64,000 bases of DNA, taken from the NCBI GenBank assembly GCA_021821055.1, contig JAKACX010000006.1:1-64000 (forward strand), in the 5' to 3' direction. The stretch comes from Bacillota bacterium (lineage in GTDB: Bacteria > Bacillota > Bacilli > Alicyclobacillales > SLC66). Positions 1-64,000 of the stretch are shown one piece after another. The translations under genes were made by a program, and so were the position numbers. Every line of letters starts with the position of its first letter. Position 1 is the stretch's first letter. The notes under the pieces were generated by a model. That model ran no database searches. It was not told the DNA's origin and was given only the letters and a program-made list of their open reading frames with translations.

Positions 1-563
1 TCCGATCTCAACTCCACGCCGGCCACGTCCGGATTGGTATAGACGCGCAACCGGTCGTTCATGAGCAGATCCTGCGCGTACTCCGCCGCGGCGCGGGATA
101 TGGCCGAGGCAACGAGCGTCGTCGGCAGGCCGCGCGAAAGCTCCTCAGCGTGACTCGGACCGGAAAGCACGACAACCGAACGCGGATCGAGACCCGTCCA
201 CTCGTCCTGCAGGACCTGGCTCATGCGCATGCCCGTGCCCTTTTCCAGTCCCTTGACGGCATGGATCACACATTGGGGAGCCCACTCGAGCGCCGCCAAC
301 GCCCGGCTGGCGGCGCGCAACGCCTGCGACGGCACGACCAGGAGGATGGTCTCCGCGCCGCGCACCGCCGTCAGGTCTGTGGTGGCGCGAATGCCGCGTG
401 TCAGCGGAACGCCGGGAAGGTAACGGACGTTGGTGTGCGTTTCGTTGATCTCGCGGACAATCTGCGCCGAACGGCCGTACAGAATCACGTCCTGGCCGTT
501 TGCCGCCAATACCGATGCCAGCGCCGACCCAAAACTGCCCGCCCCCACGACTGCGACTGGCAT
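1..563 (-). CDS. gpsA: Glycerol-3-phosphate dehydrogenase [NAD(P)+], partial at left edge
   Basis: Reduces dihydroxyacetone phosphate to sn-glycerol 3-phosphate, the backbone for phospholipids, in the cytoplasm. About 187 N-terminal residues are present and the C-terminal part lies beyond the window. The dinucleotide fold is visible at residues 7-16 (GAGSFGSALA), and the family segments VPSQALR and AVKGLEKGTG follow, with the conserved lysine in the second. The ATG at 563 sits behind a strong GGAGGTGGGAGG. It is last in a minus-strand run after der and plsY, so two successive glycerophospholipid steps are adjacent. The 266 bases between it and plsY (564-829) show no convincing gene, terminator or promoter. 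The family call is firm; only the missing end is unknown. Confidence 0.95.
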   Translation of the reverse strand, partial: MPVAVVGAGSFGSALASVLAANGQDVILYGRSAQIVREINETHTNVRYLPGVPLTRGIRATTDLTAVRGAETILLVVPSQALRAASRALAALEWAPQCVIHAVKGLEKGTGMRMSQVLQDEWTGLDPRSVVVLSGPSHAEELSRGLPTTLVASAISRAAAEYAQDLLMNDRLRVYTNPDVAGVELRS

Positions 564-829
564 CCTCCCACCTCCGTGCCCCGCGGAATGCCGGGGGAAC
601 TGTGACCATCCAAATTAGACCCCCAATGGCGCCGCGGAGTCAACGAAGGATGAAAATTCGCCGCGTCACGGTCACACGCAAGCCAGCCATGGGCCAGCGA
701 CGGGACGAAGACGCGCTGGGCCGCCCGTATCCCCTTGCCCGTCGCGCGTCCGTCGTGCGGCGCCTCCGCACTGTCTGGGCAGGCGCAACGGGACGCGCGA
801 GCGGCCGGCACAGACCCGGCGGCTGGGGG

Positions 830-1420
830 TTACGGACGCAGGGACAGCCGACGTTCGGTTTTCTGGCGCAGCCGTTCGATATTGCCGCGATGGCGCCAGT
901 AGGCAAGCAGCGCTATGACAATCGTTACGACGGTATAGACGGGGTGCACGTGCATGAACAGCTGAAAGATTGGCGCGAATGTCACGAATCCAAGCGCGGC
1001 GAGCGACACGTAGCGCGACGCGGCGAGCAGCAGAACCGCCACGAGCAGGGCGTACAGCGTCGGACCGGGGGTCAGGGTCAGAAGCGCCCCGATCGTCGTC
1101 GCGATTCCCTTGCCGCCGCGAAATCCGTGAAACAGCGGCCAGTTGTGCCCGAGCACCGCCGCGAGTCCGGACAGGGCGAGCGCCGTCGGCCATCCTCCCG
1201 TCACGAGGTTGGCGAAAGCGACGGCGAGGATTCCCTTGAACACATCCGCCACGGCCACCAGTGCGGCCAGACGCCAGCCCAGGACGCGCAGCGCGTTGGT
1301 CGCTCCCGCGTTCCCACTCCCGTGTTCCCGGATGTCCACTCCCGCGGACACTTTGCCCGCAATGTAACTCGTGCTGATGGAACCGAGCAGATAGCCTACC
1401 AGACATGCAAGAAGGATCAC
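830..1420 (-). CDS. plsY: Acyl-phosphate:glycerol-3-phosphate acyltransferase PlsY
   Basis: Transfers the acyl group from acyl phosphate to glycerol 3-phosphate, the first acylation in phosphatidic acid synthesis, in the cytoplasmic membrane. The 196-residue protein has about five hydrophobic segments. The three PlsY family motifs are visible: SGNAGATNALRVLG near the N terminus, HNWPLFHGFRGGKGIAT in the middle, and a short motif near the C-terminal membrane segments. I chose the GTG at 1420, about 10 bases after GGGGAGGT; an in-frame ATG at 1459 would add 13 residues without a good ribosome site. It lies between der and gpsA on the same strand. Bacillus subtilis keeps plsY elsewhere, so this pairing with gpsA differs from that species. 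Confidence 0.93.
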   Translation of the reverse strand: MILLACLVGYLLGSISTSYIAGKVSAGVDIREHGSGNAGATNALRVLGWRLAALVAVADVFKGILAVAFANLVTGGWPTALALSGLAAVLGHNWPLFHGFRGGKGIATTIGALLTLTPGPTLYALLVAVLLLAASRYVSLAALGFVTFAPIFQLFMHVHPVYTVVTIVIALLAYWRHRGNIERLRQKTERRLSLRP

Positions 1421-1483
1421 TTGCTCACGACCTCCCCGGTAACGAATGTGGCGCAGCACGGCTCAGGGAATGACCGCCGGGTT

Positions 1484-2803
1484 TCACCGCCGCGCCCGAA
1501 TCGACAGTCGAATCGGAGTGCCCTGGAACCCGAACGAGTCCCGCAGGTGGTTTTCCAGGTAGCGCCGATAGGAAAAGTGCATCAGTTCCGGGTCATTCAC
1601 AAACACGGCGAATGTCGGAGGCTTGACGCCTATCTGCGTGCAGTACATGATCTTGAGCCGCCTCCCCTTGTCCGTGGGCGGGGGCACCATGGTGACAGCC
1701 TCCTGCACCACCGTGTTGACCGTCGACGTCGCGATGCGCAGCGCATGGTTCTCGGCCGCCTCGGCCGCCGTTTCCAGAACGCGCGTCACCTTGCGTCCGG
1801 TCAGCGCCGAGATGAAGATGATCGGCGCCCACGCCAGGAACGGCAATTCCAGGCGCATCTTTCGCTCGAATTCTTGGGCGGTCTTGGTGTCCTTCTCGAC
1901 CGCGTCCCATTTGTTTACAGCTATGAGCAATGCCTTGCCGGCCTCGAGCGCGAAACCCGCCACATGCTTGTCTTGCTCGACCAGGCCCTCGACCGCGTCA
2001 ATCAGCACCACGGCGACATCGCACCGTTCGATCGCCCGCAAGGCGCGCAGCACGCTGTACTTTTCCGTGCGCTCGTAGATCTTCCCGCGCTTTCGCACGC
2101 CAGCCGTGTCAATCAGGATAAACGACTGGTCGCCATACGTCAGCGGCGTGTCGATCGCGTCGCGCGTCGTACCCGCCTGTTCGCTGACGAGCACCCGCTC
2201 CTCTCCGAGGAGCGTATTGACAAGAGACGATTTGCCGACGTTCGGGCGCCCGATGACGGCTATCCGGACCGTCTCGTCCTCGCCTTCATCCTCGCCCGCT
2301 TCGGACGCCGCCATACGTTCGAGGAAAGCGTCGAGCAGGTCCCCGATGCCCAGTCCGTGTTCCGCGGACACGTTGACCAGGGCGTCGAAGCCAAGGCTGT
2401 AGAAGTCGTGGACCAGGTCCTGGCGCGCCTGGTTGTCCACCTTATTGACGGCCACGACCACGGGCTTCCCGGAACGGCGCAGCAGGTCGGCGATCTCCGC
2501 GTCGGGGACCGTCCCCCCCGCGGTGCCGTCCACCACGAAACAGATGACGTCCGCCTCGTCAATGGCGAACTCGACCTGGGCGCGGATGTGATTGACCAGC
2601 GGATCGTCCGCCGCGAGTTCGAGTCCACCCGTATCCACCAGATTGAACGCGTGCAGGCGCCACTCGCTCCGCGTGTAAAGGCGGTCGCGCGTAACGCCCG
2701 GCCGGTCCTGCACGATGGCCAGACGCTCCCCCGCAATCCGGTTGAACAGGGTTGACTTCCCTACATTGGGCCTGCCGACAATGGCGACCAAAGGCGCTGT
2801 CAT
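1484..2803 (-). CDS. der: Ribosome biogenesis GTPase Der (EngA)
   Basis: Double GTPase needed for maturation of the 50S ribosomal subunit. The 439 residues contain two G domains, each with GRPNVGKS as the P-loop (about residues 10-17 and 185-192), DTGG or DTAG as switch II, and NKVD or NKWD for guanine recognition. A C-terminal KH-like domain completes the usual architecture and length. The ATG at 2803 is six bases after GGGGGAGG; an upstream in-frame start at 2821 would overlap this site. Der heads the der-plsY-gpsA stretch, matching the engA-gpsA neighbourhood of Bacillus. Confidence 0.97.
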   Translation of the reverse strand: MTAPLVAIVGRPNVGKSTLFNRIAGERLAIVQDRPGVTRDRLYTRSEWRLHAFNLVDTGGLELAADDPLVNHIRAQVEFAIDEADVICFVVDGTAGGTVPDAEIADLLRRSGKPVVVAVNKVDNQARQDLVHDFYSLGFDALVNVSAEHGLGIGDLLDAFLERMAASEAGEDEGEDETVRIAVIGRPNVGKSSLVNTLLGEERVLVSEQAGTTRDAIDTPLTYGDQSFILIDTAGVRKRGKIYERTEKYSVLRALRAIERCDVAVVLIDAVEGLVEQDKHVAGFALEAGKALLIAVNKWDAVEKDTKTAQEFERKMRLELPFLAWAPIIFISALTGRKVTRVLETAAEAAENHALRIATSTVNTVVQEAVTMVPPPTDKGRRLKIMYCTQIGVKPPTFAVFVNDPELMHFSYRRYLENHLRDSFGFQGTPIRLSIRARR

Positions 2804-2867
2804 TGCATTCCTCCCCCACACATCGGATCTTGCGCGGCCGTCTGCATGGCGGTCGCGGCGCGGACTG

Positions 2868-4232
2868 TCACACCGACAGCGTCGACGTTTCGAGCGTCGC
2901 CTCGTAGCGCCTGCGAACCGGAAGCGAACCCGTTTCTCCCAGCGCTCCGTAGACCATGCCGTTCGCCGTCGGCGGCACGACCAGCACGTCCACGCCTAGT
3001 TGCGTCCTGACATCGTCGACCGTTCCGTCATCGAGAAAAACGTCGCGGTCGTCCTTGAGCATGACGTCCGGAAGCATCAGGATGCCGGCGTTCAGGCGTC
3101 CCCGCAACTGCTGGATGATGTCCGAAGCCGTCACGAGGCCGGTCACGCTGACCTCCGCTCCGTAAAAACGGTTCTCGACCACGTGGACGTCGACCTGCAG
3201 CCCTTCCACGCGCAAGAGCCGCGCGGCCGCCATACGGATGGGATTTTGCGCCGACACGCCCGTGACAAGGGCAATGTGCCGCCGTTGCGTCAGCCGGGCT
3301 GGAAGCTCGTATTCCAGGCGGTCAAAGTCATCGAGAAAATGACGCGTGAGTCCAACCCCGTTCTCCGTCTGCGCGAACTCGTCATAGTAGGCGCCAGGCG
3401 GAACCTCGGCATTCGCCAGTACGTAGAATTCGTCCGCCGCGTGCACAAAATTGGCGCCGAGGCGGGGACGCAACCGTTCTTGCCATGACGCGACCTGACC
3501 GACGACGTGCAGCGCTTCCTGCGCCGTGCACCGGCGCAGCTCGGCCAATCCGCCGCGGTGTTTCGTCAGACCCACCGGTACCACGGACAGCGTGCGCACC
3601 GCAGGGTAGAAGTCGGCAAGTTCCCGGATCGTGCGGTCGAGTTCCACACCGTCGTTCCAGTCCGGGCACAGTACGATCTGCGTGTTCATCTCAATGTCGT
3701 GTTCCGCAAGGTAGGAGATCTGACGAAGGATCTCGCCCGACCGGCGATTTCCCAGCATCCGTTCGCGCAACTCCGGGTTGGTGGTGTGCACACTCACGTT
3801 GAGCGGAGACATGCGCAGCGCCGTGATGCGTTCGAGTTCGCCGGGTTTCAGGTTCGTCAGGGTGACGAAGTTCCCGTGCAGGAACGACAGGCGGTAATCG
3901 TCGTCGCGCATATTGAGCGTCTTGCGCATATTCCCCGGAATCTGGTCGACAAAACAGAAGACGCACTTGTTGTGGCACAGCTTGACCCGGTCCACGGTTG
4001 CGTGCTCCCACTCCACGCCGAGCGTTTCGTCATAGCCCTTCTCGGCCTCAATCAACCACTCCTCGCCGTCGGCCTTGCGCACCTCGATCTCCAGATCTTC
4101 GACGGCCAAAGCAAACTGCAGGTCGACGACATCACCGATCGGCTGGCCATTGATGGAGAGTATCTCATCGCCCGCTTCAATCTGCAGTTCTTCCGCCAGT
4201 GATCCAATCCGTACACTCCTGACCTTAGGCAT
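2868..4232 (-). CDS. PDZ-like domain plus radical SAM protein of the DUF512 family
   Basis: Uncharacterised iron-sulfur protein. The 454 residues begin with a PDZ-like segment (about 1-60, with EAGDEILSINGQ). A cysteine cluster CHNKCVFC (about 86-93) fits the CxxxCxxC radical SAM pattern and should ligate a 4Fe-4S cluster. The C-terminal half matches what I know as DUF512. No substrate is known to me. The ATG at 4232 follows AAAGGAG. It lies between der and the S1-repeat protein, a neighbourhood tied to translation and ribosome assembly. That makes RNA or protein modification possible, but this is inference only. Reaction unknown; family call fairly secure. Confidence 0.85.
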   Translation of the reverse strand: MPKVRSVRIGSLAEELQIEAGDEILSINGQPIGDVVDLQFALAVEDLEIEVRKADGEEWLIEAEKGYDETLGVEWEHATVDRVKLCHNKCVFCFVDQIPGNMRKTLNMRDDDYRLSFLHGNFVTLTNLKPGELERITALRMSPLNVSVHTTNPELRERMLGNRRSGEILRQISYLAEHDIEMNTQIVLCPDWNDGVELDRTIRELADFYPAVRTLSVVPVGLTKHRGGLAELRRCTAQEALHVVGQVASWQERLRPRLGANFVHAADEFYVLANAEVPPGAYYDEFAQTENGVGLTRHFLDDFDRLEYELPARLTQRRHIALVTGVSAQNPIRMAAARLLRVEGLQVDVHVVENRFYGAEVSVTGLVTASDIIQQLRGRLNAGILMLPDVMLKDDRDVFLDDGTVDDVRTQLGVDVLVVPPTANGMVYGALGETGSLPVRRRYEATLETSTLSV

Positions 4233-4264
4233 CGCGTCTCGGCTCCTTTGCGGCCTGCCTCATC

Positions 4265-5434
4265 TCAGGACCGGAAGCGATCGCGCAGCATATCGCCAAA
4301 CAGGTCCCCGAGCGTCGTGGCAGGCGCTTGATCGGATTGCTTGTCGACAGGCGAGGAAGACTGCTGGCGCCGGCGCTCGGGTGCGCGTTCCCGTTGCACC
4401 GCTTCGCGGATCGAGAGTGACATGCGTTCCTCGGACGGCCGGATGTCGAGAATTTTCACCTGCACGGTTTCACCGGGCGCGAGTACGTCGGCGGGCGTGG
4501 CGATGCGTTTGTCGGAAATCTGCGAGACGTGTACCAGCCCCTCGATTCCGGGGGCGACTTCAACAAACGCCCCGAAGTTCGTGAGCCGCTTGACGAGGCC
4601 CTGAACGATTTCTCCGGGCTGAAACTGTGCGGTGACAGCCGACCAAGGGCTCGGTTGCGCCTCCTTCATGCTCAGCGAGATCTTTCCTGCCTCCGGATCG
4701 ATGCGCAAAATGGTCACCTTGACGGACTGGCCGACGGTCACCGCGTCCTCCGGCTTGTCGACGCGCGACCAAGACATTTCCGAGACGTGCAGCAAGCCGT
4801 CAACCCCGCCAATGTCCACGAAGGCGCCAAATGGCGTCAGACGCGCGACGACGCCGTGGATCACCTCTCCGACCTCAAGGCGGGAGATGGCGGAACGGCG
4901 CTCCTCCACGGAATCGAGTTCGATCACCCGCTTGTGCGAGAGAATCACTTTATGGCCCTCCGGATCCACCTCGGTGATGACGACCGAGAGGTCCTTTCCT
5001 TCATAACCGGACAGGTCCGCGACAAACCTGACGTCGACCAGGGACGCAGGAACAAACGCGCGGACGCCGGAGACGTCGGCGACAAGTCCACCTTTGACCA
5101 CCGCGACGACCCGTACGGACAGGACCTCGCCCATCTCCTGGTACTCGGTCAGTCGCTGCCAGGTCGACTCATCGACGGCAGCCTTGCGCGAGAGCACAGG
5201 TTTATCACCCAGTTCGCGAATGACGGCGCGAACCGTATCGCCCGGCGCGGCGAGTCCGTCAAGCGAACGGATCGGAGCGGCCGACCAGTCCTGTTTGGAG
5301 ATGGCGCCCTCCGCTTCAAAGCCAAAATTCACGTACACGACATCGTTCTCCACACGTGTGACGGTACCGTGAACGATCTGCCCGGCCTCCATGGCCACCA
5401 CATCCGGTGTCGTTAAAATGTCATCATCGTTCAT
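4265..5434 (-). CDS. 30S ribosomal protein S1 homologue (YpfD type, four S1 repeats)
   Basis: RNA-binding protein made of repeated S1 (OB-fold) domains. In 389 residues four repeats can be seen, starting near residues 17, 102, 187 and 272, each with the glycine and aromatic pattern such as VARLTPFGAFVDIGGVDGLLHVSEMSW. The C-terminal 60 residues are charged and glutamine rich, probably disordered. Length fits the Bacillus YpfD group rather than six-repeat enterobacterial S1. The ATG at 5434 lies after GGTGAGGGGG and overlaps the end of the upstream membrane-protein gene by 11 bases. It sits beside cmk as in Bacillus. Its ribosomal role in Firmicutes is less certain than in E. coli. Confidence 0.92.
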   Translation of the reverse strand: MNDDDILTTPDVVAMEAGQIVHGTVTRVENDVVYVNFGFEAEGAISKQDWSAAPIRSLDGLAAPGDTVRAVIRELGDKPVLSRKAAVDESTWQRLTEYQEMGEVLSVRVVAVVKGGLVADVSGVRAFVPASLVDVRFVADLSGYEGKDLSVVITEVDPEGHKVILSHKRVIELDSVEERRSAISRLEVGEVIHGVVARLTPFGAFVDIGGVDGLLHVSEMSWSRVDKPEDAVTVGQSVKVTILRIDPEAGKISLSMKEAQPSPWSAVTAQFQPGEIVQGLVKRLTNFGAFVEVAPGIEGLVHVSQISDKRIATPADVLAPGETVQVKILDIRPSEERMSLSIREAVQRERAPERRRQQSSSPVDKQSDQAPATTLGDLFGDMLRDRFRS

Positions 5435-5744
5435 GATCCGAATCCCCCTCACCTTCATGCAGGTATGGCTGCAACCACTTCATACCCGCGACAAACAGAA
5501 CAACGACCGGCGCGTACAGCAACGCCGCGGTCGATAATCCAATCGTGTGCAAGCGGTACAATAATCCCACAACAAAACAGGCGATTGCAAGTCCTGCGCC
5601 GCCTCCGATGAAACGGCGGAAGAACCTTGCGGCGACGTCCGGTCCCCGCGCCGCGGCCAGCGCTCCGCGAATCCTGGCTCCGCTCGCCCACAGCGCCGCT
5701 GTGATCAGCAGCCCGACCAAGCCGTATTCCAGGTAGCCTGTCAT
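5424..5744 (-). CDS. Small integral membrane protein of unknown function
   Basis: 106 residues with three hydrophobic segments (about 8-20, 46-66 and 70-90) and basic loops, so an integral membrane protein is likely. The ATG at 5744 overlaps the stop of the plsC-like gene in an ATGA junction, and the gene's end overlaps the S1 protein start. That implies translational coupling inside the cmk operon. B. subtilis has a small membrane protein gene (yphA) near ypfD, but I cannot claim homology. The tight overlaps and hydrophobic composition support a real gene. Confidence 0.7.
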   Translation of the reverse strand: MTGYLEYGLVGLLITAALWASGARIRGALAAARGPDVAARFFRRFIGGGAGLAIACFVVGLLYRLHTIGLSTAALLYAPVVVLFVAGMKWLQPYLHEGEGDSDHER

Positions 5745-6406
5745 GGCGCGCTCCGCACGCCGGACGCGCGTTCAGCGCGCGCGGCGGTTATCAAATCCTG
5801 CATTTTCGTTTCAATAAGCTCTGTTGCCCGGTCCACAAGATCCCGGCCGCGCGCCCCCGACAGGGCGCGACCGGGTGCGCCGGGGCCATCACCCAACGCA
5901 TCCGGTTCGCTCGCCGCTTCGATGCGAAACGGTTCGCCGAATGTGATGCGCAGCGGTTGGAACCAGCGGTACGAACCCCGAAGAAGAACGGGCACGATCA
6001 CCGCATCGCTCCGCGCCGCGAGCATCCCGACGCCGCGCTCGATTTTCAGGCGTTCGGCGCCGGGACGCCGGTGTCCCTCCGGGAACATGACAAGCAGCCG
6101 GCCCTGGTCCAGCAGGCCCAGCGCAATGCGCATCGCCTGGCGGTCTGCCGCGCCCCGACGGATGGGAAAGGCGTCGAACGTCCGCAGGAGCATGGCAAGC
6201 GGTGGGAAACGGAACAGTTCTTCCTTTGCCATAAAAGCCACCTTCCGATTGACGGAAGCGCCCAGCAGAATGGGGTCCCAGTTCGATCCGTGGGTGCTGC
6301 ACAAGAGGACTGGGCCTTCCTCTGGGACAAGCTGCGCCCCGGTGACGGACACACGAAAGAGCAGCGGAAGGACGAAACGGACTAGCGACCGAACAAAATA
6401 GTACAT
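5741..6406 (-). CDS. plsC: 1-acylglycerol-3-phosphate acyltransferase (PlsC family)
   Basis: Likely adds the second acyl chain to lysophosphatidic acid to give phosphatidic acid. In 221 residues, block I is HGSNWD (about 39-44), keeping the catalytic HX4D histidine and aspartate. Block III reads FPEGHRRP, where the common form is FPEGTRS; the histidine in place of threonine is a mild deviation. An N-terminal hydrophobic stretch suggests membrane association. The start is one base after the cmk stop and the end overlaps the next gene, so it belongs to the cmk operon. With gpsA and plsY nearby, the window encodes most of the path to phosphatidic acid. Acyl donor and exact substrate are inferred. 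Confidence 0.88.
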   Translation of the reverse strand: MYYFVRSLVRFVLPLLFRVSVTGAQLVPEEGPVLLCSTHGSNWDPILLGASVNRKVAFMAKEELFRFPPLAMLLRTFDAFPIRRGAADRQAMRIALGLLDQGRLLVMFPEGHRRPGAERLKIERGVGMLAARSDAVIVPVLLRGSYRWFQPLRITFGEPFRIEAASEPDALGDGPGAPGRALSGARGRDLVDRATELIETKMQDLITAARAERASGVRSAP

Positions 6407-6407
6407 G

Positions 6408-7094
6408 TCACCGCTCCCCCAACTGCGTGCGCCTCTCGTCGCACAGCGCCGCGATCATGGCCACGGCTTCACCCACCGACAGTGCCGTGGTGTCGACAAT
6501 CACGGCGTCGTCCGCCGGACGCATCGGCGCTACCGTCCGCGTTCCGTCCACCTTGTCGCGCGCGTGCACAGTCTTGCGCACATCGTCGAGTGTCAGGGCC
6601 GAATCGTGCTTTACCAGTTCAGCATAACGCCTGGCGGCCCTAGTGTCCAATGACGCGGTCAGATAGATCTTCACGTGCGCGTGCGGCAACACGTGAGTTC
6701 CGATGTCCCGGCCATCCATGACGACCCCGTGGCAGTCGTCGGCCAGCCGCTGCTGGCGCGCCACCATGTGCTCGCGTACGCTGCTGTGCCGTGCGACCAG
6801 CGGGGCGAGGCGGCCGATCTCGGCGGACCGTATCGCGGCAGTCACATCCTCCGACCCTACGGTCACGAGATCCCCGTCGAACGAGGACGAAAACGTCACG
6901 TCGAGGGTGTCCGCCAGCGCCGCCAGACCCGCTTCGTCATCCGGATCCACGGCGCGGCGCAACGCCATGAGCGCCAAACTGCGGTACATGGCGCCAGAGT
7001 CAATGTACGTGAGACGCAGCCGCTGCGCCACCAGTCTGGCGACCGTGCTCTTGCCGGCGCCCGCCGGACCGTCAATGGCAACTTGGATATTCAC
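6408..7094 (-). CDS. cmk: Cytidylate kinase
   Basis: Phosphorylates CMP and dCMP to the diphosphates with ATP. The 228 residues start with the P-loop AIDGPAGAGKST (about 6-17). The CMP-binding segment YIDSGAMYR and the MDGRDIGT motif follow, as in bacterial Cmk. I chose the GTG at 7094 because it gives the family length. The reading frame stays open a further 64 codons upstream, into the repeat at 7181-7240, so a longer product is formally possible. The Shine-Dalgarno for the GTG (GGCGGGAG, about 12 bases away) is only fair. It is first of the block cmk-plsC-membrane protein-S1, as expected for Bacillales. Confidence 0.93.
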   Translation of the reverse strand: MNIQVAIDGPAGAGKSTVARLVAQRLRLTYIDSGAMYRSLALMALRRAVDPDDEAGLAALADTLDVTFSSSFDGDLVTVGSEDVTAAIRSAEIGRLAPLVARHSSVREHMVARQQRLADDCHGVVMDGRDIGTHVLPHAHVKIYLTASLDTRAARRYAELVKHDSALTLDDVRKTVHARDKVDGTRTVAPMRPADDAVIVDTTALSVGEAVAMIAALCDERRTQLGER

Positions 7095-7180
7095 GCGCGC
7101 AAACAACTCCCGCCTGTCAGATACGACGCGGCCCAGAATGGTCACGCCAAAGCAACGCCCTCTTGGCGGACGCATCCCCC

Positions 7181-7240
7181 GGGACGCTGTATATGGAACG
7201 AACCCGCAGTGCATCGCGGACTTTTTCACAGTTCCCCTAG
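7181..7240. repeat. Dispersed intergenic repeat, copy A
   Basis: A 60-base stretch that aligns with 62861-62915 at the other end of the window. The last 25 bases (7216-7240) are identical in both copies, and about 30 further bases leftwards are mostly shared (for example GGACGCTGTA). Read on the minus strand, the repeat starts exactly at the TAG stop of the PilZ-domain gene and runs towards cmk. A short hairpin GGAACT-GTGAAAA-AGTCC can form in the identical core. A chance 25-base match in 64 kb is very unlikely. What it is remains unknown. Confidence 0.85.
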
Positions 7241-7908
7241 ATTTTGTCGCGAATCTCGATCTGCCGGCGGAAAACGAGTTGGACAAATCGCTGCTGCACG
7301 GCGGGCGCGATGTCGGTAAAACGCGCCGAGTAGACGAGCCGTCTGTCCCGGTCGGGTACGGCGCTGCGAATGATCACCGCCGCAACTTCCACTTCAACCA
7401 TTTTGCGAGCGGAGTCCGGCAACGTCAGCCTTGCGACAATACCATCTCCGGATGCCAACGCAATATCCTGGTTCAAGATAAACGACATGCCGCCGCCGCT
7501 CACGTCGATCGTGTAGCCGGTCCCTTCCACCGTCGGCCGTTCGTCATCGCTTTTCGGAACGACCATGACGACTAGGGACAAGGGGAGTTCCACCCGTGCG
7601 AACGATCTTCTCTGGACGCGGACAATCTGTTCTTTCCTCGGCGCACGCACCTGGAAGGACGGGAGAATGCCCAGCGCCCGAACACCGACGACACTCGCAT
7701 CAAAATAATATAACACACGCTCGGCAGGCACATACGACACCCGCACCTGTTCCCCTTCATGCATGGAGAATTCGATGCGGTGAGCTTCCCCGACCGGACG
7801 GTCAAGATACATCAGCCCATCCTGAAGATCCAGTACCCGCGCGCGCCCTCTCACGGGTTGGCGCGGTTGGTCCACATACACCGTCTGGCCCACTTCCGGC
7901 AAAGCCAT
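7237..7908 (-). CDS. Flagellar brake / PilZ domain c-di-GMP receptor (YpfA/DgrA type)
   Basis: Cytoplasmic protein likely to bind cyclic di-GMP and slow motility or alter surface behaviour. The N-terminal part (about 1-95) matches the YcgR-N-like brake domain. The PilZ domain follows, with the arginine motif QRRSFARVE near residue 98 and DVSGGGMSF near residue 132, which together bind c-di-GMP in the family. Length 223. The ATG at 7908 follows a weak ribosome site. Its position beside cmk and next to sleB-ypeB matches ypfA in B. subtilis. The TAG stop is the first base triplet of the dispersed repeat. The brake target is inferred from family knowledge. Confidence 0.88.
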   Translation of the reverse strand: MALPEVGQTVYVDQPRQPVRGRARVLDLQDGLMYLDRPVGEAHRIEFSMHEGEQVRVSYVPAERVLYYFDASVVGVRALGILPSFQVRAPRKEQIVRVQRRSFARVELPLSLVVMVVPKSDDERPTVEGTGYTIDVSGGGMSFILNQDIALASGDGIVARLTLPDSARKMVEVEVAAVIIRSAVPDRDRRLVYSARFTDIAPAVQQRFVQLVFRRQIEIRDKI

Positions 7909-7931
7909 CGTTTCATCACCAGCCTGCGCCT

Positions 7932-7960
7932 ATTATATATTGGATTGCCGCAAGAGGAAA
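7932..7960 (-). promoter_or_regulatory. Probable promoter for the PilZ-domain gene
   Basis: On the minus strand a perfect TATAAT (7932-7937) is preceded by TTTCCT at 17-base spacing (7955-7960). The -35 is weak and the -10 is strong. It lies about 24 bases before the ATG at 7908, so the leader would be very short. Confidence 0.45.
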
Positions 7961-8121
7961 GAGCCCCTTTCTACCCGAAAAATAGGTCTGTGCCAGCCGC
8001 TGACGCCGGGTCTGTGCCCGCGCCGTGGGAGGTCTACGCGCAAAGTGCGGGCGCACGATTGAGTCGCATGTTCTTGATGTGTTGGCGTACGCATGCTCCG
8101 CGCACGGCGGTCGCACATCCG

Positions 8122-9441
8122 TCAGGCCAGGCTGGACAGTCCGGCCGCGCCGACGGCGACCTTCTGGATGTCCACCACGCCGCCGTGCCGCGCGTCGACA
8201 AAGATGCGATAGACGCGTCCCTGCGACGTTCCGAGAAATTCATAGACCAACCGCTCGCCTGAGGCGGATGAAGTGATCACGGCCAGGCGGCCGAACAGCA
8301 CGTGAATGCCCCGCGCCACCGCCCGTTTCGCGGCGGACAGCGAAATCGCGGGCCGCAGGCTGTGAAGCGGCAGGCCGCCAATGACATACTCGGTCGCATC
8401 ATAGCCGATGACGGCGCCGGTCGCCAAATCCTCCTTGATCAGCACTGGTTCGTCAAACAGCATGACGCCGCGCACGATCGGACACAGGGCGACCGTCGCC
8501 TTTCCCGAATAGGAATCTGCTTCCCGCACCGCGACGTGTGAGATGCCGTGGGCGGCCGCAAAGTGTTCCGCAATGCGCACCGCGACGCGCAGCGTCGTCC
8601 GGGCACCGCCGCCGCCCGAATCGTCCCGCTGCATCCACAGCACGGCGCCGTGCGGCGAAACCGCCACTCGCGCCGCATCATTTGCGCGCACCGTGACCAG
8701 ATAGCCCCCGTTGTGCACGCCGTCCGCCAGCGCCTGCACACTCGTCGGCGCGTGCAGCCCTGAGTGCAGGAAGCCGCGCGCCACGCCGATCGCCTGCTGC
8801 CGTGACAGACTGTACGATGCGGCAGAGTTGTCGTCTGGAGCCGTCGTCGCAACAGTATTGGCGGCCGCCGTTGCCTGCAGGCGGTTCAGTTGTCTCCACG
8901 CTGAAGAACGCTGCTGTGCCGACTTGTTCATCGAGACCGCCGACAAGACGACAAAGACGTTGTGGTACCCCATGAGCCCGGTCTGCACCTCTCGCATCGC
9001 ACGCTCCACGCGCAGGGCGCCGTCGCGCAGGCGGCGCATCAGATCGCGGTCTGCCGTCGAGAACGTCGTGCCCGTCACGTGCGTTTCGAGCAGTCGCTGC
9101 GCGGCCAGGCGGACGGAACCGAGATAGGCCGCTATTTTGCCGTGGCCGGACAGGCCAGCCGGCAGTCTGGAGTAGTCCGTCTGGGCAATTTCAGCATAGT
9201 GCACGACATCTTGCAACTGCTGTGCGACCGCCATCGACTGCGTGGACACCAGCGTCTTTCCGAGCGCGTCTTCCATGGCGTCCTGCGCGGACACGCTGTC
9301 GTGAAAGATCGCCTGATACTGGTTGTCGAGCGCCGCGAGAGCCGCTCCAGACTGATTGTTTTCATTGTAGCCATACAGCACCGCGCCAAGCAGTCCGAGC
9401 GCAAGCGCAGGTGCGATCCAGCCGTAATGTCGCGTCTTCAC
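8122..9441 (-). CDS. ypeB: Germination protein YpeB
   Basis: Partner of the cortex-lytic enzyme SleB; in Bacillus it is needed for SleB stability and localisation in the spore. The 439-residue product has one N-terminal membrane segment (about 7-25, WIAPALALGLLGAVLYGYN), a helical region, and C-terminal PepSY-like repeats (about 220-430). I chose the GTG at 9441, eight bases after GAGGGGG; the frame is open further upstream but there it overlaps sleB in another frame. It starts 13 bases after the sleB stop, so the two form an operon as in Bacillus. Expression is expected in the forespore. Confidence 0.92.
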   Translation of the reverse strand: MKTRHYGWIAPALALGLLGAVLYGYNENNQSGAALAALDNQYQAIFHDSVSAQDAMEDALGKTLVSTQSMAVAQQLQDVVHYAEIAQTDYSRLPAGLSGHGKIAAYLGSVRLAAQRLLETHVTGTTFSTADRDLMRRLRDGALRVERAMREVQTGLMGYHNVFVVLSAVSMNKSAQQRSSAWRQLNRLQATAAANTVATTAPDDNSAASYSLSRQQAIGVARGFLHSGLHAPTSVQALADGVHNGGYLVTVRANDAARVAVSPHGAVLWMQRDDSGGGGARTTLRVAVRIAEHFAAAHGISHVAVREADSYSGKATVALCPIVRGVMLFDEPVLIKEDLATGAVIGYDATEYVIGGLPLHSLRPAISLSAAKRAVARGIHVLFGRLAVITSSASGERLVYEFLGTSQGRVYRIFVDARHGGVVDIQKVAVGAAGLSSLA

Positions 9442-9454
9442 ACTCTCCGCCCCC

Positions 9455-9934
9455 TCATTTGGCAAATACGTGCTGCCCGATGCGCAGCATGATGGGCTGT
9501 GACCAGACCCATCTGGACGTTGCCGTTGCCGGATTCCAGTAGTACAGGGCGCCGTGCGTCGGGTCCCATCCGTGGACCGCGTCAAGCGCCGCTTCGATAT
9601 TGACCTGATGCAGCCCGAGCCACGCCTGTCCATTTGAAATCGACGTAAAGGCGCCAGGCTGGTAGATGATGGCCGGTATCGAGTGCGGGAACAGACTGCT
9701 GTGATAGCGGTTGAGAATGACCGCAGCCACCGCGACCTGGCCGACAAACGGCTGGTTCCGCGCCTCTCCGTACACCACGTGGGCCATCAGATTGACGTCG
9801 TTTTGTGAGAGTCCCGCAGTGGCGCCGGGAGCCGTGTACGCAGTGCTCGCAGACGCCCTTGCGTTTCCCGCGCACCCGGTGCAGATCAATAACAGCAGGG
9901 CCAGAACAGCCCGCATCAAGAGAACAGGCTTCAT
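9455..9934 (-). CDS. sleB: Spore cortex-lytic enzyme, SleB/CwlJ catalytic domain, short form
   Basis: Lytic transglycosylase-type hydrolase that degrades cortex peptidoglycan at germination. The 159-residue product has a signal peptide ending near LLICTGCAG, which could be a lipobox though the -3 cysteine is atypical. Then comes the hydrolase domain with the VVYGEARNQP motif, whose glutamate (about residue 57) is the expected catalytic residue. Usual SleB proteins carry an N-terminal peptidoglycan-binding domain of about 70 residues, and that is absent here. CwlJ also lacks that domain but has no signal peptide, so this is an intermediate layout. The ATG at 9934 follows GGAGG by nine bases. 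Coupling to ypeB supports the SleB assignment. Confidence 0.88.
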   Translation of the reverse strand: MKPVLLMRAVLALLLLICTGCAGNARASASTAYTAPGATAGLSQNDVNLMAHVVYGEARNQPFVGQVAVAAVILNRYHSSLFPHSIPAIIYQPGAFTSISNGQAWLGLHQVNIEAALDAVHGWDPTHGALYYWNPATATSRWVWSQPIMLRIGQHVFAK

Positions 9935-10070
9935 TACCGCGTCCCTCCATCCAGATGATTTTTCCGAATCACCGCGATGACTCCGTCCGCGTTTCGTGAC
10001 GGCCGCGCCACACGCGAGATCCATGATGTAGTGTCTTACAGGAAAGGATGAATTATGTCCAACATGGACA

Positions 10071-10113
10071 GAAAAACGGGAAGTGTCGATGAAGTACCAT
10101 CGACACTTCCCGT
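10071..10113 (-). terminator. Intrinsic terminator after the glutamate dehydrogenase/zinc-ribbon genes
   Basis: A perfect 15-base inverted repeat (10076-10090 with 10099-10113) and an 8-base loop, followed on the minus strand by a T run. It separates the 10.2-11.8 kb transcription unit from sleB-ypeB. The rest of 9935-10226 shows no gene. Confidence 0.9.
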
Positions 10114-10226
10114 TGCCCGGACCGTCCGCGGCATCGTGAGAACTCGCGAACCGCACCGGGATGACCGTGCGGTCATCCCATATGTAACCAAGAGGATGCT
10201 GTCACGCGTCCCCTCGCCCGCACCTC

Positions 10227-10433
10227 CTACACCAGTGTTTCAATATCAAATTCCCGCTCATTGTCACAGAGACAGCGCCGAAAACCCGTCTCCACGTGCC
10301 CCTTGACATCCCGGACACCCCGCAGGATGAACACTTCGCCGCATTTGCGGCAGCGGATGTGAATCTTGACACGGCCGCTCGCGACGACCGTCTCACCGTT
10401 TACTTCCTGAACCGTTGCTGTGTCCGTACGCAC
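10227..10433 (-). CDS. Small zinc-ribbon-like protein
   Basis: 68 residues with CRKCGEVF (about 28-35) and a later CLC near residue 54. Four cysteines are arranged so that they could hold one zinc ion. The frame starts at a GTG (10433) after GGTGGGGGG. It sits 57 bases after the glutamate dehydrogenase stop and before a strong terminator, so it is probably co-transcribed with that gene. I do not recognise the family and propose no function. Confidence 0.65.
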   Translation of the reverse strand: MRTDTATVQEVNGETVVASGRVKIHIRCRKCGEVFILRGVRDVKGHVETGFRRCLCDNEREFDIETLV

Positions 10434-10490
10434 CGTAGCAACCCCCCACCGACAACGCGAATGGTTCCAGTATACGCCACGTACAGCGGG

Positions 10491-11753
10491 TCATACCCAC
10501 CCGCGGAGCTCCACTGCCTCCGCCATCCTGCGGATGCCCACCATGTACGCGGCGAGCCGCATATCAATGCTTCGCGCCGTCGCCGTTTTGTAGACTGTCT
10601 CAAAAGACTTGACCATCAGATCCTCCAGACGGTTCATGACCTCGTCTTCCGTCCAGTAGTATCCTTGATTGTTCTGCACCCACTCAAAGTAAGATACTAT
10701 AACTCCCCCCGCGTTGCCAAGGACATCAGGCACCAGGAGAACGTCCCGCTCTGTCAGAATCCGCGTGGCCTCCATCGTGGTTGGGCCGTTTGCCGCCTCC
10801 ACGACGATCCTGGCGCGGACCTTGTCCGCATTGGCGAGGGTAATCTGGTTCTCGATGGCGGCCGGCACCAAAATGTCGCAATCCAGTTCGAGAAGCTCCC
10901 GATTTGTGATGGTATTCTTGAAGAGCTTCGTCACGGTGCCGAAGGAATCCCGCCGCTCCAGGAGCGAATCAATGTCGAGACCCTTGTCATCGTACAGCGC
11001 GCCGAACGCATCCGAGATGCCGACCACCCTGGCCCCTGCGTCGTGCATAAACTTGGCAAGAAAGCTGCCCGCATTGCCGAACCCCTGTACAACCACGCGA
11101 CTGCCCGCGAGGGCAATGTCCCGCACCCGCGCCGCCTCCCGAATGCAGATCGCCACGCCGCGCGCGGTGGAGGTGTCGCGTCCGAGCGATCCCCCGAGCA
11201 CCAGCGGCTTGCCGGTTATGAAGCCCGGCGAATCAAACTCGCGAATCCGGCTATACTCGTCCATCATCCACGCCATGACCTGCGAATTCGTCATCACGTC
11301 GGGGGCCGGAATGTCTTTCGAAGGTCCCACGATTTGGCTGATCGCGCGCACATAGCCGCGGGCAAGCCGCTCCTGTTCGCGAAACGACATCTCCCGCGGA
11401 TCGCAGATGACGCCGCCCTTGCCGCCGCCGTACGGCAGATTCGCGATGCCGCACTTGATGCTCATCCAGAGACTCAAAGCCTTGACCTCATGCTCTGATA
11501 CATCGGGATGAAACCGGATCCCGCCCTTTGTGGGTCCAACCGCATCGTTATGTTGGGCGCGATATCCAGTAAACACCTTCACGACCCCGTCGTCCATCCG
11601 CACGGGGATGCGGACGGTCAGAACGCGCAAAGGCTCTTTCAGGAGCTCGTACATTTCCTGGCCATAACCAAGTTTGGTGAGGGCGTCCTTGATGACTGTC
11701 TGCGTACTTGTCAACACGTTCAGATTCTCTGTCGAGGGGTCGAACTCCGACAT
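10491..11753 (-). CDS. gudB: Glutamate dehydrogenase (NAD-type, GudB/RocG family)
   Basis: Oxidatively deaminates glutamate to 2-oxoglutarate and ammonia; in Bacillus the role is catabolic. The 420 residues contain the substrate-site stretch GPTKGGIRFH, the catalytic lysine region YGGGKGGV (about 103-110), and the dinucleotide fold VVVQGFGNAG (about 211-220). Length is that of the hexameric small GDHs. I chose the ATG at 11753 (MSEF), behind AAAGGTGG; the in-frame ATG at 11774 overlaps this site. A good SigmaA-type promoter lies at 11802-11831. A glutamate synthase gene is in the same window, so synthesis and breakdown of glutamate are both encoded. The gudB versus rocG label is by convention only. 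Confidence 0.95.
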   Translation of the reverse strand: MSEFDPSTENLNVLTSTQTVIKDALTKLGYGQEMYELLKEPLRVLTVRIPVRMDDGVVKVFTGYRAQHNDAVGPTKGGIRFHPDVSEHEVKALSLWMSIKCGIANLPYGGGKGGVICDPREMSFREQERLARGYVRAISQIVGPSKDIPAPDVMTNSQVMAWMMDEYSRIREFDSPGFITGKPLVLGGSLGRDTSTARGVAICIREAARVRDIALAGSRVVVQGFGNAGSFLAKFMHDAGARVVGISDAFGALYDDKGLDIDSLLERRDSFGTVTKLFKNTITNRELLELDCDILVPAAIENQITLANADKVRARIVVEAANGPTTMEATRILTERDVLLVPDVLGNAGGVIVSYFEWVQNNQGYYWTEDEVMNRLEDLMVKSFETVYKTATARSIDMRLAAYMVGIRRMAEAVELRGWV

Positions 11754-11801
11754 TCTTCCGCCACCTTTATCCATTCCAGCGACTTATTGAACTTCAGGGA
11801 C

Positions 11802-11831
11802 AGTATAACAGCCCCACGGAAAAGCGGTCAA
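11802..11831 (-). promoter_or_regulatory. SigmaA-type promoter for glutamate dehydrogenase
   Basis: Minus strand TTGACC (11826-11831), 18-base spacer, TATACT (11802-11807). The start would fall near 11795, leaving a leader of about 40 bases before the ATG at 11753. Confidence 0.75.
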
Positions 11832-11845
11832 ATCCGTGGCCGTGT

Positions 11846-11881
11846 GCGCGAAACCGGACGTCTCTCAGCCCGGTTTCGCGC
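11846..11881 (-). terminator. Stem-loop over the ddl stop codon, possible terminator
   Basis: A 12-base perfect inverted repeat (11846-11857 with 11870-11881) with a 12-base loop. One arm covers the last ddl codons and the stop lies just inside. No T run follows, so Rho-independent termination is doubtful. Confidence 0.5.
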
Positions 11882-12803
11882 GCTGGCGGGCACTGCGCGC
11901 AAGGCCATCCAGGAAGTCCGCGAACGAGATGCCCGACGCACGCGCCGCGTCTGGCACCAGGCTCGTGGAGGTCATGCCTGGCGAGGTATTGACCTCGAGC
12001 ACAAACGGCTGACCGTCGTGAACCATGATGTCGACGCGCGCATAGTCGCGGCAGCCAACCGCGCGATAGGCGAGCAGCGCGAACGCCTCAACCTGTCCTA
12101 AAACCTGTGGCCCAAGGCGCGCCGGAATGATGTGCTGGCTTCCCCCGGCCGTATACTTTGATTCATAGTCGTACAGCTCCGCACTCGGGATGATTTCGAT
12201 GACTCCCAGAACACGGGATGTGTCGCCCTCCCCCACCACCGCGACTGTCACCTCCATGCCAGGGACGTACTGCTCGACAAGGATCTCCGGGTCATGCACA
12301 AAGGCCTCGGCGATTCCCTCCTGTGCCTCTTGGGCGTTTCGGGCCAACGTGAGGCCGATGGTGCTGCCCTCGCGGTTTGGCTTGATGATGAGCGGCCACC
12401 CGAGTTGCTCTCCGGCAGTCTGTGCGAGTTGTGCGTGGTCCTGGCTGGCGGAGCGGGTCGCAAACAATTCCCGCGGGACCGGTACGCCTTCCTTTGAAAG
12501 GATGCGCTTGGTCATCCGCTTGTCAATCGCAAGCGCGCTGGCCATGACCCCGGAACCGACGTAAGGGTATCCGAGGAGTTCCATGAGCCCCTGCACGGTG
12601 CCGTCTTCTCCCAGTCTGCCGTGCAGGGCGATAAATACGACGTCCGGAGCGTCCAGGAACAGCGTCGGGAGCGTGTCGCGCCCGAAGTCGAGCAGCCGGA
12701 CCTCGTGGCCGGATTCCCGCAAGGCGCTTGCCACCTCCCGTCCGGACATGAGCGAAACCTCGCGCTCCGCCGATTGGCCGCCGTACAATACCAGGATGTT
12801 CAT
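11865..12803 (-). CDS. ddl: D-alanine--D-alanine ligase
   Basis: Makes the D-Ala-D-Ala dipeptide for peptidoglycan with ATP. The 312 residues show the N-terminal LYGGQSAEREVSL, the ATP-grasp segment IIKPNREGSTIGL, the omega-loop YDYESKY, and the metal site FVLEVNTSPGMTSTSL. The tyrosine in the omega loop is typical of D-Ala rather than D-lactate specificity. The ATG at 12803 follows AAGGAG and is nine bases after the amidohydrolase stop, so the two are probably co-transcribed. Confidence 0.96.
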   Translation of the reverse strand: MNILVLYGGQSAEREVSLMSGREVASALRESGHEVRLLDFGRDTLPTLFLDAPDVVFIALHGRLGEDGTVQGLMELLGYPYVGSGVMASALAIDKRMTKRILSKEGVPVPRELFATRSASQDHAQLAQTAGEQLGWPLIIKPNREGSTIGLTLARNAQEAQEGIAEAFVHDPEILVEQYVPGMEVTVAVVGEGDTSRVLGVIEIIPSAELYDYESKYTAGGSQHIIPARLGPQVLGQVEAFALLAYRAVGCRDYARVDIMVHDGQPFVLEVNTSPGMTSTSLVPDAARASGISFADFLDGLARSARQRAKPG

Positions 12804-12812
12804 CGATCCGGT

Positions 12813-13889
12813 TCACTCCTTCACAGTTGCGGCGTGCACAGCCAAGGCCATCCTCGCCAGGAACCAGGAGGGCCAGACGTAGGAGAACCCGGGATCGGTC
12901 ACTCGAAACGAGGGTTGATGGGTCACGCCCGTCGTTCCCCCGACGAACACCTGCAGGGTTGGGATCCTCTGGCTGACGTCCCCGAGGTCGGTCATACCCT
13001 CGAGCCAAAGCGCGTCCAACCGTTCCACCGGTTCCCTGTCCCCGTCGATGACCCTGCGCGCCAGTTTGCGCAGCGTCTCCTCGTGGATCAGCGGCGCATA
13101 CTCGGCCACGAGTTTCGCCGCGACGCCGTCTTTGTGCAGGGCGGCGATGACCTGCATGGCCCTTGGCACCGACTCGCCCGCATGCGGGGCCGTCTCGATG
13201 ACCAGATCGTACTCGGACGCTGAAAACGGCACGGTGCTCAGCGCGATGGCGCACCCGCCCAGAATGCGCGCGGCCGCGTCTTGCACCAGCGATGCGGGGT
13301 GGGCCGTCGGGATGCGCAACCACAGTCCCCCATGGGCGCCGTGCGCGACAATGGCGGCGCGCCGCGGCAGCGCGTCGGCCAGGTGGACCGAAAGCACCGC
13401 CGTCGTGCGACTGAAGACGCCATCCGACAACAGACGCGCCTTGCCCGGAATGAACGGGATGTCGCAATCCGCCGCGAAAGCGGGCATGCACTCTTCCGCC
13501 GGGCAGCCCACGCCGGTGACGACCAATCCCTGTGGCAGTCCCACCGCGGAGAGCAGCAGGAGCGCGCCGAGCACAGCCGTGGATTGGGCGTGATGGCCGC
13601 ACAGGTGGCGCCACTGCACCTCGTTGCCGCGCGCGATGCCCATGGCGTCCAGATCGGCCGTCAACACGATGCGCGTATCGGCGCGCCGGTCGTCTCCGAG
13701 TGAAATCATCGGTGCGCCGCCGTCCAGAGCGGTCGTGTACAACAGCCTGTGCCGCGCCGCGAACTGAGCCCAGACGCCAACCGTCCGGCGCTCCCGGTAC
13801 GCTGGTTCCGGCAACGCGTGAAACTGCGCGGCAAGGTCAAGCAGTTCTCGTTCATGCCGCGCCGTGGCATGGCGCCAATCTTCAGTCAT
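12813..13889 (-). CDS. M20D family metal-dependent amidohydrolase
   Basis: Zinc-type hydrolase of the group that cleaves N-acyl amino acids, hippurate or aminobenzoyl-glutamate; the substrate cannot be read from sequence. In 358 residues the N-terminal FHALPEPAYRE fits the family start. Metal-site candidates are ADLDAM (usually ADMDAL), CGHHAQST (usually CGHDGHT) and CPAEE (usually QPAEE). The second histidine of the CGHxxH motif is replaced by glutamine (CGHHAQ), although the adjacent histidine may substitute. The gene lies upstream of ddl on the same strand with a nine-base gap. A link to cell-wall amino acids is possible but unproven. Confidence 0.8.
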   Translation of the reverse strand: MTEDWRHATARHERELLDLAAQFHALPEPAYRERRTVGVWAQFAARHRLLYTTALDGGAPMISLGDDRRADTRIVLTADLDAMGIARGNEVQWRHLCGHHAQSTAVLGALLLLSAVGLPQGLVVTGVGCPAEECMPAFAADCDIPFIPGKARLLSDGVFSRTTAVLSVHLADALPRRAAIVAHGAHGGLWLRIPTAHPASLVQDAAARILGGCAIALSTVPFSASEYDLVIETAPHAGESVPRAMQVIAALHKDGVAAKLVAEYAPLIHEETLRKLARRVIDGDREPVERLDALWLEGMTDLGDVSQRIPTLQVFVGGTTGVTHQPSFRVTDPGFSYVWPSWFLARMALAVHAATVKE

Positions 13890-13934
13890 GCATCGCGGGA
13901 TCCTCTCATTTGTGGATGCCAGTCCGGTTGATTG

Positions 13935-14528
13935 TCACGATGCAAAGTACTGCTGGATCATCTGCAGGGCAAAGCGGTCGCTGATCAGGGATCCATATTC
14001 GTCCAATACGGCCCGCGTCACATTTGAGACGTCGCCGTACTCGTGCAACACCGACCAGACCGCGTCGTACAGGCCTTCCTCGATCGCGTCGTCCTCGAAA
14101 AAGAGATGGTAGCGTCCCTGGTAGCTGTACAGGGAGGAGAACAGGTGTCCGAATCCGGAGAGGGCGCGCGTCACGCGCACCACGTCCTCGAAGTCCATAA
14201 ACACAAACACAAACGCACCGAAAGGATCCCTCTCGGCGGGCTCGCTGCGCGCAGCTGGATCCGGCGCCGGGGGCGCCGTCGGCAACGCGGGGATCTGGGT
14301 GACGATGACGACGACGCCCTCCGTCGGCATGGTGAAAGCCTCGACGGCGATCGGTCCGATAATCTCAAATCCGACTTCGGCGTATGCAACCTCCATCATG
14401 TCGAAGAAGAGTTCCTGCACTTTTTTCCCGTTCTGCCACAGTTCTTCCCGGTCGATGCCACGCGCCGCCAAATCCTCGTAACTGATGAAGATCCGAACTT
14501 TGTTGTTGGAGAGCTTATCCACACGCAT
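13935..14528 (-). CDS. mecA: Adaptor protein MecA
   Basis: Adaptor that delivers substrates such as ComK to the ClpC-ClpP protease and helps ClpC assemble. The 197 residues start with MRVDKLSNNKVRIFISYEDL, a hallmark of the N-terminal substrate-binding domain. A Pro/Ala-rich linker (about 80-100) leads to the C-terminal ClpC-binding domain, with FVFMDFEDVV and LYSYQGRYHLFF. Length and two-domain layout match Bacillus MecA (about 218 residues). The ATG at 14528 has a good AAGGA-type site upstream. It ends 46 bases before the amidohydrolase start. Confidence 0.94.
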   Translation of the reverse strand: MRVDKLSNNKVRIFISYEDLAARGIDREELWQNGKKVQELFFDMMEVAYAEVGFEIIGPIAVEAFTMPTEGVVVIVTQIPALPTAPPAPDPAARSEPAERDPFGAFVFVFMDFEDVVRVTRALSGFGHLFSSLYSYQGRYHLFFEDDAIEEGLYDAVWSVLHEYGDVSNVTRAVLDEYGSLISDRFALQMIQQYFAS

Positions 14529-14573
14529 CAGGATCCCATCCTTTCGAAGGGAGAACGCGGACCTTCAGCCATC

Positions 14574-14810
14574 TTACCGCACATTATGCACGCGCTGGCC
14601 GAAATGCGCAACGGTCCTGCGCCAGCCGCCCGTATCGCTTTGCTCGCGTTCGAACACCGCTGTCGCCAGACACGCGTCGGCAAAAGAACGCGGGCGGCCC
14701 GGATAACCTTCATTCCAACGCTCGTTTGCACGCTGCATGCGCCGGTTTGCGCCTGGCCCGAGTCCGATCGAATATATCGACAGACCTGCGACGGACCGTT
14801 CGAATTTCAC
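14574..14810 (-). CDS. Possible small protein between ccpA and mecA (doubtful)
   Basis: A 78-residue open frame begins at a GTG (14810) eight bases after the ccpA stop, with TAGGGGA just before it. It contains a plausible helical middle (about 24-55) but I recognise no domain. The start region resembles the first part of the dispersed repeat, with the same TAG-GGGA and TGTGAAA elements. So it could equally be a non-coding remnant. Nothing else was found in 14529-14817. Confidence 0.3.
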   Translation of the reverse strand: MKFERSVAGLSIYSIGLGPGANRRMQRANERWNEGYPGRPRSFADACLATAVFEREQSDTGGWRRTVAHFGQRVHNVR

Positions 14811-14817
14811 ATGTCCC

Positions 14818-15813
14818 CTAGCGCGTCAACGTCGACGTGCGTTCTACAATCTGGTGGGGCAAAACCACAAGGTACGTCGACACGGGTTCGTCGCGCAGCA
14901 GTTTCGTGAGAAAACGCATGGCAACCGCGCCGTAATCGTACATGGGCTGGGCGATCGTGGTCAATTGCGGACGCGCGAGTTCAGTCAGTTTCGTGTTGTC
15001 GAACGCCACGATCATGACGTCATCCGGCACGCGCAACCCGGCGTCGGCGCACGCGTGCGACGCGGCGATCGCCATTTCATCGTTGGCCGCAAGAATGGCG
15101 TTGGGCCGGTCGATGTTCAACTGCGCGCGAACGGCGACCAGGGCGGTCGCATAGTCCTCCTTCGACGTGTCGATGTACACCGTCGAAAGACCCCTCTGCG
15201 TCGCCTCCTGCGCGTACCCTTCGCGCCGGCGTCCCGTGAGCGTCGCCTCCTCGACCGCGGCTCCGAGAAACGCGATGCGGTCGCGTCCCTTCCCCGCGAG
15301 CAGCGCGACGGCCTCCCGGGCGGCCTGGACGTTGTTGATATTCACGGATGGGATGCGGCGCTCGGGATCCTCGGTGCGGCACAGAATGATCGGCAGTTGC
15401 GCCTCTTCAAATGTGTCGATGTGTTCCGGCTGCAGCTTGGGCGACATGAAGATCACGCCGTCCACCTGCTTTTCCCACATCGTCCCCACCAAGTCAATCT
15501 CCCTCTGAAGCGTGCCATCCGAATTGCACAGGATAATATGATAGTTATACATGCGCGCGACATCCTCGATCCCGCGGACGAGTTCGGCCATGAACGCCGC
15601 CGAGACGTCCGGGACGATCACGCCGATGGTCTTTGTCTTCTTGCTCGCGAGTCCTCGCGCAACGGCGTTCGGCCGGTACGACAGCTTGGCAATCGCGTCG
15701 ACGACGCGCTTTTTCGTATCCTCCTTGACAACCGCGGTGTCATTCAAGACCCGTGAAACGGTTGCCATGGACACCCCCGCCTCGCGGGCTACATCGTATA
15801 TTGTCGCGCTCAT
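14818..15813 (-). CDS. ccpA: Catabolite control protein A (LacI family)
   Basis: Master regulator of carbon catabolite repression, acting at cre sites with HPr-Ser-P. The 331 residues begin MSATIYDVAREAGVSMATVS, the helix-turn-helix of CcpA-type LacI proteins (about 4-25). The hinge YRPNAVARGLASKKT is followed by the periplasmic-binding-like core. The MYNYHIILCNSD and WEKQVDGVIFMSPK segments are CcpA-like. The ATG at 15813 overlaps the helicase stop in an ATGA junction and follows GAGGGGAG. Being tied to a helicase gene is unusual; in B. subtilis ccpA follows aroA. Confidence 0.92.
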   Translation of the reverse strand: MSATIYDVAREAGVSMATVSRVLNDTAVVKEDTKKRVVDAIAKLSYRPNAVARGLASKKTKTIGVIVPDVSAAFMAELVRGIEDVARMYNYHIILCNSDGTLQREIDLVGTMWEKQVDGVIFMSPKLQPEHIDTFEEAQLPIILCRTEDPERRIPSVNINNVQAAREAVALLAGKGRDRIAFLGAAVEEATLTGRRREGYAQEATQRGLSTVYIDTSKEDYATALVAVRAQLNIDRPNAILAANDEMAIAASHACADAGLRVPDDVMIVAFDNTKLTELARPQLTTIAQPMYDYGAVAMRFLTKLLRDEPVSTYLVVLPHQIVERTSTLTR

Positions 15814-17933
15814 TGTCGGCTCCCCTCTTCGGCCGTCGGCCGACTCACAATATGGCCTGCCTGGACGGCCGACTCCCAGTAGAAGTAGCGCATGTCCCGT
15901 CCATTGAACATTATACCTACTTTGTGTCCATTCGCGAACATATCCTCTACGGAAGATATGATTCCCGATCCAAACAGGCGATGGAAGGCCGGTGCGCCCG
16001 CCACGGGAGGGCCCGCGGCAACAGCGGTGACGGCGGCCACCTGCTCGCGCTGCGGCGGCCGGGTTCCCCCGAACCTGTGCCCGGCGCGCTGCCCCGCCAG
16101 GCCAAGTTCGACCGCAAAGCGCGACGGAGCAGTGTCGCGGTGCCCCGTGCGGCGCGCGTGGCTCAGGTGTAGTTCCGTGCGCGCCCGCGTCACGGCCACA
16201 TACAGAAGCCTGCGCTCTTCTTCCAGATTCGCCGCCGCGCCGTCGCCGTCCGGCCCGTCGATCAGCGCCTTGACGTGCGGTGTCCACCCCTCCTGCAAGC
16301 CGATCACGTACACACAGTCAAATTCCAGTCCCTTCGCGCCGTGGAACGTCAGCAGCCGCACATCTGCGGCGGTGTTGGCGCTCGCGGGCGGCGCGCGGTG
16401 CAGTCCGTCGAGCTCCTCCAGCCACGACGAGAGCGAAACCGCCCCCGCGACGCGGTCCAGGAGCGTGTCCATGGCGCAGAAAGCCGTCTCAAGACTGACG
16501 CCGGACGACCGTTCCACACGTCTGAGATACGGTGTGTACATCGTGAGGATGCGGTCGACGGCCGACGGCGGCGCCAGGTTCGCGAGGACGTCGAGCAGCC
16601 GTTCGAAGCCGCTCAAGGCCAGCGGATCGGTGGACTCGGCCCGGGTCGCCGCGGCCAGTTGGTCCCGGGTGGCGGCGTTCCACTGCGCCTGCGAGGCGCG
16701 TTGCCGGCCGCCGGTCCAGCGCAGATAATCGGCGTAGGCCCGCCCGCAGTCGACCGATCGGCTTGCGGCGCGCAAGAGGCGCACGACGGGCGCGACGTAG
16801 GGCTGATCGTACAGAAATGTTGATTGATCCGCCGACTGGCAAGCGACACCTGCGGTGCGCAACGCCTCCGCCACCAGTGCCAATTGTTGATGCGTCCGCG
16901 CCAGTATGGCAACCGTGCCTGCGTGGCGGCGCAGCGCGCGCGCCGTCCCCTCCGCGATGTGGCGGGCCTCCGCAAACGTGTCGGGCCAGGCGGTCCACGT
17001 TGGTCGCGGACCCGCCCCAACCGCACTGACCATGGTCTTCTTTGCGCTGCGCGCACGGTTGTGCGCGATCAGTCGCTGGGACAGGGCGACAACGGGATCG
17101 GCACTGCGAAAATTGTGCTGTAGCACGACTTCCCGCGCCCGGGGGAAGTGGGCGCGAAAACGCTGAAGCAGATCGGGAACGGCGCCGCGAAAGCGATAGA
17201 TGCACTGATCGTCGTCGCCGACGACCGCGATGTTGGCCCGCGCCGCGGCCAGTGTCTGAAGGCTCTCCCACTCAATGGGATTCGTGTCTTGAAACTCGTC
17301 CACCATGAGATGGCGCACCGCGTCGGACAGACCCGCGCAAAACCCGGCGTCCGTCGCGAGGTGTCTGCGAAAGGCAAGGAGGATGTCGTCGAAGTCCCAC
17401 AGTCCCTGCTCTTCTTTCAGGCGTGCGTAGAGCAAAAGCGCCGGCTCAAAGCGTCGGGCGGCCGGCGATGGCCTCGCGGCCACGGACAGCGTCAGGTGTT
17501 GTTCGAATTCCTCTACGGCCTCCTTGCGCGCCGGCATACGGACGGCGCCGAGCGCCTGCGCAAGCAGTTTCTGCCGCTGCGCGGCCGTCATCAAGTGCGG
17601 ATTCTCCCTGCCGGCACGCAGCATCCAGCGCAGGAACAGCGAATGGAACGTCCCCGCATGGACAGCCGTCAGAAGCGGGTCGATCCGGCCGAGCCGTTCG
17701 CGCAGTTCCGCGGCGCTCTTGCGCGTAAAGGTAAACACGGCGATCTGCTCAGGACGGACCCCGCGTTCCCAACACAGGAACGCGCAGCGGCTTGTGATCA
17801 CGGCCGTCTTCCCGCTGCCGGGCCCCGCGTGCACGAGGAGCGGTCCCGCGTCGTGCGTCACGGCCTTCAACTGCTCTGCCGTGAGCTTCAGTTGCAGACC
17901 GGAGAGACGGCGGACGAACAGATCCTCGCTCAA
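15810..17933 (-). CDS. UvrD/PcrA-like superfamily 1 DNA helicase
   Basis: ATP-dependent 3'-5' DNA helicase of the UvrD/Rep group. The 707 residues carry the Q-motif LTAEQLKAV, Walker A AGPGSGKTAV (about 36-45), motif Ia VFTFTRKSAAELRERL, Walker B DEFQDTN, motif III VVGDDDQCIYRFRGA, motif IV VLQHNFRS, motif V LLTFHGAKGLEFD, and motif VI YVAVTRART. All key residues look intact. The C terminus (about 630-700) has a segment with FGSGIISSVEDMF that resembles the PcrA Tudor-like tail. It overlaps the small upstream gene and the downstream ccpA by four bases each, so translation is coupled. A second uvrD-type gene is likely elsewhere in the genome, so the cellular role is open. Confidence 0.93.
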   Translation of the reverse strand: MSEDLFVRRLSGLQLKLTAEQLKAVTHDAGPLLVHAGPGSGKTAVITSRCAFLCWERGVRPEQIAVFTFTRKSAAELRERLGRIDPLLTAVHAGTFHSLFLRWMLRAGRENPHLMTAAQRQKLLAQALGAVRMPARKEAVEEFEQHLTLSVAARPSPAARRFEPALLLYARLKEEQGLWDFDDILLAFRRHLATDAGFCAGLSDAVRHLMVDEFQDTNPIEWESLQTLAAARANIAVVGDDDQCIYRFRGAVPDLLQRFRAHFPRAREVVLQHNFRSADPVVALSQRLIAHNRARSAKKTMVSAVGAGPRPTWTAWPDTFAEARHIAEGTARALRRHAGTVAILARTHQQLALVAEALRTAGVACQSADQSTFLYDQPYVAPVVRLLRAASRSVDCGRAYADYLRWTGGRQRASQAQWNAATRDQLAAATRAESTDPLALSGFERLLDVLANLAPPSAVDRILTMYTPYLRRVERSSGVSLETAFCAMDTLLDRVAGAVSLSSWLEELDGLHRAPPASANTAADVRLLTFHGAKGLEFDCVYVIGLQEGWTPHVKALIDGPDGDGAAANLEEERRLLYVAVTRARTELHLSHARRTGHRDTAPSRFAVELGLAGQRAGHRFGGTRPPQREQVAAVTAVAAGPPVAGAPAFHRLFGSGIISSVEDMFANGHKVGIMFNGRDMRYFYWESAVQAGHIVSRPTAEEGSRQ

Positions 17934-18151
17934 GGCAGGTAACGCGCGATGAAGCCGCTGACGCGTTCAATCCGTCGTTCGATCCGGCGCTTCTCCGCCA
18001 GCAGCGACGATATGCGTTCGAGGTTCTGCTCCTGGAAATGCACGACGGCGGACGCCTCCAGCTTGGTCATCTGCCCCCGCCACGCATCCAGAACCGTCAA
18101 CAGGCGCCGCTTTCTTTCATCTCTGGCGATTGGACTACCGTCTGAGAGCAT
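17930..18151 (-). CDS. Small helical protein upstream of the helicase
   Basis: 73 residues, highly charged, predicted by eye to be mostly helix (about 10-70, with a heptad-like pattern around LEASAVVHFQEQNLERISSLL). The ATG at 18151 has AGAGGAG upstream, and the stop overlaps the helicase start by four bases. A longer frame to 18262 exists but has no better ribosome site. I do not recognise the family. The coupled arrangement suggests a partner or accessory of the helicase; that is inference. Confidence 0.6.
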   Translation of the reverse strand: MLSDGSPIARDERKRRLLTVLDAWRGQMTKLEASAVVHFQEQNLERISSLLAEKRRIERRIERVSGFIARYLP

Positions 18152-18179
18152 CGCGCAAGCTCCTCTCTGTACAGACCGT

Positions 18180-18440
18180 TTATCTCCTGCGGCCTTCCTC
18201 CACATCGCGCAAACGATGCTGCCAGCGTTCCACGAAGACGGACAGTTCGTTCCGAAACTCACGGGTGAGCTTCTGTTCTTCCATGAGCAGCGAGATGCCC
18301 CCGAGGTCCTCTTCGCGAAACAGTTGCATCACCCGGACCGCCAGTTCGCCGTCCTGCTGCGCGGCGGTCGTCTCGCGCTGAAATTCACGCATGAGGTCGA
18401 TGACCGTCCGTATCGTGGTGGCAAAGCTTGGATTCTCCAC
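18180..18440 (-). CDS. Small helical protein, first gene of the helicase run
   Basis: 86 residues, charged and helical throughout, with arginine-rich C terminus. It starts at a GTG (18440) ten bases after GGGAGGGG and ends 28 bases before the next small gene. No family recognised. With the 73-residue protein it forms a conserved-looking lead into the helicase gene. Confidence 0.6.
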   Translation of the reverse strand: MENPSFATTIRTVIDLMREFQRETTAAQQDGELAVRVMQLFREEDLGGISLLMEEQKLTREFRNELSVFVERWQHRLRDVEEGRRR

Positions 18441-18489
18441 GTAATACGATCCCCTCCCGATGTGTAAAAGCTGCGTCCATCCCGGTAGT

Positions 18490-18999
18490 TCAGTCCTGTG
18501 CGAGCGACCGCCGCGCCGCCTGCTGACCCGCCGTTTCCATCTGGCGCAAGGCGCCGCGGCAACGTCCGCAGACGTAGCGCGTCAGGTCGATCCGCCTGCG
18601 CCTGCGGTACTTGGCTCCGCAGGCGCTGCAGCAGTACTCGACAATCCGCTCGGCGCCAGGCGTGCAAAGCGGCGTGGCATAGCGCGCGCCGCCGACGCGC
18701 CGCAGCAGTTCGCGAAACTCCTCGTCCCCGTGGCGGTAGCCGCGATTTGTAATATGTAGATGATAATGGCACAATTCATGCCGAATGGCGCCGAGCAGCT
18801 CGGACAATCCATGGACGGCGACATGGCGCGGATTGAACTCCAGGTTATGAGATCCCAGAAGGTAACGGCCGCCCACCGTCCGCAACCGCGGATTGAAGCG
18901 GCATGCATGATGAAAGTCCATGCCAAAGTCGCGCAACGACACCTCTCTGACCAAAGCGAGCAATTCGGCGTCAGTCGAGGGTACTCCTGGATCCGCCAA
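18490..18999 (-). CDS. SprT-like zinc metalloprotein
   Basis: SprT-like family protein. The core shows HELCHYHLH (about 74-82), the HExxH-type zinc site, in a fold like eukaryotic Spartan. A C-terminal zinc ribbon uses CSAC and CGRC (about 123-145). About 169 residues, close to the Bacillus SprT-like protein. I chose the TTG at 18999, which has GGAGG seven bases before it; an upstream ATG at 19032 would add 11 residues with a poor ribosome site. It is divergent from the phosphoesterase gene. No substrate is known, and protease activity is assumed from the motif. Confidence 0.85.
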   Translation of the reverse strand: MADPGVPSTDAELLALVREVSLRDFGMDFHHACRFNPRLRTVGGRYLLGSHNLEFNPRHVAVHGLSELLGAIRHELCHYHLHITNRGYRHGDEEFRELLRRVGGARYATPLCTPGAERIVEYCCSACGAKYRRRRRIDLTRYVCGRCRGALRQMETAGQQAARRSLAQD

Positions 19000-19038
19000 G
19001 GCGGCACCTCCGATGACTGCGTTGTCCCCCATCTTTCA

Positions 19039-19047
19039 TGGTACAAT
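19039..19047 (+). promoter_or_regulatory. Extended -10 promoter for the phosphoesterase gene
   Basis: TGG-TACAAT (19039-19047) forms an extended -10 on the plus strand. A TTGTCC at 19022-19027 is only 14 bases away, so the -35 is doubtful. Transcription would start near 19054, a few bases before the ribosome site of the next gene. Confidence 0.5.
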
Positions 19048-19071
19048 CCTTCCGGAAAGGGGGCAAGCTCC

Positions 19072-19764
19072 ATTCGCATATTTGCCATCGCAGATTTGCA
19101 TTTGTCGTTTGGGAGCATGAAACCCATGGACATCTTCGGGGAGGCGTGGCGCCGGCACGCGGAGCGGCTCGAGGCGGCCTGGAACGAAGCGGTCACGGAC
19201 AACGACATCATCCTTGTCGCGGGGGATATCTCGTGGGCCATGCGGGAGATCGACGTGTTGCCGGACATCGCGTTTCTGGCGGGACTGCCTGGGCGCAAGA
19301 TCCTGCTCAAGGGGAACCACGACTACTGGTGGAGTACGCGCGCGCGGGTTCAGAGGCTGGCGCCTTCCGATCACGTGCTGCAGACCAACGCCGTCGAACT
19401 GCCTGACGTCACGGTCGTGGGAACGCGCGGCTGGGAGTTGCCCGGAGGCGACAGGCTGACGGACGACGACCGCCGGATCTACGGCCGCGAGGTGGAACGC
19501 CTGCGACTGTCCCTGGAACAGGGCGCGCGCACCGGAAAGCCGTTGCTCGCCATGATGCACTATCCGCCCCTGCCCGCGGACGGATCACCGACGCCTTTCT
19601 CAGCGCTCCTGGAGCGGTTCGCGGTGCAACGGTGCGTGTATGGACACCTGCATGGCGCCGCTCAACGAAATCGTGTAGAGGGTGTCGTGCGCTCCGTCGA
19701 ATACCACCTGGTGGCCGGAGATTTTCTCGCGTTCCGCCCCAAATTGATCGCGCCCCCGGTGTAG
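19072..19764 (+). CDS. Metallophosphoesterase (calcineurin-like), probable ATT start
   Basis: Binuclear-metal phosphoesterase; substrate unknown. Motifs are ADLHLS near the N terminus, VAGDISW, LKGNHDYWW, MMHYPPL, and GHLHG near the C terminus, in the family order D-x-H, GD, GNHD, H, GHxH. About 230 residues. The frame has no ATG, GTG or TTG near the first motif: aligning to relatives puts the start at the ATT of 19072. That ATT lies eight bases after AAAGGGGG. The next in-frame TTG would remove the metal-binding DLH. The gene stands alone on the plus strand between sprT-like and folE. Confidence 0.85.
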   Translation: MRIFAIADLHLSFGSMKPMDIFGEAWRRHAERLEAAWNEAVTDNDIILVAGDISWAMREIDVLPDIAFLAGLPGRKILLKGNHDYWWSTRARVQRLAPSDHVLQTNAVELPDVTVVGTRGWELPGGDRLTDDDRRIYGREVERLRLSLEQGARTGKPLLAMMHYPPLPADGSPTPFSALLERFAVQRCVYGHLHGAAQRNRVEGVVRSVEYHLVAGDFLAFRPKLIAPPV

Positions 19765-19814
19765 TGGGGTCGCCGCCCGGGACGGCAGACCCGGCTGCCG
19801 AACGTCCGGTCTCT

Positions 19815-20384
19815 CTACGCGGGTCTGCGCATCAGCGCAAACACCTCGGCGCGCAACTGCGCGTCCTGCGCGTATTGCCCGCGCACGGCCGTCGTCACGG
19901 TCTTTGTGCCGGGCTTGTTCACCCCGCGCATGGCCATGCACATGTGTTCCGCTTCCACCATGACCGCGACGCCGACCGGATCAAGCCTCGAGACGAGCGC
20001 ATCGGCCACGGTCGCCGTCAGACGCTCCTGCAGTTGCGGCCTCCTGGCGGCGCTCTCCACGAGACGGGCAAGCTTGGACAGACCCGTGATGCGCGAACCC
20101 TGCGGGATGTAGGCCACATGGGCATGCCCAAAAAAGGGCACCAAGTGGTGTTCGCACATGCTGTAAAACGTGATGTCGCGAACGAGGACGACCTCGTTGT
20201 GGTCTTCATTGAAAATCGTCGTCAACTCTTCCTCTGGATCGCGGTGCAATCCAGAGAACACTTCGCGGTACATGCGGGCCACGCGCGCAGGAGTCTGCGC
20301 GAGACCCTCCCGGTCCGGATCCTCTCCGACCGCCTCGAGAATCATGCGCACGGCCCGTTCAATCTTCTCCTCATTCGGAAGCAC
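19815..20384 (-). CDS. folE: GTP cyclohydrolase I (FolE)
   Basis: Converts GTP to 7,8-dihydroneopterin triphosphate, the first step to folate and related pterins. The 189 residues contain the zinc site [12 protein letters not shown] (about 80-91) and the later [11 protein letters not shown], which supplies the second cysteine. [10 protein letters not shown] and QERLT complete the family signature. I chose the GTG at 20384, preceded by AAGGGGAG at eight bases; the frame stays open to 20471 but there runs into the methyltransferase gene. No other folate or queuosine gene is in the window. Confidence 0.95.
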
Positions 20385-20451
20385 CCACGCCCACTCCCCT
20401 TTTGCCCATCGCGCTTTGACGCACGTTCCGGCCGCTTGATTATAGACCAAA

Positions 20452-21171
20452 TCACGTCTTGTGCGCGACAAGCACGGCGTAGTGCAGCCAATGCGCGTAA
20501 CGCGCCATCAACTCGCCGTTGGCCTGCGTAACTTTCGCCACTTGGGCGGAAACCCCGCCCGGGTCGGGCTCCGCATGGTCGTCCAACAGATCGGGCTCCG
20601 GCATGAGGGCTGAGATCGGCCCGGAAAACAGCACGCGAACGCCGGACAGCCCGGCGTCCGCGATCAACGCCTTCCAGCCGCGCACCGTCGGAATCTCCGC
20701 CGCCCCGTACACCGCGCGCAAGTCCTGGAGCACCTCCGGCGGCAACTGCGCTGCGGCCGACATCTCGGTCTCGACGAGAACGCCGCCCCGACGCAGCACA
20801 CGCGCGTATTCGAGCAGCATTCGGCGCGCGGGATTGAACACGGTGACCGATTCGGCGATAACTACGTCAAACGACCCGTCCGGGAACGGCAGACGCCCGG
20901 GCTTCACGTGCAAAAACCGCGCGTCGAGCCCCATGGCGTCGTTGCGGCGGCGCGCTTTGTCCACCATCGTCCGGCGGATGTCCACGCCGGTCACGGTGGA
21001 ACCGCACCGTTTGGCGACCAGACAGGCCGTGCGTCCCGTGCCGCATCCGACGTCGAGCACGTCTGCGGACGGCTGGACCGCAACCTCTTCCAGCCATGCG
21101 AGCGTCATGCGAAAACCACCGGGATGCGCGCTCCCGATGCCGAGCGCGGCCAGCGCGTCATGGTAGTCCAC
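20452..21171 (-). CDS. Class I SAM-dependent methyltransferase
   Basis: Transfers a methyl group from S-adenosylmethionine to an unidentified acceptor. In 239 residues motif I is [12 protein letters not shown] (about 38-49), the acidic residue ending strand 2 is GVDIRR, and the post-motif region [13 protein letters not shown] follows. The fold is the UbiE/Cyp8-like class I fold. The C-terminal half is poorly conserved, so no substrate can be named. It precedes folE by 67 bases and may be in the same unit. Confidence 0.8.
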
Positions 21172-21279
21172 GGGTTACACTCCTCCTCGCCACGCCGTCG
21201 CACCGTGGGATCTATCCCACACCATACGCCGGAGCAACACACGGTGTGCCGCGCGCACAGTCGCGCGTTGCGGGGCGGA

Positions 21280-21308
21280 TTGCCTGGCGGGACGCGGGCG
21301 GTTATAGT
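21280..21308 (+). promoter_or_regulatory. SigmaA-type promoter for the 136-residue protein
   Basis: TTGCCT (21280-21285), 17-base spacer, TATAGT (21303-21308) on the plus strand. The transcript would begin near 21315, giving a leader of about 33 bases to the GTG at 21348. Confidence 0.7.
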
Positions 21309-21347
21309 GGAATGGACGCCACAGACGGTGAGCGAGGGGATTTGACA

Positions 21348-21758
21348 GTGGACGGTTCCCGTTCAAGACAAACAGCGTATGACGCGTACCTGATTCTCGT
21401 GGAGTTGCCAAACGATGACTTTTTTTCGGCGGAAGGTGTCTGCACCATCGGACCCGACGGGTCGTACACCGTATACTCAGACGACTCCCGTCACAACTTT
21501 TTGCGTCAGGCCATCTTGAAACACCCTCTGGAGGAACTCCTCGACGCTGGCGCCCGGCACCGCGGAGCGCTGGTCCGGTTGGAGGATCTCGCGGAGTACC
21601 GCGAACAACGGCAACTGGCGCCAGCCGCGCCTGAGGCGTTGCTCGCGGCGATGTACAGGGAGAATCGTGTCCGCCACTACTACCTCGCGCGCTACGCCCC
21701 CGCGGAGGATTGGGCGCTCCATGGGCGCCTCGCGCCGAGCAGTCGGCTGGAAAAATAG
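21348..21758 (+). CDS. Hypothetical protein, 136 residues
   Basis: A GTG start at 21348 follows AGGGGA by seven bases, and a good promoter lies upstream. The protein is acidic with a compact N-terminal half (about 10-60, with YDAYLILVEL) and a helical C-terminal part. I recognise no domain. Its last 67 bases overlap, in the opposite direction, the end of the NlpC/P60 gene, which is unusual but possible. The promoter and ribosome site argue for a real gene. Confidence 0.65.
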   Translation: MDGSRSRQTAYDAYLILVELPNDDFFSAEGVCTIGPDGSYTVYSDDSRHNFLRQAILKHPLEELLDAGARHRGALVRLEDLAEYREQRQLAPAAPEALLAAMYRENRVRHYYLARYAPAEDWALHGRLAPSSRLEK

Positions 21759-22585
21759 GGGTCGCCGAGAGTGGAGACGACAACGCCTGTCGACGAGTTT
21801 TGCGCATCGACGAAGCGCCCGGCGCCGACATAGACGCCTACGTGGGATGCGCCGGCGGCGTAGGTTGAAAAGAACAGCAGGTCTCCGGGCTGCAGCGCCC
21901 CGACGGGCACGGCGACGCCGAAGCGGTATTGCGCAAACGACGTGCGCGGCGCCGCGACGCCAACCTTGGCGAGTACATACTGCACGAGACCGGAGCAATC
22001 GAATCCGGTTTGCGGACTGTTTCCTCCCCAGACGTACGGGTCCCCGACGGCGGCCAGGGCGCTCGCCGCGATCCGCTGGCCGATCGAGAGCGCCGCCGCA
22101 TGCGTCTGGCTCCCGCCCGGCCCGCGCACCGCTGAGTCGACTGTCGCCTGCGCCGCCGGATGGAGCGGCCGCCCGAGCCTTGGACGGCGGAACCGCGCGT
22201 GTGCAATCCAGCGCACCGTTGCGTCCGCCTCCCTGGCGGAATTGCCCCGCACCGCCGTCCTGTCTGACGCCGCGCGCGCCCGTGCGGCGGCGAGTCGCCG
22301 CACGCCGAGCTTCCGGCTCGTGCGCAGGGCGAGGCTCGTTGCGGTGCGCGCGAATTCCCGACGGAATCCGGTCAGGTCGTCCTGCAATGCGCGCGCGAGG
22401 GATGCGGTGGCCAGGGAGAACCTGGCATGAGGAAGACGTGTCCCCCTGTCTGACTTCGCGCCGTTTTCGGTTCCCGGCGCTGCGCCGCGCGCCGCGGCCG
22501 CGCCAGCCGGTCCATGTGCGGTGACCGCCAACAGAGCCAGGCAGACGCTTGCCCCAAATGAATAGAAGCGTTTCACTTCAGGCAT
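21692..22585 (-). CDS. Secreted NlpC/P60 peptidoglycan endopeptidase
   Basis: Exported cysteine peptidase likely to cut between D-Glu and a diamino acid in peptidoglycan. The 297 residues begin with a signal peptide (about 9-30, ending AHGPAGA), followed by a long arginine-rich helical region. The catalytic domain (about 175-290) has the cysteine in DCSGLVQYVL and the histidine in SHVGVYVG. I chose the ATG at 22585, behind GCAGGGGG. The gene overlaps the convergent 136-residue gene by 67 bases. Function in growth or germination cannot be separated from the sequence. Confidence 0.9.
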   Translation of the reverse strand: MPEVKRFYSFGASVCLALLAVTAHGPAGAAAARGAAPGTENGAKSDRGTRLPHARFSLATASLARALQDDLTGFRREFARTATSLALRTSRKLGVRRLAAARARAASDRTAVRGNSAREADATVRWIAHARFRRPRLGRPLHPAAQATVDSAVRGPGGSQTHAAALSIGQRIAASALAAVGDPYVWGGNSPQTGFDCSGLVQYVLAKVGVAAPRTSFAQYRFGVAVPVGALQPGDLLFFSTYAAGASHVGVYVGAGRFVDAQNSSTGVVVSTLGDPYFSSRLLGARRPWSAQSSAGA

Positions 22586-22699
22586 CGCTGCACCCCCTGC
22601 AAGAGGATGTCCAATCGCCATTTTGCGACGTCAACAACAGCATATGAAGCAATCCCGGGAAATAGACGCCAGATTGAACCGCATTTTCATGATTGGCTG

Positions 22700-22740
22700 G
22701 TGAGCGGCCGCACATGGCGGTCACACCTGCGGCCGCTCAC
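22700..22740 (-). terminator. Stem-loop over the glutamate synthase stop codon
   Basis: A 13-base perfect inverted repeat (22700-22712 with 22728-22740), with the gltB stop at 22737-22739 inside one arm. No T run follows, so it may protect the 3' end or act with a factor. Confidence 0.5.
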
Positions 22741-25700
22741 TCCGTCGCCACGTCCTGGTCCGTCTGGCCGCTCCCCGCCTTGATCATCATGAAATGATCG
22801 TCCGGCGCCTCATAAAGCGGCGCGAGCCGTTGCGCCTCCTCTTGCTGCCCGGAACGGACCAGTTCTTTCTGGTAGGCGCTGAGCAGTTCCTGCACATCGA
22901 GGATGCCACCAGTGTCCAGCCGCACGATTGACACCTTCGCGCCCTTGGCGATTCGCCGGCGGACGGCCTCGACGGTCAACCCCATTTCCGGTTGAATCCG
23001 GACGTACACGACACCGCCTGTCATGCCGGAACAGATCCAGGGCCCGGGATCGCCCAGAACGAGCGCCCGACCGCCCGTCATGTACTCGAACGCGAAGCCT
23101 TTCATGTTGGCGCGGTTGGCCACGCCGGCCCGCGCATCGTCCAGCGGCGTCGAGACCTCTCCGCCAATAATCACGTCCGCGCCCGACAGGCGGATCCCCG
23201 CCCGTGAATCGGCATTGCCCTGCACGATAAACAGGCCCCGTTGCGCCCCGTAAGCCAGGCCTTTTCCCACGCAGCCGTTGATCCGCACGCCGTGCCGATT
23301 CAGCCCGCGCAGGATGATGACCTTGCCGCCAAGGGAACCCTTGCCCACGCCGTCCTGTGCGCCGCCCTCCACGCGCAGGTGCATGCCCGTCGCGTTGTAG
23401 GCCGCGAAGCCATTGCCGACGACCGACCCACTCACGAGCTTGACCGACGCGCGGGACAATCCCTTGCGGCGTTCGCGAATCTCCTGTCGCACCACAGACC
23501 CGGACAGCATGCCGCCGATCACCCTCTCGCCGGAATGGACGCTGTCGGCGCCAAACGACAGCGTCTCGCTGCCCACCGCCATGGCGCTGACCGCCTGCTC
23601 GCCCAACTGCGCAGTGAGTGAATGGGCGCTGAGGCTGCTCGGTCGCACCGTGCGGTACATGTACCGATACGGCGCGCTCGAATGGTGGTCGATCAGGTCC
23701 CGCAGGTCCACCCGGTCCAGGCCCCTGGTCTGCCGCAGCAACTGGGATTGCCCGACCAACTCCTGCAAGGACGTCGCGCCAAGTTGGGCGACGAGCGCGC
23801 GCACTTCGCCCGCGACGCCTTCAAAGAACCGGCGCAGACTCGCGACCGCGCGCTCCAATTCACGCGGTTCAAACGCCTTGAGGCCGTGATCCTTGGCCTC
23901 GTCGCGCGTCTCGATCTGCGTGGCGATACCCACGTGGCACGTGTCAAGGTGGCAACCGCGACACCCCGTACATCCGATGGCGATCATGGACATGGTCCCA
24001 AATCCGATGCGGTTGGCGCCGAGCAGCACCATCTTCACGACATCGCGGCCGCTCTTGATGCCGCCGTCGCACCACAGTTCGACCAGATCGCGGATTCCCG
24101 CGTCCAGCAGCGCTTCGTGGGCCAGTTTTACGCCGATCTCGACCGGCAAGCCGACGTGTTTGAGCGCGTGGATTCTCGCCGCACCCGTTCCGCCGTCAAA
24201 GCCGCTGAGCGTGATGACATCGGCTCCCGCCTTGGCAATGCCGACGGCGATCGTGCCGATGCCCGGCACGACAGGCACCTTCACGCTGACCTTGGCGCGC
24301 GGATTGACCGTCTTCAACTCGTCGATCATCTGTGCCAAGTCTTCGATTGAATAGATGTCGTGGTTGTTCGATGGAGAAATCAGGTCCGTTCCCTTGCGCG
24401 CGTTACGGGCGTTTGCCACCTTGACCGAAACCTTCGACCCGGGAAGATGCCCGCCTTCCCCCGGTTTCGCGCCCTGCCCGATCTTGATCTCGAGCAGATC
24501 GGCGCTGTTGCAGAGTTCGGCGTTGACCCCGAAGCGCCCCGAGGCGATCTGGTGCCCGCGATTCTTCGCGTACCGGCCGAGCATGTCCTTGATTTCGCCG
24601 CCTTCTCCGTTGAGCGAGATCATGTCCAGTTGTTGGGCCGCCGTCGCGTACGCGCGAAATGCGGTCTCCCCTTGCGAACCGAACGACATGGAACTGATCA
24701 GGAACGGCAGCGCGTGCTCACCGACCGAAAGATCGACCTCCGCAGGCTCGACGCTGCTGTTTTCATCCACCTTCAGATCGAGGATATGGCGCAGGGAAAC
24801 CGGCTGCCTGCCTTCCAGATCATACAGCTTAGCCACAAAGTCATCGTAGCTGCCCGTCCCGGCGGCGGCGTCGCCGGCGGCTTTCCAGATACGGGGCCAA
24901 AGCTGGTACGGGCGCGCCACCGTCGCCCGCGGCGCCCGGAGCAGTTCAGCCCGTTGGCGCGCGGTGACAAGGAACGCTTCGAGTGTCGAGCCCGGCGCTC
25001 GTTCATCGAAGAACGCGCGCACTTCAAGCACGTCGGCTACGTCGCGTGAAAGTCCCACGCCCGAGAACAGGCGGTCGTAACCGCGCAGCTCGTGGATCCC
25101 AAGCGTGGAGATGACTTTTTCCAATCCCTTGGTCAGGGCCACGTACGCGTTCTCGACGCCCTTCCACTCGTCGTAGGCGTGCGCGCCTTCAAAGTACAGG
25201 TACGGGCATACCGCCTCCGCCCCGAGACCTGCCAGGACGGCGATGTCGTGCAGGTTGCGCACCGCGCCGGAACGCACGACGAGGCTGGCCAGACGCCGCG
25301 CGCTCTGACCGTCCTGACGCAGGTCGCGCAGGGTCTTGTGCGCGACGCTCACGGCAAGTGCGGGGTCGACAAACGTGCCGCCGTCGTCAAACGAGAAACG
25401 GTCGTCCAGGACAATGACCATGGCGCCACTGCGCACCGCCGCCCTCACTTCATCGCCAAGCCGCGCGAGCGCGTCCTGCAGCGTCTCGTCGGCGGTCACT
25501 CTCGGATACAGTTCCACACAGGCCGTGTCCGCCGAGTGTTGGAAGTATTCAATGACGTCCTCGAACAACTGGGTGCCAAGTTTGTGCGCGAGCGTGCGAT
25601 AACGGTCCGGCTCATCAAGCGAGTGCCCGCCGAGCAGGATCGGACTCTGCAACTCCAAATGAAGGGCGTGTTCGAGAATCGCGCCGCTCGGCGACGGACG

Positions 25701-27263
25701 GGGTCCGAGCACCACGCGCGTGGAAAAGTGTTCAATTTCTCGCTCGCGGTCGATCGCCGGATTCGTCACAACCGCGACTGTCTCCTTGAGGAAGTCCGCG
25801 ACATTCTGGCGTTGTTCTGCGAGCATGGCCAGAGGTCCGTCAAATCCGAGCGACCGGATCGGTTCGGCCCCCTTGGAAGCCTGCGCCTCCATGACGCGAA
25901 CATCCTCCACGTCCCAGCCGAAAGCGGCCATGCGCGCGTCGCGGGTTCCGTCGTGCCGGTTCGGCGTCAAATGCACCGGTCCCATCACTCGCGGTCCGCC
26001 AAACGCGATGCCCCGGCCAAATCCGGTCACCGCGTGTCTCCCCGTCATGCGCTCGTAAACGAGTTGCTGAACCTCGTCGTAGGAGCGCACGATGACCGGT
26101 TCGCCCTCGTGGAGTTCGACGTGGATTTTCTCACCGGGGGCCAGAGGCTTCGGATCGTGCATCATGTCTTGGAGCGACACGACTCCCTGCTCCGAACTGA
26201 AGACGAGGCTGGACGGCGTTTCGACCATCCAGAGCGGGCGCAGTCCGAGCGCATCCACAGCGAATACCGCCTCATCGCCTGCGCGCGAGACGATTCCCGC
26301 CGGTCCCTGCGCGAACGGGCCCCAAAGCGAGCGGATATACATATACAGATCCTGCAGTTCGGGCCGCATCTGCTTGACTTCATTCACGATGGGCGGGAAA
26401 GCGATCTCAAGCGCCTCCGCAAGGCTGTACTCGTACTGGTGCAGCAGCCCGCGCAGGAAACGGTCAAGATCCTGCGAGTCGCTCCCGCCGGGCACGACAG
26501 GGATGTCCAGCATGCGCATCTCTTCGCGCAGGCGGTGAATGGTATTGAGTTCGCCGTTGTGCCCGAGCGCCGTGAACGGCTGGACGCGTTCCGACGATGT
26601 CGTCGTATTGGTCGAATAGCGGTTGTGTCCGATCGTCAGACGGCTGCGGAATCCTTCGTGCCGGAAATCATCAAAGTACGCCTGCAGCGTTTGCGCGTCG
26701 CCCCGCACCTTGTACACTGCCGTTTTGCCAGACAGTGACGCCACGTGGATCCCGAGTTCCTCTTCAAGCGACAACAACAGGCGAAAACAGTCATTGTCCG
26801 CGCGCGACTCGCCGCCGCCCGGCGCCAACATGGCGAACTGGTGGAAGTGGACGCCTTCCGCCAGGCCGGCGTGGCCGAGCGCCTCACGATTGACCGGATC
26901 GGCCACGTGCAGGAGTGACTCGAATCCATGCGCGCGCAGCACGTCCAGCACCCGTCCGGGCAGTGCCGCCAGATCGATTTCCATCGCCTCTGTCGCGACA
27001 ATGTGCGCCACCACAAACCGCTCGGAATACGCCTGCCTGGGTTCCATCCCCGCCTTTGCCAGATGGTCAAACCACATGTCGCGCGGGAGATCGAGCAGTA
27101 TGCCCGACCCATCCCCCTCGTCCGCTACAAATCCCGCGCGGTGTTTCATCTGGTCCAATGCCGTCAGTGCACTCAGGATGTTGTCAAATGTAGGTTTCCC
27201 TGATTTCTCCACCCAAGCTACAATTCCGCAGGCATCATGCTCTTCAAATTCTAAAAATGGCAA
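22737..27263 (-). CDS. gltB: Glutamate synthase large subunit
   Basis: Makes two glutamate from glutamine and 2-oxoglutarate. The 1508 residues have the class II glutamine amidotransferase domain first: after an 11-residue leader comes the nucleophile cysteine in HDACGIVAW. A central domain leads to the FMN-binding synthase domain (about 800-1220) with GLPVEIGVKL and SGFDGGTGAA. The iron-sulfur site is CTGCRGCHLDTC, and the C-terminal beta-helix domain ends the protein. I chose the TTG at 27263, seven bases after AGGAGGT; a GTG at 27269 overlaps that site. No small-subunit gene (gltD) follows. Expression is governed by the leader at 27379-27551. Confidence 0.95.
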   Translation of the reverse strand: MPFLEFEEHDACGIVAWVEKSGKPTFDNILSALTALDQMKHRAGFVADEGDGSGILLDLPRDMWFDHLAKAGMEPRQAYSERFVVAHIVATEAMEIDLAALPGRVLDVLRAHGFESLLHVADPVNREALGHAGLAEGVHFHQFAMLAPGGGESRADNDCFRLLLSLEEELGIHVASLSGKTAVYKVRGDAQTLQAYFDDFRHEGFRSRLTIGHNRYSTNTTTSSERVQPFTALGHNGELNTIHRLREEMRMLDIPVVPGGSDSQDLDRFLRGLLHQYEYSLAEALEIAFPPIVNEVKQMRPELQDLYMYIRSLWGPFAQGPAGIVSRAGDEAVFAVDALGLRPLWMVETPSSLVFSSEQGVVSLQDMMHDPKPLAPGEKIHVELHEGEPVIVRSYDEVQQLVYERMTGRHAVTGFGRGIAFGGPRVMGPVHLTPNRHDGTRDARMAAFGWDVEDVRVMEAQASKGAEPIRSLGFDGPLAMLAEQRQNVADFLKETVAVVTNPAIDREREIEHFSTRVVLGPRPSPSGAILEHALHLELQSPILLGGHSLDEPDRYRTLAHKLGTQLFEDVIEYFQHSADTACVELYPRVTADETLQDALARLGDEVRAAVRSGAMVIVLDDRFSFDDGGTFVDPALAVSVAHKTLRDLRQDGQSARRLASLVVRSGAVRNLHDIAVLAGLGAEAVCPYLYFEGAHAYDEWKGVENAYVALTKGLEKVISTLGIHELRGYDRLFSGVGLSRDVADVLEVRAFFDERAPGSTLEAFLVTARQRAELLRAPRATVARPYQLWPRIWKAAGDAAAGTGSYDDFVAKLYDLEGRQPVSLRHILDLKVDENSSVEPAEVDLSVGEHALPFLISSMSFGSQGETAFRAYATAAQQLDMISLNGEGGEIKDMLGRYAKNRGHQIASGRFGVNAELCNSADLLEIKIGQGAKPGEGGHLPGSKVSVKVANARNARKGTDLISPSNNHDIYSIEDLAQMIDELKTVNPRAKVSVKVPVVPGIGTIAVGIAKAGADVITLSGFDGGTGAARIHALKHVGLPVEIGVKLAHEALLDAGIRDLVELWCDGGIKSGRDVVKMVLLGANRIGFGTMSMIAIGCTGCRGCHLDTCHVGIATQIETRDEAKDHGLKAFEPRELERAVASLRRFFEGVAGEVRALVAQLGATSLQELVGQSQLLRQTRGLDRVDLRDLIDHHSSAPYRYMYRTVRPSSLSAHSLTAQLGEQAVSAMAVGSETLSFGADSVHSGERVIGGMLSGSVVRQEIRERRKGLSRASVKLVSGSVVGNGFAAYNATGMHLRVEGGAQDGVGKGSLGGKVIILRGLNRHGVRINGCVGKGLAYGAQRGLFIVQGNADSRAGIRLSGADVIIGGEVSTPLDDARAGVANRANMKGFAFEYMTGGRALVLGDPGPWICSGMTGGVVYVRIQPEMGLTVEAVRRRIAKGAKVSIVRLDTGGILDVQELLSAYQKELVRSGQQEEAQRLAPLYEAPDDHFMMIKAGSGQTDQDVATE

Positions 27264-27378
27264 ATCGGCCACCTCCTGATGATGACGACCAGCTATATGA
27301 TGTGGGTGAATCCCGCGGGGTGCTGCAAAGGGAGCGGTCGCAACGGCCAAGGGCCCCGCGCAAAGTCCGGATGCCAGC

Positions 27379-27418
27379 AAAAAGGCGGAGCCAATCCCCC
27401 TCAGGGAACCTCTCCGCC
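27379..27418 (-). terminator. Leader terminator of the gltB riboswitch
   Basis: GGCGGAG (27384-27390) pairs with CTCCGCC (27412-27418) around an internal hairpin, followed on the minus strand by TTTTT. It lies between the promoter and gltB, so it is an attenuator. Its 5' arm overlaps the P3 strand of the aptamer. Confidence 0.85.
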
Positions 27419-27521
27419 GAGTCTTTTGTACTCACGGTGTGGCACTTGCCCGCCAGTCCCGCTTGGTCCTGTCTTCAAGTTACATGAAGCCGGATCCCTA
27501 GGGACACTTCCTCTGTGTGTC
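27414..27521 (-). ncRNA. ykkC-family riboswitch (subtype 2, ppGpp or PRPP) upstream of gltB
   Basis: On the minus strand a small P0 stem (ACAC with GTGT) leads straight into CCTAGGGATCCGG. ACAGGACCAAGCGGGACTGG and ACACCGTGAGTACAAAAG follow, all matching what I know of ykkC consensus blocks. P3 pairs CCG.GAGT with ACTC.CGG. Because the P3 3' strand also forms the 5' arm of the terminator, ligand binding should block termination, giving an ON switch. Subtype 2 (with P0) senses ppGpp or PRPP. Association with glutamate synthase favours ppGpp, but the sequence alone does not decide. Confidence 0.8.
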
Positions 27522-27522
27522 T

Positions 27523-27551
27523 ACTATACCGACAAGTGAATAAAAATGCAA
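27523..27551 (-). promoter_or_regulatory. SigmaA-type promoter of the gltB leader
   Basis: TTGCAT (27546-27551), 17-base spacer, TATAGT (27523-27528) on the minus strand. The start near 27517 places the riboswitch at the very 5' end of the transcript. The region 27264-27610 has no gene; it is leader and promoter. Confidence 0.85.
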
Positions 27552-27610
27552 TGCCACCTTGAAAGAAAGGCCACAGAAATCTGCGTCCAGTCTGTGTCAA
27601 AGAGCGCACG

Positions 27611-28423
27611 TCAGTCGTGCGGCACCGTTCGACTGCCCGTCCAGTCTGCTCCAAGCATTCCCTGCAAGGCATCCCGGACGACGTCAACGGCGATCGCAAA
27701 GCCAATGCCTTGCGAGCTTTGGCTCACTGCCGTGTTGATGCCAATTACCTCTCCCCGCAGGTTGATCAGCGGTCCGCCCGAGTTTCCGCGGTTGATGGCC
27801 GCGTCCGTCTGCAGCAGATGCGGGTACGTCCGGTCGCCAATTTGCATCGGTCGCTCCTTGGCGCTAACGATGCCAACAGTGACAGAATTATCTAAACCAA
27901 GCGGGTTCCCGATCGCGAGCACCCACTCGCCGACCTGCACGTTCTTCGACCGGCCGAGTCGCAACACGCGCACACCCTTGCGCGGCGCCACCTTGAGGAC
28001 GGCGATGTCATGCTCATAATTGGCGCCGATGAGCCGTGCAGGGACCGCGCGGTCTTTTCCCAAACGCAGGACCCGCACTTCTCTGGCGTCGTGAATGACG
28101 TGCTCGTTTGTCAGAATGTAGCCGCGCGGATCAAACAGGAACCCCGTTCCGATATTGACGGCCCGCGATTCATGATCGGGTCTGATGTCCCAGGGAATTC
28201 CAAACGGCAGCGCATGGGTGCGCCCCCGCATCCGTCCCTCGTCCGGGATCACCTCGATGTTTACCACGGCGTCGCGGAATCTGTCGACGATCGTCACAAA
28301 GTCCGGAAATGCCGTCCGCCGTCCCGGAGCCGCCGTCGGCCAGCCGGCCGGGCGGACCGTCACGCCACCGCGTCGGCCGCCGCCCGCGGTGGCCCGTGTT
28401 GCGCCTGTCTTGCGCCCGTTCAT
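27611..28423 (-). CDS. Trypsin-like serine protease, HtrA/DegP-like without PDZ
   Basis: Serine endopeptidase of the S1C type. The 270 residues hold the full triad: histidine in TNEHVIHDA (about 107), aspartate in YEHDIAVLK (about 138), serine in INRGNSGGPL (about 213). The first 40 residues are arginine and glycine rich and look disordered. Unlike HtrA, there is no clear membrane anchor or signal peptide at the N terminus, and no PDZ domain at the C terminus. So it may act in the cytoplasm or forespore. The ATG at 28423 follows GAGGTGGGGG. Cellular role unknown. Confidence 0.88.
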   Translation of the reverse strand: MNGRKTGATRATAGGGRRGGVTVRPAGWPTAAPGRRTAFPDFVTIVDRFRDAVVNIEVIPDEGRMRGRTHALPFGIPWDIRPDHESRAVNIGTGFLFDPRGYILTNEHVIHDAREVRVLRLGKDRAVPARLIGANYEHDIAVLKVAPRKGVRVLRLGRSKNVQVGEWVLAIGNPLGLDNSVTVGIVSAKERPMQIGDRTYPHLLQTDAAINRGNSGGPLINLRGEVIGINTAVSQSSQGIGFAIAVDVVRDALQGMLGADWTGSRTVPHD

Positions 28424-28503
28424 GCCCCCACCTCGATTCGCGTCCTATGACACGATATTCGGGGACGATCGCGTAAGACGGGGACAGATGACTATCCTGT
28501 GCT

Positions 28504-28806
28504 CTATTTGACGCTCGTCAGCTGCGGTTCCGGCTCCTTGTACGAGCACGTGCCGGGGAGCGGCGGGCGCGACAGAAACTGCATGCCGCGTTCGAGCTTG
28601 CGGTACAGGCCGCGGGCGTCGCGCCCCCCGACCAGCGCGTTGTCGCGCAGGGCAAACGGCACATCCGTGCACATGCCGCACTTGTCGACACAGTCCTTGA
28701 CCTGAATGTCGACGTCAGGATACTGCTGCTTGAGCAGGTCATAAACGGACTGAGAATAGAGGTCCAGGTTCTTCTGGCAGAAAACGATATTGTATGACGC
28801 TGGCAC
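28504..28806 (-). CDS. DUF1450 family protein (YuzB-like)
   Basis: Small protein of the UPF0349/YuzB group, about 100 residues. The conserved cysteine cluster is DCVDKCGMCTDVPFAL, where three cysteines could bind metal or form a disulfide. An earlier cysteine stands in NIVFCQKNL. I chose the GTG at 28806, eight bases after GGAGG; the frame extends further but without support. A link to iron-sulfur proteins or redox is often suggested for this family, but the function is not known to me. Confidence 0.8.
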   Translation of the reverse strand: MPASYNIVFCQKNLDLYSQSVYDLLKQQYPDVDIQVKDCVDKCGMCTDVPFALRDNALVGGRDARGLYRKLERGMQFLSRPPLPGTCSYKEPEPQLTSVK

Positions 28807-28938
28807 GCTGCTCGCCTCCGGTATTTCACAATAGAATCGCGCCCCCGCCATCGTTCGGGAGTCTTGACTCCATTTTAGCACGGCGGCCGCGGCGAATCCA
28901 ATTCCAGAGCGCGAATCAGGGCGCACGGCCGACGCTTT

Positions 28939-29109
28939 TCATGGCAGGGATGGCTGGTACCGCACTCCATAGTTGCCCCTGCTCGTCCGGTAAATCTGCA
29001 CATTCGGCTGACGTTGCCCGCGCAGGATCTGATCGTCGCGCACGCACATCGCCACGTAGTTTGCCACGGAACGAGAGTCGTACAGACGGGCTTCGTAGAT
29101 CCAGGTCAT
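28939..29109 (-). CDS. Small protein, member A of a two-member family in this window
   Basis: A 56-residue frame from ATG (29109) to TGA, with GGAAGGGTGG just upstream. It contains WIYEARLYDS near the N terminus and YRTSRGNYGV near the C terminus. A second gene at 38932-39108 encodes a homologue with the same two blocks. Matching residues include W, Y, RLYDS, two alanines, an arginine and YRT.RG.YGV. Such conservation between two loci is strong evidence of coding. I recognise no known domain. It follows the DUF2797 gene by 79 bases on the same strand. Confidence 0.75.
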   Translation of the reverse strand: MTWIYEARLYDSRSVANYVAMCVRDDQILRGQRQPNVQIYRTSRGNYGVRYQPSLP

Positions 29110-29188
29110 CGCCGCCACCCTTCCTGAATGAAGACTCGATGTCAGGAAGCAGTGTTCCCCGGCGGGACGGCCATCATGTGGGTGTCGC

Positions 29189-29989
29189 TCAGTCGTTTGC
29201 GACCACTTCGAGCAGCATGCCCGCGTGTTTCCGTATGTTTACAACCCCGTCCTCAAACAGCAGGTATTGCCCCCGCGCGCCGACGAGCGGCCCTTCGACG
29301 GGCGCGCGTTCAAGCGAAAGCGACTTTTGCTTCGGTTCCCGGCCGCGAAGCACGGGATAGACAAACTCGTGAATGACGCGCTCGTGCACGACGTACGGCA
29401 ACCACTTCTTGTCAATCCGTGAGGCGGCGTCGTCCGCCAGCGCCGCCAGATCAGCCTCTTCGACCTCGCCGCGCACCATCTTGCGCCAGTTTGTTTTGTC
29501 CGGCAGCCATTTGGCGATCTCCATCTCGAGCATTCCCGCGTCCCTGCGCGTGGGAACCTCCGCAAAGACCGTGGCGCGGACCGCTCCCTGATCCACCCAG
29601 CGTGTGAACTCGCGGTGCTTTCGCGTGATGCCGACCTTGGCGTGACTGCTGACGCCAAGGTACACCACGTGCGGCACCGTGCAGTGTCCGGCGGCAAACT
29701 GCTCATCCCTGCAGGTACCCAGATGGAGGTGGCACTCGTGCGGCTTGACCATGCACAGATCGGTCTGCGCAAGCGTTGTAACGCACGGGAAGCAGTAACC
29801 GTTCTGAAACAGTTTCGTAACGGGACGTCCGCAGGCGATACACCGCCGTTCGCCGCAAAACGATATGCGAACGCGCCGTCCCAGCCAGTCATTGATGCTT
29901 TGAACGGCTCCGTCCAATTCCCAGCTGTACTGGATCGGAAGTCCCGTCTCATGAAGCAATTCCCGGTTCCACCCTCGCACTGCGCACAT
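29189..29989 (-). CDS. DUF2797 family protein
   Basis: About 266 residues. A zinc-ribbon-like segment has CIACGRPV and CFPC (about 49-69), and more cysteines and histidines follow (CHLHLGTCRDEQFAAGHC). The rest has a strand-rich centre, VVYLGVSSHAKVGITR, that is typical of DUF2797. Function unknown; nucleic-acid binding is a guess. I chose the ATG at 29989; the GTG three codons later has the better distance to AAGGGGG. The gene lies alone on the minus strand after a plus-strand gene. Confidence 0.78.
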   Translation of the reverse strand: MCAVRGWNRELLHETGLPIQYSWELDGAVQSINDWLGRRVRISFCGERRCIACGRPVTKLFQNGYCFPCVTTLAQTDLCMVKPHECHLHLGTCRDEQFAAGHCTVPHVVYLGVSSHAKVGITRKHREFTRWVDQGAVRATVFAEVPTRRDAGMLEMEIAKWLPDKTNWRKMVRGEVEEADLAALADDAASRIDKKWLPYVVHERVIHEFVYPVLRGREPKQKSLSLERAPVEGPLVGARGQYLLFEDGVVNIRKHAGMLLEVVAND

Positions 29990-30088
29990 TTCCCCCTTCG
30001 GATACGGCCAGACTAAGCACCATGCGAAACCAGAGGACGCGTGACAGTCAACATGTCGCATGTCCACCAGGAAGGGGCGTCCGACCAT

Positions 30089-30760
30089 ATGCTCATTCTC
30101 GCCGCCGTTCTTCCGGCGCTCGTCCTGCTCGCCGTCGTGTACGCGGCCGACCGGCACAAGGAGCGCCCGCGTCGCGTGCTGCCGCTGTTTGTCGTCGGCG
30201 CGCTCGTCGTCCTCCCGGCGGGACTGTGCGAGCGTTATCTGCTCGACTTGTACGCGGCCACGCCCAATCCGCCGACGGGCTTTGTGGCCTCCCTGGTCAC
30301 GGCGTTTTTTGTGGCTGGAATCACAGAGGAGGCATTCAAGGGCTTCGCGTTCTTGCGCCTCGTGTACCACAGACCGATTTTCTCGGAGATGTATGACGGG
30401 GTCTTGTACGCGGTGGCGATCAGCCTGGGCTTCGCGGCCGTCGAAAACATCCTTTATGTGACAAGCGACGGACTGCAAACGGCGTTTGTCCGCGCGTTTA
30501 CGGCCGTTCCCGCACACGGCCTGTTCGGCGTCGCCATGGGCTCTTACTTCGGCAAGGCAAAATTCTCAAGCGCGCCGCTTTGGCCGGCCTTCGCCGTTCC
30601 CGCCCTGTTGCACGGCGCCTACGACGCGTTCGCTCTGGCGCACGGCTTCTGGGCCAATATCGCCCTCATCGGCTACTTGATGTGGCTGGTCCGCTTCAGT
30701 TGGATCAAGGCGGCGACTGCGCGTGTGAGCGACCGGTTCGAGGGTCACCGCACATCGTGA
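30089..30760 (+). CDS. PrsW family intramembrane metalloprotease
   Basis: Membrane protease of the PrsW (CAAX-like) family; in Bacillus PrsW cleaves the anti-sigma factor RsiW. The 223 residues have about seven hydrophobic segments. The family motifs are EEAFKGF (about 88-94), AAVENILY (about 124) and HGAYDAF (about 189), which supply the glutamates and histidine of the active site. I chose the ATG at 30089; AGGAAGGGG lies 11 bases upstream. Its true target here is unknown, since no anti-sigma gene is nearby. It overlaps the convergent 119-residue gene by 16 bases. Confidence 0.88.
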   Translation: MLILAAVLPALVLLAVVYAADRHKERPRRVLPLFVVGALVVLPAGLCERYLLDLYAATPNPPTGFVASLVTAFFVAGITEEAFKGFAFLRLVYHRPIFSEMYDGVLYAVAISLGFAAVENILYVTSDGLQTAFVRAFTAVPAHGLFGVAMGSYFGKAKFSSAPLWPAFAVPALLHGAYDAFALAHGFWANIALIGYLMWLVRFSWIKAATARVSDRFEGHRTS

Positions 30761-31104
30761 CCCATGCTGCCAAACGGTTCGGGATTCTCGCGCAGGCCCT
30801 CGAACACGAACAACGTACCTTCCAGGGTCTTCCACAGCGACATCTCCACCGAATCGTCAAGCATCAGCAGATGGAACAGGTTCATGTCGGTCTTGAAATA
30901 TGGACTCAGGTGCTCGTCATGCAGGCGGAGTTCCAGCACGCGAAACCGGTCGGCCGACGCAACCGTCACGCCGCCGGTCGCCTGCCATTGCGCGACATGG
31001 ACAGCCTCCCTGGTCTTGCCCCGGGCTTTGTGTTTGAGGTAGTCATACAGGCCCCTGGCGGCTTTGGCCTTACGGCTCTGATCTGTGAGAAGTCCGTAGT
31101 GCAT
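30745..31104 (-). CDS. Hypothetical protein, 119 residues
   Basis: I chose the ATG at 31104, nine bases after GGAAGGG; the frame extends 33 codons upstream. The protein has a basic N-terminal helix (about 7-30, with SRKAKAARGLYDYLKHKARG) and a mixed C-terminal part. No domain recognised. Convergent overlap with prsW is only 16 bases. Start and frame are reasonable, function unknown. Confidence 0.6.
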   Translation of the reverse strand: MHYGLLTDQSRKAKAARGLYDYLKHKARGKTREAVHVAQWQATGGVTVASADRFRVLELRLHDEHLSPYFKTDMNLFHLLMLDDSVEMSLWKTLEGTLFVFEGLRENPEPFGSMGHDVR

Positions 31105-31222
31105 GTGCGTCAACCCTTCCAGATCACACGAATGTCCCTTCATCGACAGTATACATGAAGGACCATGCGAGTGAATCGGAGGACGGTCATTCTGCTCTGG
31201 CATTCCTTCGGTTTTCCCGCTA

Positions 31223-31236
31223 CGATACGCGTATCG
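31223..31236. promoter_or_regulatory. 14-base perfect palindrome between divergent genes
   Basis: CGATACGCGTATCG at 31223-31236 is its own reverse complement. It lies between the 119-residue and 92-residue genes, where both promoters are expected. It could be an operator, but no binding protein is known. Confidence 0.35.
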
Positions 31237-31302
31237 CCGCTGCGCCGGGAGATGCAGATCCGGCGAAGACCTGCGGCGCCAGTCGAGAGGAGCTTGGGAC
31301 GG

Positions 31303-31581
31303 ATGCGGAACGCGCGCACACTGATCGAACGCGTAACACTGTCAAAAGCGATTGAAGGAGAGTTGCACACGTTTGAGGTGGACCTGCACGACAGCGACGG
31401 CGGCTATCTGGTCTACGTTTTTGATCCGGACGAGGCGTTCGACGTGGAACCGTTCCACTTCTCATCCCTGGAAGAGGCAAGGAGTGTGTTCGCCCGGTGC
31501 GTCAACCTGATGAAAGACGAACGCGTCAGCGAGACCGAGTCGCCGTACGACTTTGCAGAACGGGTGCTGTGGAAACTCTAA
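31303..31581 (+). CDS. Hypothetical acidic protein, 92 residues
   Basis: An ATG at 31303 follows GAGAGGAG by ten bases. The 92-residue product is acidic, with a strand-rich segment (about 20-40, with HTFEVDLHDSDGGYLVYVF) and a C-terminal helix ending ERVLWKL. The frame is open upstream to 31165 with no better start. No domain recognised. Confidence 0.65.
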   Translation: MRNARTLIERVTLSKAIEGELHTFEVDLHDSDGGYLVYVFDPDEAFDVEPFHFSSLEEARSVFARCVNLMKDERVSETESPYDFAERVLWKL

Positions 31582-31665
31582 TGACCGCTGCGCGCGCCGG
31601 CTTCCACGCTTGTGCGCGGGGTTTTGCGGGGAGTTTCTGCCGGCGTGCCGCCGCCAAACCGCGTC

Positions 31666-32325
31666 TCACGGTGCTGGCAGCAGGTAGGGCACGGCCCACT
31701 TCGCGTCGTCATTGACCGTCAGGACCGGAATGCCGCTTTGCCGGGCGACCAGGGGAAGGCGACGGGCCGGTTCCATTGTGAGCCGCGTGCCCACTACCAG
31801 CAGCACATCAGCCGTGCTGACCAGGTTTTGCGCCTGCAACAGACCGTGGACCGTCTCACCTTCCAGCACGAGATCCGGCCAAAGCAAGCCGCCGCAGGCT
31901 TCGCAGCACGGCTCATGCAGGGTCTTGCGCGTGAGGGCGAACAGCGAACGGCAGCCTGTGCAGCGGACGCGGTGCAGCGCACCGTGGAGTTCAATGACCT
32001 CCCGCGATCCAGCGCGTTGATGCAGTCCGTCCACATTCTGGGTGATGACGGAGACGCCGCGCAAAGCCAGCGCGATGTGCGCGGCATTCGGCCTTGCGCT
32101 GGTCCAGGACCGCATCATCGTCGCGTAGAAGCGGCGGTACTCCGCGACATGCCGCCGTGCGAGGTCCAGCCGGAACAGTTCCTGCAACGAGCGGCCCCCC
32201 ATGCGGGCATGCAGCGTGGGCAGACCACTCGCCACGCTGATTCCTGCACCCGTGAGCGCGACGATGCGCCGCGCCTGCGCGCAGCGCTCCCGCGCCGCAT
32301 CCAACTGGACGATCGCGGTTTCCAA
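31666..32325 (-). CDS. Sirtuin-like NAD-dependent deacylase (divergent)
   Basis: SIR2 family protein, about 219 residues. The NAD site GAGISVASGL (about 26-35), TQNVDGLH, the catalytic histidine in ELHGAL, and two zinc pairs (CTGC and CEAC) are present. The canonical GIPDFRG is replaced by GLPTLHA, so the aspartate, phenylalanine and arginine that contact NAD are missing. I chose the TTG at 32325, eight bases after AAGGGG; an ATG at 32388 would lie in the promoter of the divergent serA leader. Activity is therefore uncertain; it might use a different acyl group or have a regulatory role. Confidence 0.75.
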   Translation of the reverse strand: METAIVQLDAARERCAQARRIVALTGAGISVASGLPTLHARMGGRSLQELFRLDLARRHVAEYRRFYATMMRSWTSARPNAAHIALALRGVSVITQNVDGLHQRAGSREVIELHGALHRVRCTGCRSLFALTRKTLHEPCCEACGGLLWPDLVLEGETVHGLLQAQNLVSTADVLLVVGTRLTMEPARRLPLVARQSGIPVLTVNDDAKWAVPYLLPAP

Positions 32326-32337
32326 CAGCCTCACCCC

Positions 32338-32367
32338 TTGACGAGCGGTTGCCCGATATAGTATCCT
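32338..32367 (+). promoter_or_regulatory. Probable promoter of the serA T-box leader
   Basis: TTGACG (32338-32343), 18-base spacer, TATCCT (32362-32367) on the plus strand. The start would be near 32374, giving a leader of about 460 bases to serA. It lies just outside the sirtuin gene as drawn here. Confidence 0.55.
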
Positions 32368-32374
32368 ACTCAGA

Positions 32375-32690
32375 AAATACGAGTTCATCTGTACCGCGCC
32401 ATCTGCGGCCGGATGAGTTCGCAACTACATAGCAAAAATCGATGACGGAAACGATTTGGCGGACAACCCACTGACAGCGAACTGCACGTTTGCTGCGGAC
32501 AGAGATCTGGCGGACGGTGCGAGCCAGGGGAACGACGCCGAACCAAGCATTCCCGAGTGAGCCCCGAAAACGACGTCCTGTGAGTAGGCGGATTACGCGA
32601 CACCGCGTTACCGGTTCGGTGAATAACCGATTGAGCCATCCGGCCGAAAGACTGGATGGGAATTAGGGTGGCACCGCGAGCGGGCGATAA
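32375..32690 (+). ncRNA. T-box leader upstream of serA
   Basis: The T-box sequence AGGGTGGCACCGCG is at 32665-32678, and a stem-loop terminator follows at 32691. Upstream, 32500-32530 has an AGAGA bulge and GGTGCGA in the loop of a stem CTGGC/GCCAG, as in Stem I of T-box leaders. A serine codon AGC at 32546-32548 followed by A is a plausible specifier, fitting serA. The exact specifier needs folding. The RNA senses uncharged tRNA (probably serine) and antiterminates. Confidence 0.88.
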
Positions 32691-32739
32691 ACCGCTCGCC
32701 CCTATACGCGTGACGACGGCGTAGGGGTGGGCGGTTTTT
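32691..32739 (+). terminator. T-box controlled terminator of serA
   Basis: A 14-base stem with two wobble pairs (32691-32704 with 32722-32735) followed by TTTTA. It lies between the T-box sequence and serA, as needed for transcription attenuation. Confidence 0.88.
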
Positions 32740-32831
32740 ATTGTGTCTCCCCATATGCCTGTCGCATACGGCCGGTCTGATCGCAGGAACTATCAGCGCT
32801 GGCTCAAAAGCCGCGCAGGAGGTGTGTGTAA

Positions 32832-34433
32832 ATGCAGCGGATACTCGTCACTGACCCGCTTTCGGAACTGGGACTCGCCAAGTTGCATGAAGCTGCCGAC
32901 ATGGAGGTGGTGCTTCGTGTGGGCGCGAGCCATGCTGAACTGTTGGAACTGATACCGGAGTTTGACGCGCTGCTGGTCAGGAGCCAGACAAAGGTCTCAG
33001 CAGACGTGTTTCAGGCCGGCAAGCGGCTGCGCGTCGTCGGCCGCGCCGGCGTTGGCGTGGACAACATCGACGTGCGGGCCGCGACCAAGGCGGGCGTCCT
33101 CGTCATCAATGCGCCGGACGGAAATACGATCACCACGGCCGAGTTCACGTTTGGCATGATGCAGTCCCTGGCGCGGCACCTCCCTCAGGCGCACCAGAGC
33201 CTGCGGGAAGGAAGATGGGAACGCACGAAATTTGTCGGCGTCGAACTGCGCAAAAAGACCCTTGGGATCGTCGGACTTGGCCGGATCGGCGCCGAGGTGG
33301 CGCAGCGGGCGCAGGCGTTTGACATGCAGGTCGTCGCATACGATCCGTTTCTCACCCCCGCGCGCGCCGAGAAGATCGGAGTCAAGGCGGCCAGCCTGCA
33401 CGACACGATCCGCCACGCCGACTTCATCACTGTCCATACACCGCTGATCAAGGAGACGCACCACATCCTCGGCGATGCGGAGTTCGCCATCATGAAGCGC
33501 GGCGTACGCGTGCTCAACTGCGCGCGCGGAGGCATCATTGATGAATCAGCCCTGCGCAAGGCGCTCGACGACGGCATCGTCGCGGGAGCCGCGCTCGACG
33601 TCTACGAGGAAGAGCCGCCACACGGCAATCCCCTGCTCGAGTATCCGCAAGTGATCGCGACGCCGCACCTTGGCGCGTCGACGGTCGAGGCGCAGGTCAA
33701 CGTCGCGGTCGACGTCGCCGACGGCGTCGTGCAGATCCTGCGCGGCGGCGCGTATCCCCACACGGTGAACCTCCCGCCCCTGCCCCAGGAACTCAGGGAG
33801 GTGTTGGAACCTTACACGGAGATGGGCGAAGTGCTGGGCAGCCTGGCGTCGCAACTGATGCGCGGCGCAGTGCAGAAGGTGCACCTGCAGTACGAGGGCG
33901 AACCTGCGCAATACATTGTGGATCCCATCACGCGTTCGGCCCTCAAAGGTGTTTTGGCTCACCACTACGAAGACGAGGTGCATCTGATCAGCGCGGCTCT
34001 CGTGGCGGAAGAGATGGGCGTGGAGGTTGTCGAGAGCAAGGTCCCGAAAGGCGGGAGCCATGGGAACCGGGTGCGCATTGTTTTGCACGGCTTCGACGGC
34101 GCTCAGGTGTCCGCGGCTGGCACGTACATTCGCGGTCTGGGCATGCGCGTGGTGGAAATTGACGGGTTTCCGGTCGACATCACGCCGACGGCGGCCATGC
34201 TGATCACGTGGCACCGCGATCGTCCCGGCATCATCGGGCGCGCGGGCAGCGTGCTGGGACTGGCAGGCGTCAATATCGCGTCGATGCAGGTGGGACGGCG
34301 GCAGGAGGGCGGCCAGGCCGTTATGATTCTCGCCGTGGACCGGCCGGTTTCGGACGAGAGTGTGACGGCAATCCGCGACGCCGTCGGTATGGACCGCGTG
34401 GTGTATATCGAATTGCCGCTTGAAGACGAGTAG
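32832..34433 (+). CDS. serA: D-3-phosphoglycerate dehydrogenase
   Basis: First step of serine synthesis, oxidising 3-phosphoglycerate with NAD. The 533 residues have the NAD-fold motif GIVGLGRIGAEVA (about 144-156). The catalytic arginine lies in NCARGGIIDE and the histidine in TPHLGAST. The C terminus has the ASB domain and an ACT domain (about 460-530), the serine-binding regulatory module. The ATG at 32832 follows AGGAGGTGTGTGTAA. It stands alone behind the T-box leader, without serB or serC. Confidence 0.96.
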   Translation: MQRILVTDPLSELGLAKLHEAADMEVVLRVGASHAELLELIPEFDALLVRSQTKVSADVFQAGKRLRVVGRAGVGVDNIDVRAATKAGVLVINAPDGNTITTAEFTFGMMQSLARHLPQAHQSLREGRWERTKFVGVELRKKTLGIVGLGRIGAEVAQRAQAFDMQVVAYDPFLTPARAEKIGVKAASLHDTIRHADFITVHTPLIKETHHILGDAEFAIMKRGVRVLNCARGGIIDESALRKALDDGIVAGAALDVYEEEPPHGNPLLEYPQVIATPHLGASTVEAQVNVAVDVADGVVQILRGGAYPHTVNLPPLPQELREVLEPYTEMGEVLGSLASQLMRGAVQKVHLQYEGEPAQYIVDPITRSALKGVLAHHYEDEVHLISAALVAEEMGVEVVESKVPKGGSHGNRVRIVLHGFDGAQVSAAGTYIRGLGMRVVEIDGFPVDITPTAAMLITWHRDRPGIIGRAGSVLGLAGVNIASMQVGRRQEGGQAVMILAVDRPVSDESVTAIRDAVGMDRVVYIELPLEDE

Positions 34434-34456
34434 ACGAATCCTGTTCTCACGAGGTC

Positions 34457-34511
34457 GCCGCCCGGGCGCGAGACCCCAGCCGCACATAGCTGGGACCCGC
34501 GCCCGGGCGGC
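34457..34511. terminator. Strong bidirectional stem-loop between serA and moaA
   Basis: A 14-base perfect inverted repeat (34457-34470 with 34498-34511) with an inner 6-base stem (CCCAGC/GCTGGG). It lies between the convergent serA and moaA stops. No T run on either side, so termination efficiency is uncertain. Confidence 0.6.
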
Positions 34512-34517
34512 GCCATG

Positions 34518-35573
34518 TCAGCCCCCGATGCGGGACATCTCCACGCGGTCCGCAACCGGAGCCGCGTCCGCGCGCAGCTCGGAATAGCGGTCCACACGCC
34601 CGCTCCAAACCCCGGAAAGGAGCAGTCGAAGCTCCTCTTGCGGTCGGTCGCTGTTGAGCGCGGGCGTCAAGTCAACCCCGTGATCGGCAAACAGGCACGT
34701 GTACAGCATCCCTTCGGATGACAGCCGGGCCCTTCCGCAGGCACTGCAAAACGGCCGCGTAACCGACGCGATCACACCGATCTCTCCGCCTCCGTCGACA
34801 TAGCGGAAACGCGTCGCGACCTCCCCGCGATGGCGCGGCGGCACTTCCTCGAGCGGCCAGCGCCGCCCGATCCGGTCCAGAATCTCCACTGCCGGCACCA
34901 CTTCATCCCGGCGCCATTTATTCGTGTGACCGACGTCCATGTATTCGATGAAACGCAGAATATGACCGGTTCCACGAAAGTACTCCGCCATCGGTTCAAT
35001 TTCTCCGTCGTTTACTCCCCGGCGCACCACCATGTTGATCTTGACCGGCGCCAGACCCGCGGCGGCCGCGACCGAGATGGCTTCGAGCACCCGGGAAACA
35101 GGGCATCCCACTCCGTTCATGACGCGGACGATCGAGTCGTCAAGCGCGTCCAGACTGATCGTGATGCGTCGCAGGCCATGATCGCGCAATCGTTGCGCGC
35201 GCGATGCGGACAATGCCACGCCATTTGTCGTCATGGCGACCTCCCGCACGCCCGCCAGTTCCACCAGGTCGCGCACGAGTGTCTCCACGCCGCGACGCAA
35301 GAGGGGTTCCCCTCCCGTCAGATGGACCTTCTGGACGCCGGATTGGACAAAGACGCGCGCGATGCGCAGGATGTCTGGAAATGACAGCATGCGGCTCTCA
35401 GGCAAAAATGCATAGTCCGGGCCGAATACCTCCCGTGGCATGCAATAGGTGCAGCGTAGATTGCATCGGTCTGTCAGAGAAATGCGCAGATCGCGCAATG
35501 GACGCCCGAACGCGTCGTGCAACGGCTCGCGAACGGAGGCGCCCGCAACGGTGGTGTCTGGTGCATCTTCCAT
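34518..35573 (-). CDS. moaA: GTP 3',8-cyclase MoaA
   Basis: Radical SAM enzyme for the first step of molybdenum cofactor synthesis, making 3',8-cyclo-dihydro-GTP. The 351 residues have the first cluster motif CNLRCTYC (about 37-44), TGGEPLLR, and the C-terminal cluster cysteines CSAC and a later C near LYTC. The extreme C terminus SRIGG is diagnostic. I chose the ATG at 35573, seven bases after AAAGGGAGAG; the frame extends to 35666 without a better start. No other moa gene is nearby. Confidence 0.96.
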   Translation of the reverse strand: MEDAPDTTVAGASVREPLHDAFGRPLRDLRISLTDRCNLRCTYCMPREVFGPDYAFLPESRMLSFPDILRIARVFVQSGVQKVHLTGGEPLLRRGVETLVRDLVELAGVREVAMTTNGVALSASRAQRLRDHGLRRITISLDALDDSIVRVMNGVGCPVSRVLEAISVAAAAGLAPVKINMVVRRGVNDGEIEPMAEYFRGTGHILRFIEYMDVGHTNKWRRDEVVPAVEILDRIGRRWPLEEVPPRHRGEVATRFRYVDGGGEIGVIASVTRPFCSACGRARLSSEGMLYTCLFADHGVDLTPALNSDRPQEELRLLLSGVWSGRVDRYSELRADAAPVADRVEMSRIGG

Positions 35574-35831
35574 GGCGCAACTCTCCCTTTGTCGCAACAG
35601 CGCTGCACCCAGCATACAACTTGCGACGCGAATAGCAAGCCGTGCGATCCCAAGCTCTACATACAAATTACACTACTTCACCACGGGAACTTTCAGCGAA
35701 CTTCAAGGCCGGGTCCGTATTGTTGCCCTTGTCGAACAGGACTGAAAACGGTCACGACAAGCACACCGGTTCGACGGTGAACGTTCGGATCGGCGATCAA
35801 ATCGCCTGACAGAGAAAGGTGGTCAACACTC

Positions 35832-36725
35832 ATGAACAAACGTGCACGCAACATCACACTCGGCCTCGCTGCCGTCACACTCTCGGCGCCCATGCTCATA
35901 AGCGCCGGAGCGTTCGCGGATACAACCGTCAACAGTGCATTTAGCACGCATTATCAGGCCAATGTCCAGCATGAGGCGACCCTCATGCAACAGGCGCAGG
36001 CTTCAAGCACCACGAATGCACAGATCTCCGCGCTCCAGTCGGCCGTACAGAACATCGCGCAACAGGTCGCCGCGCTGTACACGGTGGAACAATCCCTCGC
36101 GACGAGCCGCCCGAGCATACCGCAGCCCGTGGTTCCCACCGTCAACAACACGGCCTACATGCACGACAGGACCGTCCTTCTCGGCCAGGCTGCGCATGAC
36201 TGGGCCATGATGAAAGTCTACAAGGCGCATCACAACAATCGGATGTATCGACTGCTGTCCAGCGATCACGCAAAAGCGGAGGCGCGTCTCTCGATCGTGG
36301 ACCACGCATGGATGGCCGCCAAACTCAAGGCGTCTGACACCGTGTGGCACACGCATCCGTATAACAACACCCTGCCCACTCTGCAGCAGTCCATTCTGGA
36401 CCTCCAGGGCGCGCAGATCCACTACACGGCGCAGTGGATAGCGGCGCAGAAGGCGGCCGTCGCGGCGGCCCAGGCACAAACGGTGTCCGTGGCGATTCCG
36501 TCGAATGTCACCCTGCCGGCGGGGAGCCCGACATCCATGACGGCGGCCTTTTCCCAAAACGGCTCGACGGTTCAGACCGTCAGTGTGCCCCTGACGGCTC
36601 TCGCCAACAACACCGTGACCTTCGCGGCTCCGTCCGGGCTGGCCGCAGGCACATACACCGTGACCGTCTCGCTTGTCTACGGAACGAGCACGATTACGGC
36701 GACCGGAAGCGCGACTGTCCAGTAA
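35832..36725 (+). CDS. Secreted protein with helical region and C-terminal beta domain
   Basis: 297 residues. A signal peptide ends near AGAFA-DTT (about residue 29). A helical segment follows (about 45-95) with repeated glutamine, serine and alanine, then a region rich in histidine and tryptophan, including KAHHNNRMYRLLSS. The last 80 residues, with TVSVPLTALANNTVTF, look like an Ig-like or fibronectin-type beta domain rich in threonine and valine. No catalytic motif is seen. The ATG at 35832 follows AAAGGTGG. The unit ends in a 14-base hairpin. Function unknown; surface or biofilm role is a guess. Confidence 0.75.
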   Translation: MNKRARNITLGLAAVTLSAPMLISAGAFADTTVNSAFSTHYQANVQHEATLMQQAQASSTTNAQISALQSAVQNIAQQVAALYTVEQSLATSRPSIPQPVVPTVNNTAYMHDRTVLLGQAAHDWAMMKVYKAHHNNRMYRLLSSDHAKAEARLSIVDHAWMAAKLKASDTVWHTHPYNNTLPTLQQSILDLQGAQIHYTAQWIAAQKAAVAAAQAQTVSVAIPSNVTLPAGSPTSMTAAFSQNGSTVQTVSVPLTALANNTVTFAAPSGLAAGTYTVTVSLVYGTSTITATGSATVQ

Positions 36726-36773
36726 CGCTTCGCGCTGCGCATCCGCTGACTCTCGTCGGCCATACCAGATCCG

Positions 36774-36815
36774 GCAAACAGCGTTCGTTGGCGCCGTCCT
36801 TCGAACGCTGTTTGC
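36774..36815 (+). terminator. Stem-loop after the secreted-protein gene
   Basis: A 14-base perfect inverted repeat (36774-36787 with 36802-36815) about 50 bases after the plus-strand stop. No clear T run follows. Confidence 0.5.
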
Positions 36816-36864
36816 GCGCGGTCCGCTCGTCTGACCTGTCGGGCCCAGCCTGTCCACCGCGGAG

Positions 36865-37296
36865 TCAGTCCGCCGACTCGCCGGAGAACGTCTTGAGTTT
36901 CTTGCGCTGCACCATGATCTCCACCATCGCGCACAGCACGTGGTAATCCGTCTCGTCAAGCCTGCTCACACGGTGGGCCATCGCCAGATACGGTTGCGCG
37001 TCCTCGCGCGACACGAAGCTTTGCAGGTACCCCGGAAGTTCCTCAGGGCCGCCGTAGCTCGTGTCGTCCGGCAGGTTCGTCGCATCCGCTCCGTCGCAGA
37101 GATACCCGATCGGGACCCCAAGCGCCTCCGCTATGCGAATGGCGTAATCGAGCGACGGGTGCCGCTGACCGCGCTCCACCGAGCTGATATGAGGCGTCGA
37201 AATCCCTGTCCGGTAGCCCAGTTCCTGCTGGGTCAGACCGCGCCTGTGACGCAGCAGGCGGATCTTGCGACCAAGAAGTTTGCTCAATCCAGTCAC
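36865..37296 (-). CDS. XRE family transcription regulator (SinR-like)
   Basis: DNA-binding protein of about 143 residues. The helix-turn-helix (about 10-62) contains LGRKIRLLRHRRGLTQQELG and SSVERGQRHPS, typical of the XRE/SinR fold. The C-terminal 60 residues are mixed and could be an oligomer or partner domain. The frame opens at 37347, but the upstream ATGs lie in or near the promoter -10. I chose the GTG at 37296; a TTG at 37287 has a slightly better ribosome site. The upstream region is unusually AT rich. Targets unknown, though self-regulation is common in this family. Confidence 0.8.
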   Translation of the reverse strand: MTGLSKLLGRKIRLLRHRRGLTQQELGYRTGISTPHISSVERGQRHPSLDYAIRIAEALGVPIGYLCDGADATNLPDDTSYGGPEELPGYLQSFVSREDAQPYLAMAHRVSRLDETDYHVLCAMVEIMVQRKKLKTFSGESAD

Positions 37297-37333
37297 CCCA
37301 TCATAATATGTATCATTAATCTTGACTACGGAT

Positions 37334-37363
37334 ATCATACTATACAAATGTGTAGATTGTAAA
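37334..37363 (-). promoter_or_regulatory. Promoter for the XRE regulator
   Basis: Minus strand TTTACA (37358-37363), 18-base spacer, TATGAT (37334-37339). It supports a start codon downstream of 37330. Confidence 0.55.
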
Positions 37364-37373
37364 GAGCTGAATT

Positions 37374-37385
37374 GATAAATTTATC
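37374..37385. promoter_or_regulatory. 12-base AT-rich palindrome, possible operator
   Basis: GATAAATTTATC at 37374-37385 is a perfect palindrome just upstream of the XRE gene promoter. It is a candidate binding site for that regulator. Confidence 0.35.
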
Positions 37386-37470
37386 TAATACATAACAGTC
37401 TTGTAAACTATCATAAAGATGTGTTCTGAGAAGGAGCTTCCTCCACCTGGACTGTCTTCGACGAGGGCGC

Positions 37471-37504
37471 AAAAAACGCGCGCCGGCCGCTCCCGTCGCG
37501 CGTT
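37471..37504 (-). terminator. Intrinsic terminator after the PHP phosphatase gene
   Basis: AACGCGCG (37475-37482) pairs with CGCGCGTT (37497-37504), followed on the minus strand by a T run (37471-37476). Confidence 0.8.
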
Positions 37505-37531
37505 GTAAACCATTCCTCCGTCCTTCCCGCT

Positions 37532-38344
37532 CTAGCCCATGGCCTCGCTGCGCCGCCGGCGCTCCGTAAACACGGTCAGTTCCCGGTACCCGGCGCCGCG
37601 CGCGTAGGCCACGGCCTGATCGTAGTCAGCCCCAACGTCCTCGGGCCTGTGCGCGTCCGAATTGATCACCACCGGTACGCTCTTGGCATGGCACGCGCGC
37701 AACAGGCCTGGCGCGGGGTACATCTTTCCCACGGGTTTGCGCAAACCCGCGGTCGAGATCTCCACGACCGCGCCGTGTCGGGCGAATAGTTCCGCCAAAC
37801 GAGCGTACCATTCGCTCAGGAACACCTCATCGTCCGGTTCATGGCCGAACACCTTGATGACATCGGCGTGTCCGACGAAGTCGTAGAGACGGGCCTCAAC
37901 CATCCGGCTGAGAATGCCGAAGTACTCGTCATAGGTCGCCGCGACGTCGCGTCCCGACCACAGGTGTTTCATTTCGGACAGGTCGAAGCCGAAGTCCCCC
38001 AGCCAGTGCACCGACCCGATCACATAGTCAAACGGGTACTGCCGGATGAAGTCCTCCAACTCCTTTTCCTTCCCGGGTATGTAGTCGAGCTCCAAACCGA
38101 ACTTGACGTGGTGTCCGGCCTTTCGGGCCTGCTCCACCATGCCCCAGTACTCGTCCATCGACTGCGTCCGCCGCTCGCGCGTCCACGGGTTGTCGAGCAG
38201 ATGCGCCGTTTCCCTGAAGCGGTATCCGTGCTCCGACACCCCGTACTCGGCGATCCCGCGCTCGTGCGCGACGCGCAGGAAATTCTCCAGCCACGGGACG
38301 GTGTACGGACCGCGCTCCGTGTGCGTATGGTAATCCGTCAGCAT
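37532..38344 (-). CDS. PHP domain phosphatase, histidinol-phosphatase-like
   Basis: Metal-dependent phosphoesterase of the HisJ type, which removes phosphate from histidinol phosphate. In 270 residues the PHP motifs are DYHTHTE at the N terminus, SEHGY, GLELDYIP, GSVHW, GHADVI, and NSDAHRPED near the C terminus. They fit the three-metal site. I chose the ATG at 38344 with GAGG six bases before. No other his gene is in the window, so a different phosphate substrate is possible. It is followed by a terminator. Confidence 0.85.
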   Translation of the reverse strand: MLTDYHTHTERGPYTVPWLENFLRVAHERGIAEYGVSEHGYRFRETAHLLDNPWTRERRTQSMDEYWGMVEQARKAGHHVKFGLELDYIPGKEKELEDFIRQYPFDYVIGSVHWLGDFGFDLSEMKHLWSGRDVAATYDEYFGILSRMVEARLYDFVGHADVIKVFGHEPDDEVFLSEWYARLAELFARHGAVVEISTAGLRKPVGKMYPAPGLLRACHAKSVPVVINSDAHRPEDVGADYDQAVAYARGAGYRELTVFTERRRRSEAMG

Positions 38345-38398
38345 GTCGATCCTCACTCTCCCGAAAGTCTCCCGGCCCCTCTCTCCCGCCCGGAGATT

Positions 38399-38815
38399 TC
38401 ACAACGCGATGTGTCCTAACAGCCTTCTGTGCTCCGCCATGAGGCACCGGTTCGACGCGACGAACAACCCCTGTTCCCGCGCGGATTCCTCCGCCCCCGG
38501 CGCCTGCAGCCCCGCCTGCAGCCAGATTCCGCGCGCCCCGACCGCGATGGCGTCCGCAACAATGGCGGGAATCTCCTCCGGCTTGCGAAACACGTCCACA
38601 AGGTCGACCGGCCCCTCAATGTCGCGCAGCGACGCTTTCGCCGGACGGCCAAGCACCGTGTCGACGAACGGGTTCACCGGAATGACCTCATAGCCTTGCG
38701 CCTGCAGGTAGGACGCCACCCTGTGGCTGTCCTTGGACGGATCGTCGGACAACCCCACAACCGCGATGGTCTTCACGCCCCGCAAAAAGTCTGCCGCATC
38801 TCCATCCATATACAT
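38399..38815 (-). CDS. CoA-binding domain protein (YccU-like)
   Basis: Small Rossmann-type CoA-binding protein, 138 residues. It has the nucleotide-type motif TIAVVGLSDDPSKDSHRV (about 16-33), PVNPFVDTVLG, and IWLQAGLQAPGAEE. Function of this family is not established; it may bind CoA or a related cofactor. I chose the ATG at 38815, ten bases after GGAGG. The frame is open to 38944 without a better start. Confidence 0.85.
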   Translation of the reverse strand: MYMDGDAADFLRGVKTIAVVGLSDDPSKDSHRVASYLQAQGYEVIPVNPFVDTVLGRPAKASLRDIEGPVDLVDVFRKPEEIPAIVADAIAVGARGIWLQAGLQAPGAEESAREQGLFVASNRCLMAEHRRLLGHIAL

Positions 38816-38931
38816 TCCGCTTCTTCCTCCGATCGGCGAATGCGATCCGTTCCTTGCGCACCCGCGATGACGCCGGGTGGAGCCGCCGTGGACTCCCGAA
38901 CCGTCGGCGCGCGCCGGCGCCGCCGTACGGT

Positions 38932-39108
38932 CTACCACAAACACTTCACGCCGTAGCGTCCCCTCTTCGTGCGGTACACGTACACATAGCGCGGCGACCG
39001 CCGCGGAGCCGCCAAAAAGAAACCTTCCTCACGAATGCGCGTGGCAAGGCATCCAGCCTGAAACTCGCTGTCGTACAGTCGTCCGCTGTAAACCCACGCC
39101 ACCCGCAT
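38932..39108 (-). CDS. Small protein, member B of the two-member family
   Basis: A 58-residue frame from ATG (39108) to TAG, with AAAGGGG upstream and a good promoter at 39125-39153. It shares WVYSGRLYDS and VYRTKRGRYGV with the 28939-29109 protein, plus alanines and an arginine at matching spacings. The middle is basic and hydrophobic (REEGFFLAAPRRSPRYVYVY). Function unknown. A conserved pair with its own promoter argues for a real gene. Confidence 0.75.
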   Translation of the reverse strand: MRVAWVYSGRLYDSEFQAGCLATRIREEGFFLAAPRRSPRYVYVYRTKRGRYGVKCLW

Positions 39109-39124
39109 TCATCCCCTTTCCTAC

Positions 39125-39153
39125 ACCATACTTCCCAACGCTGCGCAATGCAA
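39125..39153 (-). promoter_or_regulatory. SigmaA-type promoter for small protein B
   Basis: Minus strand TTGCAT (39148-39153), 17-base spacer, TATGGT (39125-39130). The start near 39118 leaves only about 10 bases before the ATG at 39108. Confidence 0.65.
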
Positions 39154-39169
39154 CCGGCGCCTTTGCCCG

Positions 39170-40945
39170 TCAATCGCCGTCGCACGCGTCCTTGGCCTGC
39201 GGCAGGATGACGGAAAATGTCGTACCCTGCCGCGGAGCGCTCTCCACCAATATATCCCCGCCGTGCGCCCGGATCAGATTGCGCGCGATGGCCAGTCCGA
39301 GACCCGTTCCTCCCCGCGACCTGGTGCGCGCCTTGTCTGCCTTGTAGAAACGCTCGAACACGAACGGCAGGTCTTCTCCGGAAATGCCCTCGCCCGTATC
39401 CACAACCCGCAACACGACGGCGCCGTCGCGCCGCTCGACGACGATTTCGACGCCCCCCTCCGCCGTGTGGCGCAGGGCGTTGTCCGTAAGGTTGGTCAGC
39501 ACCTGTTCAATGCGGTCCGCATCCCCGCACACCCCCATCGCATCCGCGTCGCTTCGCACCTCGATGGACAGACCGCGTTCGGCGCACACCGCCTGGAACT
39601 TGCGCGCGACCTTGCGCGCGACAGGAGTGACATCCGTCCATTCGCGGCGCATGGAGAAGTGTCCGCTCTCGGTCTGGGCGAGATCGAGGAGGTCGTTGAC
39701 CAGGCGGCGCATCCGCAAAGACTCGTCGTGTATGATCTGCGTCATCTCGCGCCGTTGCTGCGGATCGTCGCCAAACTCGTCGAGCAGCGCCTCCGCGTAG
39801 CCCTGGAACAGCGCGAGCGGCGTGCGCAATTCATGCGAGACGTTCGCGACGAAGTCCTTGCGCAGCCGTTCCAGTCCCCGTTCTTCCGTCACGTCGCGCA
39901 CGACGGCGAGCGTACCGCGCAGCATCTCCGGGTCGTCAGGTTCATACAGCGGCGTCATGGTGACGACAAGGTCGTGTCCGCGCCACGTGAATTCGCGTAC
40001 CACGGTGTCATGCGCTCGGACCACGTCGCGCTGCACCTCCACCATGTCCGGCGGCAGGGTCAGGCCGTCGCCCGCGTCTTGCCGCGCGGGACCGAGCCGC
40101 CGGATGGCCGCGGGATTGAGCAGCGTCACCTGTCCGTTCAGGTCCGACGCCAGCACGGCGTCGGTCATCGCGGTCAGGATGCCTGCCACCTCCTCTTTCT
40201 CCTGGCGCAGCGCGCGGACCGAGCGCTCCAGTTCCGCGGCCACATGGTTGAACGTGTGTCCAAGTCGGCCCACCTCGTCCTTCGTCACCACGCGCACCCG
40301 CATGTCGAAGTGACCTTTCGCCATCTCCGCCGCCGCTTCATTCATCTCGATCAGCGGTTGCGACAGATTCTTTGAGACGACAAAAGCCAATCCTGTCGTC
40401 AGTAAGGTACCCAGAACCACGGCAAAGATGATCAGGCTCGTGATCGTGCGCGCCGGATCGCCCGCCGAAACGCCTGCGGATTCAGTGAGGGCCGCAAATG
40501 CGACCGTTTGGCCGAGAGCGTTGTGAACGGCGGTGAGGGCGTACAGACGGGCGGGCGCCGCGGACGGCGCCCGGTGCGCGACAAAGAGCGGAGCGACCTG
40601 CGGGATGATGGCCTCGCCCTGCGCCAGAGCCAAGCGCTCCGAAGGCGACAGCATGCTGACCATGCGTTTTGTATAGACGCTTTGTGAGGGTGGCGGAACA
40701 AGGTAAAAGTGACTATGGAAAGGCGATTCCAGATACTTTCCAATCTCCGATTCCAGCCGGGCGGTTGGTTGGCGTTCGAGCAATTGACCCACAATGTCCG
40801 TCTGGTTCAGCAGGTCATGCCGCTGCACGGCCTGCACGTACGACGCAAAGAATTGCGCCAGATACAGAGCGAGAATCAGCAACACGACCAGAACCAGCCC
40901 GACGATCGTCAGCCACAGCTTGCGGACGATGCTCCGCCGGATCAC
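39170..40945 (-). CDS. resE: Sensor histidine kinase (ResE/PhoR type)
   Basis: Membrane sensor kinase that pairs with the response regulator just upstream. The 591 residues have membrane segments at about 9-31 and 165-187 with an extracellular domain between, then a HAMP domain, a PAS domain (about 250-340), HisKA with VSHELRTPL (the phospho-accepting histidine), and the HATPase with LTNLTDNALRH, DTGEGI and GGTGLGLAIA. The start codon GTG overlaps the resD stop by one base. In B. subtilis ResE senses oxygen limitation; the PAS layout fits. The resABC genes of that locus are missing here. Confidence 0.9.
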   Translation of the reverse strand: MIRRSIVRKLWLTIVGLVLVVLLILALYLAQFFASYVQAVQRHDLLNQTDIVGQLLERQPTARLESEIGKYLESPFHSHFYLVPPPSQSVYTKRMVSMLSPSERLALAQGEAIIPQVAPLFVAHRAPSAAPARLYALTAVHNALGQTVAFAALTESAGVSAGDPARTITSLIIFAVVLGTLLTTGLAFVVSKNLSQPLIEMNEAAAEMAKGHFDMRVRVVTKDEVGRLGHTFNHVAAELERSVRALRQEKEEVAGILTAMTDAVLASDLNGQVTLLNPAAIRRLGPARQDAGDGLTLPPDMVEVQRDVVRAHDTVVREFTWRGHDLVVTMTPLYEPDDPEMLRGTLAVVRDVTEERGLERLRKDFVANVSHELRTPLALFQGYAEALLDEFGDDPQQRREMTQIIHDESLRMRRLVNDLLDLAQTESGHFSMRREWTDVTPVARKVARKFQAVCAERGLSIEVRSDADAMGVCGDADRIEQVLTNLTDNALRHTAEGGVEIVVERRDGAVVLRVVDTGEGISGEDLPFVFERFYKADKARTRSRGGTGLGLAIARNLIRAHGGDILVESAPRQGTTFSVILPQAKDACDGD

Positions 40946-41658
40946 TACTCGGTCACCTCAAACTTGTACCCCACGCCCCACACCGTGTGAATATGGTGCG
41001 GCACGCGGTTGGAGGCGCGCCCGAGCTTCTCCCGCAAGCGCTTGACGTGCGTGTCAACCGTCCGTTGGTCGCCGAAAAACTGATAGTTCCACACGTCGCG
41101 CAGCAGCTCTTCGCGGCTGAACACCTTCTCGGGCCTCTGCGCCAGGTACAGCAGGAGTTCAAACTCCTTGGGAGTGAGCAGCACCTCCTGCTCCTCGACG
41201 ACCACCTTGCGCGAATCGACATTGATCACCAGTCCGGGAAAGGTGAGAATGTGGCCCACCGCCGCCTGCTTGTCCTCCGCGCCAACTCCACTGCGGCGCA
41301 ATAATGCCTTGACGCGCATGATGAGTTCGCGCGGACTGAACGGTTTGACCACGTAATCGTCGGCGCCCAGCTCAAATCCATGAACGCGGTTGCTTTCATC
41401 GCCCGACGCCGTCAGCATGATGATGGGCGTATCCTTGTACTGCCTGATCTCTGCACAGACATCCCTGCCGTCCATCCCGGGGAGCATCAGGTCCAAAATA
41501 ATGAGCGCGTAATCCGTGTTCAACGCCTTGGACAACGCTTCCGCTCCGTCCTCGGCTTCCTCGACGTCAAATGCGTTTCTTTCCAGATACATGCGCACCA
41601 AACGGCGGATCCGCTCCTCGTCGTCGACAATAAGGACCCGCTCGCGACCTGCCTCCAC
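40945..41658 (-). CDS. resD: OmpR-family response regulator ResD
   Basis: DNA-binding regulator controlled by the adjacent kinase. The 237 residues have a receiver domain with acidic pocket VDDEE, phosphorylation aspartate in LILDLMLPG (about 55), lysine in VVKPFSPREL, and a winged-helix C terminus with LTPKEFELLLYL and VDTHVKRLREKLG. In B. subtilis ResD-ResE controls aerobic and anaerobic respiration genes. It starts 34 bases after the rluB stop. Confidence 0.92.
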   Translation of the reverse strand: MEAGRERVLIVDDEERIRRLVRMYLERNAFDVEEAEDGAEALSKALNTDYALIILDLMLPGMDGRDVCAEIRQYKDTPIIMLTASGDESNRVHGFELGADDYVVKPFSPRELIMRVKALLRRSGVGAEDKQAAVGHILTFPGLVINVDSRKVVVEEQEVLLTPKEFELLLYLAQRPEKVFSREELLRDVWNYQFFGDQRTVDTHVKRLREKLGRASNRVPHHIHTVWGVGYKFEVTE

Positions 41659-41692
41659 GCGATTTCCTCCTTATCCATTTCTCCCTTTTAGA

Positions 41693-42451
41693 TTACCTTA
41701 GGCGCCGCCTGTCTGCAAACGGGCGGCCCGCGGCGGCGGCCCTGCGCAGGCCCGCGACTTCATCGGGGCGCAGATGGCGCCAGGATCCCGGTCGGAGTCC
41801 GCGCAGCGTCAGGTCGCCGTAACGCACGCGCGTGAGCCGCAGGCAGGCGTGATGAACGGAATCGAGCATCCGCCGCACCTGGCGGTTGCGCCCTTCGTGC
41901 AAGGTGATGACAAGCCGCGTCGAACGTCCGTCTGTGCCTAGGACGGCGACCTCGCACGGACTGGTTGTCGCGCCGTCGAGTTCAATTCCGTCGCGCAGCG
42001 TCTGGAGCACTCCGTCTTTCGGTCTTCCCGCGACCACCGCCTCATACACCTTCATGACCCCGTAGCGCGGGTGCATCAACATGTTGGACAAGTCGCCGTC
42101 ATTGGTGAGCACAAGGACGCCGCTCGTCTCATAGTCGAGTCGTCCCACGGGAAAGACGCGCCCTCCGAGGCCGCTGAGAAAATCGAGCACCGTTTTCCGG
42201 CCCTCCGGGTCTTTTGCCGTCGTGACGCATCCCGCCGGCTTGTACAGAAGCACGTACAGCGGTTTTTGCGGACCGTGAACAGGCTGCCCGTCCACCTCGA
42301 TGCGATCGCCCGGCGCCGCGCGGACACCGAGTTCGCGCACGGTCACTCCATTGACCTTAACCCGTCCGGCGGTGATCAATTCTTCACATGCGCGGCGCGA
42401 AGCGATCCCGGATTGCGCCAAAACCTTTTGCAGTCGTTCGCCCCGATTCAC
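41693..42451 (-). CDS. rluB: 23S rRNA pseudouridine synthase RluB
   Basis: Modifies a uridine in 23S rRNA. The 252 residues begin with an S4 domain (about 5-55, RLQKVLAQSGIASRRACEEL). The RsuA-like catalytic domain follows, with GRLDYETSGVLVLTNDG, in which the aspartate is catalytic. The arginine-rich C terminus is basic. Position next to resD and spmB is the Bacillus ypuL position. Confidence 0.93.
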   Translation of the reverse strand: MNRGERLQKVLAQSGIASRRACEELITAGRVKVNGVTVRELGVRAAPGDRIEVDGQPVHGPQKPLYVLLYKPAGCVTTAKDPEGRKTVLDFLSGLGGRVFPVGRLDYETSGVLVLTNDGDLSNMLMHPRYGVMKVYEAVVAGRPKDGVLQTLRDGIELDGATTSPCEVAVLGTDGRSTRLVITLHEGRNRQVRRMLDSVHHACLRLTRVRYGDLTLRGLRPGSWRHLRPDEVAGLRRAAAAGRPFADRRRLR

Positions 42452-42474
42452 CGGCGTCCTCCTTGACGTGCGTT

Positions 42475-42999
42475 TTATGGGAATAAAAGCCTTACGGCAA
42501 TAACGGACGCGATCACGCTCGCCAGATCCGACAACAGGCCCACCTTGACGGCGTACCTTGGACGGCGCACTCCGACACTGCCAAAATACACGGTCAGCAC
42601 GTAGAGAGTCGTGTCCGTGCTGCCCTGCATCACGGAAGCCGCCCGCCCGACAAATGAATCCGGGCCGGCGTGTTTGAACAGGTCGGTCACCAGCGCGAGC
42701 GACCCGGATCCGGAGATGGGCCGCAACAGCGCCAGCGGCAGCAATTCGCCCGGGAACCGCAGCCGGTCAAGCAGCGGAGCGAGACCGTGAATCAGCAGCG
42801 ACAGGGCGCCGGAGGCGCGAAACACGTTGACGGCGACCATCATGGCAACCAGTTGCGGGATCAGGCTGACAGCCGTGGAAAAACCGTCGGTCGCCCCTGC
42901 CACAAACGAGTCATATACGCGTACGCGGCGCAACGCCCCCGCGACGAGGATGCCCGCTAGGGTCACGGGCAGAGCCCAGGATGAAAGCAGCGCAATCAT
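42475..42999 (-). CDS. spmB: Spore maturation protein SpmB
   Basis: Membrane protein needed for core dehydration of the forespore. The 174 residues have about four to five hydrophobic segments, with DSFVAGATDGFSTAV and RPISGSGSLALVTDLF, the latter from the nucleoside-transporter-like gate family. The ATG at 42999 overlaps the spmA stop in an ATGA junction, so the two are translated together as in Bacillus. Confidence 0.93.
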   Translation of the reverse strand: MIALLSSWALPVTLAGILVAGALRRVRVYDSFVAGATDGFSTAVSLIPQLVAMMVAVNVFRASGALSLLIHGLAPLLDRLRFPGELLPLALLRPISGSGSLALVTDLFKHAGPDSFVGRAASVMQGSTDTTLYVLTVYFGSVGVRRPRYAVKVGLLSDLASVIASVIAVRLLFP

Positions 43000-43595
43000 G
43001 CCCGGTTCCTCCGCCCGCCTGCCGCTGAGCGGGCGCGAAAATGGCGGTCGAGCCAAATGGCGACGGCCGTCGCAACCAGTGTCGCAAGAATCGTGCTGCC
43101 GACGATATCGGCCGGATTTTTCGCGTGAAACTCCAGGCGCAATCCGATCACGGTGGCCGGGATGAGGGTGAGGCTGGCCGTGTTGAGCGCAAGCAGCGTG
43201 CACATCGCGTCGGATGCCGTATCGCTTCCCGGATTCAATGTCTCAAGTTCGCGCATGGCGCGCAGGCCCAGGGGCGTCGCCGCGTTGCCAAGTCCGAGGA
43301 TATTGGCGCTCATGTTTGCGATCAGCGCACCCATCGCCGGGTGGTCCGGAGGAACGGACGGGTAGAGCCAGCGTGCGAACGGGCTCACAAGACGCGCCAG
43401 GCTGTCCACCAGTCCGGCGTCCTCGGCGATGCGCATGATGCCAAGCCAAAAGGAGATGACCCCGATGAGCCCAAACGAGACCAGCACGCCGTCCTTGGCC
43501 CCGCCGAGCACGCCTTCCGTCACTTGGTCAATGCGTCCCGTGAACGCGGCGACGACGAGGCCGACCGCAAAAAGACCGAACCATATTATATTCAT
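42996..43595 (-). CDS. spmA: Spore maturation protein SpmA
   Basis: Partner of SpmB. The 199 residues have about five membrane segments and the gate motif GAKDGVLVSFGLIG, with SANILGLGNAATPLGL later. Start at the ATG of 43595 or the ATG just before (43598); both follow GGGAG. Order dacB-spmA-spmB is the Bacillus order. Expected to be expressed in the mother cell. Confidence 0.93.
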   Translation of the reverse strand: MNIIWFGLFAVGLVVAAFTGRIDQVTEGVLGGAKDGVLVSFGLIGVISFWLGIMRIAEDAGLVDSLARLVSPFARWLYPSVPPDHPAMGALIANMSANILGLGNAATPLGLRAMRELETLNPGSDTASDAMCTLLALNTASLTLIPATVIGLRLEFHAKNPADIVGSTILATLVATAVAIWLDRHFRARSAAGGRRNRA

Positions 43596-43675
43596 CATCG
43601 ACTCCCGATCTCCTCTCCCGAGACCGTGAATAGACCCCGCATTTTCCGGGTAGACCGCCACGTGCGGCGCATATT

Positions 43676-44905
43676 TCAGAAGAAGAGTTCCTTCAGCCGT
43701 CCGAACAGCCCCTTCGCCTTGACGTCCTGCGCCGCGGCGAGCGGCAGGCGGCCGATCACCTGTCCGTGCAGGCTGTACTGCACATAGCCGGCGACCTGCC
43801 CCGCGCGAACCGGGGCCACGAGCGTGCGCAGCCTCTCAACCCTGTCGACGACGGCCGCCGTCTCGTCGCGATGCAAGGGAAAGACCAGCGCCCCACGCGG
43901 CAGCAGACGGACGTCCGCCGCCAGGCCGTACCGGACTTTCGCGCGGTACTCCCGGTGCACGAACTGAGCGACGTTGCGCCGCTCGTAAGCCGTCAAGCCG
44001 TACGTCAGCAGGCGCGCGGAATCCACCCAGTCATTGCCGTCGCGCAACACGATGAGCGCCACCTGATGCCCGTCTTGCGTGGCCGAGCTCGCGAGACACC
44101 GGCCCGACTTGCGGGTGTAGCCCGTTTTCACTCCGTCCGCACCCGGCATCATCCACAGCAGCTTGTTCTTGTTCTTCAACTCGCGCGACCATTTCTCCCC
44201 CGGCCAAGGCATGCTGTAGTGCTTTGTGCCGACAATGCGGCGAAACAGCGGATCTCGCAGGGCCGTTCGCGTGATCACCGCCATGTCGTGCGCGGTCGAG
44301 TAGTGCTGCGGATCGTCCAACCCGTGCGGATTCGTAAAATGGCTGTGCGTGAGGCCGAGCCCGCGCACCTGCGCGTTCATCTGTCCGGCGAACGCCGCCG
44401 TCGTACCGGAAAGAAACTCCGCGATGGCGGTCGCCGCATCATTGCCGCTGCGCAGCATCATGCCGTAGGTCAGCGCGCGAAGCGTCTGTCGCTCGCCTGG
44501 CGCGAGGTAAATCGAAGACCCCTCCTGGCGCGCGGCATCCGGCGAGACCGTGACTGTCTCATCGAGCTTGCCTGAACGGACGGCGATCCACCCGGTGATG
44601 ATCTTGGTCAGGCTGGCGATCAGCATCCTGCGGTCGGGCGCTTTCTCGTACAGAATGCGGCCGGTGTCGACGTCGATCAGGGTCGCCGCCTCCGCGGAAA
44701 CCGAAGGCTCATGCGTGACGATCGGCGGGACGCGATCGAGACGCGCGGGGCGCGGGCGGACGCGAGAAAGAACCGCGTCGGGGAGACACAGGCTGACCGC
44801 GAGCGCGGTGGCCGCCGCGAGCGGGGTCCACCGCACAACGCGCCGGGACGCGGGCCGTGGCCGTCCTGTCTTCTCTTGGCTAACATTATGCGCTGACTTG
44901 TCCAT
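43676..44905 (-). CDS. dacB: D-alanyl-D-alanine carboxypeptidase DacB
   Basis: Penicillin-binding protein of the low-molecular-mass class, trimming pentapeptides; DacB acts on spore cortex. The 409 residues start with a signal peptide (about 25-46). The serine site is SLTKI (about residue 93), SGNDAA gives the second motif and KTGYTRKSG the third. The C-terminal beta domain (about 310-400) is usual for PBP5-type enzymes. I chose the ATG at 44905, nine bases after GAGAGGAG. The next gene upstream is ytfJ, separated by a terminator. Confidence 0.92.
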   Translation of the reverse strand: MDKSAHNVSQEKTGRPRPASRRVVRWTPLAAATALAVSLCLPDAVLSRVRPRPARLDRVPPIVTHEPSVSAEAATLIDVDTGRILYEKAPDRRMLIASLTKIITGWIAVRSGKLDETVTVSPDAARQEGSSIYLAPGERQTLRALTYGMMLRSGNDAATAIAEFLSGTTAAFAGQMNAQVRGLGLTHSHFTNPHGLDDPQHYSTAHDMAVITRTALRDPLFRRIVGTKHYSMPWPGEKWSRELKNKNKLLWMMPGADGVKTGYTRKSGRCLASSATQDGHQVALIVLRDGNDWVDSARLLTYGLTAYERRNVAQFVHREYRAKVRYGLAADVRLLPRGALVFPLHRDETAAVVDRVERLRTLVAPVRAGQVAGYVQYSLHGQVIGRLPLAAAQDVKAKGLFGRLKELFF

Positions 44906-44952
44906 ATAGAAGCACTCCTCTCCGGCCTGATTGACAGCGTCCACAAAGAACA

Positions 44953-44981
44953 AAAGCAAGCGCCGCGAGAGCGCTTGCTTT
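44953..44981 (-). terminator. Intrinsic terminator between ytfJ and dacB
   Basis: A 10-base stem (44954-44963 with 44971-44980) with a T-rich tail on the minus strand. It marks the end of the scp-ytfJ unit and implies a separate promoter for dacB. Confidence 0.8.
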
Positions 44982-44994
44982 CAGGAAGCCGTGC

Positions 44995-45441
44995 TCACAT
45001 CGCCGTCATCGGGGGTGTGACGGGCTGTGCGTTCACTCGGCGCGAATTCATCATGGCTTCGATGCGGTCCATGACGGCCGGGGCGAGATCGATCAGACGA
45101 TCGTACATCTGGTTGCTGTCGGTGGACAACAGCTTGACGTTGCCGTGACCGACGACGAGAAATCCCATTGGGCTTATGGAGACCCCGCCGCCGGCGCCAC
45201 CGCCGAACGGGGCTTCGCCGTCCGCGCCAGCGACGGCCGTCGCGGTGCGGTCGTGTCCGTCGCGGCCGATGCGAAACTCGCTTCCGCCCGCGGCAAAGCC
45301 GAATCCGACCCGCGAGATCGGCAGTATGACACTCCCGTCCGGAGTCTCCACGGCGTCCCCGACGATGGTGTTGACATCCACCATCTCTTTAAGGTTCTCC
45401 ATGGCTGTCTGCATGAGAGATTGAATCGGATGATCCAGCAT
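44995..45441 (-). CDS. ytfJ: Sporulation protein YtfJ (GerW family)
   Basis: Protein of the GerW/YtfJ family, made during sporulation; reported as needed for germination in some species. The 148 residues contain DGSVILPISRVGFGFAAGGS and a glycine-rich loop APFGGGAGGGVSISPMGFLVV. The ATG at 45441 follows GGAGG at six bases. The end of the upstream gene overlaps it by 53 bases. Confidence 0.85.
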   Translation of the reverse strand: MLDHPIQSLMQTAMENLKEMVDVNTIVGDAVETPDGSVILPISRVGFGFAAGGSEFRIGRDGHDRTATAVAGADGEAPFGGGAGGGVSISPMGFLVVGHGNVKLLSTDSNQMYDRLIDLAPAVMDRIEAMMNSRRVNAQPVTPPMTAM

Positions 45442-46069
45442 GAACACCCTCCTTTGCCACGGTGACCAGCGTCTTCTTGACCAGGAGGAACAAGCGCCAC
45501 CCTGCGTAGGTAGCTTTGCCGAGCCGTGTAGTCACTATGCACGATGCGCGCGTTGCGAGCACGGGTCTGTCAAACCGCGGCGTGATCGACATCCGGGGCG
45601 TGTGGGACAGCGTCAGAACCTGCGACGCGGCGCCGACCACGGTGGATTTGACCGTCCACAGAACCCCGCACAGGATCGCGGCGTCCGGCGCAAATGGAGC
45701 GCCAACGGTCGTTGACCAGTCGATGTCCCGGATTTCAAAGGCGCGCAAAAGCCGGCGCAGCGCGGCGATGTCCTGCAGAAAATCTCCCGCGGCACGCCAT
45801 GCGGAGCCCGGCGCGCCGCGCGCCGGGCCATCAGACAGTCGATCCGCGCGGACGCCCGTATCGCCGAGCGCCACGCGTCTGTCGTACCGCACGACGTACA
45901 TGGCCCGCACGCGGACATCGAGCGTGTCGTCGGCGCCCGCACCGCCCACGCCATGATCCATGTGCGTGTAAGACAACTCCACGCGGATGGGCGCAAAGAC
46001 GAGGGCTGCCGCGAACAGAACGACAACCGGCAGCCACCACCAGGTCACGAGGAAATCCTCCCATTTCAT
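45389..46069 (-). CDS. DUF2953 family protein
   Basis: 226 residues with one N-terminal membrane segment (about 10-26) and a cytosolic or extracytosolic domain typical of DUF2953, a family found beside ytfJ in sporulating species. It includes RRLLRAFEIRDIDWSTTVG and a basic C terminus. The last 53 bases overlap ytfJ. Function not known; sporulation context is suggested by its neighbours. Confidence 0.75.
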   Translation of the reverse strand: MKWEDFLVTWWWLPVVVLFAAALVFAPIRVELSYTHMDHGVGGAGADDTLDVRVRAMYVVRYDRRVALGDTGVRADRLSDGPARGAPGSAWRAAGDFLQDIAALRRLLRAFEIRDIDWSTTVGAPFAPDAAILCGVLWTVKSTVVGAASQVLTLSHTPRMSITPRFDRPVLATRASCIVTTRLGKATYAGWRLFLLVKKTLVTVAKEGVHAGSSDSISHADSHGEP

Positions 46070-46111
46070 GCACCGTCATTCCACGGGTAGTCTTCTTTAT
46101 AGGCGTCGCAA

Positions 46112-46687
46112 TTATTCCGCAGGAGCGTCAGGTTCCTCCAGCGGCGGGAGATCGTCAAACGAGTTGAGTCCAAAGTGATCGAGGAAGTCCTTCGTGGTGC
46201 CGTACAGGATCGGGCGCCCCGGTCCCTCCGCGCGCCCCACTTCACCAATCAGCCCGCGGGCGATCAGCGTGGAAATGGCGCGATCACTCTTGACGCCCCG
46301 CAGGTGCTCGATTCCGGAACGCGCGATGGGCTGCTTGTAGGCGACAATGGCCAGTGTTTCGAGTGCGGCGGCCGACAGCGCAGCGGGAGTCGGAGCGAGG
46401 GCAAGATCGCGCAGGTAGGGCGCGAGGGCGGGGTGTACGACCAGTTGCCACGCCTGCCCAGAGCGAATCGCGCGAATCATCCTGCCATCCGCCTCCTGCA
46501 CCGCCGCGAGCCGCTCGCACAGATCTGCCGCGGACGCCTCGCTGACAAAAAAGACGCGGGCGATCTCTGCGTCCGTCAGACCCTCCATGCCCGCCGCGAA
46601 CAGGACGCCTTCGAGCGCGGCCAGGAGCCCCGCGGCGTCCGTGCCGCGCCGGCTCGCAGCCAGTTCGACATCCAGGTTCTCTTGCAT
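46112..46687 (-). CDS. scpB: Segregation and condensation protein B
   Basis: ScpB binds ScpA and the Smc ATPase heads in the condensin complex that organises the chromosome. The 191 residues have two winged-helix regions with LAALEGVLFAAG and ALETLAIVAYKQPIAR, where the second is strongly conserved. It follows scpA on the same strand with a 54-base gap. Confidence 0.95.
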   Translation of the reverse strand: MQENLDVELAASRRGTDAAGLLAALEGVLFAAGMEGLTDAEIARVFFVSEASAADLCERLAAVQEADGRMIRAIRSGQAWQLVVHPALAPYLRDLALAPTPAALSAAALETLAIVAYKQPIARSGIEHLRGVKSDRAISTLIARGLIGEVGRAEGPGRPILYGTTKDFLDHFGLNSFDDLPPLEEPDAPAE

Positions 46688-46741
46688 GCATCGACACCTC
46701 TCGACGACTTGTCGGTCTGACCGCTCCGCGCATGGCGGCTC

Positions 46742-47494
46742 TCACTCCGGGTCTGGCCGGAGGCGCAGCGTGATCCACAGTTCTCCACAGTGGACCTTTT
46801 GCTCACACGCGACGCGGCGCAGGCGGATGAGTTCCAGAACGGCCAGAAAAACCGTGACGATCTCGCGCCGGTCACCGGCCCCGTCCAGCAAGTCGGCAAA
46901 TGTCGCGCCGGACTGCCGCAGCCTCCGTTCGATGGATCGCATCCGCTGCGGAATGGTTTCGCGGTCGCGTGCGATCTGCACGTCCTGCGCCGGCCGCGTC
47001 CGCCGCAAGGCCGCGTGCAGGCTCGCGAGCAGATCCGCCAGTTGCACGGCGCCCAGCCGATCCGCCATGCTCGGTTCCGTGCGAAACGCTTCCAGACCCA
47101 GGGGCATCCGCCCGACCCATTCGGCGCGCCGCAACTCCATCGAACGCAGCGCTTCCGCCGCCTCCTTGAATGACCTGTACTCCAGCAGCCGACGGGCAAG
47201 CTCCCGTTCCTCGTCCGGCCCCTCGCCGTCCGCGTCAAAATCCTCCGCGCCGTCCTCACGGCGTTGCGGCAACAGCGACTTGGCCTTGATCTCGATCAGC
47301 GTTGCGGCCATCACGATAAATTCACTGGCAATCTCCATGTGCGCCGCAATCGAATCCTGCAGAAACAGAAGGTACTGGTCGGTGATGCGCGCCAGCGAAA
47401 TCTGGTGGATGTCGATCTCCTGCGTCACGATCAGGTGCAGCAGCAGATCAAGCGGACCTTCAAACGCGTCGAGCGAAAGGCGGTACGTCTCCAT
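46742..47494 (-). CDS. scpA: Segregation and condensation protein A
   Basis: Kleisin subunit of Smc-ScpAB. The 250 residues start YRLSLDAFEGPLDLLLHLI, the N-terminal kleisin motif, and have the EFIVMAATLIEIKAKSLLP segment (about 60-79). The ATG at 47494 is just after the M50 protease stop, so translation may be coupled. Order M50-scpA-scpB is the usual Firmicutes one. Confidence 0.95.
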   Translation of the reverse strand: METYRLSLDAFEGPLDLLLHLIVTQEIDIHQISLARITDQYLLFLQDSIAAHMEIASEFIVMAATLIEIKAKSLLPQRREDGAEDFDADGEGPDEERELARRLLEYRSFKEAAEALRSMELRRAEWVGRMPLGLEAFRTEPSMADRLGAVQLADLLASLHAALRRTRPAQDVQIARDRETIPQRMRSIERRLRQSGATFADLLDGAGDRREIVTVFLAVLELIRLRRVACEQKVHCGELWITLRLRPDPE

Positions 47495-47497
47495 ACG

Positions 47498-48136
47498 TCA
47501 GAACCCCGGCGCAAACCAGCCCAGGATAGCCTGTATGACAGTCTGGACAATGAACTGGCCCGGCGGAAGCAACAGGATAAGCAGCAGCAGGAACGGCCCC
47601 ACGCGTTCAAACTTGTAGAGGCGCACGCGGGTTCGCAGCGGGAGCAGGTTGGCCAACACGTTCCAGCCGTCCAGCGGTGGGATCGGCAGCAGATTGAACA
47701 CGGCCATCGCAATATTGATGTAGGCCATCCAGTTGAGCGTCATAATGATGAAGTTTCCACCGCCGGTCTGCCAAAAGGGGTTGTTGTAGTGCGCACCCCA
47801 CGTCGACATGAGCAGGAGCGCGGAAATCGCGCCGACCACCGCGCTCATGAACGGGCCGGCCAGCGCGACCAGGATCATGCCGAGCCGCGGATTCACCCGC
47901 ATTTTGCGCGGGTCGACCATCACCGGACGCCCCCAGCCAAAGCCCACGATGAAGATCAAGAACAGCCCGATCATGTCCAGATGGGCCAGCGGATTGAGTG
48001 TCACGCGGCCCTGCCGCCGCGCGGTGTCGTCCCCCACCAGCAGCGCCGCCGCGGCGTGGCCAAACTCGTGAACCGCTATGCCCACCACAACCGCGATCAG
48101 GCGAAACAGAAGGTCTTTTCCGAATAGATTCAGCAC
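47498..48136 (-). CDS. Site-2-type M50 metalloprotease
   Basis: Polytopic membrane zinc protease related to YwhC and SpoIVFB. In 212 residues the zinc site is HEFGH (about 22-26), and the third ligand motif NLLPIPPLDG (about 143-152) is present. About six membrane segments. Start choice is a GTG at 48136; upstream starts exist. Targets unknown, and this type has no PDZ domain. It sits beside scpA as in many Bacillales. Confidence 0.88.
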   Translation of the reverse strand: MLNLFGKDLLFRLIAVVVGIAVHEFGHAAAALLVGDDTARRQGRVTLNPLAHLDMIGLFLIFIVGFGWGRPVMVDPRKMRVNPRLGMILVALAGPFMSAVVGAISALLLMSTWGAHYNNPFWQTGGGNFIIMTLNWMAYINIAMAVFNLLPIPPLDGWNVLANLLPLRTRVRLYKFERVGPFLLLLILLLPPGQFIVQTVIQAILGWFAPGF

Positions 48137-48198
48137 GCTTGCGCCATTCCTCCCCCAGCCGTACACGAAAGCCTGCGGATGCACCGCGCGTGGCGGTT

Positions 48199-48999
48199 TT
48201 AGATCTGTAGAATCCTGCCCGGCAGAAAGCGGCTGTACCCGGGGTAGACATGAGCGTGCGCCTGAATTTCGCGCCGCGCCCTCATCCGCACCGCAGCCAG
48301 CGGCAGCGTGGCTGAGGGCGCGCGCCGTGCGACGATGAGGACATTGCTCTCCACGAATGGAACGAGGCCGAGCGACAGCGCCCACACGGGTCCAACCAGA
48401 AGCTTGAGATTGCGGCACAGATTCACGAAACGTCGCCTCCGGGCGCCCGCTGTCGCCATGATCGCGTTGACCATGAGAACTCCACCCGGTTCGAGGCCGT
48501 CCGCCAACGCCCGCAAGAAGACGGGAGAGAGCAAGGTTTGCGGCGTCTCCTCCTGAAAAAAGGCGTCCAGGAAGATGAGGTCGAACATATCCTGCAGCCG
48601 CGGCACGAACAGCCGCGCGTCCGCCTGAAGCAGACGCACGCGGGGCCCGGACGGCGCATGAAAAAAGCGCCGCGCGGCCTCAATCACCACTTCGTCGATA
48701 TCGACGCCGACGATCTGCGCGCCGGGATGGCGACGGTAGACGTGCGAGATTGCCGTGGCCGTCCCAATGCCGAGCGCCAGAAAGCGGCTGACGCGCGGAC
48801 GCCACGCGGTGTGCAGCGAAAACGCCTGTTGATAGGGAAAATACAAGCGCTCCGGACGCGCGATCACGCAGGCGCCCTGCCAACTGGCGCGCGGCCCCCC
48901 GAAACGCAGGAAGCGCACACCGTTTCGCTCGCCGACAAAGACGGTCTGATAGGTCGATCGCGCCTCAAAGAGCGCCGCGGTAGGACTGCCCATGGACAT
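48199..48999 (-). CDS. Spermidine-synthase-like methyltransferase fold protein
   Basis: Cytosolic protein with the spermidine synthase (SpeE) type of SAM fold. In 266 residues LALGIGTATAISH (about 73-85) resembles motif I, and VGVDIDEVVI ends with an acidic residue for the ligand. FDLIFLDAFFQEETP is the motif after it. SpeE catalytic aspartates are only partly matched, so the substrate may differ. It starts right after the ribH stop (TGAATG), which suggests co-translation with the riboflavin operon. Confidence 0.75.
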   Translation of the reverse strand: MSMGSPTAALFEARSTYQTVFVGERNGVRFLRFGGPRASWQGACVIARPERLYFPYQQAFSLHTAWRPRVSRFLALGIGTATAISHVYRRHPGAQIVGVDIDEVVIEAARRFFHAPSGPRVRLLQADARLFVPRLQDMFDLIFLDAFFQEETPQTLLSPVFLRALADGLEPGGVLMVNAIMATAGARRRRFVNLCRNLKLLVGPVWALSLGLVPFVESNVLIVARRAPSATLPLAAVRMRARREIQAHAHVYPGYSRFLPGRILQI

Positions 49000-49470
49000 T
49001 CAACTGCGCAGCGCGCGCGCCAGGTTGGCCATCTCAATCGCTGTCACGGCGGCGTCCCAGCCCTTGTTCCCAGCTTTTGTCCCGGCCCTCTCGATGGCCT
49101 GTTCGATCGTATCGGTTGTCAATACGCCAAATACGACCGGCAGTCCGCTTGCCACCGCGGCCGCCGCGACGCCCTTGGCGACCTCGGCGGCGACGTAGTC
49201 GAAGTGCGGCGTCGATCCCCGGATGACCGCGCCGAGCGTGATGACCGCGTTGTACTTCCCGGAGTCGGCCATCAGGCGCGCGGCCAGCGGGATTTCAAAC
49301 GCGCCCGGAACAAGCGCCACATCGACGTCCTCTCCGCCGACACCGTGGCGTTCCAGCGCGTCCTTGGCGCCCGCCAGCAGTCTGTTCGAGATGAAATCAT
49401 TGAACCGTGCGACGACAATCCCGAAGCGCAGTCCGGTGCCAACCAGGTGTCCTTCATAGACCATGCCCAC
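49000..49470 (-). CDS. ribH: 6,7-Dimethyl-8-ribityllumazine synthase
   Basis: Joins the pyrimidine and the dihydroxybutanone phosphate to make lumazine. 156 residues with the family motifs [36 protein letters not shown] and [12 protein letters not shown]. It starts with GTG (49470), nine bases after GGAG. Third step downstream of ribBA in the operon ribD-ribE-ribBA-ribH. Confidence 0.96.
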
Positions 49471-49535
49471 GCGCGAACACTCCCTATATGTATCCGCCGT
49501 TCAACCGCGACAGGGGTGAACGGACCGCTTTTTGA

Positions 49536-50729
49536 CTACAGGTTCAGCATATGGCCGAGCTTGGACTTCTTCGTTTCAAGGTACTTTCCGTTAAAGGCGC
49601 TGGCGTCCACCTGAAGCGCGACGCGCTCGACAATCTCCAGTCCGTGTCCATGAAGGCCGCTGACTTTGCGCGGATTGTTCGTCATCAGCCGCATCTTGCG
49701 CACACCCACATCGATCAGGATCTGTGCACCGATGCCATAATCGCGCAGGTCCGGCGCAAAACCGAGCTCGCGGTTGGCTTCAACCGTGTCGAGGCCCCGT
49801 TCCTGCAGTTCGTATGCGCGGATCTTGTTGACAAGGCCGATACCCCGCCCTTCCTGACGCATATAGACTAACACGCCCTCTCCTTCCCGCGCAATTTGCG
49901 ACAGGGCCGCGTGCAACTGCGGGCCGCAATCGCAGCGCCAGGAACCGAAGACATCGCCCGTCAGGCATTCCGAATGCATCCGTACGAGGGTGGGCCGCGA
50001 CCCGTCTATCGCTCCCATGACCAGGGCGACGTGTTCCTTGTCGTCGAGGCTGTTGCGGTAGACGACGATGTGGAAGTCGCCGTACTGCGTCGGCAGGTCC
50101 GCTTCCGCCGCGCGGTGCACGAGTTGTTCGCGCTGCTTGCGGTACGCGATCAGGTCGGCCACGGTGATCATCAAGAGTCCGTATTCCTTTGCCAGCAACT
50201 GCAGGTCGGGCACGCGGGCCATGCTGCCGTCCGCGTTTAGCACCTCGCAGATCACGCCGGCCGGATAAGACCCGCACAGCCGCGCCAGGTCCACCGCCGC
50301 CTCCGTGTGGCCGGCCCGGCGCAGAACGCCGCCTTCCTTGGCAATCAGCGGAAAGACGTGCCCGGGTCGCTTGAAGTCCTTGCCCAGGTTGTGATCGTCG
50401 ATCAGCGCCCGGACCGTCGCTGCCCGCTCGGCGGCGGAAATGCCCGTTGTCGTCGAACTGTGATCGACCGATACAGTGAACGCCGTGCGCAGCGTGTCGG
50501 TGCTGTTCTGTACCATGGGCTGCAGGTCAAGCGCCCGCGCCCGATCCTCGGCGAGCGGCACGCACACGAGGCCGCGGCCGTAAGTGATCATGAAGTTGAT
50601 GACGACAGGCGTCACATGTTCCGCCAACGCCACAAAGTCGCCTTCATTTTCCCGGTCTTCGTCGTCCACGACGATGATGATCTCGCCGCGGTGCAAGGCG
50701 CCAAGCGCCTCTTCAATGGTGGCAAACAC
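49536..50729 (-). CDS. ribA: Bifunctional GTP cyclohydrolase II / DHBP synthase
   Basis: RibBA fusion. Residues 1-200 form 3,4-dihydroxy-2-butanone-4-phosphate synthase with [12 protein letters not shown]. The C-terminal half is GTP cyclohydrolase II with the zinc cysteines [17 protein letters not shown] and [13 protein letters not shown]. 397 residues, the usual fusion length. The GTG start (50729) has GGAG nine bases before. Both key starting molecules of riboflavin come from this protein. Confidence 0.95.
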
Positions 50730-50742
50730 GTCAGGTCACTCC

Positions 50743-51393
50743 TCAGAATCCCAGTTTGCGCAGCGCGTCCTCCGTCAGGCCCGAACTTTCCGCGGCGCCG
50801 GAACCGCGACCATGCAACAGGCGGGCGACATACTTCGCGATCATGTCCACCTCGAGATTGACCTCGGCGCCCGGCGACAGTCCGCCGATGGTCGTCACGC
50901 CGGCCGTATGCGGAATGACGGATACCCGAAACCACGTGTCCGCCGTCTTCGCAACCGTCAGGCTGACCCCGTCGACGGCGATGGAACCTTTGTCCACGAT
51001 AAACGGCATGAGGTCGGGGGGCGCGGAAACGTCCAGCAGTATGGAGGACGCGCTGCGCGCCGTGGAGAGGACCTGGCCGACGCCGTCGATGTGTCCGGCC
51101 ACGAGGTGTCCCCCAAGCCTCGTGTCGGCGCGCACGGCGCGCTCCAGATTCACGCGCTGCGTCGCGCGCATCCGGGGGAAGGTCGTGCGTTGCTCTGTCT
51201 CGGCCACCACATCCGCCGTGAAACCGTCGCCGCGCACATCGGTGGCCGTCAGGCAGGCGCCGTTCACCGACACGCTGTCGCCTACGCGCATGCCGCCCAT
51301 GACAACCCCGGCGGCGACCGTGATGGACAGGCCGCCCGCCACGCGCCGGATACTGGACACGACACCCACTTCCTCGATCAAACCCGTGAACAA
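50743..51393 (-). CDS. ribE: Riboflavin synthase alpha subunit
   Basis: Dismutates two lumazines to riboflavin. 216 residues with the two similar lumazine-binding domains; the N-terminal MFTGLIEEVG and the repeat SVNGACLT / AVDGVSLT are diagnostic. The start overlaps the ribD end by 16 bases, so translation is coupled. Confidence 0.95.
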   Translation of the reverse strand: MFTGLIEEVGVVSSIRRVAGGLSITVAAGVVMGGMRVGDSVSVNGACLTATDVRGDGFTADVVAETEQRTTFPRMRATQRVNLERAVRADTRLGGHLVAGHIDGVGQVLSTARSASSILLDVSAPPDLMPFIVDKGSIAVDGVSLTVAKTADTWFRVSVIPHTAGVTTIGGLSPGAEVNLEVDMIAKYVARLLHGRGSGAAESSGLTEDALRKLGF

Positions 51394-52511
51394 TCGGCAT
51401 CCTCCCCGTAATCCGGCGTACCCACGGTCAAATAGTCATCCCCCACCCGAGCGGTGGACGAGACGCAGAGCCTGACGCCCTGTCCCGGCGAGGTCGTCGC
51501 CTTCCCGGCAAGCGCCGGGACGCCGTTGCCCAGCAGGCGCGGAGCGTGGAAGAACCATACTTCGCTGACCAGACGCCGGTCGAGCAAGGCGGCCGCCAGG
51601 ATCCCGCCGCCTTCCACAAGGACGTGACGGCATCCGCGCGCCGCCAATACCCGCAACAGCGCCTCCAGATCCACGCCCCCGCGGCCGTCAGGACAGCGCA
51701 CGATCTGCGCCCCGCGGGCCGCCAGTTCCTGTTCCCTGTCCGCAGGGGCTTCGTCAGAGCACGCCAGTAGCGTTTCGGCCGTCTTGTCCCGCACGATTTG
51801 CGCGTCCGCCGGGGTTCGCAACCGGCTGTCCGCCACTACGCGCAGCGGCTGGCGAAAGGCAGTCCGTCCGCGCTCCGGGAGTCCTGCAGGACGCGCGGTC
51901 AGCGCCGGATCATCCTGCAGCACCGTGCCCACCCCGACGAAGACGGCGTCGACGCGCCGGCGCAGTTCGTGCACCGCGTTCCTGGCCTCGACGCCCGTGA
52001 TGTGACGGCTCTCGCCGTTGCTGGCCGCAATGAATCCGTCCAGCGTGGCCGCCAGTTTGAGCGTTACATAAGGCAGCCCGCTGTGCGCGTAGTGCAGGTA
52101 GGCCGCGTTGTCCCGCCGCGCCCGCGGACCCAGACACCCCACGGCCACGTCGATCCCGGCGCCGCGCAGCCGTGCGAGCCCGCTCCCCGCGACCCACGGC
52201 GACGGGTCCTCCACGGCGACGACAACCCGACTCACGCCCGCCGCCACAACGGCGTCCGCGCACGGCGGCGTGCGCCCATGATGGGAACACGGCTCAAGCG
52301 TCACGTACAGCGTGGCGCCGCGCGCGCGATCGCCGGCCATGCGCAGGGCGTGCACCTCCGCGTGCGGCTCTCCCGCCGCCAGATGGGCGCCGACGCCGAC
52401 CACCGCTCCGTCCTTGACCAGCACGGCTCCGACGACTGGATTCGGGCTGGTCTGTCCGAGCGCCATGCGCGCCAGGTCGAGCGCCATCTCCATGAAATGC
52501 TCATCCGTCAT
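51378..52511 (-). CDS. ribD: Riboflavin biosynthesis deaminase/reductase RibD
   Basis: Bifunctional enzyme, 377 residues: N-terminal deaminase with zinc motif EPHAEVHAL and PCSHHGRTPPC, C-terminal NADPH reductase with TLKLAATLDGFIA and VEGGGILAAALL. The ATG at 52511 follows GAGGTGAG. First gene of the rib operon behind the FMN riboswitch. Confidence 0.95.
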   Translation of the reverse strand: MTDEHFMEMALDLARMALGQTSPNPVVGAVLVKDGAVVGVGAHLAAGEPHAEVHALRMAGDRARGATLYVTLEPCSHHGRTPPCADAVVAAGVSRVVVAVEDPSPWVAGSGLARLRGAGIDVAVGCLGPRARRDNAAYLHYAHSGLPYVTLKLAATLDGFIAASNGESRHITGVEARNAVHELRRRVDAVFVGVGTVLQDDPALTARPAGLPERGRTAFRQPLRVVADSRLRTPADAQIVRDKTAETLLACSDEAPADREQELAARGAQIVRCPDGRGGVDLEALLRVLAARGCRHVLVEGGGILAAALLDRRLVSEVWFFHAPRLLGNGVPALAGKATTSPGQGVRLCVSSTARVGDDYLTVGTPDYGEDADCSRV

Positions 52512-52560
52512 GCGTCTCACCTCTGACGCCGCTCGCTCGCAGCATGTCCGAAAATGGTAT

Positions 52561-52591
52561 AAAAAAGAGCGTCCTGCACAATTCAGGGCGC
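52561..52591 (-). terminator. FMN riboswitch terminator of the rib operon
   Basis: GCGTCCTG (52569-52576) pairs with CAGGGCGC (52584-52591) with one mismatch, then a T run on the minus strand. It lies between the FMN aptamer and ribD, so it is an FMN-controlled attenuator. Confidence 0.85.
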
Positions 52592-52633
52592 AAAAGAAGA
52601 CAGGGATCCGAGAGCGCTCGCTTCCCCACTTCT

Positions 52634-52762
52634 CCCTCTTTCATCCGGACTGTACCGTCGGTACTGGAATCTCACCAGTTCGTGCCCAAAGGCTCGTGGA
52701 CTCAGCTTGCGCATCACCACCGGTCGGGAATTGACGGTTTGTCTCACCCTGCCCTGAAGGAG
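52634..52762 (-). ncRNA. FMN riboswitch (RFN element)
   Basis: Conserved RFN blocks in order on the minus strand: TTCAGGGCAGGGTGAGA, CCCGACCGGTGGTGAT, AGTCCACGAGC, GAACTGGTGAGATTCCAGT and GTCCGGATGAAAGA. The family binds FMN and causes early termination when riboflavin is plentiful. It regulates ribD-ribE-ribBA-ribH and perhaps the next two genes. Confidence 0.97.
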
Positions 52763-52815
52763 TCTATAGAGTTGTCGTACGATCACAAGACCGGCGGAGC
52801 CGCCGCCTCAATCCA

Positions 52816-52844
52816 AGTATAGCGACACGGAAGAAGGATTGTAA
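52816..52844 (-). promoter_or_regulatory. SigmaA-type promoter of the riboflavin operon
   Basis: Minus strand TTACAA (52839-52844), 17-base spacer, TATACT (52816-52821). The start near 52809 is about 47 bases before the RFN element. Confidence 0.8.
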
Positions 52845-52898
52845 AGCGACACCCCGGGAGACCAGCATGTTCGTCTTCTTCCGATCCCCGGGCATTCG

Positions 52899-53042
52899 TC
52901 ATGCGGGCCGCAAGGCGCGGGCACCGCCTCGTTTCATAAAGGTCGACACGTAAGGCCAGACCGAACCGACTGCTCCGACCATTCCGCGAAACAGGCCGAA
53001 CCACTGCAATACGCGCGGTATCCATGAGAGCATCAATAACAC
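52899..53042 (-). CDS. Small hydrophobic peptide gene upstream of the rib leader
   Basis: A 47-residue frame from GTG (53042) to TGA, with GGAGGAGG seven bases before. It begins VLLMLSWIPRVLQWFGLFRG and has glycine-spaced small residues (GMVGAVGSV), typical of a membrane or membrane-associated peptide, then a basic tail. It lies 98 bases after lysA on the same strand. No family recognised. The very strong ribosome site is the main support. Confidence 0.6.
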   Translation of the reverse strand: MLLMLSWIPRVLQWFGLFRGMVGAVGSVWPYVSTFMKRGGARALRPA

Positions 53043-53140
53043 GGCGCTTCCTCCTCCGGAGTGGCAAGTCAAGCCACTTACCGCCAGCGTATGCCGCGTG
53101 CGTCTGCGGCGGCAACGGCGCGCGCCCAGACCGCCCTCGT

Positions 53141-54442
53141 TCAGTCGCCGACGTCGAGCCGGACCAGATCGTCCAGCGTCTCGCGCCGCAGGACCAGCCG
53201 CGCCGCGCCATCGCGCACAAAGACGACCGCCGGGCGCGCGAGACGGTTGTAGTTGCTGGCCATCGAGTAGTTGTACGCTCCGGTGCAGTAGACGGCAAGC
53301 AGATCACCCGCCCGCGCCTTTGGCAATGGCACGTCCCAAATGAGCATGTCGCCGCTTTCGCAGCACTTGCCCGCGATGGATACCGTTTCTTCGTCAGGCT
53401 CCGCCATGCGGTTGGCGATGCTGGCCTCGTATCGCGCGCCGTACAGCGCCAGTCGGGGATTGTCCGTCATGCCGCCGTCCACTGCGACGTACGTGCGCAC
53501 GCCGGGAATCTCCTTGCGGCTGCCGACGCGGTACAGCGTCGTGCCCGCCTCCGCGACCACGCTGCGCCCGGGCTCCAGCATGAGCATCGGTGTCTCCATG
53601 CCGCGCGCGGAAAACGACGTGCGCACCGTGTCGACAATGCCGGACACCATCGCTTCGATGGGCGCCACCATATCCTCGCGGGTGTAGCGAATGCCCAGCC
53701 CCCCGCCCAGATTCAGGACGGACAGCGTCACGCCCGCCTCGTCGCGAAGGCGGGCATACATCTCGGCCATCCGCTCAGCCGCCACGCGAAAACCCTCCAC
53801 GTCAAAAATCTGTGAGCCAATGTGCGAGTGCAAGCCGCGCAGATTCAGCGCCGGGTGGTCTTTGAGCAGGGCGACCGCCTGCTCCACCTGCCCGCTGAAC
53901 AGGTCAAAGCCAAACTTCGAATCCTGTTTCCCCGTTGTGATGAACTCGTGCGTGTGCGCGTCCACACCAGGGGAGACGCGCAGCAGGATGTCGACCTCGC
54001 GCCCCTGTGCGGCGGCCAGCGAATGCAAGAGACCGAGTTCATGAAAGTTGTCCACGACAAAGTAGGCCAGGCCGGCGCGCAGCCCGTAGAGCAACTCTTC
54101 CTCGGTCTTGTTGTTGCCGTGCATGACGATGCGCGCGGGATCGACGCCCGCCGCCAGCGCGGTGTGCAGTTCGCCGGCGGACACGACGTCGAGCCACAGG
54201 CCTTCCTCTTTTGCGAGGCGACAGACGGCGATCGACGAAAACGCCTTGGAAGCGTACGCGACCGCGTACGCAAGACCGCTTGCCTCAAGCGGCTGTCTAT
54301 AGGCGCGCATGCGCCCGCGAATCAATTCCTCGTCGTACACGATGAGCGGCGTTCCATATCGTTCGGCGAGATCGCTTGCGCGCACTCCTGCGATAACCAG
54401 TTGTCCGGTCGGGTCAATCCTGCTGTTGCCGTGCAAAAACAT
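53141..54442 (-). CDS. lysA: Diaminopimelate decarboxylase
   Basis: Last step of lysine synthesis, PLP-dependent. The 433 residues have the PLP lysine in YASKAFSS (about 59), HTHEFITTGKQDSKFG, the phosphate loop GGGLGI and the CESGD substrate motif. Length and motifs are standard. The ATG at 54442 follows GAGG by nine bases, behind a good promoter. In Bacillus this gene is near spoVA; here it follows sigF directly. Confidence 0.95.
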   Translation of the reverse strand: MFLHGNSRIDPTGQLVIAGVRASDLAERYGTPLIVYDEELIRGRMRAYRQPLEASGLAYAVAYASKAFSSIAVCRLAKEEGLWLDVVSAGELHTALAAGVDPARIVMHGNNKTEEELLYGLRAGLAYFVVDNFHELGLLHSLAAAQGREVDILLRVSPGVDAHTHEFITTGKQDSKFGFDLFSGQVEQAVALLKDHPALNLRGLHSHIGSQIFDVEGFRVAAERMAEMYARLRDEAGVTLSVLNLGGGLGIRYTREDMVAPIEAMVSGIVDTVRTSFSARGMETPMLMLEPGRSVVAEAGTTLYRVGSRKEIPGVRTYVAVDGGMTDNPRLALYGARYEASIANRMAEPDEETVSIAGKCCESGDMLIWDVPLPKARAGDLLAVYCTGAYNYSMASNYNRLARPAVVFVRDGAARLVLRRETLDDLVRLDVGD

Positions 54443-54512
54443 CCCGCCAATCCTCTCTGCGCAACCGAATTTACAAGTAGCCACGGATGATGTCGCGATT
54501 TTCATCGAGAGG

Positions 54513-54541
54513 ATGATACCATGCGCGCCATACCGTGACAA
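54513..54541 (-). promoter_or_regulatory. SigmaA-type promoter of lysA
   Basis: Minus strand TTGTCA (54536-54541), 17-base spacer, TATCAT (54513-54518). It leaves a leader of about 64 bases with no lysine riboswitch visible. Confidence 0.8.
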
Positions 54542-54552
54542 CCGACGGCCGT

Positions 54553-54574
54553 GCGCGGGTCCGCAGGCCCGCGC
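54553..54574 (-). terminator. Short GC-rich hairpin after sigF
   Basis: GCGCGGG (54553-54559) pairs with CCCGCGC (54568-54574). No T run follows; it could end the spoIIA transcript weakly. Confidence 0.4.
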
Positions 54575-54586
54575 CGCCGGACCGCG

Positions 54587-55336
54587 TCACGCCAGGTCTT
54601 CCCTCATGGTCTGAAGAATGCGCTTTTCCAGCCGCGACACCTGAACCTGCGAGATGTGGAGCATCTCCGCCACCTCGGACTGAGTCTTGTCGCGAAAGAA
54701 CCGCTCGTACACGATCAGGCGTTCGCGTTCCGGAAGACGCGAAAGCACATCGTGCAACGCAAGGCGTTCAAACCACTTCTCCTGGTCGGCGTCCGCGATC
54801 TGATCGCCGAGAAAGATCGGATCGCCGTCGTTCTCAAACACGGTCTCGTGGATCGAAGCCGGTGCGCGTATCGCCTCTTGCGCCAGGACGATCTCCGACG
54901 CTTCCATGCCCATCGCCTCGGCGACCTCGTTGATCCGCGGTTGACGTCCGAACTGTTTCGCCAGATCATCCCGCGTGCGGCGGATGTTGCGCGCCGTTTC
55001 CTTGAGCGATCGGCTCACCTTCACCGGGCTGTCATCGCGCAGGAACCGTTGGATTTCACCGATAATCATGGGCACGGCGTATGTGGAGAACTTTACGTCG
55101 TAGGACAGGTCGAACTTGTCGACCGCCTTCATCAAGCCGATACAGCCGATCTGAAAGAGGTCCTCGGCTTCGTACCCGCGCCCGAGGAACCGTTGCACGA
55201 CCGCCCACACCAGCCGCTGGTTGCTGATCACCAGTTCATCGCGCGCAGACTCACTTCCACTCTGACTCTCCACGATCAATTCCCGCACCCGTTCATCCGT
55301 GAGTTTGGCGAAGTCGCGGGCGGCTCTCTGCTCCAT
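54587..55336 (-). CDS. sigF: RNA polymerase sigma-F factor
   Basis: Forespore-specific sigma factor. 249 residues with region 2 (LVWAVVQRFLGRGYEAEDLFQIG, then KFSTYAVPMIIGEI), region 3 and region 4 with HISQVQVSRLEKRIL. It is held inactive by SpoIIAB. The ATG at 55336 follows GAGGTG. Third gene of the spoIIA operon. Confidence 0.96.
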   Translation of the reverse strand: MEQRAARDFAKLTDERVRELIVESQSGSESARDELVISNQRLVWAVVQRFLGRGYEAEDLFQIGCIGLMKAVDKFDLSYDVKFSTYAVPMIIGEIQRFLRDDSPVKVSRSLKETARNIRRTRDDLAKQFGRQPRINEVAEAMGMEASEIVLAQEAIRAPASIHETVFENDGDPIFLGDQIADADQEKWFERLALHDVLSRLPERERLIVYERFFRDKTQSEVAEMLHISQVQVSRLEKRILQTMREDLA

Positions 55337-55399
55337 CGTCCACACCTCATTACCGGCCGGACCGGGTGGTGTCGCAACCCGCCGGACCGCCGGAAACTG

Positions 55400-55858
55400 T
55401 CACGACTCTCTGGCGGCCGACAGGGGCATGGACGCCTCGCCGATGCGCTTCCTGAATTTCAGGTGAGTCCCGTGGCCGACTGATGACACGACGTCAAATT
55501 CATCGGCAAACGATTCCATGATCGTAAACCCCATTCCAGAACGCTCAAGGTCCGGACGGGAGGTGTACAGGGGCTGCCGGACCGCGTTCATGTCGGCGAT
55601 TCCCACTCCGCTGTCCGAGACAACCAATTCCATTGTATCACCCACAATTTTACATTGCAAAGTAACTTCTCCAAATCCATCCGGATAACCGTGAATAATG
55701 GCATTCGTCACTGCTTCCGATACAATGGTCTTGACCTCCGTCAGTTCGTCCATCGTGGGATTCATCTGCGCCACGAATGCCGCGACGGCCACACGCGCAA
55801 ACGACTCGTTGCCAGAAACGGCGGTAAATCGAATCTGCATCTCATTGGTCGGCGTCAC
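55400..55858 (-). CDS. spoIIAB: Anti-sigma F factor SpoIIAB
   Basis: Serine kinase and anti-sigma factor that binds SigmaF and phosphorylates SpoIIAA. 152 residues with GHKL ATP-site motifs: SEAVTNAIIHGY, VVSDSGVGIADM and ERSGMGFTIMESF. The start overlaps the spoIIAA stop in an ATGA junction, as in Bacillus. Confidence 0.97.
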   Translation of the reverse strand: MTPTNEMQIRFTAVSGNESFARVAVAAFVAQMNPTMDELTEVKTIVSEAVTNAIIHGYPDGFGEVTLQCKIVGDTMELVVSDSGVGIADMNAVRQPLYTSRPDLERSGMGFTIMESFADEFDVVSSVGHGTHLKFRKRIGEASMPLSAARES

Positions 55859-56211
55859 TGCGATACCTCCTTTAGGGCGCGCACCGCTTCGCCCTGCTTG
55901 GCGTGGACATGCATGACCTTGTGCAATCCTGAAATCGCAAACAGCTTGTGAATTTGCGCCGGAACCGAGGCGATCCGCATCTGCCCGCCGCGCTCCGAGA
56001 TTTTCCGGTAGCGGCCCAGGATAACGCCAAGGCCCGAACTGTCCATGAAAGTTACGCCTTCGAGGTCCAGGACGAGTCGCGGCGGGGACATGGCGTCCAG
56101 TTCGCGGTCAAGCGCCTTGCGCACGGCGTCCGCCGAGTGATCGTCCAGTTCTCCCTGAAGCGAGGCGACAAGTACCCCGCCCACCCGCTTTGTACGAACA
56201 TTGACTGACAT
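55855..56211 (-). CDS. spoIIAA: Anti-sigma F factor antagonist SpoIIAA
   Basis: STAS-domain partner switch. 118 residues; FMDSSGLGVIL carries the serine phosphorylated by SpoIIAB and dephosphorylated by SpoIIE to free SigmaF. First gene of spoIIA, driven by a SigmaH-like promoter. Confidence 0.97.
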   Translation of the reverse strand: MSVNVRTKRVGGVLVASLQGELDDHSADAVRKALDRELDAMSPPRLVLDLEGVTFMDSSGLGVILGRYRKISERGGQMRIASVPAQIHKLFAISGLHKVMHVHAKQGEAVRALKEVSQ

Positions 56212-56273
56212 GAGTGAACTCCCCTCGCCGTTACGCAGTCACGCACCCATCATTCCTTTCATTCTCAGACGAT

Positions 56274-56303
56274 TAGTTCGCTTCAATGGGCGATAGTTCC
56301 TGC
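56274..56303 (-). promoter_or_regulatory. SigmaH-type promoter of the spoIIA operon
   Basis: Minus strand -35-like GCAGGAACT (56295-56303), about 12 bases, then -10-like AGCGAACTA (56274-56282). These resemble the SigmaH consensus AGGAWWT and GAAT. It leaves about 55 bases of leader before spoIIAA. Confidence 0.65.
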
Positions 56304-56305
56304 CT

Positions 56306-56342
56306 GGCGACAAAACTAGTGCCTATTCACGGAAATTCGACA
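56306..56342. promoter_or_regulatory. Spo0A boxes between spoIIA and the XRE-TPR gene
   Basis: On the minus strand TGTCGAA (56336-56342) is an exact match to the Spo0A core box, and TTTTGTCGCC (56306-56315) is a weaker match just before the -35 of spoIIA. The strong box also lies inside the spacer of the divergent plus-strand promoter. Binding by Spo0A~P could activate spoIIA and block the other gene. Confidence 0.7.
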
Positions 56343-56355
56343 GGCGTGTTATAGT
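56326..56355 (+). promoter_or_regulatory. Promoter of the XRE-TPR regulator
   Basis: TTCACG (56326-56331), 18-base spacer, TATAGT (56350-56355) on the plus strand. The Spo0A-like box TTCGACA sits within its spacer. Confidence 0.65.
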
Positions 56356-56409
56356 AATGAACAGAACAGGCGCACCTGCCTGCAACTCCGTGAATATGGT
56401 GGGAAAACA

Positions 56410-57726
56410 ATGACCGATATGACACCCCTCACGCTCGGCGCGAAGATTCGCGCCCTGCGGCTGGCCAAAGGGCTCACGCAGGGAGAATTGACCCGCGGCG
56501 AGATCACACCCGGCCTGATCAGCCAGATTGAGTCCGACAGGATAGCCCCCTCGTTCCGAGTGATTTCGCTTCTCGCCGAGCAACTGGGCGTGGCGCCGCA
56601 GGAGATCATGAGCGACGTCGAAGCGCGCGCGTCGCAACTGCAGACCCTGCGCCAGGCGCGCGAACTCCTAGGAGCCGGACGCGGCGCAGCGGCCGCCGTC
56701 TTGCTGCAGCAGCTTACCGAATCCGAATTGTGCTATATCCCGCTGATGGAACTAACGGTCGATCTGGCGTACGCACACCGGCTCGCGGGGCGCTTGGAAG
56801 AGGCGGCGGACCTGTACGAATTGGTGGAGCAACACGCGCTCGCCAACAACGATCAGATGCTCGGGCACATCTGCATGAGCCGCATGGGAGAACTGCACTA
56901 TTCGCAGGGACGCCTGTCCATCGCCGCGTACGCGTACCGCAAGGCGCTCGAATTCGCGTACGCCCTTCCGGCGGGCGTGACCCAGCCGCTCCACGCCATT
57001 CAAAAGAACCTCAGCATCTGCATCTATCGCCTCGGCAACGCCGAACTCGCCCTGACGTACGCGAAACAGGCATACGATGAGCTGTCGGCGGCGAGTGAAC
57101 CCTCACCCGACCAAGCCGAGACCGCCCACATCCTCAGCGTTTTGTTTACGGAACTTGGTATGGCGGAGAAAGGAAGCGAGATGGCCGCCGCCGCGGTCAC
57201 CCTGTACCGCCGGCTCGGCATGGAGGCGCAAGCCGTCGACGCCAAGCTGAATCAGGCCATTGTCCTGCGCGAATCGGGGGATTACACAGCGGCGCTGAAC
57301 CTGCTTCCGACGGTGATCGCCGACTACTACAGGCTCGGTCGGTCGACCTACCTTGCCAATGCGTGGTCCGAGCGCGCGCTGTGCGAACTCGCCATAGGCG
57401 CGCTGGACGACGCCGAGCGCAGCGTGGAGCGGTGTTTCCCGCTCGCGGCGCCGGAAAGCGCCGAGACGGTCGAGGCGTGGCGCATCCGTGGACTGGTCGC
57501 GGCGGCGGCAGGCCGCCTCCCCGCCGCGGCGCGGGCCATGGAGCAGGCGGAAAAGCTTGCGGTGCAGCTGGATCTGCCGACGACCTTGCGACAGATTGCG
57601 CAGGATCAGATGGGCATATTTGAACAGGAAGGCGACGCCGCGCAGGCCGATCTGTGCCGTGAACGCCTGCTTGCGCTCACGGCGCAGGTTGGCCTGCGCA
57701 AGCAACTGGCGGCAGTCATCGGGTAG
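56410..57726 (+). CDS. XRE-TPR transcription regulator (RRNPP-like)
   Basis: 438 residues: N-terminal XRE helix-turn-helix (about 8-70, with GAKIRALRLAKGLTQGELTRG and GLISQIESDRIAPSF) followed by a long tetratricopeptide-like helical array (about 85-435) with units such as AHRLAGRLEEAADLYELVEQ. Length and layout resemble NprR and other peptide-sensing RRNPP regulators, though no signal peptide gene is next to it. The ATG at 56410 follows GGTGGG. It is divergent from spoIIA with a shared Spo0A box. Its last 11 bases overlap the dacF end. Function as a sporulation regulator is inferred from position. Confidence 0.85.
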   Translation: MTDMTPLTLGAKIRALRLAKGLTQGELTRGEITPGLISQIESDRIAPSFRVISLLAEQLGVAPQEIMSDVEARASQLQTLRQARELLGAGRGAAAAVLLQQLTESELCYIPLMELTVDLAYAHRLAGRLEEAADLYELVEQHALANNDQMLGHICMSRMGELHYSQGRLSIAAYAYRKALEFAYALPAGVTQPLHAIQKNLSICIYRLGNAELALTYAKQAYDELSAASEPSPDQAETAHILSVLFTELGMAEKGSEMAAAAVTLYRRLGMEAQAVDAKLNQAIVLRESGDYTAALNLLPTVIADYYRLGRSTYLANAWSERALCELAIGALDDAERSVERCFPLAAPESAETVEAWRIRGLVAAAAGRLPAAARAMEQAEKLAVQLDLPTTLRQIAQDQMGIFEQEGDAAQADLCRERLLALTAQVGLRKQLAAVIG

Positions 57727-58939
57727 CGCCAAGAACGAACACCCGTTTGAGCGTCCTGCCGAGCATTTCCGGCCAGGAGATCTGGGGCACATTGGCGATG
57801 GCGACGAGCGGGACCTCGAGGAGCGTCCTGTTTCCCTCCAGCACGCGCACGTGGCCCGCGATCTGGCCCTTTCGCACGGGCGCCTTCACCGGGTGCAGTT
57901 CCGCGACCACGCGTCCCGCCTGCGCCCCGTTCATCCTGCTCACCAGCAGGCCCACCGGAGCCGCGGTCGCGGCTCCGACCGCCTCAAGCCGGCCGCGATT
58001 GACCGGTGCAAGCGCCACCACCTGTCCCTTCCCATAGACCAGCTTCATGTCATAGTGCGTGAACGCGTAGTTCAGCATCTCCGCGATTTCTGCATTGCGA
58101 ATCCGTGAACTCGGCGCCCCGAGCACCACGGCGATGGCGCGAAAGTGTCCCCGTTTGGCCGTTGCGGACAGACAGTACTTCGCTTCTGCGGTAAAACCCG
58201 TCTTGAGCCCGTCCATTCCCGGATAAAAACGCACGAGCTTGTTCGTGTTCACAAGCCAGAATGGCCGCGCGGAGCCCTTTCGCAGATAGTCGCTGTACAC
58301 GCCCGTAAACTTGACCACCGAATCGTGACGGAGCAGTTCGCGCGACAGGACCGCGATGTCAAATGCGCTGGAGTAGTGGTTCGGCGCCGGCAGCCCGTTT
58401 GTGTTGGCAAAATGCGAATCGCGCAGTCCCAGTGCAGCCGCGCGCCCATTCATGCGACGCACGAAGTCGGACTCCGAACCGGCGATGTGCTCGGCCGCCG
58501 CGACCGCCGCGTCATTGCCCGAGCCGATGGCGATGCCCTTGACGATGTCCTGCAGCGTCATCCGCTCTCCCGGCTCAAGGAATATCTGCGAACCGCCCAT
58601 GCCCGCCGCGTGCTCGGATGTCCGAACGAGGTCGGACCAGTGCACCTGTCCGCGCGCAATGCTGTCAAAGATGAGCAGCATAGTCGGGATCTTCGTGACA
58701 CTGGCGATCGGCAGCCGCGCGTGCGCGTTTTTCTGGTAGAGAACTGTCCCTGTCATGGCATCCATCAACACAGCCGCTCTGGCCGCCGGGGCCAGGTCGG
58801 GCGCAGGCTCCAGAGCGGCTGTGACAGACGCCGCGCCAGCCGGATGCGCGAACGCCGAATGGACCGGAGCCAATATAGTTGCAGCGACAAGCGTCAGCGC
58901 GGCACTGCTTGCGAAAAATCCACTCAGGCGCACAGGCAA
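57716..58939 (-). CDS. dacF: D-alanyl-D-alanine carboxypeptidase DacF
   Basis: Low-molecular-mass penicillin-binding protein expressed in the forespore in Bacillus. 407 residues with a signal peptide ending AHPAGA, the serine motif ASVTKIP, SGNDAAVA, and KTGFTAEA. A C-terminal beta domain follows. The start is a TTG (58939), eight bases after GGAGG. In Bacillus dacF precedes spoIIAA; here the XRE-TPR gene is inserted between. Confidence 0.92.
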   Translation of the reverse strand: MPVRLSGFFASSAALTLVAATILAPVHSAFAHPAGAASVTAALEPAPDLAPAARAAVLMDAMTGTVLYQKNAHARLPIASVTKIPTMLLIFDSIARGQVHWSDLVRTSEHAAGMGGSQIFLEPGERMTLQDIVKGIAIGSGNDAAVAAAEHIAGSESDFVRRMNGRAAALGLRDSHFANTNGLPAPNHYSSAFDIAVLSRELLRHDSVVKFTGVYSDYLRKGSARPFWLVNTNKLVRFYPGMDGLKTGFTAEAKYCLSATAKRGHFRAIAVVLGAPSSRIRNAEIAEMLNYAFTHYDMKLVYGKGQVVALAPVNRGRLEAVGAATAAPVGLLVSRMNGAQAGRVVAELHPVKAPVRKGQIAGHVRVLEGNRTLLEVPLVAIANVPQISWPEMLGRTLKRVFVLGATR

Positions 58940-59078
58940 GAGCCATTCCTCCCGGGAAACCGTCTTGGCCAGTCACAACACACCGCACGATCGCAAGAAC
59001 CGATCCCAGGTGCACTGGCCCCTGTTGTCCCGTATTGTTTGCCCTACATCCCGTCGATATCCGCCTCGCATGGGAAAA

Positions 59079-60422
59079 TCAACTGTGACGGGCATCCCGC
59101 CACACGACGCCGGCGTGATCGACCCGCGCCAGAATGATCTGCTTTGCGCTCCCCGCCTGCTCGCCCAGCGTAAACGCGCCCTCCAGTTGCGCCAGTGCGC
59201 TCTGCAGGCGCCCGCCGTCCGAGGCGTACACGGTCGCAAGCGCCTCCCCCGCCCTGCACGCGTCGCCGACCCGCCTGTGCAGCAGCACGCCCGCCCGCGG
59301 ATCCACCGCTTCATCCTTGCGCTCCCTGCCCGCGCCCGACAGCGCGGCCGCGCGACCCACAGCCAGCGCGTCGACCCCGCGCACCCAGCCGTCCACCGGA
59401 GCGCGCCACACCTCGCGTACAGGGGACGGCTCGGGCAGTTCCGGCATTCCGTCCTCACGGTCCCACTGACCGCCTTGCGCCATCACCATCGCGCGCAGCT
59501 TGCGCAACCCGGCGCCGCTTCGGAGCGCGTCCTTCACCGCGATGCGCGCCGCCTCCAACCCCCGTCTGTCGTGCGTCTGCGCCACCATCTCGCTTGCCAG
59601 GGCGACGGCAATCTCGGTCAAATCGTCGGGTCCGGCGCCGCGCAGGGTGCGGACCGCCTCCTCCACCTCGAGCGCGTTGCCCACGGCGTGGCCGAGCGGT
59701 TGCTCCATGTCCGAGATGAGCGCGACAACGCGCCTGCCCGCGTGTTCACCGATGTCGACCATGGCCCTGGCAAGGTCCACCGCCTGTTCGGGCGTCTTCA
59801 TGAACGCACCGCTGCCTGCCTTGACGTCCAGCACGATATTGTGCGCGCCGGCAGCCAGCTTCTTGCTCATGATTGAAGCCGCGATCAGGGGCAATGAGTC
59901 GACTGTCGCCGTGACGTCGCGCAAGGCGTACAACAATTTGTCCGCCGGCGCCAGATCCCCGGATTGACCCGCCACCACAAGGCCCACCTCATCGACCTGG
60001 CGGTCAAACTCTTCCCGCGTGAGCGTTGTCCGCAAGCCGGCGATGGATTCGAGCTTGTCGACCGTGCCGCCCGTGTGCGACAGGCCGCGCCCGGACATCT
60101 TGGCCACCTTCGCGCCCGCGGCGGCGGCCAGGGGCGCGGCCACGAGCGACGTCTTGTCCCCCACGCCGCCCGTGCTGTGCTTGTCCGCCGAGCGCGCGCC
60201 ATAGCGCGCCAAATCGAGCAACTCGCCGGACTGCGCCAGCGCCATGGTCAAATCCGCCGTCTCGCGCGGCGTCATCCCGCGGAAATACACTGCCATCAAC
60301 CATGCGGACACCTGGTAGTCGGGCACCTGCCCAGCGGTGTAGGCCGCGATAAAAGCGTGAATCACGTCCGTGGAATGGGTGTGTCCGTCGCGCTTTTCCT
60401 GGATGACGTCGATCGCTCTCAT
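59079..60422 (-). CDS. pdp: Pyrimidine-nucleoside phosphorylase
   Basis: Splits uridine and thymidine with phosphate to give the base and ribose-1-phosphate. 447 residues with the family signature KHSTGGVGDKTSL (about 81-93), KMSGRGLSHTGGT, and DVKAGSGAFMKT. The ATG at 60422 follows AAAGGGG and overlaps the deoB stop by four bases. With DeoB it channels pentose to central metabolism. Confidence 0.95.
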   Translation of the reverse strand: MRAIDVIQEKRDGHTHSTDVIHAFIAAYTAGQVPDYQVSAWLMAVYFRGMTPRETADLTMALAQSGELLDLARYGARSADKHSTGGVGDKTSLVAAPLAAAAGAKVAKMSGRGLSHTGGTVDKLESIAGLRTTLTREEFDRQVDEVGLVVAGQSGDLAPADKLLYALRDVTATVDSLPLIAASIMSKKLAAGAHNIVLDVKAGSGAFMKTPEQAVDLARAMVDIGEHAGRRVVALISDMEQPLGHAVGNALEVEEAVRTLRGAGPDDLTEIAVALASEMVAQTHDRRGLEAARIAVKDALRSGAGLRKLRAMVMAQGGQWDREDGMPELPEPSPVREVWRAPVDGWVRGVDALAVGRAAALSGAGRERKDEAVDPRAGVLLHRRVGDACRAGEALATVYASDGGRLQSALAQLEGAFTLGEQAGSAKQIILARVDHAGVVWRDARHS

Positions 60423-61594
60423 GAAAACGCCCCTTTCACCAAAGGCCAAAAGCTTTCGCCGACGTCCTGCGACACGCCGAAGTACTCGGCAACCGTTGCG
60501 CCAAGGTCGGCAAACGTCGCGCGCCTACCAATGTCGACGGCGCGCGCCATGCGGGGCGTGTACACCAAGACGGGCACCGCTTCGCGCGTGTGGTCGGTGC
60601 CCGCGGTGGTCGGATCGCACCCGTGATCGGCCGTGATGATCAGGACGTCGTCAGGTTCCAGGCGTGCGACGATGTCTGGCAATGCCCGATCGAACGCCTC
60701 GATCGCCCGCGCGAATCCCTGCGGATCGTTTCGGTGTCCGTAAAGCATGTCGAAGTCGACCAGATTGGCAAACAGGAGAGCCGGCGCCCGAAGGTCTGCG
60801 AGCGCCGCCTTAATCCGCTCCACGCCGTCGCGGTTGTCCACGGTGTGCACCGACCGCCCGATCCCGCGACCGCCGTAGATGTCCTCGATTTTCCCGATCG
60901 CATGGACCGGGATGCCGGCGCCCGCAAGCGTCGTGAGCAGCGTCGGGCCGAAATCAAGCGAGAAGTCCCGCCGGTTCGCCGTGCGCTTGTAGGCGCCTGA
61001 CGTCCCGACGAACGGACGCGCGATGACGCGGCCGACGCCGTCTCGTCCCTGCAGGAGGCCGCGCGCGACCTGGCACATCTCGTACAGTCGGTCAGGCGGA
61101 ATCACCGACTCGTGCGCCGCCAGTTGAAAGACGCTGTCCGCAGACGTGTAGACAATCGGCTTCCCGGTGCGGACGTGTTCATCCCCGAGCGAGCGAATGA
61201 TCTCCGTGCCGCTCGCGGGCACATTGCCCAGCGTCCCGCGCCCGATCAGGCGCTCGAACGGCTCCATCACCCTTGGCGGAAATCCGTCCGGATACACGGG
61301 CAACGGCTCGCGCAGCACGACCCCCACCATTTCGAAGTGCCCGTTTGTCGTGTCCTTGCCGGCCGATTGCGGCGTCATGCTTCCGTAGGCGCCGCGGACG
61401 TCCACGTCCCGCCACCCGTCCAGCCCGGCGACGCGCGCCAACCCCATGGACGCCATGCGTGAAACGTCCAATCCCCCTGCCGCCTGCGCCACGTGCAGCA
61501 GGGTATCTGCGTCCTCATCCCCGTAGGCCGCCGCATCGCGCGCGTGGCCGACCCCGACCGAATCGAGCACAATCCATACCACTCGGCCACTCAT
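60419..61594 (-). CDS. deoB: Phosphopentomutase
   Basis: Converts (deoxy)ribose-1-phosphate to 5-phosphate. 391 residues of the alkaline-phosphatase-like fold, with metal site VLDSVGVG, the threonine in GKDTTNGH, and ITADHGCDPTT. It overlaps xerD in an ATGA junction and pdp by four bases, giving a tight xerD-deoB-pdp run as in Bacillus (ripX-drm). Confidence 0.95.
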   Translation of the reverse strand: MSGRVVWIVLDSVGVGHARDAAAYGDEDADTLLHVAQAAGGLDVSRMASMGLARVAGLDGWRDVDVRGAYGSMTPQSAGKDTTNGHFEMVGVVLREPLPVYPDGFPPRVMEPFERLIGRGTLGNVPASGTEIIRSLGDEHVRTGKPIVYTSADSVFQLAAHESVIPPDRLYEMCQVARGLLQGRDGVGRVIARPFVGTSGAYKRTANRRDFSLDFGPTLLTTLAGAGIPVHAIGKIEDIYGGRGIGRSVHTVDNRDGVERIKAALADLRAPALLFANLVDFDMLYGHRNDPQGFARAIEAFDRALPDIVARLEPDDVLIITADHGCDPTTAGTDHTREAVPVLVYTPRMARAVDIGRRATFADLGATVAEYFGVSQDVGESFWPLVKGAFS

Positions 61595-62508
61595 GGCGAC
61601 CAGTCCTTTCCGTCGTTCCGCCTGGCGCGCGGATGAGCCTTCATGTAGACTTCGCGCAACCTCTCGTGTGTCACATGCGTATAGATCTGGGTTGTAGAGA
61701 TATCGGCGTGTCCCAACATCTCCTGCACCGCCCTCAGGTCGGCGCCGTTCTCCAGGAGATGGGTTGCAAACGAGTGGCGCAGAGTGTGCGGTGTGATGAC
61801 GGTGTGGATATTGGCCTGGAGCGCGTACTTCTTGATGATCTTCCAAAATCCCTGGCGCGTGAGACGCTCGCCGAGATGATTCACAAACAGCGCGCTCTGC
61901 GTCGCATCCTTCACCAGCGTGGGCCGGGCGTTGCGCACGTAGTCTGTGACCGCCTGCGCCGCCAGCCTGCCAAACGGGACGATCCGCTCTTTCGATCCCT
62001 TGCCGAAGCACTGCAGAAAGGTAGCGGCCAGATTGACGTCGACCACCCGCAGGGAGATCAGCTCGGACACGCGCAGGCCCGTAGCGTAGAGCAGTTCGAG
62101 CATCGCGCGGTCGCGTACGCCGATCGCCGACGGACCCATCGGCTGTGCGAGCAGCTGGACGACCTCGTCCGCCGTCATGACGCGCGGAAGGCGCCGCGTC
62201 TGCCGTGGAGACGGCAGGTCCACCGCAGGATCGTCAGCGGTGACGCCTTCGCGCACCAGAAACGAGTGAAACGCGCGAATGCTCGCCACGTTGCGCGACA
62301 CGGTCGCGGACGCCCGCCCGCGCTCGCGCAAGTCCTGCAGATAGCCTGTGATGGCGACCGGCTCCACGCGGTGGACGTCCACGATGCCCGCGCGTTCGAG
62401 AAATCCCACGTAGGCCGTGAGATCGCGCTCATACGACTCCAGCGTATTTGGCGCGAGTCCCCGTTCGACCGCCATGTAGTGCACAAACGACTCGACGAGT
62501 GAATCCAA
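61591..62508 (-). CDS. xerD: Tyrosine recombinase XerD
   Basis: Chromosome dimer resolution recombinase. 305 residues; all catalytic residues are seen: arginine in YATGLRVSELI, lysine in GKGSKERIV, histidine-arginine in HTLRHSFATHLL, histidine in LGHADIS, and tyrosine in TTQIYTHV. The N-terminal SAM-like domain binds DNA. TTG start at 62508 after GAGGGAC. Confidence 0.95.
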   Translation of the reverse strand: MDSLVESFVHYMAVERGLAPNTLESYERDLTAYVGFLERAGIVDVHRVEPVAITGYLQDLRERGRASATVSRNVASIRAFHSFLVREGVTADDPAVDLPSPRQTRRLPRVMTADEVVQLLAQPMGPSAIGVRDRAMLELLYATGLRVSELISLRVVDVNLAATFLQCFGKGSKERIVPFGRLAAQAVTDYVRNARPTLVKDATQSALFVNHLGERLTRQGFWKIIKKYALQANIHTVITPHTLRHSFATHLLENGADLRAVQEMLGHADISTTQIYTHVTHERLREVYMKAHPRARRNDGKDWSP

Positions 62509-62547
62509 CGCCTGTCCCTCTTTTCAGAACACATGTTTCGAGTGTCC

Positions 62548-62709
62548 TCAGGGGCCTGCGAGCCACAAATCGGCAATTTCCCGGAGGACCGGGTCGCGTG
62601 CAGGGAAGCCCGCAGCATGTCTCTCAAGTTCACTCGAGACATTCTGCTGCACCAGAAACAGCGCCCAGCTCAAAACGACAAACACCAGTGCCGCAAACGG
62701 CCGTTGCAT
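62548..62709 (-). CDS. Small membrane protein next to xerD
   Basis: 53 residues with one N-terminal membrane segment (about 3-20, RPFAALVFVVLSWALFLVQQ) and an acidic-basic tail. The ATG at 62709 follows GGGGGGA. Bacillus has a small membrane protein gene (yqzK) at the same place before xerD, but homology is not established. It ends 39 bases before xerD. Confidence 0.6.
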   Translation of the reverse strand: MQRPFAALVFVVLSWALFLVQQNVSSELERHAAGFPARDPVLREIADLWLAGP

Positions 62710-62837
62710 CGCCTGTCCCCCCGCATCATCGTATGCGGCGGCGGCGCGGTCCATGCGGACTGGCCCGCAACTCCCCTGGGGACCTGGTCGCGCCTGGCCT
62801 GATCATCGAGATTGCGGCACGCACATAACGGTACATA

Positions 62838-62869
62838 CAGCGTCCGACTAACGCCTCGGACGCTGTACG
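62838..62869 (-). terminator. 12-base stem-loop after ald
   Basis: TACAGCGTCCGA (62838-62849) pairs exactly with TCGGACGCTGTA (62858-62869). It lies between ald and the small membrane protein. No T run. One arm is part of the dispersed repeat. Confidence 0.5.
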
Positions 62870-62915
62870 TGGAGTGACCACGCCTGCATGGCGGACTTTT
62901 TCACAGTTCCCCTAG
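62861..62915. repeat. Dispersed intergenic repeat, copy B
   Basis: Aligns with 7181-7240; the 25 bases at 62891-62915 are identical in both. As in copy A, the repeat starts at a TAG stop codon (of ald) on the minus strand and reads into the intergenic region. The hairpin at 62838-62869 next to it is not shared with copy A. Confidence 0.85.
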
Positions 62916-64000
62916 GCAGGATTGGCGGACATCCGTCCGCCTCCGAGCGCCTGGTCAAGCGCCGTGTAGGGCATCTGCAGACCTGTCGCGACGGCCTCAT
63001 ACGTGAGGCACCCCGCCGTGACGTTCACGCCCCTGGCCAGCGCCGGATTGCTCGCGACCGCGTCGCGAAAGCCTCTGTTCGCGATCTGCAGGGCGTACGA
63101 CAGGGTGACGTTCGTCAGCGCCAGCGTGGAGGTGCGCGGGACGGCCCCAGGCATGTTGGCCACCGCGTAGTGAATGACGCCGAACTTTTCGTACGTCGGA
63201 TGGCTGTGCGTCGTCACGCGGTCGATCGTTTCGATCGACCCGCCCTGGTCGATGGCGACGTCGACGATCACCGATCCGCGGGCCATCTGCCGGACCATGT
63301 CTTGCGCGACCAGCTTCGGCGCGCGCGATCCGGGGATGAGCACCGCGCCGATCAACAGGTCCGCGCTCCGGACGGCTTCCTCAATATTGTACTCATTCGA
63401 CATAAGCGTCCTCAGGCGGCCGCCAAACATGTCGTCGAGCACCCTCAGGCGCTCCGGATTGACATCGACGATCGTGACTTCGGCTCCCGTCCCGAGCGCC
63501 ATCTTCGCGGCGTTCGTGCCGACGATGCCGCCGCCGATAATCACGACGCGCCCCGGCAGCACACCCGGCACCCCACCGAGCAGGATACCGCGTCCACCCT
63601 GCGATTTCTCCAGGAACTGGGCGCCGATCTGCACCGCCATGCGGCCCGCCACCTCGCTCATGGGCGTGAGCAGCGGCAACGAGCGGTCCGGCAACTGAAT
63701 GGTCTCATACGCAATCGCCGTCACGCCCGAGTCCATGAGAGCCTGGGTCAACGTCGGCTCGGGGGCGAGGTGAAGGTAGGTAAAAAGGATCAGATTCCGC
63801 CGGAAGTATGCGTACTCTGACGCAAGCGGCTCTTTGACCTTCATCACCACGTCCGCCCGTCCCCAGACTTCGCCCGGATCCGAGACGAGCAGCGCGCCCG
63901 CGCCGCGGTAGTCTTCGTCGAGAAAGCCGCTTCCCGCGCCCGCCTCCCGTTCGACGAGCACCTGATGGCCCGCCCCGGACATCGCCCGCGCACCCGCCGG
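62912..64000 (-). CDS. ald: Alanine dehydrogenase, partial at right edge
   Basis: Oxidises L-alanine to pyruvate and ammonia with NAD. About 362 residues to the right edge; the first few, including the usual start, are outside. The visible part opens [21 protein letters not shown], then [11 protein letters not shown], the NAD fold [17 protein letters not shown] (about 180), and [12 protein letters not shown]. In Bacillus Ald helps use alanine during sporulation and germination. The stop codon opens the dispersed repeat. Confidence 0.95.

Follow-up and report, generated by a model that had tools for sequence, protein, structure and literature searches.

Subtype 2a of the ykkC RNA motif is reportedly the ppGpp riboswitch described by Sherlock, Sudarsan and Breaker in 2018. 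The name ykkC-III belongs to the guanidine-III riboswitch and not to a PRPP sensor. Riboswitches of subtype 2a activate BCAA and glutamate genes, and the gene contexts reported for them comprise BCAA genes, natA and glutamate synthases, which are named among the targets (PMC7266159, PMC5912903). In subtypes 2a (ppGpp) and 2b (PRPP), the guanidine marker A46 is replaced by a pyrimidine, and C75 pairs either with the guanine of ppGpp or, in PRPP aptamers, with G96 (PMC6031431). Position 96 is a G in >97% of PRPP aptamers, whereas ppGpp aptamers either lack it or carry A, C or U; in T. mathranii, the single change G96A is enough to give a PRPP aptamer ppGpp specificity, a swap of ~40,000-fold (PMC6031431). 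In a measured Clostridiales ppGpp riboswitch, ppGpp stabilises P1 (equivalent to P0 in the RNA discussed here) against the terminator, and polymerase passes (PMC10687018).

Here, we examine a stretch of 64,000 nucleotides (the window) in which an initial annotation proposed a ykkC subtype 2 RNA, likely sensing ppGpp, upstream of the glutamate synthase gene gltB. All of the parts it described are present on the minus strand and exceed chance expectation, as judged by an Rfam match, conservation and covariation. Comparison places the RNA in the amino-acid (2a) group, with ppGpp as the predicted ligand, and we consider it highly probable that the gltB leader contains a riboswitch of ykkC subtype 2a that turns transcription on in response to ppGpp.

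The gltB locus

Read along the minus strand from 27551 to 27263, the locus consists of a promoter, the aptamer, a terminator, a leader of ~115 nt, an AGGAGG ribosome-binding site (27277-27272) and gltB. The gene (22737-27263) encodes the glutamate synthase large subunit, with PF00310, PF04898, PF01645 and PF01493 domains. The open reading frame had been opened at a TTG at 27380, which is not the true start; homologues and the position of the AGGAGG motif indicate the TTG at 27263 instead. There is no adjacent gltD, and the next gene on the same strand encodes an NlpC/P60 protein (21692-22621). The gudB-type dehydrogenase to which the annotation assigned the opposite reaction does exist (10491-11774), but it lies ~11 kb past the end of gltB and no link between the two was found.

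Upstream of the aptamer, the annotated promoter is present as a TATAGT -10 element (27528-27523) and a weak -35-like TTGCAT (27551-27546) separated by a 17-nt spacer, an arrangement that would start transcription approximately at the beginning of P0. TTGCAT and a TATAST -10 element recur at the equivalent site in most related gltB leaders. A simple promoter and terminator scan missed both the gltB promoter and the terminator, owing to the weak -35 element and to an internal bulge in the terminator.

A complete ykkC fold in the gltB leader

The aptamer (27517-27402, minus strand, P0 to P0) adopts the full ykkC fold, with P0, P1, P1a/b, P2 and P3. Its conserved blocks are, in order, GGAAGUG, CCUAGGGAUCC, GGACCAAGCGG, ACACCGUG, ACAAAAG and GGCGGAGAGGUUCC; the two blocks singled out by the annotation, CCTAGGGATCC and ACACCGTGAGTACAAAAG, lie at 27502-27492 and 27440-27423. 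The short P0 stem noted there is formed by CAG-A-GGAA (27515-27508) and UUCCCUG (27408-27402), the latter strand being shared with the terminator. P1 spans 27505-27456, pairing 27505-27501 with 27460-27456 and enclosing P1a and P1b, and is followed by the P2 hairpin GGC...GCC (27454-27441) and the P3 hairpin GAGU-ACAAAAG-ACUC (27433-27419), which is closed by a G-C pair corresponding to 81-95. The C at 27439 is equivalent to C75 (PMC6031431) and is invariant in the alignment of 25 sequences described below.

The covariance search suggested for the locus returned a match to the ykkC fold through RF00442, the guanidine-I model, at 36.8 bits (E 3.5e-5 in a 401-base search) over the full model length of 1-107. 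This score is significant for membership in the ykkC motif, whatever the subtype, and lies below the curated gathering threshold of 63, as expected of a ykkC relative that does not sense guanidine. The aptamer region fits no other Rfam family; weak matches there to Pxr, v-snoRNA and sR5 were taken as chance. At gathering cut-offs, Rfam reports nothing at the gltB leader and only an FMN riboswitch elsewhere in the window (RF00050, 96.3 bits, 52629-52765, minus strand), an ordinary one preceding riboflavin biosynthesis genes. A subtype-2 model, R1, scores 108.5 bits at the aptamer, its sole match in the genome, with the qualification that R1 was trained partly on this copy.

Because guanidine-I is the best Rfam match, and because the core fold and the CTAGGG and ACAC...AAAAG blocks are common to both RNAs, a guanidine-I riboswitch is the first alternative to be weighed. 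The marker decides against it: the C at 27461, equivalent to C49 and characteristic of subtype 2, stands where guanidine-I has A46, and this replacement excludes guanidine. Neither the gathering score nor the A46 of a guanidine-I member is found, the extended P0 ends are absent from that class, and gltB has no link to guanidine, so that this alternative is extremely improbable.

Conservation and covariation in relatives

A search of 61 relatives with RF00442 gave ykkC matches in 41, among which three subtype-2 groups can be distinguished. Two belong to the window's own family, the relatives of Ferroacidibacillus organovorans and Sulfoacidibacillus thermotolerans (GTDB records), and precede gltB and ilvE; the third, found in the order's other family, precedes xpt. 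The aptamer is kept in 12 gltB leaders of the family, including the window copy, with compensatory changes in P0, P1, P2 and P3. In an alignment of 25 sequences, the ykkC pairs are kept in 91.6% of cases versus 25-45% when the structure is slid by 1-3 columns, 15 of 25 pairs have changed on both sides, and the covariation score is 0.465 versus 0.228 in shuffles, all of these figures being inflated by the relatedness of the sequences. The P0 pairs are kept in 100% of cells and include both-sided changes, such as CAG/CUG to UAA/UUA in L035.

These patterns bear on two further alternatives. A plain attenuator or chance structure that binds no ligand would require nothing beyond the terminator, which is enough for simple attenuation; the conserved aptamer core, the covariation and the family-wide presence make this reading very improbable. 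The RNA could also be a subtype-2 aptamer that binds something else, such as NDPs (as in 2c), or a variant, or it could be a decayed switch, as might be suspected from one end pair of P1, which is T-T in the window and T-A in its sisters. However, the pocket residues are intact and two other P1 pairs have changed compensatorily relative to the sister gltB leaders. The 2c-like aptamers of the order also differ: those at L051, L053 and L059 are linked to NUDIX hydrolases, carry GCACC and GCCCG blocks and resemble subtype 2c (NDP). We regard another ligand or decay as improbable, if less so than a ligand-free attenuator. The gltB-leader switch is genuine and well formed; both its class and its gene context have been described before, and in this lineage it is widespread upstream of gltB.

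Other aptamers were seen in the same surveys. The PRPP-type aptamers of the other family (L018-L020, L022, L024, L025, L027, L031 and L034) stand upstream of xpt or of a purine/uracil permease. In Sporomusa and its relatives (L101, L104, L105, L118-L120, L125, L130, L133 and L144), an aptamer with G at position 96 precedes a short glutamine-amidotransferase-class-II protein (MCRIGAIKSK...), which is probably a split glutamate synthase subunit.

Assignment to subtype 2a

Numbering was fixed via the xpt-linked relatives, in which G95, G96, G97, A101, A103, G104 and G105 match the published residues (PMC6031431), and the 2a consensus was derived from published papers together with our own aptamer set. 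For comparison, 65 amino-acid-context and 40 purine-context aptamers were drawn from the relatives, a phylum survey and an exact-pattern scan of GTDB; their class labels denote the downstream gene rather than a measured ligand, and related sequences among them are not independent. U80 and a canonical 81-95 pair occur together in 65/65 amino-acid-context aptamers (62 G-C, 3 A-U), whereas purine-context aptamers have any base at 80 and possess the pair in 5/40, the remaining 35 being mostly A-A. A92 is present in 54/65 of the former versus 0/40 of the latter. The window aptamer has U80, G81-C95 and A92. A position-weight classifier trained without gltB cases sorted 78/78 cases correctly in leave-one-out tests and scored the window at +27.8 bits in favour of the amino-acid (2a) over the purine (2b) class; all 27 gltB aptamers fall on the amino-acid side. 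Since the GTDB pattern itself fixed U80, G81, A92 and C95, the comparison was repeated without the 53 loci found by it, giving U80 in 36/36 versus 13/40, the 81-95 pair in 36/36 versus 5/40 and A92 in 25/36 versus 0/40. Without these loci, the classifier was correct in 64/64 leave-one-out cases and placed the window on the amino-acid side at +24.9 bits.

Further features that the locus has in common with 2a are the ykkC fold with P0 ends and a four-way junction, the pyrimidine at 49 (C 27461), C75 (27439), GCGG followed by AGGUU, a terminator that shares the pocket strand, and a downstream gene for amino-acid (glutamate/BCAA) synthesis. A sister aptamer in the family precedes ilvE, a classic ppGpp target. 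The annotation's premise that ppGpp members are linked to amino-acid and nitrogen genes agrees with the published 2a targets, which include glutamate synthase (PMC7266159, PMC5912903).

A guanine at position 96

One residue departs from the published 2a pattern. Between P3 and GCGG, where published 2a aptamers have A, C, U or nothing, the window has a G (27418), which falls at position 96 in a gapless alignment, though the alignment is ambiguous here. The same position is G in 40/40 purine-context aptamers, the 95-105 segment is as long as in PRPP aptamers with equal spacing to AGG, the fold and P0 are shared with 2b, and G96 decides specificity in T. mathranii (PMC6031431). The gltB leader could accordingly be read as a PRPP (2b) riboswitch, in which pairing of the G with C75 would restore the PRPP pocket and gltB would track the supply of PRPP. 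Against this reading, every other class mark is of the amino-acid type: U80, a canonical 81-95 pair and A92, with ACUC at 92-95 (A92 and C95) where 2b has CCC followed by A or G, and no purine gene lies downstream. Glutamate synthase is moreover listed under 2a (PMC7266159, PMC5912903). The G also precedes other genes of amino-acid synthesis: a G separates C95 from GCGG in 23/27 gltB-linked, 3/3 ilvB-linked and 1/5 ilvH-linked aptamers, counts that owe much to the pattern scan and to species related to one another. In ilvE-linked aptamers, the same interval is empty or holds A, AA, GA, C or T. The G may be taken up in a wobble pair with U80, much as U80-A pairing may occur in the ilvE RNAs, and C75 would then remain free. 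A PRPP riboswitch on gltB is thus unlikely, and the G is probably a tolerated variation of the 2a aptamer rather than a sign of PRPP binding.

A related and similarly doubtful idea is that a natural sub-group, made up of the gltB-linked aptamers that carry G at position 96, senses PRPP, or PRPP and ppGpp. If so, nitrogen assimilation would follow nucleotide-precursor supply and the published one-base rule would need refining. The natural occurrence of this G in most gltB-linked aptamers offers a clean test of the PRPP/ppGpp one-base rule.

Terminator and proposed switching mechanism

An intrinsic terminator (27418-27379, minus strand) follows P3 and comprises a 35-nt hairpin (27418-27384, ~-22 kcal/mol) and a UUUUU tract (27383-27379). 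The annotation had recognised this terminator and had its 5' arm overlapping P3; the arm instead begins at G 27418, directly downstream of P3, and shares sequence with the strand of the ligand pocket and with the P0 3' strand. A hairpin with a U tract occupies the equivalent place in 10/11 other family leaders, the scan having reported none for L048. The terminator and the P0/pocket structure are mutually exclusive. P0 is worth ~6 kcal/mol without ligand. Under a nested energy model, in which tertiary contacts are left out, the terminator state is favoured over the ligand-free aptamer state by ~17 kcal/mol, which would make OFF the default. An antitermination layout, as proposed, is conserved in relatives.

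Comparison of sequences shows the fold, its conservation, the overlap with the terminator and the class; from characterised members of that class, we infer which ligand is bound, which way the switch acts and what purpose it serves, as follows. Without ligand, the weak P0 would lose to the strong terminator, and transcription would stop at 27379-27383. During amino-acid shortage, rising ppGpp would pair with C 27439 and hold the pocket and P0 together. The terminator would then be prevented from forming, and polymerase would read into gltB, allowing glutamate to be made. A Rel/SpoT synthetase is encoded in 16 of 18 family genomes; none was seen in the window's own genome bin, which is 74% complete, and the incompleteness of the bin is the most likely cause.

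A candidate ArgR operator and significance

Between the -35 and -10 elements of the gltB promoter lies a palindrome, TGCATTTTTATTCA (27537-27550, minus strand; TGAATAAAAATGCA on the plus strand), which agrees with the B. subtilis ARG box CATGAATAAAAATKCAAK at 16 of 18 positions. Of the 11 family gltB promoters for which upstream sequence is available, 10, the window copy included, have a similar palindrome at the equivalent position, and an ArgR gene was found in the window's genome. These observations make the palindrome a possible ArgR operator. Among the ARG-box sites that could be read in relatives, none precedes a recognisable arginine gene, and the operator is for this reason put forward as a suggestion only. 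Binding of ArgR at the palindrome would add a second input to gltB, arginine.

What makes the locus of interest is that G occurs naturally at position 96 and that ArgR may provide a second input. With this riboswitch, the glutamate synthase of an acidophilic bacterial group joins the genes that are likely under stringent control at the RNA level.
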